From the IMG/VR virus record IMGVR_UViG_3300011114_000319, positions 1-20,211 of that record: a DNA stretch of 20,211 bases; one strand, written 5' to 3'. Of the stretch, positions 1 to 20,211 are shown piece after piece. Position 1 is the first letter of the stretch. Every line of letters starts with the position of its first letter. The notes beneath the pieces are model-generated. The model did not search any database and was not told where the DNA came from. It saw nothing but the letters and a program-made list of their open reading frames with translations. This DNA is from a virus. Both the position numbers and the translations under genes were made by a program.

Positions 1-198
1 AGTTGTTTTAGCTGCTGGCTGTGCGCGACGATTAATGTTACCTACAGACATATTAACTGTGTTTGCATCACTGTGGTCAGGGCCAGAACCGGGGTTGTCA
101 GTAGCTTTAACAACTTTACCAGTCATAGTATGGGGTGTAGCGTAGACCGCAGCATCGCCAACTTCTTTACCCATTATTTTTTTGCTAAATGTAGCCAT
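1..198 (-). CDS. Hypothetical small phage protein, C-terminus cut by window edge
   Basis: I do not recognise this protein. The reading frame opens at an ATG on the minus strand with a good ribosome binding site (TGGAGG six bases upstream) and stays open for 66 codons to the left edge, so the C-terminus is missing. The visible part begins MATFSKKIMGKEVGDAAVY and is soluble, rich in Thr, Ala, Asn and Val, with no membrane segment or known motif. It lies two bases after the stop of the next gene upstream in the leftward virion operon, so it is probably co-expressed with late genes. A role as a minor virion component is inference from position only. Confidence 0.7.
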   Translation of the reverse strand, partial: MATFSKKIMGKEVGDAAVYATPHTMTGKVVKATDNPGSGPDHSDANTVNMSVGNINRRAQPAAKTT

Positions 199-200
199 GA

Positions 201-380
201 TTAGCCTCCACGCTGGTTAGCAACTTTAGCCATACCACGACCCATAGACTTCATGTTAGCGTTAGTTTTACCGCCTTTAGCAAGCTTAGTCATAGGCTTA
301 CCGGGATGCAGCTTTTTTTCGTGTTTGTGCACGGCTCCAGCCATCATTTTTTTGTCTTGTTTTAAATCCGCTTTATTCAT
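201..380 (-). CDS. Small Lys/Met-rich basic protein, 59 aa
   Basis: A 59-residue frame starts MNKADLKQDKKMMAGAVHKH and ends VANQRGG. It has a strong Shine-Dalgarno (TAAGGAG, spacing about 6) and lies between two coding genes of the same strand with almost no gap, which supports it as real despite its length. It is strongly basic: many Lys, a His cluster (HKHEKKLH, residues 18-25), several Met and a Gly/Lys patch (LAKGGK). There is no membrane segment. It belongs to the run of tiny Lys/Gly-rich proteins on the left of this window. Such proteins are common in aquatic phage late operons and have no known function. DNA binding or a place inside the virion is possible but only inferred from charge. 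Confidence 0.8.
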   Translation of the reverse strand: MNKADLKQDKKMMAGAVHKHEKKLHPGKPMTKLAKGGKTNANMKSMGRGMAKVANQRGG

Positions 381-390
381 TTTAAGCTCC

Positions 391-774
391 TTAAGATATC
401 GTTACTGTACCAACAAATGTCGTTGCCACCAAGTAATTTGGTGTCATTCCTGCATCAAAATTACTAGCCCCGCCTACAGGTGCCCAGCCCCATTGTATGT
501 CTCGTGAACCACCTGACAAATTACCAGCAGAGTTAACACCAGAAGTTACATACGTTGTATCCCTGCGGGGATTACGTAAGGCTTGTGGATCATCCACAGG
601 AAATGTACCCAACATTAACTGCGGCTGATCGGGATCAAAACACTCGGGGCAAACCAACAACTCGTATTTACGTTGTTTGATAATTTCCGTTTTTAATTGC
701 TTTAGTTTATATTGTTGCCCGCAGCGGTCACACTCCGCAATTGCAATTTTCCCAGAGGCAAAGCGATTACCCAT
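391..774 (-). CDS. Zinc-ribbon phage protein of unknown function, 127 aa
   Basis: The protein starts MGNRFASGK. A longer reading is possible upstream, but this ATG has a GAGG ribosome site and the extra 24 codons would lie inside the HNH gene. The N-terminal third holds two CxxC pairs, C15/C18 (CDRCG) and C42/C45 (CPEC), spaced as in a four-cysteine zinc ribbon, followed by a DPDQPQLMLG segment. The C-terminal half is Gly/Ser/Thr-rich and likely beta-structured, ending VGTVTIS. Its start overlaps the end of the upstream HNH gene by 8 bases, suggesting translational coupling in the late operon. A virion or connector-associated role fits the location but is not shown by any motif. The zinc ribbon is the only firm functional statement. 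Confidence 0.8.
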   Translation of the reverse strand: MGNRFASGKIAIAECDRCGQQYKLKQLKTEIIKQRKYELLVCPECFDPDQPQLMLGTFPVDDPQALRNPRRDTTYVTSGVNSAGNLSGGSRDIQWGWAPVGGASNFDAGMTPNYLVATTFVGTVTIS

Positions 775-1291
775 GCTGCACCTCGTACTTATTTTTTTTC
801 TGAATGTTATCAATCCCGCGAATAACGCGCAAATTATTTGGCACATGCAGCCCAGAAACGCTTGTGCCCTGCAATGGGATTACGTGATCAACATGCCACG
901 ACTCAGCGTTTTCTCGTGTATACATGGCCGCCAACTGATACAAACATTTAATTTTCAATTTATCAAAAGACGTCAGCCAATTAGGCGTTCTTTGCTTCAC
1001 AACTTTTTTTCTGGCGGCACACAGAGCGTTTATCTTCCCTTTGTTATTGGCGCGGTAAAGTTTTTTTGCCAAAAGTGCGGCTTCTTTGTGTTTTTGATAC
1101 GAAGCTCGTTTAGTAATTTTGACCTGTTCATTTTCAGATGTTGTACGGCGCATAGCTTTTGCAACTTTATCGCACTCCGTGCACACACGGTCACTTACGC
1201 GCCGCAAAGCTACATGCCCGTTCACACATGGCACACCCGTGCAATAATGCGTTAACGTTTTGGCTTGCGCTTCTTTGCGGCTAATTTGCAT
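767..1291 (-). CDS. HNH endonuclease with N-terminal zinc-binding segment, 174 aa
   Basis: This is an HNH-family nuclease. The C-terminal part carries the beta-beta-alpha metal signature: SWHVDHVIPL (H133, D135, H136) followed by LHVPNNLRVI with the conserved Asn (N152/N153), which binds the catalytic metal in the family. The N-terminus has the pattern YCTGVPCVNGH...RVCTEC (C17, C22, H26, C37, C40), typical of phage HNH proteins of the homing type that begin with a zinc-bound module. The middle is Lys/Ala-rich and helical. The start codon overlaps the connector gene's stop (TGATG), and its stop overlaps the next start by 8 bases. It is therefore fully embedded in the virion operon with no promoter of its own. 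Homing activity, packaging-associated cleavage or host-DNA nicking are all possible; the sequence does not decide. Confidence 0.9.
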   Translation of the reverse strand: MQISRKEAQAKTLTHYCTGVPCVNGHVALRRVSDRVCTECDKVAKAMRRTTSENEQVKITKRASYQKHKEAALLAKKLYRANNKGKINALCAARKKVVKQRTPNWLTSFDKLKIKCLYQLAAMYTRENAESWHVDHVIPLQGTSVSGLHVPNNLRVIRGIDNIQKKNKYEVQHG

Positions 1292-2226
1292 CAGTAACCT
1301 CCGCCACTTCCAATAAACATCTGACGAGGAACAAACCTGATAGCTGCTTTCTCGCGGTCTTCACCTGCGGCTATGTCAAACGTCTCGTCATAAATTTGCT
1401 TGAGCATCTGGATACGTGGCATCAAATCAGGTGTTTTAACAGCAATGTGATATGCCAGACCAGCCACCAAAGATGGAAGAAAACGGAAATTCATATCCGC
1501 TGTTGTTGAACCTGCGCCAGCATCTTGTACCCTACGCAGTCTCCAATACACAAACTGATAGGTAGTAGAGTTATCAGGTGTAGGCCACACAGTCACAGCT
1601 GGTAGTTGAGGAACAAACACCGCAGTGCCGTCAGCTTGCGCAGCGGCTGTCGTATTGTTTTGTCCACGGAACACACCACCTAGGGTATTCCCTGATACAT
1701 ACGTGTAGTAGATATCTTCTGAACCAAGACGGATAAAACCTGAACCAGCTAGTCCAACCACCGTATTAAGCGTGATCGTGGTGTCCGTGGAGGTGAGGGC
1801 TCCGCTAAGAACCGAATCTGTTGGATTAACTTCTCCAGAAAGCCTTTGAACCCAAACTTGGATTGGACGGGCTTGTTGGAGTTTGTTAGGAATCGTGGCA
1901 TAAGTAGAAACACTGATACGTGTAATGGTCAAATCAGCTTGAGTAGACGCAGTATTAGAACCTGTACGGATAACCTGCTCAAGTAAATCAATAGTGTCTG
2001 TTGGTAAAGCATACGTCGCTAAGCCGGGAGTCAGAGTAATAACACCCTGCTCCATTGTCCACATGTTGATACCCTTGTTCTGCCACTCAATGGTCATCAA
2101 GTTCATGGAACGACGTGCTGTACGCAGGTCGTAGCCAGAACGCATTTCTCGGCCCGCACGCTCCCACGCTTCCCCGGCGATCTCCGTGAAGTCCATGTTA
2201 AACAGTGTGGTTCCGGTAGTGGTCAT
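1291..2226 (-). CDS. Head-tail connector (adaptor) protein with inserted beta domain, 311 aa
   Basis: A likely connector or adaptor that joins portal to tail. Residues 14-54 show the pattern of the P22 gp4/HK97 gp6-like helical adaptors: a helix with AGEAWERAGRE, an Arg-rich turn, then LMTIEWQNKGINMW. The C-terminal third (MNFRFLPSLVAGLAYHIAVK, residues 245-264, then LKQIYDETFDIAAGEDREKA) is helical and typical of the same phage family. Between the strand PIQVWVQRL (121-129) and PAVTVWPTPD (209-218) sits an extra segment of about 65 residues (140-204). It has the form IRLGSEDIYY...GNTLGGVFRGQNNTTAAAQADG, a beta-module motif seen in phage tail proteins. The start overlaps the upstream gene by ATGA and the stop overlaps the HNH start by TGATG. 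Family assignment rests on pattern recall. Confidence 0.75.
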   Translation of the reverse strand: MTTTGTTLFNMDFTEIAGEAWERAGREMRSGYDLRTARRSMNLMTIEWQNKGINMWTMEQGVITLTPGLATYALPTDTIDLLEQVIRTGSNTASTQADLTITRISVSTYATIPNKLQQARPIQVWVQRLSGEVNPTDSVLSGALTSTDTTITLNTVVGLAGSGFIRLGSEDIYYTYVSGNTLGGVFRGQNNTTAAAQADGTAVFVPQLPAVTVWPTPDNSTTYQFVYWRLRRVQDAGAGSTTADMNFRFLPSLVAGLAYHIAVKTPDLMPRIQMLKQIYDETFDIAAGEDREKAAIRFVPRQMFIGSGGGY

Positions 2227-2456
2227 CTAAATCCTGCCGTTTTCTTTGCAATGCTTTTTGGTTGAGCTACAAACTGTTTACCAGCGGCTTTTCCGGCTCG
2301 CTTGGCTTTAGTAGTTGCGGCGTATTCTTGAGAAGACAAAGATTTGATGGCTGCTTCAGGCAAATATCGCTCACCCGTCTTACTTGACGGTTTACCAGAC
2401 TTAGTGCGCCATTTCTGGTCACCCCAATCCTTGAGCGATTGTTGAGGAGCTTTCAA
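2223..2456 (-). CDS. Small basic conserved phage protein (KWRTKSGKPS family), 77 aa
   Basis: A 77-residue basic protein with the core SLKDWGDQKWRTKSGKPS followed by TGERYLPEAAI. I recognise this arrangement (Trp-rich start, KSGKPS, ERYLP) from small proteins of many aquatic phages and some large DNA viruses, where the function is unknown. It may match a Pfam domain of unknown function (possibly DUF5872). The C-terminal half is Lys/Ala-rich (KAKRAGKAAGKQ) and likely helical and nucleic-acid friendly. Its start overlaps the previous gene's stop by four bases and its stop overlaps the connector start (ATGA), so it is tightly coupled. Internal virion protein or DNA-binding accessory factor are inferences only. 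Confidence 0.85.
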   Translation of the reverse strand: MKAPQQSLKDWGDQKWRTKSGKPSSKTGERYLPEAAIKSLSSQEYAATTKAKRAGKAAGKQFVAQPKSIAKKTAGFR

Positions 2457-2740
2457 TCTCTATACCCTCCACCAGCATCTTTATATCGTTTAGCCATTAA
2501 CTGAGCTTTACGGGCTGACCATTGACCTGCGCCTGTGCCCTGCACTGCAGCAGCTTTAACACTGTTAAAAATCCGTTTACGTAAACCGGGTTTGGTGTAG
2601 TTGCCAGCTTCGTTTACCTTGGATTTTACTTCACCGCCTTCTTTGTATTGAGTAAAGTCAGTGTCATCCCGGCGTGTTTTTTTAACGCCTTTGGGCATTT
2701 TGTTGGGAGACATTACTCCCATTCCACGGCTTGCCATCAT
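2453..2740 (-). CDS. Small basic conserved phage protein (KVNEAGNYTKPG family), 95 aa
   Basis: The distinctive core is KSKVNEAGNYTKPGLRKRIF followed by GTGAGQWSARKAQLMAKRYK and a GGGY-type end. This pattern recurs in small proteins of marine and freshwater phages with no known function. It is rich in Lys, Arg and Gly and has no membrane segment. The start is uncertain: two adjacent ATGs open the frame, and further in-frame Met codons lie at residues 7 and 10. No clear ribosome site precedes the first, and the previous stop is only 3 bases away, so translation may depend on re-initiation. The stop overlaps the next start by four bases. A packaged or DNA-bound role is an inference from charge. 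Confidence 0.8.
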   Translation of the reverse strand: MMASRGMGVMSPNKMPKGVKKTRRDDTDFTQYKEGGEVKSKVNEAGNYTKPGLRKRIFNSVKAAAVQGTGAGQWSARKAQLMAKRYKDAGGGYRD

Positions 2741-2743
2741 AAT

Positions 2744-2998
2744 TTAACAGGCGTAACCGCCGCCTTTCATGGTAATCATAGTACCGCGAGTTTTACCTTT
2801 GGTACAGCAGCCATCAGCACGAGCAGAAGCTGAGCCGCCTTTAGCATAGCCACGTTGACCACGAACTGCGTCACGTGGGTCTTTTTTTTCAGGTGCATAC
2901 TCAGTATTAGTCAAAGACTTAGAGTAAGCCTTATCAGTATCCGCTTGCATTTTGCGGTCAGCCATTTCTTGCCGCGCTTGTTGTTCTGCTGGACTCAT
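2744..2998 (-). CDS. Small protein with CCTKGKTRGTM motif and C-terminal Cys, 84 aa
   Basis: Starts MSPAEQQARQEMADRK with an AGGAG ribosome site. The N-terminal half is charged and helical. The C-terminal half has a Gly-rich linker and a tail DGCCTKGKTRGTMITMKGGG ending in YAC. That tail is closely similar to the end of the next gene upstream (DGVATKGKTKGTMIKMSKGG, ending KAC), so the two proteins share a C-terminal module and both end in cysteine. I recall similar ADGC-x-KGKTKG tails in aquatic phage proteins of unknown function. It has no enzyme motif. Because the shared part is a tail on different N-termini, it could be a targeting or assembly tag, but this is speculation. Confidence 0.8.
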   Translation of the reverse strand: MSPAEQQARQEMADRKMQADTDKAYSKSLTNTEYAPEKKDPRDAVRGQRGYAKGGSASARADGCCTKGKTRGTMITMKGGGYAC

Positions 2999-3008
2999 TT
3001 AAGTCTCC

Positions 3009-3404
3009 TTAACAGGCTTTGCCACCTTTGGACATTTTGATCATTGTGCCTTTGGTTTTGCCTTTTGTAGCAACACCGTCACGGCTAGGGGCCGCTGTCT
3101 TAACTTTACCCATTGATGTCATACCGCCGCCAGCCATTTTTTTAGCCATGCCGCCTTTAGCCATCTTACCCTTGCCGTCGCCAACAAAAGCAGGTTTACC
3201 ATCTTTCATAGGCATGCCACCGTCTGCGTATCCACCCATATTCATCTTTTTCATATTGCCACCTTGTTTAAAAGTTTTGCCTTTATCGGCATTGTTGAAC
3301 TCTTTACCCACAGATTGTGGGACTCCTGCTTTCTTAGCAAACGCTGGGTTGTTAGCCACCGCCGCCATGAAATTGTGTTGCTTCTTACTTGTGCTCGGCA
3401 TCAT
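3009..3404 (-). CDS. Lys/Gly/Met-rich phage protein with SKKQHNFMAAVA start, 131 aa
   Basis: The N-terminus (STSKKQHNFMAAVANNPAFA, then KKAGVPQSVGKEFNNADKGK) is a recognisable short domain found at the start of many phage proteins of unknown function. Residues 45-95 are low complexity: GGNMKKMNMGGYADGGMPM and repeated KGGMAKKM units. The tail TKGKTKGTMIKMSKGGKAC matches the tail of the neighbouring 84-residue protein. Two adjacent ATGs are possible starts (3404 or 3401), and the first overlaps the upstream stop by four bases. A GGGG sequence just upstream may serve as ribosome site. The composition suggests a flexible, basic, non-enzymatic protein, probably in or on the virion; this is inference. 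Confidence 0.8.
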   Translation of the reverse strand: MMPSTSKKQHNFMAAVANNPAFAKKAGVPQSVGKEFNNADKGKTFKQGGNMKKMNMGGYADGGMPMKDGKPAFVGDGKGKMAKGGMAKKMAGGGMTSMGKVKTAAPSRDGVATKGKTKGTMIKMSKGGKAC

Positions 3405-3649
3405 TTCCCCGCTGAAAGAAGCTGGTCAATTTTTGCTTCAAGTTTGTTAAAGCGTTGGTCAATGTGGTTCGTAATGCGGTCAATTTCTGCTTGAGTAACG
3501 TTATCACGGGCAACCTCCTCACGTGTTTTGTTGAGCAAAATGCTAATGCGTGAAAGTTCCCTGAACTTTTCATTCATCATGTACGCTATCACTGCAATTA
3601 ACAGTGATATTGTAGATAGCCAAACGGTGTTTAAATCTAACAATTCCAT
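3401..3649 (-). CDS. Small membrane-anchored coiled-coil protein, 82 aa
   Basis: The N-terminus carries one hydrophobic segment (about residues 9-25, VWLSTISLLIAVIAYMM). A charged helix follows, with heptad-like spacing (NEKFRELSRISILLNKTREE and ITNHIDQRFNKLEAKIDQLL) up to the C-terminus. This is the layout of a single-pass membrane protein with a coiled-coil domain, likely an oligomer at the inner membrane. In a late operon such a protein could be a holin-like or spanin-like lysis factor, or an entry protein carried by the virion; neither is proven and no lysin lies beside it here. The start overlaps the upstream gene by 13 bases and the stop overlaps the next start, so translation is coupled on both sides. 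Confidence 0.8.
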   Translation of the reverse strand: MELLDLNTVWLSTISLLIAVIAYMMNEKFRELSRISILLNKTREEVARDNVTQAEIDRITNHIDQRFNKLEAKIDQLLSAGK

Positions 3650-3882
3650 GCCCTCAATGCTTTGTTAATCCGACTGTTTGGATCGTTGGCTGTCTTTGCA
3701 CTCGTTAGCTTCTTTTTCATGCCGCCCATCCTCGCACAGAAAGAGTCGCGCCGGGAGCCGCCTTCTGGCTGGGGAGGTTTCAAGTTCATGCCTTGCGCTT
3801 TCGCAGAGGCTCGGCCTTTGGCGTTCAGGCCGCCCTTCTCGGATTTGCCCTCTTTCCTCTGCCATGCAGGTGACTTAGCCAT
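3637..3882 (-). CDS. DUF6321-like basic protein ending in Cys, 81 aa
   Basis: The frame could be read ten codons further upstream, but the start MAKSPAWQRKEG fits the family pattern better and lies 8 bases inside the end of the upstream gene. The sequence AWQRKEGKSEKGGLNAKGRA, then LKPPQPEGGSRRDSFCARMG and KTANDPNSRINKALRAWNC, is a well-known phage and cyanophage small protein that I associate with DUF6321; the name is from memory. The function is unknown. It is strongly basic, with a conserved Cys inside SFCARM and a terminal Cys. It has no membrane segment or catalytic motif. The ribosome site is weak (GGTGGTG), suggesting coupling to the upstream gene. Confidence 0.85.
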   Translation of the reverse strand: MAKSPAWQRKEGKSEKGGLNAKGRASAKAQGMNLKPPQPEGGSRRDSFCARMGGMKKKLTSAKTANDPNSRINKALRAWNC

Positions 3883-4153
3883 AGAACACCACCGCTGTTG
3901 TTGATGCCGCACAAACTGCTGAAATGTTTGTGTTGCACTTTATTCCCTCTCCGGGAATTACAACGTTGATGGAGCCTGCCGCTGCGGGCGCAGTGAAAGA
4001 AAACTTAGCCGTGCCGCCCGTACCGTCGTTTAAAACCACAGTCCCACTAGATGCGTAGCTAATGGTCAAACCTTTAATGCGAGCAGGGCCAGCAAAAATG
4101 GTGGTAGTTGTTCCAGCAGCCGCCGATGCGGAGAGTACGTCAGTTTGCATCAT
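3875..4153 (-). CDS. Small beta-rich virion-type protein, 92 aa
   Basis: Starts MMQTDVLSASAAAGTTTTIF with a very good ribosome site (AAAGGAG, spacing 7). An upstream TTG is in frame but less likely. The protein is Ala/Thr/Gly/Ser-rich with alternating hydrophobic residues (LTISYASSGTVVLNDG, INVVIPGEGIKC, TTAVVFYG), as in small all-beta head decoration or tail-completion proteins. I know similar unnamed proteins from aquatic phages. A GGGGC-TTCG-GCCCC terminator lies just upstream on the same strand, and its U-tract abuts this gene's ribosome site. Expression may therefore be lower than, or uncoupled from, that of the gene before it. The virion role is inferred from composition and place. Confidence 0.75.
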   Translation of the reverse strand: MMQTDVLSASAAAGTTTTIFAGPARIKGLTISYASSGTVVLNDGTGGTAKFSFTAPAAAGSINVVIPGEGIKCNTNISAVCAASTTAVVFYG

Positions 4154-4167
4154 AATCAATCTCCTTT

Positions 4168-4187
4168 AAAAATGGGGCCGAAGCCCC
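4168..4187 (-). terminator. Hairpin terminator GGGGC-TTCG-GCCCC
   Basis: Read on the minus strand, a 5-bp GC stem closed by a TTCG tetraloop (4174-4187) is followed by ATTTTT. It sits between two virion genes, and the U-tract runs directly into the AAAGGAG ribosome site of the downstream gene. This looks like an attenuator that lets part of the transcription through. Two rightward terminators in this window use the same TTCG-loop design. Confidence 0.75.
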
Positions 4188-4196
4188 TTGGGTTGA

Positions 4197-4739
4197 TTAG
4201 GAGTTGGCAAATGGCGTAGCAACAGTGCCTGTGCCCAACACCATGCCAGTAACCATATACTTGTTAGCGGCAATGGCAACAATTTGCACCCATGAACCTG
4301 CAACACCACCAGTGGTAGTGCCATTTAAGTTAATAAAATCGTTAGCAGCGGCGGCTGAAAAACCAACCAAAGCGGCTCCGTCTGTATCGGTGTCGTTCAT
4401 AACGATTGTGCCAACGTATTTATCAGTGCCGTTAGTGCCAATCTTCAACGAGCTAGTGGAGATGGTAGTAGGAACCCAGATTGTGTAAATCACGCCTTCG
4501 TTGTTAACTGTGCTTGGGTCTTGACCGGGGCCAGATGTTGTGGAGTTAGTTGAAACGTTAATAGCTGGCAAAGTCAAAGTCAATGCTGCCGCCAAAGAAC
4601 CGCCAACAGAAATAATGCGACCGCCATGAGCTTCAGGGCTTAATGTGGTGCTAGATGTGATTTCAACAGTAGTGGCTGGGCCTTGTTGATAAATGCCGCC
4701 CAATGAACGAATTGGGCCTTGAAACGTAGTGCGTGCCAT
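4197..4739 (-). CDS. Putative virion structural (head) protein, 180 aa
   Basis: Begins MARTTFQGPIRSLGGIYQQG. The rest is rich in Thr, Ser, Gly, Ala and Val with predicted short strands (LTLTLPAINVSTN, GVIYTIWVPTTI, GSWVQIVAIAANKYMVTGM), typical of phage head decoration or minor capsid proteins. It has no enzyme motif, signal peptide or membrane segment. The start has AAGGA at good spacing. It is the first gene after the capsid gene and is separated from it by 137 bases holding a terminator, a possible promoter and an inverted repeat. It may therefore be separately controlled, as expected for a protein needed in large amounts. A terminator follows it. I do not recognise a named family. Confidence 0.75.
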   Translation of the reverse strand: MARTTFQGPIRSLGGIYQQGPATTVEITSSTTLSPEAHGGRIISVGGSLAAALTLTLPAINVSTNSTTSGPGQDPSTVNNEGVIYTIWVPTTISTSSLKIGTNGTDKYVGTIVMNDTDTDGAALVGFSAAAANDFINLNGTTTGGVAGSWVQIVAIAANKYMVTGMVLGTGTVATPFANS

Positions 4740-4764
4740 GATGTATTCCTTACATGCAAGTTGA

Positions 4765-4807
4765 GGTGTTCTGTCTGCATGTCGTCAGCCGGGACTGTCA
4801 GAACACC
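4765..4807. repeat. 9-bp inverted repeat in the leader after the capsid gene
   Basis: GGTGTTCTG at 4765-4773 is perfectly complementary to CAGAACACC at 4799-4807, with 25 bases between them. In the leftward transcript it would form a stem-loop 26 to 68 bases before the start codon of the 180-residue virion gene. It could be an RNA stability or regulatory hairpin or a protein-binding dyad. No protein partner is evident. Confidence 0.5.
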
Positions 4808-4828
4808 GGATAAGCCCGGGGTGAAAGC

Positions 4829-4857
4829 AATATACACGAAAAGAAAAAGAGGCACAA
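4829..4857 (-). promoter_or_regulatory. Possible sigma-70 promoter overlapping the capsid terminator
   Basis: On the minus strand TTGTGC (-35, 4852-4857) and TATATT (-10, 4829-4834) are separated by 17 bases. The -35 lies in the loop and stem of the terminator after the capsid gene. The pattern is close to consensus but AT-rich sequence makes chance matches likely. If real, it would restart transcription into the next virion gene. Confidence 0.35.
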
Positions 4858-4868
4858 GGCCTCTTTTT
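4837..4868 (-). terminator. Strong terminator after the major capsid gene
   Basis: A perfect 10-bp stem (AAAAAGAGGC at 4844-4853 paired with GCCTCTTTTT at 4859-4868) with a 5-base loop lies 9 bases past the capsid stop. On the minus strand the stem ends in TTTTT followed by CTTTTC, a classic Rho-independent signal. The A-tract/T-tract symmetry means it could also work rightward. Confidence 0.85.
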
Positions 4869-4876
4869 CATTTTCA

Positions 4877-5785
4877 TTAGGCTCCGGGTGAACCGAAAAT
4901 ACCTAAAGGATCAGACACACCGAAGCTGTAACGCTCACGGGCTTTGTAACGAACGTTACCTGTGTCAAAGTCGCCATCCATGCTGTTAGACAAGGGTGAA
5001 CGAACAAAGTGTTTCAGGCCGTTAGGTACGTCTGTAGTCAAGAACCAAGCATTGGTGTCAGTCAAATAGTGGTTAACGCAGTAACCTTCAGAGATTGAAC
5101 CATTGTTCTTCAATGCATTGATATCATTGTCAGCTGTAGAAACGCGAAGTTCGGTTTCGAGCAAACGTGTAGCAACGAATTGCAGTGCTGGTGGAATGAC
5201 CAATTTCTTGGGCTTAGCGGCGATCAACAAGCCACGCTCGTCTGTCCAAGCAGCAATTTGAATAACAGCATTTTCCAACGATGTTTCATTCAAGTCAGCG
5301 GCAGTGGAAGGAGTGTTGCTGTTAGTACCACCTGATACCAGTGGGTGAGCAGTAGAGCAAAGCACCACGCCGTCGCCGTATGTTGGGCCACCAGCAAAGG
5401 CATTGTTCAACACATAAGCGGCTTTAACCTGCTTGGTGTAAGCCATACCACGGGCCAAAGCCTTGGTATAACGTGAAGACAAAGAGTCATACAAGTTATC
5501 TTCCACAGCTTCCTCTGTGATGGAGAAGCCCATCGCAATGGTTTCGTGGGTGTAACGTGCAGTCCATGCTTCCTGTGCATTGTCATAAGCGATGGCAGAA
5601 CCCTCGTTTTTGACTGGTGCTTGACCAAAGCCAGACAGTTTTGTCTCTTCTTCAAAAGAACGCTCAGAAGTTTCGGTTTCATAAATTTCTTTATGTTCCT
5701 CACCATACTTGGCGTACTCCAGACCAAACAAAGCGTTTAAGCCGGGAAGAAGTTCTTTAAGTAGTTGTGCGCGTGAAATTGCCAT
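4877..5785 (-). CDS. Major capsid protein, Mu gpT-like, HK97 fold
   Basis: This 302-residue protein builds the icosahedral head. It resembles the major head subunit gpT family of Mu-like phages: an N-terminal segment LLPGLNALFGLEYAKYGEEH, then SAIAYDNAQEAWTARYTHET, AMGFSITEEAVEDNLYD, and the characteristic GDGVVLCSTAHPLVSGGTNS loop near the middle. Later come KPKKLVIPPALQFVATRLLE and DVPNGLKHFVRSPLS. Its length fits the family. The start MAISRAQLLKE has a ribosome site (AAGGAG), and a strong terminator follows the stop. Scaffold and two other head genes lie directly upstream in the operon in the usual order. An alternative non-capsid role is unlikely. Confidence 0.92.
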   Translation of the reverse strand: MAISRAQLLKELLPGLNALFGLEYAKYGEEHKEIYETETSERSFEEETKLSGFGQAPVKNEGSAIAYDNAQEAWTARYTHETIAMGFSITEEAVEDNLYDSLSSRYTKALARGMAYTKQVKAAYVLNNAFAGGPTYGDGVVLCSTAHPLVSGGTNSNTPSTAADLNETSLENAVIQIAAWTDERGLLIAAKPKKLVIPPALQFVATRLLETELRVSTADNDINALKNNGSISEGYCVNHYLTDTNAWFLTTDVPNGLKHFVRSPLSNSMDGDFDTGNVRYKARERYSFGVSDPLGIFGSPGA

Positions 5786-5795
5786 GATTTACTCC

Positions 5796-6398
5796 TTACA
5801 GGCCAACGTTGTTTGTGAACGAATGAGCACTGGGGTTGAACTTAACCAACACATCAGTGTATGCATCGCCGGGAGTTGATGCAAAGCCCACAATACGGAA
5901 AGCCGCAGCCGTTGTTTGCACAGTAGCTGTTAAGGCGCTAGTTGAGTTACCTGTACGGGTAGAACCAGTGCTAGTGCTTTGTACAGCGGCAAAGAAGGTG
6001 TTAGTGCCCAAAACTGTTTGAGCGCCAGAACCATCTAGCTGTGCTTGGAAAGTCACGCTTGGGTCAGTGACTACGTATGCAGTTACCACGCCGGTTGTGC
6101 CGGAAGGGTAATACTGACCGTAAATCTGCTGGCCTTGTGCGTTGATATAGGATGCACCGACGAAAACGCCGATTGCACCTACACCAGAACCACCAAGGTT
6201 ATTGGTAGTAATGTCTGCGCCAGTAGCGGTAGACAAAGCGATATAACCACTTGCATTGATGATAACAACTTGACCATAAAACAAGTTGGAAGCAAGTCCT
6301 GCTGGGTCAATCAAGAACTGACTCGTAGCGCCAGCATAGGGCATGCCGTCGATACGGTTTATGGGACGTAGCCCATAGGGTGCTGCTGTAGTTGCCAT
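5796..6398 (-). CDS. Putative head decoration or minor capsid protein, 200 aa
   Basis: Starts MATTAAPYGLRPINRIDGMP, a start I recognise from unnamed structural proteins encoded just before the capsid gene in many aquatic phages. It is Thr/Ala/Gly/Ser-rich with regular beta-type segments (FYGQVVIINASGYIAL, GAIGVFVGASYINAQGQ, TTGVVTAYVVTDPSVTFQAQ) and no charged helical regions. This fits a capsid-stabilising or decoration protein. A ribosome site (GGAG) precedes the ATG, and only 10 bases separate its stop from the capsid start, so both should be made in quantity. No catalytic or membrane motif is present. Naming it decoration protein is inference from position and composition. Confidence 0.75.
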   Translation of the reverse strand: MATTAAPYGLRPINRIDGMPYAGATSQFLIDPAGLASNLFYGQVVIINASGYIALSTATGADITTNNLGGSGVGAIGVFVGASYINAQGQQIYGQYYPSGTTGVVTAYVVTDPSVTFQAQLDGSGAQTVLGTNTFFAAVQSTSTGSTRTGNSTSALTATVQTTAAAFRIVGFASTPGDAYTDVLVKFNPSAHSFTNNVGL

Positions 6399-6415
6399 TT
6401 AAGACTCCAAAAAAT

Positions 6416-6883
6416 TTAAGACCCAGAACCGAAAACTGATCCCTTAGTCACTGTCGTGCGTTTATCACTAAACAGGGGCATACGAGCGTCGTTTTCGCGC
6501 ATGAAGCTGTTGTCTACTGATTGCATTTGCGATTCAGCCATATTACGGTAGTATGCAGCGCGTTGATCAATAAACTCAACAGGTGTTTTACAAAGGATAA
6601 GTCCACCAACTTCAATCGCATCTTTAAACCGAGAACTTGGATCGGCAAATGTATACGCTTCAGGGTGATCAGAAGCCTTTACGGGCTCCCATCCTTCACG
6701 AAGTTTTGCGGAAATATTTCTAGCGTCACCCACACCACCCATGCTGGTGCGAATCCATCTCATAGCGTAGCCGGGCTCCTCATGTACTTCGGGAAGAAGT
6801 TGAGGCGGAGTCCACTTTTCAGCAGGTCTGCTCTCTTTTTCACGAGTTTCAAGTTCACGCTTCAATCGATTTTGTTCAGCCAT
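6416..6883 (-). CDS. Conserved head-module protein of unknown function, 155 aa
   Basis: Starts MAEQNRLKRELETREKESRP. The N-terminal 35 residues are charged and probably helical. The middle has PGYAMRWIRTSMGGVGDARN, then KLREGWEPVKASDHPE and VGGLILCKTPVEFIDQRAAY. The C-terminus is helical, then SDKRTTVTKGSVFGSGS. I recall similar unnamed proteins between scaffold and capsid genes in other aquatic phages. It is soluble and has no known catalytic motif. It starts two bases after the scaffold gene stops and is therefore co-translated with head assembly genes. An internal head protein, or a partner of scaffold or portal, is a plausible but unproven role. Confidence 0.75.
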   Translation of the reverse strand: MAEQNRLKRELETREKESRPAEKWTPPQLLPEVHEEPGYAMRWIRTSMGGVGDARNISAKLREGWEPVKASDHPEAYTFADPSSRFKDAIEVGGLILCKTPVEFIDQRAAYYRNMAESQMQSVDNSFMRENDARMPLFSDKRTTVTKGSVFGSGS

Positions 6884-6885
6884 TT

Positions 6886-7851
6886 TTATTTCCTCATTTC
6901 TTCTGCAACCTTACGGGCGTACAGTTCCAAAGGAACTCCCAACCGTTTGGCTAATTGTACCTGCGTTGCGTTCAGCACGATTTTTCTAGGTGCAGTGCTG
7001 CGCGTTGCTGGTGCAACAACATTTGCTTTTGGCGAGCGCTGAGATGTTTGTGCATCAGCGGATTCCTCAGAGGCAAACCTCTCTGGGAATACTTGGCGAA
7101 TCCTGCCGTTGAGCTTCCGGTAATACTCATCCGACTTAGGATCAATTCCATCCTCTACGACCAGCTTCTCATGCAACGCAAGCGCATAGCCGGTCATTTC
7201 ACGGTCTTTCCCAAACCAGCCATTCCGGGCTTGCCAGTCGGCTGCTTTAGGATCAACCGCGTTTGCTTGCGCGATTTGTTGAGTTTGTACAGCAGATTTA
7301 TCTTCTTGTAAAGGGGCGGGTCTAAAATTATTTACTCGCTCCGATTTGATCTTGGCGGAGGTTAGTTTGTCCTGCGCTGCAACCAAAGCATCTGAGTCCC
7401 CAGCCTCGTAAGCATTCTTGTACTCTCTCTTAGCCTCTTCTACCTCTGCTGAAACAGTCCGTTTGGCCTGCTCTAGTAGGGCTTCTTGGCTAGTACTAAG
7501 AGTACCTTTAAGCTTCTTGTTTTCTTCAATGATTGACTGCGCCAGACGCAAAGCTTCGTCTTTTTCACGAAATGCTGCTTCTTTGGCTCGTCTTTCATCG
7601 TGATACCCGCGACCTAATTTAGACAGTCGCTCCTTGAGCTTGACATCAGTATATTTGTCAAGTTCTTCGTCGGTGACTTCTTCAGGTGGTGTATCTAGTG
7701 GTTCACCACGGTTTCTGTCTGCGGGTGGCGTATCGTCAACAATCTCAATGTCAAACTCGTCATCTTTAGACTTTAAAGATTGATTAGCCTTTTTTTCGGC
7801 TTCTTCTATCTCATCAGGAAAGTGATATTCTGTTTTTTCAAAATTAGCCAT
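6886..7851 (-). CDS. Capsid assembly scaffolding protein, 321 aa
   Basis: Scaffold proteins guide procapsid assembly and leave before or during packaging. This one shows the usual features. The acidic, disordered N-terminus (residues 1-65, including DDEFDIEIVDD and PPEEVTDEELDKY) leads into a long charged coiled coil (about residues 70-170, with REKDEALRLAQSIIEENKKL and EVEEAKREYKNAYEAGDSDA). A Gln/Ala linker follows, and then a basic helical C-terminus (IVLNATQVQLAKRLGVPLEL, then YARKVAEEMRK), the region that binds capsid protein in known scaffolds. It lies between the GroES-like gene and the head genes, upstream of the capsid gene as in most tailed phages. No protease domain is visible. The start has an AGGAG ribosome site. 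Confidence 0.82.
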   Translation of the reverse strand: MANFEKTEYHFPDEIEEAEKKANQSLKSKDDEFDIEIVDDTPPADRNRGEPLDTPPEEVTDEELDKYTDVKLKERLSKLGRGYHDERRAKEAAFREKDEALRLAQSIIEENKKLKGTLSTSQEALLEQAKRTVSAEVEEAKREYKNAYEAGDSDALVAAQDKLTSAKIKSERVNNFRPAPLQEDKSAVQTQQIAQANAVDPKAADWQARNGWFGKDREMTGYALALHEKLVVEDGIDPKSDEYYRKLNGRIRQVFPERFASEESADAQTSQRSPKANVVAPATRSTAPRKIVLNATQVQLAKRLGVPLELYARKVAEEMRK

Positions 7852-7860
7852 GATTTCTCC

Positions 7861-8265
7861 TTAAGGGCGTTGAATACCGCGAGGGTCTTGGACAATTGCT
7901 TGAATAGAGTCATCATTAATTAAACGCCACTCTGTACCGTGTATTTTCATACGGGTACCAGTATTGGGGCGAGTAATAATGAAATCTCCGACTTTGCAGG
8001 ATGGCCCGGAGGGAAACCTCTTCTCATCTTTAAATGCGTCTGGCCCTATTTTGGCTACGAATAACACGGGGGAAAGTAGCTCCTCGTGGTACATAGCAGT
8101 AGCGGATTTAAGAATACCGGACTCACTAAATTCTTCTTCTGCTTTGGGAAGCATGCAAAGAACATGAAAAGTAGCAGGATCAGGAACCTGCTTAGCTTTC
8201 TCTTCAGCCGTCGCGGGAAGTACAGTGGCTGTGGCACCGTCTTGGCTTACGAGTATTTCACTCAT
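7861..8265 (-). CDS. Phage GroES-like (Cpn10) co-chaperonin
   Basis: The 134-residue protein matches the GroES fold over residues 30-128. HVLCMLPKAEEEFSESGIL corresponds to the start of GroES with the mobile loop, SPVLFVAKIGPDAF matches the GxVxAVG strand, CKVGDFIITRP matches KVGDxV, and EWRLINDDSIQAIVQDP matches the end (EVLIMSESDILAIV). An extra acidic N-terminus of about 28 residues is present. It would cap host GroEL and adapt it for folding the capsid protein, as T4 gp31 does for gp23; that role is inferred from family knowledge and from its place directly before scaffold and capsid genes. The mobile loop (about residues 42-56) lacks the usual Gly-Gly-Ile-Val-Leu but has SGIL. The start overlaps the upstream gene by 8 bases. 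Confidence 0.85.
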   Translation of the reverse strand: MSEILVSQDGATATVLPATAEEKAKQVPDPATFHVLCMLPKAEEEFSESGILKSATAMYHEELLSPVLFVAKIGPDAFKDEKRFPSGPSCKVGDFIITRPNTGTRMKIHGTEWRLINDDSIQAIVQDPRGIQRP

Positions 8266-8449
8266 CGTTTAGTCTTTCTATACGTTGTTTGAGGTCTTGA
8301 AGGTTGTAATTGGCGTGGTCAAGACCTCTAATAACCCCTACCAATTCTCGATACTCTGCGTAGTCTTTGACTCCGCCAGTAGCAAGTTTGTCTATCGCCT
8401 GTTGGCGAAATTCATCATTCTGCTTCTTAAGCAGTTCTATCTCGTTCAT
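8258..8449 (-). CDS. Short coiled-coil protein between portal and GroES genes, 63 aa
   Basis: Starts MNEIELLKKQNDEFRQQAID and contains GGVKDYAEYRELVGVIRGLD, then a helix to the end (NLQDLKQRIERLNDE). It is almost entirely helical with two amphipathic segments around a DYAEYR turn. I have seen this arrangement next to portal genes in other aquatic phages, without a known function. Both ends overlap neighbours (ATGA with the portal stop, 8 bases with the GroES-like start), so it is made together with head assembly proteins. It may bind portal or scaffold; this is inference. It has no charge bias or membrane segment to suggest another role. Confidence 0.8.
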   Translation of the reverse strand: MNEIELLKKQNDEFRQQAIDKLATGGVKDYAEYRELVGVIRGLDHANYNLQDLKQRIERLNDE

Positions 8450-10854
8450 CTAACACCCCCAGATTGTGGTTTAGTAATGTTCTTAACTAAATCAGCCTTA
8501 AGCTTTTGAGTAGTCTGACGCTCTTGCGAGGTCACACGTTGCTGCTCTTTCTGCATGTCCATCATGATGCGTTGAGCCTCAAGCTTAAGTTTCTCTTGAG
8601 CCAACTGGATGTCAGCCTGAGTCTTCTGCGCACGGGTCTGTGCTTCTTGAGCCTTGATCTGCAACTCAGCCTGCTGCATCTGGATGAGGGGATCCTGCTG
8701 CATCTGCTCATTCTTTTTCTCTTGCATCTGAGCCATGTTCTGCTGGAGCAACTGCACTGATGCCTGCGCCACAAGTTGAGACAACTGAACTTCAACTTCT
8801 TCAGGAAGTTTTTCGTTGGGTGGTGGAAGGGGTACGCCCAACTGTTCTTCAATCTTACGGCGATACGCAAAGGCCAAGTGTTCAGCAATGTGAGCCATGA
8901 TTGCCCCCATCATCTGCTGAGCCGCAGGGTTCTGCCCCATCGTCTGCATAATCATCGGATCCTGCATAAACGTTGTATGAGCCGCAATGTGTGCGTCTTG
9001 ATCCTGATAGATAAACGCCTTCGTAGGCTCTCCTCGCAAAAACGCCATGTTCTCACTGATCGGATCACGCGGTGTCATATCGTCATCAATCGGCACAAGC
9101 TTCTCAGCATTCTTTACACCTAGCACTTCAATCATTTGCCTATGCAAAATTGGAAGGTCGTAAATTTGAGGTGCTTGAGCCGCCAACTGCATTACAGCTT
9201 GGTACTGCATGATGCGTTGAGCCATCGTCGAGCTGTTGGGGTCACTGACAGGTATAACTTCAACCATGTCGTAATCAGCCTGCATAGCTGTGGGATCACC
9301 TACTACTGGGTCGTAGTCATAGCTTGCGGGCGCGTGATCTCTAATGATGTTTTTAAGGAGTTTAAACTCCTCTTTCATTGAGTTGTGAACACGGGCTTGC
9401 ACCGCACCCATAATCTTAAGCTGCCGCTCAAGAAGAGCAAGCGTCGTGCCCACAGGAGCCTGCGCACTCATGTCACTGACTTTCATGTCAGCAATAGAGC
9501 CAAGGCGACGACCTTCTTCTGTGATCTGGTTCAGCAGTGCTGCCAACACCTGTGACGGCTCCTTGTACGGGAGCATCATGATGTTGTCTTTGATTGAGCC
9601 GCTTGGTACGTCTACGTCTCTAAATTCACCCGGTGCAATCGGAGTATCGTCACCCTTAACACGCAGACCGCGAGACTTCATGCCCCCCGGTAAATTGCTA
9701 AGAGTACCTGCATCAATAAGTTGCCTGATAAGAGAAGTGCCAGCGCGAGCGTAACCACCAATAATATGGATGAGACCCATGCCATAAGCACCAAAACCCG
9801 GTACATAATCGTACTGAACCAAGTGCTGACGCTTTGCATAAGTCTCGTCATCCTCTTCATAATTTCTATAGATAGCTAAAACTTTATTTGTTCCACGATC
9901 AATTGCAATGATGTATGGGAGGGCAATTTCATCTTCTTGCTCATAACCTTTTAAGTTCCAATCAACTTGGATTTCAGCAATCTGATAGCGGTCATCTTCA
10001 TTGACTGAATAACCTTGTTCTTCAGCTTTTTTCTTCTCGACATCAGTATGAATCTGAACAGGCTCGCCCAAATCAACGTCACGATAAAAACCACTGACTT
10101 GTAGTTTTTTTACATCATTCTTTGTCTTACGCATCAAGTGCGTCACACGCTCAGCAGTTCTTGCTCCGCTTGAGCCATAGGGGATGATCACATCTTCAGC
10201 AGGGACAAACAGAGAGACCTGCCTTCTTAGACCCGGGTCATAGTACACCTTCTTAAAGGCTGAGCCAGCAAGTCCCAAGTTAAACAGCATGCGCTCATGC
10301 TCTGGTCTGTACTCGGGCATCTGCTCAGTCAGGCGATAGTTCATATCCTCCCTAACCCGGTTTGCCGCCTCCTCTTTAAGACGGTCAATTGCACCGATGA
10401 TCTCCGTCTTGACTGGGCCTTGAGAAGGGAACGTTTCAGTGATAGTCTCGCTCTGGAAGCGGATCGCGGCCTCAGTAAGAACGGTTGAAAATACGCCACA
10501 AGCCCCATTCCAAGGTTCCGTTCTCTCTTCATACTTCATCCCCAATACTTCAAGACCTTTGACATAGGTCTCAGTCCAATCTTTGCGAGAGTTAATGTCG
10601 GCATCGACATACTCCATGAGTTCAGACGCAAGAGCACCTAACTCACTGTCGTCCATGTCTTCAGCCAAATTCTTACTAAAGTCATCACTGACTTCCTTGC
10701 CCGGCTCAAGCGTAATCTCCATAGAGCCATCAGCCAGAGTTACTGAGTCAGGGTTCTCAATCTCAATTTCAAGTGCAGGCTCTCCCATGTCCATCAAATC
10801 TGAAAGTCCGCCGTCAGTGGAGTAAAGAGCTTTGTCAATGTTGCTGGTAGCCAT
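8446..10854 (-). CDS. Portal protein, 802 aa
   Basis: The portal is the dodecameric ring at one capsid vertex through which DNA is packaged. Supporting features include DADINSRKDWTETYVKGLEV near residue 88, TEPWNGACGVFSTVLTEA, MLFNLGLAGSAFKKVYYDPG and SLFVPAEDVIIPYGSSGART, which carry the stem and wing pattern of P22-like and podovirus portals. Residues from about 700 to the end form a Gln/Ala/Lys-rich coiled coil (MQMQQAEL-type repeats, IQLAQEKLKLEAQRIMMDMQ), like the barrel or long C-terminal helix of large portals. The length, about 800 residues, fits that class. It follows the large terminase by 8 bases, and AAGG of the terminase stop region serves as ribosome site. Identification is firm; the exact subfamily is not. 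Confidence 0.93.
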   Translation of the reverse strand: MATSNIDKALYSTDGGLSDLMDMGEPALEIEIENPDSVTLADGSMEITLEPGKEVSDDFSKNLAEDMDDSELGALASELMEYVDADINSRKDWTETYVKGLEVLGMKYEERTEPWNGACGVFSTVLTEAAIRFQSETITETFPSQGPVKTEIIGAIDRLKEEAANRVREDMNYRLTEQMPEYRPEHERMLFNLGLAGSAFKKVYYDPGLRRQVSLFVPAEDVIIPYGSSGARTAERVTHLMRKTKNDVKKLQVSGFYRDVDLGEPVQIHTDVEKKKAEEQGYSVNEDDRYQIAEIQVDWNLKGYEQEDEIALPYIIAIDRGTNKVLAIYRNYEEDDETYAKRQHLVQYDYVPGFGAYGMGLIHIIGGYARAGTSLIRQLIDAGTLSNLPGGMKSRGLRVKGDDTPIAPGEFRDVDVPSGSIKDNIMMLPYKEPSQVLAALLNQITEEGRRLGSIADMKVSDMSAQAPVGTTLALLERQLKIMGAVQARVHNSMKEEFKLLKNIIRDHAPASYDYDPVVGDPTAMQADYDMVEVIPVSDPNSSTMAQRIMQYQAVMQLAAQAPQIYDLPILHRQMIEVLGVKNAEKLVPIDDDMTPRDPISENMAFLRGEPTKAFIYQDQDAHIAAHTTFMQDPMIMQTMGQNPAAQQMMGAIMAHIAEHLAFAYRRKIEEQLGVPLPPPNEKLPEEVEVQLSQLVAQASVQLLQQNMAQMQEKKNEQMQQDPLIQMQQAELQIKAQEAQTRAQKTQADIQLAQEKLKLEAQRIMMDMQKEQQRVTSQERQTTQKLKADLVKNITKPQSGGVR

Positions 10855-10862
10855 ATCTATCC

Positions 10863-12368
10863 TTAATAGTACGCCGTTGTTCTACGGCGAAAGTATTTAA
10901 TTTCTTCAGGCTCATCAGTTGGCAACCGTATGAACCCACCTTGTCTAAACCGCATTAACGCTTGAGTTGTTGAGTCAACCAAGTCGTCATTAGTGCCAGA
11001 TGGAAAATCATTACATTCTTCAATAAGCTCTTTTGCCCATCTCCGGTCAGGTGCCCATACTATGCCAGACGCTAATAAATCTGACACAGCATTCACACGC
11101 GATATTTTGTCTTGTCCTTTGCCCGGAGTAAACTCCCCCACGGGAACACCCATGCGGCGAAGCTCCTGATAAAGTGCGGCTCCGTTGGATTTCTTCTCCA
11201 CAACAAACGCATCTGGCTCCCATTCCTTGTACTCATCAAGCACAAGCTTCTTCAAATCAGGGAACTCCATCCTCTTCTTGATCGCATTAAGTAAAATGAT
11301 GTTGTAGTTGTTTGTCTCTTCGTTGAAGAACACACCCCACGTTGTCAGTGCGTTGTAGTCAGCCCTGTTATTGGTCTCCTGCGCCGCATCCAGACTCATG
11401 ATGGTGAACTCACAATGGGGAGGATCATCTTCTTCCCATATCTGCCACCACTCTCGTTTGAGTAACGCGCCTTCTTCCGAGACAGGATTCTGCATGTACT
11501 GGGCTTGCCAGTAGCGGGGATCCATACCTGCTTTTTTACCCAGTAGTTCTTCCAGCGACCAGAAGTCTCCCCACAGGGGTTTCTCATTGAGGATGGCAGG
11601 GAACTCAACAATCTCCCACTGATCTACATCTTCCTCTTTGCCCATCTGGTTGACAATCATCCCTGTCAAGTCTAACTTACTCCACCGTGTCATCACAATA
11701 ATGATAGAGCCACCCGGCATAAGACGCTGGAGAGGGCCAGACTGAAACCACTCCCAAGCAGGAAGGAAAACGTCCGGTCTCCCAGTCTTAGCATCTTGTT
11801 CCGAGTGAGGGTCGTCAATAATAAATAGATCAGCGCCACGACCAGCAAGAGCACCTCCGACACCAATAGCAAAGTATTCTCCTTGAAAATTAGTGCCCCA
11901 ACGGGACGCGGATTTGGAATCTGACTGCAATTCGACCTGCGGAAAGATGTCTTTATAGGGGTCAGAACCCACCAAATTACGCACTCTACGGCCAAAATTG
12001 ACCGCCAAATCCGCTGTGTGGGAAGCCATAATGACCTTTTTATGAGGGTATTTACCTAGAAACCATGCTGGTGCAAGGTAGGAAATCATCTCAGATTTGC
12101 CGTGACGGGGGGCAATATTCACAATAACCCGTCTTTTCTTGCCGTTTGCGATGTCTTCAAAGATTTTGGCTAGTCTTCTATGGTGTGGGCCTACTTTATA
12201 GCCCTGATATACATGATCAATGAAGGTAAGGAAATCGTTTTTGCCCACATCTTGCACAGATTCACTGTCGTAAATCTTCAAAAGCTCTAAATTGCGACGT
12301 TTATCCTCTTCCGCCATGAATGGCAGTGCATCTCGGATAAGTTTTAGCTGTTCAGGCGTGATTTTCAT
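10863..12368 (-). CDS. terL: Large terminase subunit (packaging ATPase and nuclease)
   Basis: The motor that pumps DNA into the capsid and cuts it. The ATPase domain has Walker A PRHGKSE (residues 87-93), the adenine-side motif ending in MASHTADLAVNFGRR, Walker B LFIIDD (181-186) and coupling motif IIVMTRW (223-229). The RNase H-like nuclease domain begins at FTIMSLDAAQ (Asp 327), continues to FVVEKKSNGAALYQEL (Glu 391) and ends with NDDLVDSTTQALMRF (Asp 462); these acidic residues are the likely metal ligands. The length of 501 residues is normal. The start overlaps the upstream candidate small subunit by 17 bases, so translation is probably coupled, and the portal follows. No intein or frameshift is seen. 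Confidence 0.95.
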   Translation of the reverse strand: MKITPEQLKLIRDALPFMAEEDKRRNLELLKIYDSESVQDVGKNDFLTFIDHVYQGYKVGPHHRRLAKIFEDIANGKKRRVIVNIAPRHGKSEMISYLAPAWFLGKYPHKKVIMASHTADLAVNFGRRVRNLVGSDPYKDIFPQVELQSDSKSASRWGTNFQGEYFAIGVGGALAGRGADLFIIDDPHSEQDAKTGRPDVFLPAWEWFQSGPLQRLMPGGSIIIVMTRWSKLDLTGMIVNQMGKEEDVDQWEIVEFPAILNEKPLWGDFWSLEELLGKKAGMDPRYWQAQYMQNPVSEEGALLKREWWQIWEEDDPPHCEFTIMSLDAAQETNNRADYNALTTWGVFFNEETNNYNIILLNAIKKRMEFPDLKKLVLDEYKEWEPDAFVVEKKSNGAALYQELRRMGVPVGEFTPGKGQDKISRVNAVSDLLASGIVWAPDRRWAKELIEECNDFPSGTNDDLVDSTTQALMRFRQGGFIRLPTDEPEEIKYFRRRTTAYY

Positions 12369-12909
12369 CGTTTACAACTCTAGCGTGAACGTCAACCGTG
12401 CGTTTTTCCAGTCTTTGCAGTGTCGCAAGCAGTTCGTTTTCCACTTCTTCAATAGATTGGTGCTTGATTGTGACTTCTGAGCGCTTTTTAAACGCATCAA
12501 CGCCATCTACTTCTCCCAAAGCTTTTACCGCAGGTAATCTGTACTTAGGATCAGGGTTGTCAGTCTCTTGTAAGAGTTTGTTTACGACGTACTTTTTCAA
12601 ATCTGCAAGTTCCCGCACGACCATATAGTCATACTGAGCCACCATGCCTGCTAAATAGGCAATTGTCTCATTGGGATACTGCGCCAAATTCATATCTGTC
12701 TTGTTCGCAATGACCTGTTCGGCTAATTGCATAGCCTGACCACGGTGTTCTTGTGTTGGGGCAAGGGGTTGCCCTGTTATGTCCGACAACATCTTGGCTG
12801 TTCTAGCCATCATGTCTAGTTCTTCCTTTGGGGAAAGTTCGGGCATAGCCTCAGTAGCCGAGGCTGGCAATGGTACGTTCTCTTCAACGTCTGGTATGTT
12901 TTCTAGCAT
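12352..12909 (-). CDS. Candidate small terminase subunit, 185 aa
   Basis: First gene of the leftward operon, overlapping the large terminase gene by 17 bases, where a small terminase is expected. After an acidic Pro-rich N-terminus, residues 30-130 are helical (KEELDMMARTAKMLSDITGQ, then MVAQYDYMVVRELADLKKYV). A conserved segment YRLPAVKALGEVDGVDAFKK follows, then TIKHQSIEEVENELLATLQR, similar to the C-terminal part of known small terminases. No helix-turn-helix is obvious at the N-terminus, so DNA recognition is not shown. The ribosome site is poor (GGAG 17 bases before the ATG), but the frame is intact and starts about 30 bases after a good promoter. The function is inferred from context plus the C-terminal pattern. 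Confidence 0.65.
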   Translation of the reverse strand: MLENIPDVEENVPLPASATEAMPELSPKEELDMMARTAKMLSDITGQPLAPTQEHRGQAMQLAEQVIANKTDMNLAQYPNETIAYLAGMVAQYDYMVVRELADLKKYVVNKLLQETDNPDPKYRLPAVKALGEVDGVDAFKKRSEVTIKHQSIEEVENELLATLQRLEKRTVDVHARVVNDENHA

Positions 12910-12942
12910 AGGGGGAAAGTGGCACTCCGTTAATGTTTTTTA

Positions 12943-12951
12943 AATATACCA
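12943..12951 (-). promoter_or_regulatory. Leftward extended -10 promoter for the packaging/virion operon
   Basis: On the minus strand TGG-TATATT forms an extended -10 box (TGn plus hexamer, 12943-12951) about 34 bases before the ATG of the first leftward gene. No good -35 is found at 16-18 bases, as expected for extended -10 promoters. A TTTACAAATA element lies immediately upstream and may be a regulator site. Confidence 0.5.
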
Positions 12952-13063
12952 CATATTTGTAAAGGGTGGTAGGAATCCTATAGGGGGGTGTTTTCTGTAA
13001 AAACTTGACAGCCAACAGTGTGGAGAAAAAGAAGGGGTGGGGGGTGTTAAACAGTCAGTAAGT

Positions 13064-13089
13064 GTCGGTAGATATTGATAAGTACCGAC
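13064..13089. promoter_or_regulatory. Dyad operator candidate GTCGGTA-N12-TACCGAC
   Basis: A perfect 7-bp inverted repeat with a 12-base AT-rich spacer lies in the middle of the divergent intergenic region. The size and spacing suit a dimeric repressor or activator, and the spacer (GATATTGATAAG) is not self-complementary. No regulator gene is recognised in the window. Confidence 0.5.
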
Positions 13090-13274
13090 GTTTTCGTATT
13101 TTGTGGTGTTATTTGTGCAAGTCTTAGTGTATAGGGCGCGATGGAACCAGCTCGCAGGATTGGGGGGGCCGGTATAGGTGGGGTCAAACCGAGGAAATTT
13201 GCAAATGCCGTACCCCATCAGGCATAAAGATAGTATGCAGAGCAATAGTGCTGTGCTGTAACAGGAGAGATCGA

Positions 13275-13463
13275 ATGATCAAAGCGTTATGGGTTTGGTT
13301 GACGCACTACAAAGTGATAGTGCAATGGGAAGACAAGCTCTTCGTTCATTATGCATACACAATGAATGAGGCGCTGACGTGGGCTAAGCAGTACAGGCTC
13401 AACAACACAACGGTGCTGATTGGCATCAGAGGCAGACTGGTCGCGGCTCGCGGCGAGTGGTAA
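13275..13463 (+). CDS. Small hypothetical protein, first rightward gene, 62 aa
   Basis: I chose the start MIKALWVWLTHYKVIVQWED because it has AGGAG at good spacing; a frame nine codons longer lacks this. The protein is compact and probably alpha/beta: a Trp-rich opening, then KLFVHYAYTMNEALTWAKQY, a turn, and a strand NTTVLIGIRGRLVAARGEW. The layout (strand, helix starting MNEALTWA, strand) resembles small phage proteins with a beta-alpha-beta fold, but no named family is recognised. It is followed within 4 bases by a strong terminator, so it appears to be a single-gene unit that could be transcribed early and strongly. The function is unknown. Confidence 0.75.
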   Translation: MIKALWVWLTHYKVIVQWEDKLFVHYAYTMNEALTWAKQYRLNNTTVLIGIRGRLVAARGEW

Positions 13464-13466
13464 CGC

Positions 13467-13490
13467 GAGGGGCTTCGGCCCCTCTTTTTT
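13467..13490 (+). terminator. Hairpin terminator GAGGGGC-TTCG-GCCCCTC
   Basis: A 7-bp GC-rich perfect stem with a TTCG tetraloop is followed by six T residues, directly after the stop of the first rightward gene. It has all parts of a Rho-independent terminator. The loop and inner stem match the leftward terminator at 4174-4187. Confidence 0.9.
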
Positions 13491-13506
13491 AACTTAGGAG
13501 AATGAC

Positions 13507-13734
13507 ATGAAAACATTAGGTGAACTTTTGCGTGACAAGATTAACGCTTCAATTGAGAAGCGCCGTCAACTTGAACTTCAATGGTGGGATGCATACAAAG
13601 AAGTGTACGACGTGCGTCCACGTTGGATAGACATCTCAGGATGGTCTGACGCTAAATTAGTAGAAGAGCTCGATGCACTCAGCAGACCCGCTGAACACGA
13701 ACACTCAGCGGCAAAATATGAACAGAACAACTGA
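13507..13734 (+). CDS. Small hypothetical protein, 75 aa
   Basis: Starts MKTLGELLRDKINASIEKRR with TAGGAG upstream. The first 35 residues form a charged amphipathic helix (EKRRQLELQWWDAYKEVYDV). The rest has RPRWIDISGWSDAKLVEELD and an acidic, His-containing tail (EHEHSAAKYEQNN). It is soluble, without catalytic or membrane signatures, and I do not recognise a family. It lies between two hairpins (terminator at 13467, weaker stem-loop at 13754), so it may be read from leak-through or from an unseen promoter. The EHEH cluster could bind metal but there is no supporting context. Confidence 0.75.
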   Translation: MKTLGELLRDKINASIEKRRQLELQWWDAYKEVYDVRPRWIDISGWSDAKLVEELDALSRPAEHEHSAAKYEQNN

Positions 13735-13753
13735 TGAGGCTTAAGTAGCCGAA

Positions 13754-13769
13754 ACCGCAGGGATGCGGT
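13754..13769 (+). terminator. Weak stem-loop ACCGCA-GGGA-TGCGGT
   Basis: A perfect 6-bp stem with a 4-base loop lies between two small genes, followed by CTTGTTCATT rather than a clean T-run. It may be a leaky terminator or an mRNA processing/stability element. Confidence 0.45.
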
Positions 13770-13795
13770 CTTGTTCATTAACATAGGAGAGAAAC

Positions 13796-14002
13796 ATGGT
13801 ACAGCTTAGATTATTTGACACGTTGGATGACATACAGTACGCAATGAGCTTGACTAGCGCCGAGCTACCAAAAATAAAACAAGCAAATTATGATGCATAT
13901 TGTTTTATCAAGGACATTCGTAGCATCGTACATAAACAAAAACACATGTATAAGAGAGCTGATATGGAATACATACAGAACATGAATCGTATCTATAGGT
14001 AA
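13796..14002 (+). CDS. Small helical hypothetical protein, 68 aa
   Basis: Starts MVQLRLFDTLDDIQYAMSLT with AGGAG at good spacing. It looks mostly helical: a segment SAELPKIKQANYDAYCFIKD followed by a Lys/His/Met-rich basic helix (IVHKQKHMYKRADMEYIQNM). The C-terminal half could bind nucleic acid, but no known DNA-binding fold is evident. It ends 4 bases before a very strong terminator. I do not recognise a family. As part of the leftmost rightward genes it may be among the first proteins made after infection; this is inference from position. Confidence 0.75.
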   Translation: MVQLRLFDTLDDIQYAMSLTSAELPKIKQANYDAYCFIKDIRSIVHKQKHMYKRADMEYIQNMNRIYR

Positions 14003-14006
14003 CCAA

Positions 14007-14032
14007 GGGAGGCTTCGGCCTCCCTTTTTTTT
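14007..14032 (+). terminator. Strong terminator GGGAGGC-TTCG-GCCTCCC plus eight T
   Basis: A 7-bp stem with a TTCG loop is followed by eight T residues, immediately after the 68-residue gene. It isolates the following transcription unit, whose untranslated leader starts right behind it. Confidence 0.92.
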
Positions 14033-14050
14033 GTGCCTAGCTTTTTGATA

Positions 14051-14071
14051 CCAGTTATTTGTCGCCGCGCG
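14051..14071 (+). repeat. Leader repeat copy 1, CCAGTTAYTTGTCGYCGCGYG
   Basis: This 21-base sequence matches 14893-14913 at 18 positions, and the three differences are all C/T changes. Both copies lie just after a strong terminator and 50-55 bases before a copy of the TTCA-N7-GTGAAA motif. It may be part of a shared promoter or structured RNA leader. No -10-like hexamer is convincing in it. Confidence 0.6.
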
Positions 14072-14097
14072 AAGGCGTGTGCGTGCCTGACCGCTAG

Positions 14098-14154
14098 GTT
14101 ATAGTTTCACCATGACGTGAAAATTTGCTTTATCAAGGGTGCATCAGCTATAAC
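14098..14154 (+). promoter_or_regulatory. Structured leader with degenerate TTCA-N7-GTGAAA motif (copy 1)
   Basis: TTTCAC at 14105-14110 pairs perfectly with GTGAAA at 14117-14122 around a 6-base loop. An outer pair, GTTATAG (14098-14104) and CTATAAC (14148-14154), encloses it. The inner part matches the three TTAGTCATTCA-N7-GTGAAA copies, with the same 7-base spacing but without the CA of GTCATTCA. The outer right arm overlaps a putative -10 box. Confidence 0.55.
14125..14154 (+). promoter_or_regulatory. Putative sigma-70 promoter for the 201-residue gene
   Basis: TTGCTT (14125-14130) and TATAAC (14149-14154) are separated by 18 bases, about 65 bases before the start codon. The -10 matches consensus at five of six positions. 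The -10 is also one arm of an inverted repeat, so a DNA-binding protein or cruciform could block it. Confidence 0.45.
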
Positions 14155-14219
14155 TTAAACATCAGACAGACAATTCGGTTTGCCTGATATTTCAAAATGC
14201 TTTTTTATAGGAAACTTAA

Positions 14220-14825
14220 ATGTCAAAAGCAAATTCCCCCGTAGTACCCGCTGAAATCGTTATCAAATCATTCAAGGATGCGGGTTATCAATCCGCCCTT
14301 TCCGGTGAGCGCATGACGAACGTCGCGGCTTTTGTGATCAGCAAGTGCCCTGATTTTCTGAATTCGTATTCTGACGAAGTTGGTGCAGAATTGAAATCGG
14401 GTTGGGCACTTCGTTGGCAAGAGTTGCACCCTGCTACTGTTTACTCTGACGAATGGGTGCCAAACCCGAAGGGTCAGCATAGCGTCAGTCTGGCATATTG
14501 CTTGTCTTACAGTCAGCAAGCCTTCGGTCAGATCAAGACTGATAACCCAGTCAAGCATGGCGTGATCAAGGGCATACGCGACGATTTTAGCAAGTATGTC
14601 AGCAACCGAATGTCAGACTTGAAACGCGCAGTGCGTAAAGAGTTGGACAAGGGAAAGGTCAGAGAGCGCATCCAAGCGAAAGTTTGGACAGACTTTCAGA
14701 CAGACACCTTCGACGCAATGAAGGCACGATGCAAGACTGCACTGGCACGCAATGATGCCACTGCACCAACCGAAGTGAAACTGCGAATGGCAATCGATGC
14801 CTTTAAGACTGCGCTAAGCAAGTAA
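14220..14825 (+). CDS. Unknown phage protein next to the repeat array, 201 aa
   Basis: Starts MSKANSPVVPAEIVIKSFKD; the ribosome site is only a weak AGGAAA. Residues 1-45 look like a helical module (FKDAGYQSALSGERMTNVAA, then FVISKCPDFLNSYS). The middle has an aromatic conserved-looking stretch, GWALRWQELHPATVY and SLAYCLSYSQQAFGQIKTDN. The C-terminal 90 residues are basic and helical (SNRMSDLKRAVRKELDKGKV, then FDAMKARCKTALARND). I do not recognise a family, and no enzyme motif is seen. It has its own leader and a strong terminator, and it directly precedes the TTCCAA-rich gene-free region. This makes it a candidate for the protein that binds the array, for example an initiator or single-strand binder; that is a hypothesis from position and charge. 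Confidence 0.8.
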   Translation: MSKANSPVVPAEIVIKSFKDAGYQSALSGERMTNVAAFVISKCPDFLNSYSDEVGAELKSGWALRWQELHPATVYSDEWVPNPKGQHSVSLAYCLSYSQQAFGQIKTDNPVKHGVIKGIRDDFSKYVSNRMSDLKRAVRKELDKGKVRERIQAKVWTDFQTDTFDAMKARCKTALARNDATAPTEVKLRMAIDAFKTALSK

Positions 14826-14838
14826 CTTAGCAACCCTG

Positions 14839-14874
14839 CCCTGCCAGATCGAAAGGTCTGGCAGGGTTTTTTTT
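14839..14874 (+). terminator. Strong terminator with GAAA tetraloop
   Basis: A 12-pair stem (CCCTGCCAGATC with GGTCTGGCAGGG, one T-G wobble) closes on a GAAA loop and is followed by eight T residues, 13 bases after the stop of the 201-residue gene. It is the strongest terminator in the window and seals the origin-like region from upstream transcription. Confidence 0.92.
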
Positions 14875-14892
14875 CGTCTCGACCCTACGAGA

Positions 14893-14913
14893 CCAGTTAC
14901 TTGTCGTCGCGTG
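14893..14913 (+). repeat. Leader repeat copy 2, CCAGTTAYTTGTCGYCGCGYG
   Basis: Second copy of the 21-base element found at 14051-14071, again placed directly after a strong terminator. Here it is followed by a GTGTG/GCGTG-rich stretch and then motif copy 2, but no gene starts for about 650 bases. Confidence 0.6.
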
Positions 14914-14947
14914 TGTGAGCGTGCGTGTGCGTGGGCAAGGCTCTAAC

Positions 14948-14971
14948 TTAGTCATTCAGGGGTTAGTGAAA
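14948..14971 (+). promoter_or_regulatory. TTAGTCATTCA-N7-GTGAAA motif, copy 2
   Basis: Exact match of both blocks with a 7-base spacer (GGGGTTA). It lies at the left edge of the TTCCAA array with no coding gene behind it, so it may belong to a noncoding transcript or to a DNA-level site. The two blocks can form only a short TTCA/TGAA stem. Confidence 0.6.
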
Positions 14972-15070
14972 TTATTCCAATGTTCCAATGTAATTCCAAC
15001 ACAACTGGAACTGAACTGGAACTTTGGAATTCCAAATCTATAACTAGGGTTACTACCTAGAAATTCCACT

Positions 15071-15081
15071 TATTTGTAAAG
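15071..15081 (+). repeat. TATTTGTAAAG element, copy inside the array
   Basis: Exact copy of an 11-base sequence also found at 12954-12964 and 16627-16637, all in untranslated DNA. A partial copy in the opposite orientation (CTTTACAAAAG) is at 15470-15480, so two copies face each other across the inverted repeat. Confidence 0.5.
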
Positions 15082-15157
15082 TCGTTCCAAAATTGGAATC
15101 GAAATTGGAACCGCGCAAGTCCTTGTTTTATAAGGCTTTTTTGGCAAATCATGGCTA

Positions 15158-15332
15158 AAAATTCCAAAATTCCAGTTTGTGCGGAGGAGAGCCAAGGTTG
15201 TAGAGTTATTCACGTTCGCTTCTCTTCATCAGCTAGTGCAAGGCAACGCTTGTTTTAACTTTACTCCGTGGTTTAGTCAGTAGAAAACAACCTCCTCGTT
15301 CTCCGCACATCCCCTTGGAATTTTGGAATTTT
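15158..15332. repeat. Interrupted inverted repeat with 17 + 8 + 6 bp perfect blocks
   Basis: Left arm blocks AAAATTCCAAAATTCCA (15158-15174), GTGCGGAG (15179-15186) and GGTTGT (15196-15201) are exactly complementary, in order, to 15316-15332, 15301-15308 and 15287-15292. The centre of about 85 bases holds the DnaA-box-like site. It could be a cruciform at an origin or a folded noncoding RNA of about 175 nucleotides. No transposase is nearby and no target duplication was seen. Confidence 0.75.
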
Positions 15333-15358
15333 GGAATTTGCACTTTTTACATCAGCAC

Positions 15359-15412
15359 TCTTTTTTAAAAAAGAATACTATTATATCTATATATACTATA
15401 TATAAGTATAGT
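15359..15412. other. A/T stretch, candidate DNA-unwinding element
   Basis: Starts with the perfect 16-bp palindrome TCTTTTTTAAAAAAGA (15359-15374) and continues as alternating TATA sequence (ATATCTATATATACTATATA and on). Only a few G or C occur in over 50 bases. It lies right of the inverted repeat and within the TTCCAA array, where origin melting would be expected to begin. Confidence 0.55.
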
Positions 15413-15549
15413 TAGCCTCTCAAAAACCCATCCAAAAAAATTCCAACCATTTTCCAAATTCCAACGCCACTTTACAAAAGCCAAATAAATTCCAATCCAA
15501 CCCCATCTCAAAATAGTTGACCCCGACACTTCTTGTAATCAGGTATACA

Positions 15550-15558
15550 TGTTATAAT
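15550..15558 (+). promoter_or_regulatory. Extended -10 promoter TGT-TATAAT
   Basis: A perfect TATAAT (15553-15558) preceded by TGn lies 80 bases before the next start codon. No -35 box near TTGACA stands at 16-18 bases. The leader behind it carries a hairpin and motif copy 3, in the same order and spacing as the promoter at 16641. Confidence 0.7.
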
Positions 15559-15562
15559 GGAA

Positions 15563-15590
15563 GTTCGGTGGGTGATTAGACTCATCGAAC
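15563..15590 (+). promoter_or_regulatory. Leader hairpin of the 106-residue gene
   Basis: GTTCGGTGGG (15563-15572) pairs with CTCATCGAAC (15581-15590) as ten consecutive RNA pairs, two of them G-U, around an 8-base loop. It starts 5 bases after the -10 box, so it would be at or near the very 5' end of the transcript, a position that often protects mRNA. Confidence 0.6.
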
Positions 15591-15596
15591 CCCTGT

Positions 15597-15620
15597 TTAG
15601 TCATTCAGGGGGTAGTGAAA
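15597..15620 (+). promoter_or_regulatory. TTAGTCATTCA-N7-GTGAAA motif, copy 3
   Basis: Exact blocks with spacer GGGGGTA, between the leader hairpin and the ribosome site (AGGAG) of the 106-residue gene. The position in the 5' untranslated region suggests a site for a protein or RNA acting on translation or early elongation. Confidence 0.65.
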
Positions 15621-15638
15621 AAATTCTAGGAGAAAGCA

Positions 15639-15959
15639 ATGAAAGTTCACTTTTTGGTCAATCCCACAAATCGGGAGCAACACCAATACCTGCCCCGCAA
15701 GATGCGTAAAGCATTGCGCGTTACAACCCCTCGGACTGTGCGTCAGTCTGCGACTCAGCTAGATGCTGACAAAGTGGTGTCTGATTGGTTAGCGATTCAC
15801 GACCCGCTGAATGACAGAGACTATCTCTGCACAAACACAACCGACCCCGCATTCGACTTTGATGAGTTCAAGGACATCGACAACGAGTACGAGGGTTTAA
15901 CCATAGTCAGTATGGGCAAAGACACACGTCGTTGGCTCAAAGGCTACAACATCCTATAA
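15639..15959 (+). CDS. Hypothetical early protein, 106 aa
   Basis: Starts MKVHFLVNPTNREQHQYLPR with TAGGAGA at good spacing. The N-terminal 40 residues are basic (PRKMRKALRVTTPRTVRQSA). The rest is acidic and mixed, with DKVVSDWLAIHDPLNDRDYL, DPAFDFDEFKDIDNEYEGL and a hydrophobic strand TIVSMGKDTRRWLKGYNIL at the end. No catalytic motif, zinc site or membrane segment is present and I do not recognise a family. It is the first gene of a unit driven by an extended -10 promoter with a structured leader, followed by three more small genes that are tightly coupled. Confidence 0.8.
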   Translation: MKVHFLVNPTNREQHQYLPRKMRKALRVTTPRTVRQSATQLDADKVVSDWLAIHDPLNDRDYLCTNTTDPAFDFDEFKDIDNEYEGLTIVSMGKDTRRWLKGYNIL

Positions 15960-15968
15960 GGAAACAAC

Positions 15969-16142
15969 ATGGCACACAATCACGATCTTGAGATCAATAC
16001 CAACACCGAACCCTACGACAACCCCATCCATGAAGCAGTTCAATTCTATTGGGGTGAGCGTTGCCCCGAGCATGAAGATGGATGCCCGACATGCGAAGCA
16101 TGGAAACAGTATGACTCAGCGTTTCAGGGAGATGTGAAATGA
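15969..16142 (+). CDS. Small protein with Cys/His cluster, 57 aa
   Basis: A 57-residue frame starts MAHNHDLEINTNTEPYDNPI with AAGGAAA upstream, 9 bases after the previous stop. It ends by sharing ATGA with the next start, a strong sign that it is translated. Residues 32-42 contain CPEHEDGCPTC, a possible zinc knuckle (C32, H35, C39, C42), preceded by HEAVQFYWGER and followed by a short helix EAWKQYDSAFQGD. It is too short for a complete classical zinc finger but could bind one metal ion. I do not recognise the family. It probably acts with its coupled neighbours. Confidence 0.75.
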   Translation: MAHNHDLEINTNTEPYDNPIHEAVQFYWGERCPEHEDGCPTCEAWKQYDSAFQGDVK

Positions 16143-16390
16143 AACTATCACTCAAGCAAAAGAAGCGTGGTGTAGTCAATGTATACGAGGTCAAGATGAC
16201 TGTATATGTACACCATCAATCAGAAGTAGAAGCGAAGGGCTATCTGTACACCGCGATGGAGGATTGGGGGGCAAATGGAAACATCATTGCGGGTGTGAAT
16301 TTCGATGGCGTTGAAGTATCCGATAAACGATTCTTTGTGTCGAAAGTTATTTACCCTGAACAGTATGATATTTTGGAGGAGATGAAATGA
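16139..16390 (+). CDS. Hypothetical early protein, 83 aa
   Basis: Starts MKLSLKQKKRGVVNVYEVKM, overlapping the previous stop by four bases; GGGAGA just upstream in the preceding gene can serve as ribosome site. The body shows alternating strands (NVYEVKMTVYVHHQSEVEAK, then NIIAGVNFDGVEVSD, then RFFVSKVIYPEQYDI) and one short helix (GYLYTAMEDWG), so a small alpha/beta fold is likely. The end overlaps the next start by four bases. No known motif is visible and the function is unknown. The overall layout resembles small phage proteins that modulate host enzymes, but nothing here is specific. Confidence 0.8.
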   Translation: MKLSLKQKKRGVVNVYEVKMTVYVHHQSEVEAKGYLYTAMEDWGANGNIIAGVNFDGVEVSDKRFFVSKVIYPEQYDILEEMK

Positions 16391-16596
16391 CATACAACAT
16401 CAGCGAATTCGTGGTGCATGTCCGCGTAATGGATGTATATGGGAAACGAGTGGTCTATCCCGTATGTGAGAAGGCGAAAGTATTCGCATCCATTGCGGGT
16501 ACAAAGACTCTGACTGAGGTAACTCTCAGGTGTATTCAGAAGCTTGGATATACGATTCATGTCGTACCGCAAGAGCCTTTAACGCTAGACCTATGA
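16387..16596 (+). CDS. Conserved-looking small early protein, 69 aa
   Basis: Starts MTYNISEFVVHVRVMDVYGK with GGAGGAG upstream, overlapping the previous stop by ATGA. Later comes VVYPVCEKAKVFASIAGTKT followed by LTEVTLRCIQKLGYTIHVVP, a beta-strand, helix, helix, strand layout. I recall similar small proteins (with the YPVxxKA...IAGTKTLT pattern) from other environmental phages, without an assigned function. It ends the four-gene unit; about 45 bases later a new promoter begins. It has no metal, membrane or catalytic signature. Confidence 0.82.
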   Translation: MTYNISEFVVHVRVMDVYGKRVVYPVCEKAKVFASIAGTKTLTEVTLRCIQKLGYTIHVVPQEPLTLDL

Positions 16597-16626
16597 CTCA
16601 ACAAAGTTGGGGTATATCCCTATGTT

Positions 16627-16637
16627 TATTTGTAAAG
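16627..16637 (+). repeat. TATTTGTAAAG element just upstream of an extended -10
   Basis: Exact copy of the 11-base element also found at 12954 and 15071. Here it ends 6 bases before TATAAT, overlapping the promoter, which suits an operator. At 12954 the same element stands in opposite orientation immediately upstream of the leftward extended -10. Confidence 0.5.
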
Positions 16638-16640
16638 TTA

Positions 16641-16649
16641 TGGTATAAT
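16641..16649 (+). promoter_or_regulatory. Extended -10 promoter TGG-TATAAT
   Basis: A perfect TATAAT preceded by TGn lies 84 bases before the start of the 96-residue gene. It has no clear -35. The transcript would begin with a hairpin and then motif copy 4, like the unit starting at 15550. Confidence 0.72.
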
Positions 16650-16654
16650 GTAAT

Positions 16655-16679
16655 TTGAGTGGGGAAGTTCTCTACTCAA
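16655..16679 (+). promoter_or_regulatory. Leader hairpin, 11 pairs with triloop
   Basis: TTGAGTGGGGA pairs with TCTCTACTCAA as eleven consecutive RNA pairs (two of them G-U, plus a further wobble at the inner part of the stem) around a 3-base loop. It starts 5 bases after the -10, exactly as the hairpin in the 15563 leader does, though the sequences are unrelated. The conserved feature is therefore structure and place. Confidence 0.6.
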
Positions 16680-16688
16680 TAGTCTAAG

Positions 16689-16712
16689 TTAGTCATTCAC
16701 GTTATCGTGAAA
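16689..16712 (+). promoter_or_regulatory. TTAGTCATTCA-N7-GTGAAA motif, copy 4
   Basis: Exact blocks with spacer CGTTATC; here TTCAC and GTGAA form a 5-bp stem with a 6-base loop. It lies 8 bases before the AAGGAG ribosome site of the 96-residue gene, so binding or folding here could affect ribosome access. Confidence 0.65.
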
Positions 16713-16732
16713 TTTACAGTAAGGAGTTAGTT

Positions 16733-17023
16733 ATGGGACAGTTCAAGCATATCAGCACTATCCTCGATCAGATCGCAGAGGATTCCAATGTGCATCCATC
16801 CATCCGCGAAGCGATGCGCGATCTAGTCGTGAACAACACAATAAAGTCTCAGCCCATCGTGGAAGTCTATGTGCTTCTGTGCGATGACGTGGTGACAGAT
16901 GTATTCACCGACAAAGCAATGGCAGAGTATGACTTGCATATTTGCCAAATGGAAGACAACGAGGAGGGTCTAGGGCATAGCTGGACATTGCTTACTCGAC
17001 AACTCAATACCGCTACGCTGTGA
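16733..17023 (+). CDS. Hypothetical early protein, 96 aa
   Basis: Starts MGQFKHISTILDQIAEDSNV with a strong AAGGAG. The first 40 residues are helical (PSIREAMRDLVVNNTIKS). A strand follows (IVEVYVLLCDDVVTDVF), then a helix and an acidic segment (LHICQMEDNEEGLGHSW). It is soluble and has no known motif. It is the first gene of the unit that leads into the MoxR-type cassette, and its stop overlaps the GTG start of the next gene by four bases (GTGA). The function is unknown; a regulatory or adaptor role for the cassette is only possible by position. Confidence 0.8.
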   Translation: MGQFKHISTILDQIAEDSNVHPSIREAMRDLVVNNTIKSQPIVEVYVLLCDDVVTDVFTDKAMAEYDLHICQMEDNEEGLGHSWTLLTRQLNTATL

Positions 17024-17223
17024 CACCTAGTTGTTCAGCCTGTGGTGAACCATTTTCTATTGCTCGCCAACTACATGGTTATACATTGTGTATGCCATGT
17101 GGCGAGTTACACGCGCGGACTGTGAAACACACAATCGTGCCGATGCCCAAGTCCAACTACATAGTTGTGACTGATCGTTCCTTGTTACTTAACCTTAACT
17201 CATCTCATAAAGGGAGTCGTTGA
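17020..17223 (+). CDS. Zinc-ribbon mini protein with GTG start, 67 aa
   Basis: The frame starts at a GTG overlapping the previous stop by four bases. The sequence has two CxxC pairs, CSACGEPFSIARQL and LCMPCGEL (C5/C8 and C24/C27), the spacing of a compact zinc ribbon. A basic and hydrophobic tail follows (VKHTIVPMPKSNYIVV). Coupled translation and the intact zinc site support it as real despite the unusual start. It ends one base before the next gene. Zinc ribbons of this size often contact nucleic acids or other proteins; no specific partner is shown. Confidence 0.65.
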   Translation: MTPSCSACGEPFSIARQLHGYTLCMPCGELHARTVKHTIVPMPKSNYIVVTDRSLLLNLNSSHKGSR

Positions 17224-17224
17224 A

Positions 17225-18133
17225 ATGAACTTTGAATTACAACAACCGAGCCAAGTGATCTCACTTGCAACATCTGCGCTTATTGTTAACGTGGATGTGA
17301 ATGTGTGGACTGCGACCAAGCAGGATCGTGCTATCTCTGACGAGGTTACATCCGCTAAGAATGCATCCTCTGAAGCTGGCAAGTTCACCAAGAACTTGCT
17401 CGCTAACTCGCCCGACCACAAAGCCCTCCTTAACTATCGGCAAACCGTCTATAACTGGCTTCAGCGTTGCACCTACGATTGGGCGGGAGCGATGCGCTTG
17501 TTGCCCATGATCAACCTTGAGAAGTTCAAGAAAGAATACGAGGGGCATGAGAAAGCCTTTGATGACTTGTTTAATAAGTTCATTGCGTCATACCCCACGA
17601 TGGTAAGCGATGCGGCATTCAAGCAAGGCGACATGTTTAATCGTTCAGAGTACCCTGAACCACAAGAATTGCGAAGCCGATTCAAGATCAAGTTGTTCAT
17701 AACGAAAGTCCCCGCGAATGACTTCAGGTCTAACATCAGCGAGGCTATCGCTGAAGACTTGATGCGCGGATACGAGCGACAAGTGGGAGAGATCATCGAT
17801 ACAGTCATGCAAGATGCAAGTGAGAGACTTGTACTTTTCGCTGAGCGCATTAGCAATGCATGCACAGAGAATACCGCCAACGAGGATGGCAAGGTCAAGC
17901 GCAAGAAGATTTACGACACAACCATCACACAAGCCAAGGAGTTGTGTGAGACCCTGAAGTCCTTTAACTTAACAAATAACAACGCATTGGAGGATGCTAG
18001 AGCTCGACTAGAGAACGCATTGGATGGCGTGACATGCGAGGAGTTGCGTGAGAGTTCGTATGCACGAAGCCAAGTGAAAGAGAGCGTGGATGATCTGTTG
18101 TCCAACTTCAAACCATTGAAAGCATTCTTATGA
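17225..18133 (+). CDS. DUF3150-like protein, first component of the MoxR/VWA cassette
   Basis: A 302-residue soluble protein. The N-terminus LIVNVDVNVWTATKQDRAIS follows the pattern of DUF3150 proteins (a strand with a conserved Trp, then a charged helix). Next come a helix-rich middle (LLNYRQTVYNWLQRCTYDWA, then MRLLPMINLEKFKKEYEG) and YPTMVSDAAFKQGDMFNRSE with YPEPQELRSRFKIKLFIT. The C-terminal third is coiled-coil-like (IAEDLMRGYERQVGEIIDTV onward). From memory, DUF3150 genes stand beside MoxR/CobS-type ATPases and CobT/VWA-type genes in mobile elements, and the same order appears here. The molecular role is unknown. The ribosome site is AGGGAG and the stop overlaps the next start. The family call needs a profile search. 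Confidence 0.6.
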   Translation: MNFELQQPSQVISLATSALIVNVDVNVWTATKQDRAISDEVTSAKNASSEAGKFTKNLLANSPDHKALLNYRQTVYNWLQRCTYDWAGAMRLLPMINLEKFKKEYEGHEKAFDDLFNKFIASYPTMVSDAAFKQGDMFNRSEYPEPQELRSRFKIKLFITKVPANDFRSNISEAIAEDLMRGYERQVGEIIDTVMQDASERLVLFAERISNACTENTANEDGKVKRKKIYDTTITQAKELCETLKSFNLTNNNALEDARARLENALDGVTCEELRESSYARSQVKESVDDLLSNFKPLKAFL

Positions 18134-18309
18134 CAGATTTAGAAATTGTATTGTTGATTGCTTTTGCAATCATGACAGTCATGTACTGGAGATCAGAGCG
18201 CAAGCGCATCTACATCTCTTGTGCATTGGTAGCAGTAGGTTTGAAAGAAGCCTACATCGAGGTCGATGAGGAAACAAAAACCTTTGAGATCAAAAAAGTA
18301 AGTCAGTAA
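18130..18309 (+). CDS. Single-pass mini membrane protein, 59 aa
   Basis: A 59-residue frame starts at an ATG sharing ATGA with the previous stop, so it is almost surely translated. MTDLEIVLLIAFAIMTVMYW is a hydrophobic N-terminal segment (residues 4-20). It is followed by a basic stretch RSERKRIY, giving an N-out, C-in orientation by the positive-inside rule. The rest (VAVGLKEAYIEVDEETKTFE, IKKVSQ) is a short soluble strand/helix domain. It lies between the DUF3150-like gene and the ATPase gene. It could tether the cassette proteins to the inner membrane; this is inference. A second mini membrane protein with a similar WR junction occurs at 19613. Confidence 0.75.
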   Translation: MTDLEIVLLIAFAIMTVMYWRSERKRIYISCALVAVGLKEAYIEVDEETKTFEIKKVSQ

Positions 18310-18337
18310 TCCCTGAAACATTAAATTGGAGAAAGCC

Positions 18338-19408
18338 ATGTCGAAAGTAAACTTTTCATTGACCACATCTATCGATGAGACCAAGCAACTCATCAAGTCT
18401 ATCGGTACAACAAACACAGTCATTGTTGTCTCTGAGCCTGGGGTTGGGAAATCAACCATCTTAGAAATGCTTAAAGCAGATATGGGTGAGGATGAGTACG
18501 ACTACATCTATGTCGATTGCCCTGTGAAAGACATGATGGATATCGCGGCATCGATACCAAATCATCAGAGCAAGTCTCTTGAATACTATGTCTCATCGTT
18601 GTTTAAGATGGGCAATGGCAAGAAGAAGGTGATCATGCTCGATGAGTTCATGAAGTCACCCAAGTTGATGCAGATCATTTATACCCGACTCATGTTGGAG
18701 CGTAGTGTGGGTGATTGGCAGTTACCAGAAGGTAGCTATGTGTTTGCAACAAGTAACAATGCAAGCGATGGTGTGGGCGATGGCATGTTGGCTCACGTTG
18801 GGAATCGTGTGTGCTTGGTCAGTATGCGTAAGCCAAACCATGATGAGTGGAATACATGGGCGAGTGCGAATGGCATTGCGCGACCCATTCGTGCGTGGGC
18901 GGCTATGAATACCAAGGCGTTCAAGTCTTACTTAGATCCCGATCAGCAAGACAACCCATATATCTTTAAACCATCATCGACTAACAAGTCCTTTGTGTCT
19001 CCTCGCTCATTGGCTAAGTGTTCTCCAATCGTCGAGAAGCGTAGCGAATTCTCAGAGAATGCATTAACTGTTGCATTGGCGGGTACTGCTGGCGAAGCAT
19101 TCGCTAAGTCTATCGCGGCATTCATCTCACTTGAGGGTCGCCTGACTAAATATGAGGACATTATCAAGAACCCCAAGACTATCAGCGTTCCTGACAATGT
19201 AAGCGCATTGGTCATGATGTTGTTCGAGGCAATCGACAAGTTAGATACTCAGGATACCCTGAACAAGTACATGGACTTTGTGAATCGTATTCCCCAAGAA
19301 GAAATCCAATCGATCTTTTTTACCATGATGATGCGAGCCAAGCCCAAGTTGGCGCGATACAACCAAGAGATCAACAAGTGGGCAACTGACAATCACCAAC
19401 TTCTGTGA
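18338..19408 (+). CDS. MoxR-type AAA+ ATPase (CobS-like), 356 aa
   Basis: An ATP-driven remodelling ATPase. Starting at the ATG with GGAG upstream (an in-frame TTG four codons earlier is less likely), it has Walker A EPGVGKST (residues 33-40), Walker B VIMLDEF (98-104), sensor 1 FATSNNA (136-142) and then DGMLAHVGNRV with the likely Arg finger R157. The motif ...LDEF with a TSNN sensor and a GNRV turn is typical of MoxR/CobS-like proteins. The C-terminal 150 residues are helical and lack a second known domain. Phage homologues are often labelled cobS although they have nothing to do with cobalamin. MoxR proteins work with VWA partners as chaperones; here the partner is the gene at 19702. Family firm, target unknown. 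Confidence 0.9.
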   Translation: MSKVNFSLTTSIDETKQLIKSIGTTNTVIVVSEPGVGKSTILEMLKADMGEDEYDYIYVDCPVKDMMDIAASIPNHQSKSLEYYVSSLFKMGNGKKKVIMLDEFMKSPKLMQIIYTRLMLERSVGDWQLPEGSYVFATSNNASDGVGDGMLAHVGNRVCLVSMRKPNHDEWNTWASANGIARPIRAWAAMNTKAFKSYLDPDQQDNPYIFKPSSTNKSFVSPRSLAKCSPIVEKRSEFSENALTVALAGTAGEAFAKSIAAFISLEGRLTKYEDIIKNPKTISVPDNVSALVMMLFEAIDKLDTQDTLNKYMDFVNRIPQEEIQSIFFTMMMRAKPKLARYNQEINKWATDNHQLL

Positions 19409-19419
19409 GGAGATATTAA

Positions 19420-19638
19420 ATGGCGTTGTATCGGATATTGGTAGATATATCAATGAGAGACCTACTCATTGAGGCAGATAGTGAGGAACATGCGATGGAG
19501 AGAATACGCAAAGAATATGTTTACCCACTACGCCAACACCCATTTGGGGGACACCCAAGCGCGTGGGGTATGCGGATAAGAGAGCCTTGGAAGAAACAAC
19601 TGGAGAAGAGAAATGCTAACCAAGTGGGAAAAGTTTGA
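19420..19638 (+). CDS. Small hypothetical protein, DpnD/PcfM-like start, 72 aa
   Basis: Starts MALYRILVDISMRDLLIEAD, then SEEHAMERIRKEYVYPLRQH, with a GAGGAG ribosome site 11 bases after the ATPase stop. The strand, strand, helix layout of its first 35 residues (RILVDIS, DLLIEADSEEHAMERIR) resembles the short DpnD/PcfM-type domain found in small phage and plasmid proteins; that link is weak. The remainder is basic with aromatic residues (GGHPSAWGMRIREPWKKQLE). Its last 26 bases overlap the start of a 29-residue membrane protein in another frame. The function is unknown; it sits inside the ATPase/VWA cassette and may be a part of it. Confidence 0.75.
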   Translation: MALYRILVDISMRDLLIEADSEEHAMERIRKEYVYPLRQHPFGGHPSAWGMRIREPWKKQLEKRNANQVGKV

Positions 19639-19702
19639 GCGAGTGCTACTGCTGTTGGCATTCATCGTTTTACTGTTAGACGTTTATTACTGGAGACCAT
19701 AA
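19613..19702 (+). CDS. Very small single-pass membrane protein, 29 aa
   Basis: A 29-residue frame with GGAGAAG at normal spacing overlaps the end of the 72-residue gene. It stops at a TAATG junction with the metallopeptidase/VWA gene, so it is read by ribosomes just before that gene. The sequence is MLTKWEKFERVLLLLAFIVL, then LLDVYYWRP: a charged start, one hydrophobic segment (residues 11-24) and an aromatic end. Coupling to both neighbours and a good ribosome site support expression. An alternative view is that it only serves to feed ribosomes to the next start. It may anchor or signal for the cassette; unproven. Confidence 0.6.
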   Translation: MLTKWEKFERVLLLLAFIVLLLDVYYWRP

Positions 19703-20211
19703 TGATTACTGAAGAGCAACGAATCAAGAAGGGGCATATCGCCCTGATGAAACACCCCGAGACTGCATTGTGGGGTGGCGTGATGATGATGGGCGCAACT
19801 GAGGTGGTGGATGAAGCGATCACCGCCTACACGGATGGCATCAACAAGAAGTATGGCAGAACATTCTTACAGACTATCTGCCCAACACAAGCCGAGGTCA
19901 ATGGACTCATCTTACATGAGAACTTGCACATTGGATTACGACATCATCTGCACGGAGCAGACATGTTCAAGGAGGATGGTGACAAAGCTAACAAGGCGGC
20001 TGACTATGTGGTCAATGACATGATCATGGAGATTAGCAAGAAGTATCCCGAGTTAGTTCAACTACCAAGAGGTGGATTATATGATCCACAGTATCACAAC
20101 ATGAGCATGCGTGAGATATACAAATTACTCAAGAGCAAGAAGGGTGGTGGCGGAGGTGGTGGTAAGCCTGACAAGGAAGGCGAGAAGGGTAGTGGGTCAG
20201 GGGGTGGTGCA
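19702..20211 (+). CDS. Putative metallopeptidase/VWA-type partner of MoxR (DUF2201-like), partial
   Basis: Starts at an ATG overlapping the previous TAA (TAATG) and stays open for 170 codons to the right edge, so the C-terminus is missing. Residues 72-76 are HENLH within LILHENLHIGLRHH, a zinc-metallopeptidase signature (HExxH). AADYVVNDMIM (99-109) follows, with a possible third ligand (Asp 101 or 106), as in DUF2201-type N-terminal domains. A Gly/Lys/Ser-rich linker begins near residue 148 (KKGGGGGGGKPDKEGE), the usual bridge to a C-terminal VWA domain that should lie beyond the window. Known relatives pair with MoxR ATPases. Peptidase activity is assumed from the motif; the enzyme could instead be a structural zinc protein. 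Confidence 0.85.
   Translation, partial: MITEEQRIKKGHIALMKHPETALWGGVMMMGATEVVDEAITAYTDGINKKYGRTFLQTICPTQAEVNGLILHENLHIGLRHHLHGADMFKEDGDKANKAADYVVNDMIMEISKKYPELVQLPRGGLYDPQYHNMSMREIYKLLKSKKGGGGGGGKPDKEGEKGSGSGGGA

Follow-up and report, generated by a model that had tools for sequence, protein, structure and literature searches.

The question raised by this locus is what a phage does with a MoxR-type ATPase gene that stands beside a gene for a putative zinc peptidase with a VWA domain, and on which target the encoded proteins would act. The window (the whole stretch of DNA analysed, 20,211 nt of the IMG/VR record IMGVR_UViG_3300011114_000319) derives from an uncultured aquatic phage, and its last part, 17225-20211, holds a DUF3150-like gene, a gene for a MoxR-type AAA+ ATPase and a truncated DUF2201 zincin-VWA gene, with three small ORFs interspersed (Table 1). 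All six frames described in the first-pass annotation are present, including their ATGA and TAATG overlaps, and each of the motifs it had listed (EPGVGKST, VIMLDEF, FATSNN, HENLH and the Gly-rich linker) was verified in the sequence.

Table 1. Features of the cassette (positions in the window).
Feature	Coordinates	Strand	Evidence
DUF3150-like protein, 302 aa	17225..18133	+	homologue profiles, fold match
Mini membrane protein 1, 59 aa	18130..18309	+	BLAST homologues, pN/pS
MoxR-type AAA+ ATPase, 356 aa (PHROG 1297)	18338..19408	+	PHROG, motifs, fold
Variable-slot small protein, 72 aa	19420..19638	+	present in window, L006, L062 only
Mini membrane protein 2, 29 aa	19613..19702	+	C-terminal motif, pN/pS
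DUF2201 zincin-VWA protein, 170 of ~400 aa, contig end cuts gene	19702..20211	+	DUF2201_N match

The cassette recurs beyond chance, because its three large ORFs are found in the same order and on the same strand in 62 related IMG/VR contigs, at identities down to 46-53%. Wherever the sequence extends, the trio is collinear and co-directional (a missing gene coincides with a contig end), which is the conserved three-gene neighbourhood that the annotation had proposed to look for in related phages. Pairwise protein identities of the three correlate (r 0.87-0.91, reached in 0 of 2000 permutations; r 0.63-0.79 in the close set), and by this sequence measure the three large genes co-diverge. No tRNA or Rfam family was found, promoter-like sites were not more frequent than in shuffled sequences, and Pfam had no match for the genes that follow the VWA gene.

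The ATG of the ATPase ORF at 18338 follows GGAGAAAG, and the mechanically called ORF begins at a TTG (18326). Its product matches PHROG 1297 (E 6e-51); GxGK, DE and the sensor-1 N are invariant among 22 homologues, and GxGK, D102 and N140 remain so once plasmid and N4-like copies are included. The MoxR-type assignment rests on fold and neighbourhood, not on Pfam, where the window protein clears the curated cut-off of neither AAA_3 nor AAA_5 (14.5 against 22 bits for AAA_5) and passes that of nSTAND3 through the P-loop only. The best PDB fold is NorQ of the NorQD complex (E 5e-6, TM 0.46/0.62), in support of the annotation's MoxR-type call; the rmsd to NorQ chains is 5.4-6.7 (TMt ~0.6), compared with 9-26 for most other AAA+ matches. 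The VWA gene adjoins the ATPase gene in every related contig that reaches far enough. When bacterial genomes were scanned with the ATPase, a single good match turned up, located on a 7.6-kb MAG contig; one further match was weak and partial.

The fragment of the zincin-VWA protein in the window covers the HENLH zincin domain and the beginning of the Gly-rich linker, and only DUF2201_N is visible in it (E 3.5e-11), the VWA part lying beyond residue 170. Full-length homologues match both DUF2201_N and DUF2201 (21 of 21), e.g., with 86 and 72 bits in L002 (cut-offs 23.2 and 26.4). Relatives whose identity to the fragment reaches ~100% across the residues in common (L002, 400 aa) have a complete VWA domain, and these full-length copies from related contigs carry the VWA domain after the linker and the MIDAS motif that had been predicted from the fragment. 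HExxH and the MIDAS DxSxS/T/D are invariant (H72, E73, H76; D276, S278, S280, T339, D363 in L002 numbering), and HExxH, D101, N105 and the entire MIDAS are conserved without exception even in N4 gp25, in MinM2 and in the plasmid copies. The homologues terminate just past the VWA domain, with no variable effector domain. A label of 'HNH endonuclease' carried by the cassette's protein family is misleading.

The first gene is DUF3150-like, not a member of Pfam DUF3150. Its product is predicted to consist largely of helices plus a small beta element, and since the direct Pfam search with it was empty, the link to DUF3150 comes from homologues and profiles. Of 22 homologues, 15 reach PF11348 with E<=1 (best E 1.1e-4), the best score of ~20 bits staying below the cut-off of 24.9 bits, which is also missed by the NCBI-named DUF3150 protein of Cupriavidus (22.1 bits). 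The family profile A2 recovers that NCBI-named protein on the Cupriavidus plasmid (E 4e-21) as well as the annotated DUF3150 protein of phage MinM2 (E 5e-24). The AlphaFold model has a viral DUF3150 protein as its best BFVD match (E 1.7e-12, with a modest TM of 0.38) and no significant match among PDB folds. Homologues, profile and fold match together bear out the DUF3150-like call of the annotation. The DUF3150-like proteins of phages and plasmids align too divergently for a genome scan, and viral scans with the third proteins of MinM2, Tunturi_3 and the plasmids yielded one or zero further relatives each. PDB sequence profiles gave no match for the first-gene and zincin-VWA families and weak P-loop matches only for the ATPase family.

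Judged by codon-level selection, the two mini membrane ORFs are genuine genes under purifying selection, because their pN/pS is near 0.3 (0.28 over 57 codons for protein 1, 0.34 for protein 2); shifted-frame controls were packed with stops. Protein 1 has a single N-terminal TM segment, is ATGA-coupled to the DUF3150-like gene and has BLAST homologues in 22 loci. The ORF of protein 2 overlaps the 72-aa ORF by 26 nt, is TAATG-coupled to the VWA gene and ends in the motif LLLD(L/V)(F/Y)xWR, which occurs in 34 of 62 contigs, nearly always immediately 5' of the VWA gene. Its WR codons overlap the Shine-Dalgarno sequence of that gene (TGGAGA). That WRP is a mere by-product of this ribosome-binding site was ruled out, selection being equal without those codons (pN/pS 0.35). 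A membrane ORF is missing from the ATPase-VWA gap in 19 of 55 cassettes, 18 of which also lack one in the first gap, and the examined plasmids, N4 and MinM2 yielded none. With about a third of the cassettes and these other carriers lacking them, the anchoring of the system through two tiny proteins, as initially suggested, cannot be a general mechanism; the mini proteins seem to be a clade-specific add-on, one that may tether or regulate the machine. The 72-aa ORF is the least secure part of the cassette, and unrelated small ORFs fill its slot in L002, L005, L035 and L036.

Four long contigs show the trio encoded on the same strand as the DNA polymerase and the SF2 helicase, with terL, portal and capsid on the opposite one. 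VWA, ATPase and DUF3150-like genes were all absent from DSL-LC04, CRP-901, HTVC027P and 023Pt_psg01, phages of the same terminase/portal/capsid kin, and heads of this kin can therefore form without the cassette. In L052-L055, the product of the gene that follows the VWA gene (gene X) starts with a peptide nearly identical to the one at the N-terminus of the major capsid protein of the same phage (a fifth contig, L108, matches over the same residues).

The reading that we favour, at about an even chance, is a MoxR/VWA machine that uses ATP to remodel proteins and has a zinc-peptidase domain built in; it would be made in the early or middle phase, and its target would be a protein complex of the host or one associated with replication rather than the virion. 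By analogy with NorQD, the ATPase would form a hexameric ring that grips the VWA domain with its MIDAS and pulls on the linker leading to the zincin domain. The part of a dedicated third subunit or substrate adaptor would fall to the DUF3150-like protein, and the machine would probably be produced together with the replication genes. The sequence itself shows the domains, intact motifs, conserved order, co-divergence, genomic position and presence/absence pattern; complex formation, pulling, peptidase activity, timing and a non-virion target we infer. Trio collinearity and co-divergence, the NorQ-like fold, invariant HExxH and MIDAS, the replication-strand position, the middle-gene status of N4 gp24/gp25 and the same-kin phages without the trio all count for it, as do plasmids, which build no capsid yet carry the same trio. 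Against it, the timing is argued from where the genes lie and from N4, trio-less phages could rely on a host substitute, and the capsid-like peptide in four to five relatives and the virion proteins of RPP1 hint at a link to assembly.

We consider it unlikely that the complex is instead a virion-assembly chaperone and peptidase, one that reshapes or cuts proteins of the capsid or tail as particles mature. Such a role was proposed for MoxR/metallopeptidase-vWA pairs by Iyer et al., who cite an archaeal virus that requires a MoxR-vWA pair for its tail (PMC7824862), and roseophage RPP1 encodes virion proteins near gp24/25 (PMC4193335); however, phages whose capsid, portal and terminase are homologous lack the trio, which is grouped with replication genes and also carried by plasmids, and two sister contigs do not have the capsid-like peptide, which is present on capsids of trio-less phages. 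A counter-defence or phage-exclusion module that disables an immune complex of the host or a rival phage would fit the part types and gene order of VMAP ternary conflict systems (PMC7159879), the accessory distribution of the cassette within the phage group and the variable small-ORF slots adjoining it. We regard it as quite unlikely, as PADLOC gave weak P-loop matches only (zero for the VWA protein), no variable effector domain follows the VWA domain, and every one of the 25 N4-like phages compared has the pair among its core genes (PMC4193335), which is unusual for a defence-specific gene. Metal insertion into a metalloenzyme, as by NorQ/NorD or CobS/CobT, is suggested by the closest solved fold of the ATPase, whose complex inserts iron, and seems improbable to us given the invariant HExxH peptidase domain of the VWA partner (the literature consulted on NorD and CobT states none) and the lack of a recognised dedicated metalloenzyme gene beside the cassette. 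Very little probability is given to a membrane-tethered AAA+ protease of new layout, in which ring, zincin-VWA protein and DUF3150-like adaptor would be recruited to the inner membrane by the 29- and 59-aa proteins and would dismantle, at an early stage of infection, a complex of the host membrane or of replication, gene X of one sublineage using the capsid N-terminal peptide as a recognition tag.

This type of machine is already known, as a trio in MinM2 and plasmids and as a pair in N4-like and jumbo phages. Synechococcus phage MinM2 (OQ594354) has the same three genes (annotated MoxR family ATPase, DUF3150 and VWA-like), and the loci of Planktothrix phages Pag-Yong1 and Pra-JY27 are identical to its trio. 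The terminase, portal and capsid of MinM2 are related to those of this phage group and profiles A1-A3 match its trio, but identity to the cassette proteins is 18-22%, the order is MoxR-DUF3150-VWA, and three soluble proteins of ~112 aa stand in between instead of membrane mini ORFs. In line with the expectation of relatives in mobile elements, the trio is found on plasmids of Burkholderiales and Rhodovastum (NZ_CP062805 is one example among these plasmids), co-directional and with HExxH and MIDAS intact, in the MinM2-type order, some copies having a PRTRC gene or genes for conjugation in their vicinity; in Simplicispira the ATPase gene lies apart from the other two.

The N4-like phages (Schitoviridae) share with the cassette an adjacent ATPase and DUF2201 zincin-VWA gene outside the late virion module (gp24/gp25, middle genes in N4; PMC4193335), and a DUF3150-like protein was not found in N4 or XC38. 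Group 2.2 jumbo phages have the same domain pair, with no third subunit mentioned (Iyer et al. 2021, PMC7824862). The earlier view that the function is undescribed in phages is thus half right: the pair has been reported in both phage groups, for the jumbo phages together with the assembly proposal. Searches of the open literature found no functional test of N4 gp24/gp25. VMAP systems follow a three-gene MoxR-vWA logic in the order of the cassette (third gene, MoxR, vWA; PMC7159879), but carry VMAP and variable vWA effector domains, neither of which was found here, where the third gene is DUF3150-like. NorQ-NorD has the ATPase fold and a VWA partner in common with the cassette, lacks a zincin or DUF3150-like protein and is dedicated to nitric oxide reductase. 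To the pair that is core in N4-like phages, this clade adds a third subunit, and it separates the pair from the needs of the virion: with sister phages that lack the trio and plasmids that carry it, the likely role shifts away from virion assembly, and the question of role becomes testable in phage N4. Here the trio is placed with the DNA-replication genes and accompanied by tiny conserved membrane proteins.

The six frames and the overlaps between them were present in the 20.2-kb IMG/VR fragment as the first-pass annotation had given them. The last ORF leaves the contig at residue 170, so its VWA part was sought in other contigs. An ATPase scan of viral contigs yielded 62 loci, in all of which the DUF3150-like gene lies upstream of the ATPase gene (except for L062, whose contig starts within the ATPase); the HENLH gene lies downstream in every sufficiently long contig, and the proposed three-gene neighbourhood is therefore kept as far as the contigs reach. 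Full-length third proteins of relatives have about 400 aa, and all 21 that were aligned contain DUF2201_N (putative metallopeptidase) and DUF2201 (VWA-like) domains. The predicted VWA domain beyond the linker was thus found, together with MIDAS residues, so that neither a missing VWA domain nor a missing neighbourhood speaks against the annotation. Invariant positions include H72-E73-H76, D101 (a candidate third metal ligand), N105 and, in the MIDAS, D276-x-S278-x-S280, T339 and D363; they stay invariant when the MinM2, plasmid, N4 and XC38 copies are included. PHROG 1314 and many RefSeq phage records (e.g., NC_008720 gp25) call the same protein an "HNH endonuclease", a misleading and widely propagated annotation; N4 gp25 matches DUF2201_N at 3e-87.

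Pairwise identities of the three trio proteins correlate (r = 0.87-0.91, 18 loci, reached by 0 of 2000 permutations; r = 0.63-0.79 within the close set), which supports co-inheritance rather than physical contact, because common phage ancestry accounts for part of the correlation. The cassette is real, conserved and probably functional.

Pfam placed the ATPase only vaguely among P-loop families, and PHROG 1297 matched it at 6e-51. The best PDB match of its AlphaFold model (mean pLDDT 80) was NorQ of the NorQD complex (rmsd 5.4-6.7 for NorQ chains, 9-26 for most other AAA+ matches); with a VWA gene as neighbour, we call it MoxR-type by predicted fold and neighbourhood, as had been claimed. An ATPase 52% identical is encoded on a 7.6-kb MAG contig of an uncultured actinobacterium (L113, 1216-2355), probably a phage contig within the bin. 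For the first gene, a direct Pfam search gave no match, but 15 of 22 homologues had matches to DUF3150 that fell short of the curated cut-off (best 1e-4). A Cupriavidus plasmid protein that NCBI names DUF3150 falls short of it too, and the family profile matches that protein at 4e-21 (5e-24 for the protein annotated DUF3150 in the Synechococcus phage MinM2). The mostly helical model of the window's first protein (pLDDT 75, pTM 0.48) best matched a viral DUF3150 protein, and the fold search found no related solved structure; "DUF3150-like", as first proposed, is the safe name.

Membrane anchoring through two tiny proteins did not hold as a general feature. BLAST finds homologues of the 59-aa protein in 22 loci, and the C-terminal motif of the 29-aa protein occurs in 34 of 62 contigs, nearly always immediately 5' of the VWA gene. 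Purifying selection acts on both genes (pN/pS 0.28 and 0.34, respectively), with stops throughout the shifted-frame controls; the WR codons of the 29-aa gene (TGG AGA/AGG) also form the Shine-Dalgarno of the VWA gene, and without the WRP codons pN/pS is nearly unchanged. No membrane ORF lies between the ATPase and VWA genes in 19 of 55 cassettes (18 of these 19 also have none in the first gap), and none was found in MinM2, N4 or the plasmids examined. Anchoring is at most clade-specific. The short gaps flanking the ATPase gene (window 19420-19638 and the same slots elsewhere) hold unrelated small ORFs that vary among phages, as in a turnover hotspot.

Coordinates of features in the window and in related loci
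Feature	Location	Strand	Remark
Gene with capsid-like peptide (example)	L054 10427-11434	+	compare window 4877-5785 (-)
Two conserved ~300-330-aa genes after VWA gene	L007 10368-12276; L063 10537-12445; L054 10427-12417	+	most contigs
Three strong terminator-like hairpins, each with a T run after it	window 13467-13484, 14005-14026, 14838-14867	+	at + strand module start

After the trio, four long contigs carry two ~300-aa genes of unknown function and then the genes of a DNA polymerase and an SF2 helicase; this whole run lies on the strand opposite terL-portal-capsid. The ~300-330-aa genes, which lack Pfam matches and of which L032, L038 and L040 have one alone, may belong to the cassette. The 70.7-kb contig behind L063 (L083-L086) probably contains a single complete genome of about 63.9 kb, in which the trio occurs once, since the ORFs at its two ends are repeats of each other with a constant offset of 63,877 bases.

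Virion assembly, proposed by Iyer et al. for a jumbo-phage MoxR/VWA pair (PMC7824862), finds a hint in L052-L055, where the ATGA-coupled gene immediately 3' of the VWA gene begins MITRKQLLK(E/Q)LLPGLN-LFGLKY, a ~25-aa peptide that is almost the same as the N-terminal residues of the major capsid protein of that phage (MAISRAQLLKELLPGLNALFGLEY), on an otherwise unrelated 335-aa protein. The two DNAs show many synonymous differences; L108 matched over the same residues and its gene probably has the peptide, which is absent from the sister contigs L056 and L057. But capsids of phages without the trio have the same peptide, which is thus a capsid feature that this gene has borrowed and does not prove a substrate. 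Judged by terminase, portal and capsid, the kin are Pelagibacter phages HTVC023P/027P, DSL-LC04, MinM2 and Roseobacter CRP-901/902; among those searched with all three profiles, MinM2 carries the trio and DSL-LC04, CRP-901, HTVC027P and 023Pt_psg01 lack all three proteins, so the trio is accessory and the heads of these kin are independent of it. Plasmids carry it in the order MoxR-DUF3150-VWA (three of four records examined; in the Simplicispira plasmid the ATPase lies apart), and the homologous pair gp24/gp25 of N4 comprises middle genes of unknown function, core to 25 N4-like phages (PMC4193335). These findings are better matched by a target that plasmids and phages share, and that is required before the late genes are expressed, than by a role in the virion.

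In the NorQD cryo-EM study, a VWA-domain finger enters the ATPase pore and the ring twists and stretches the NorD linker (PMC13036017); by analogy, the Gly-rich linker that connects the zincin domain to the VWA domain would serve as the corresponding lever. The cassette is a new variant of a machine already known from phages and plasmids rather than a machine of a new kind. It is like the MoxR-vWA ternary systems, in which VMAP is the third subunit (PMC7159879), in gene order, with the DUF3150-like protein in VMAP's place, but differs from them in having neither VMAP nor an effector domain.
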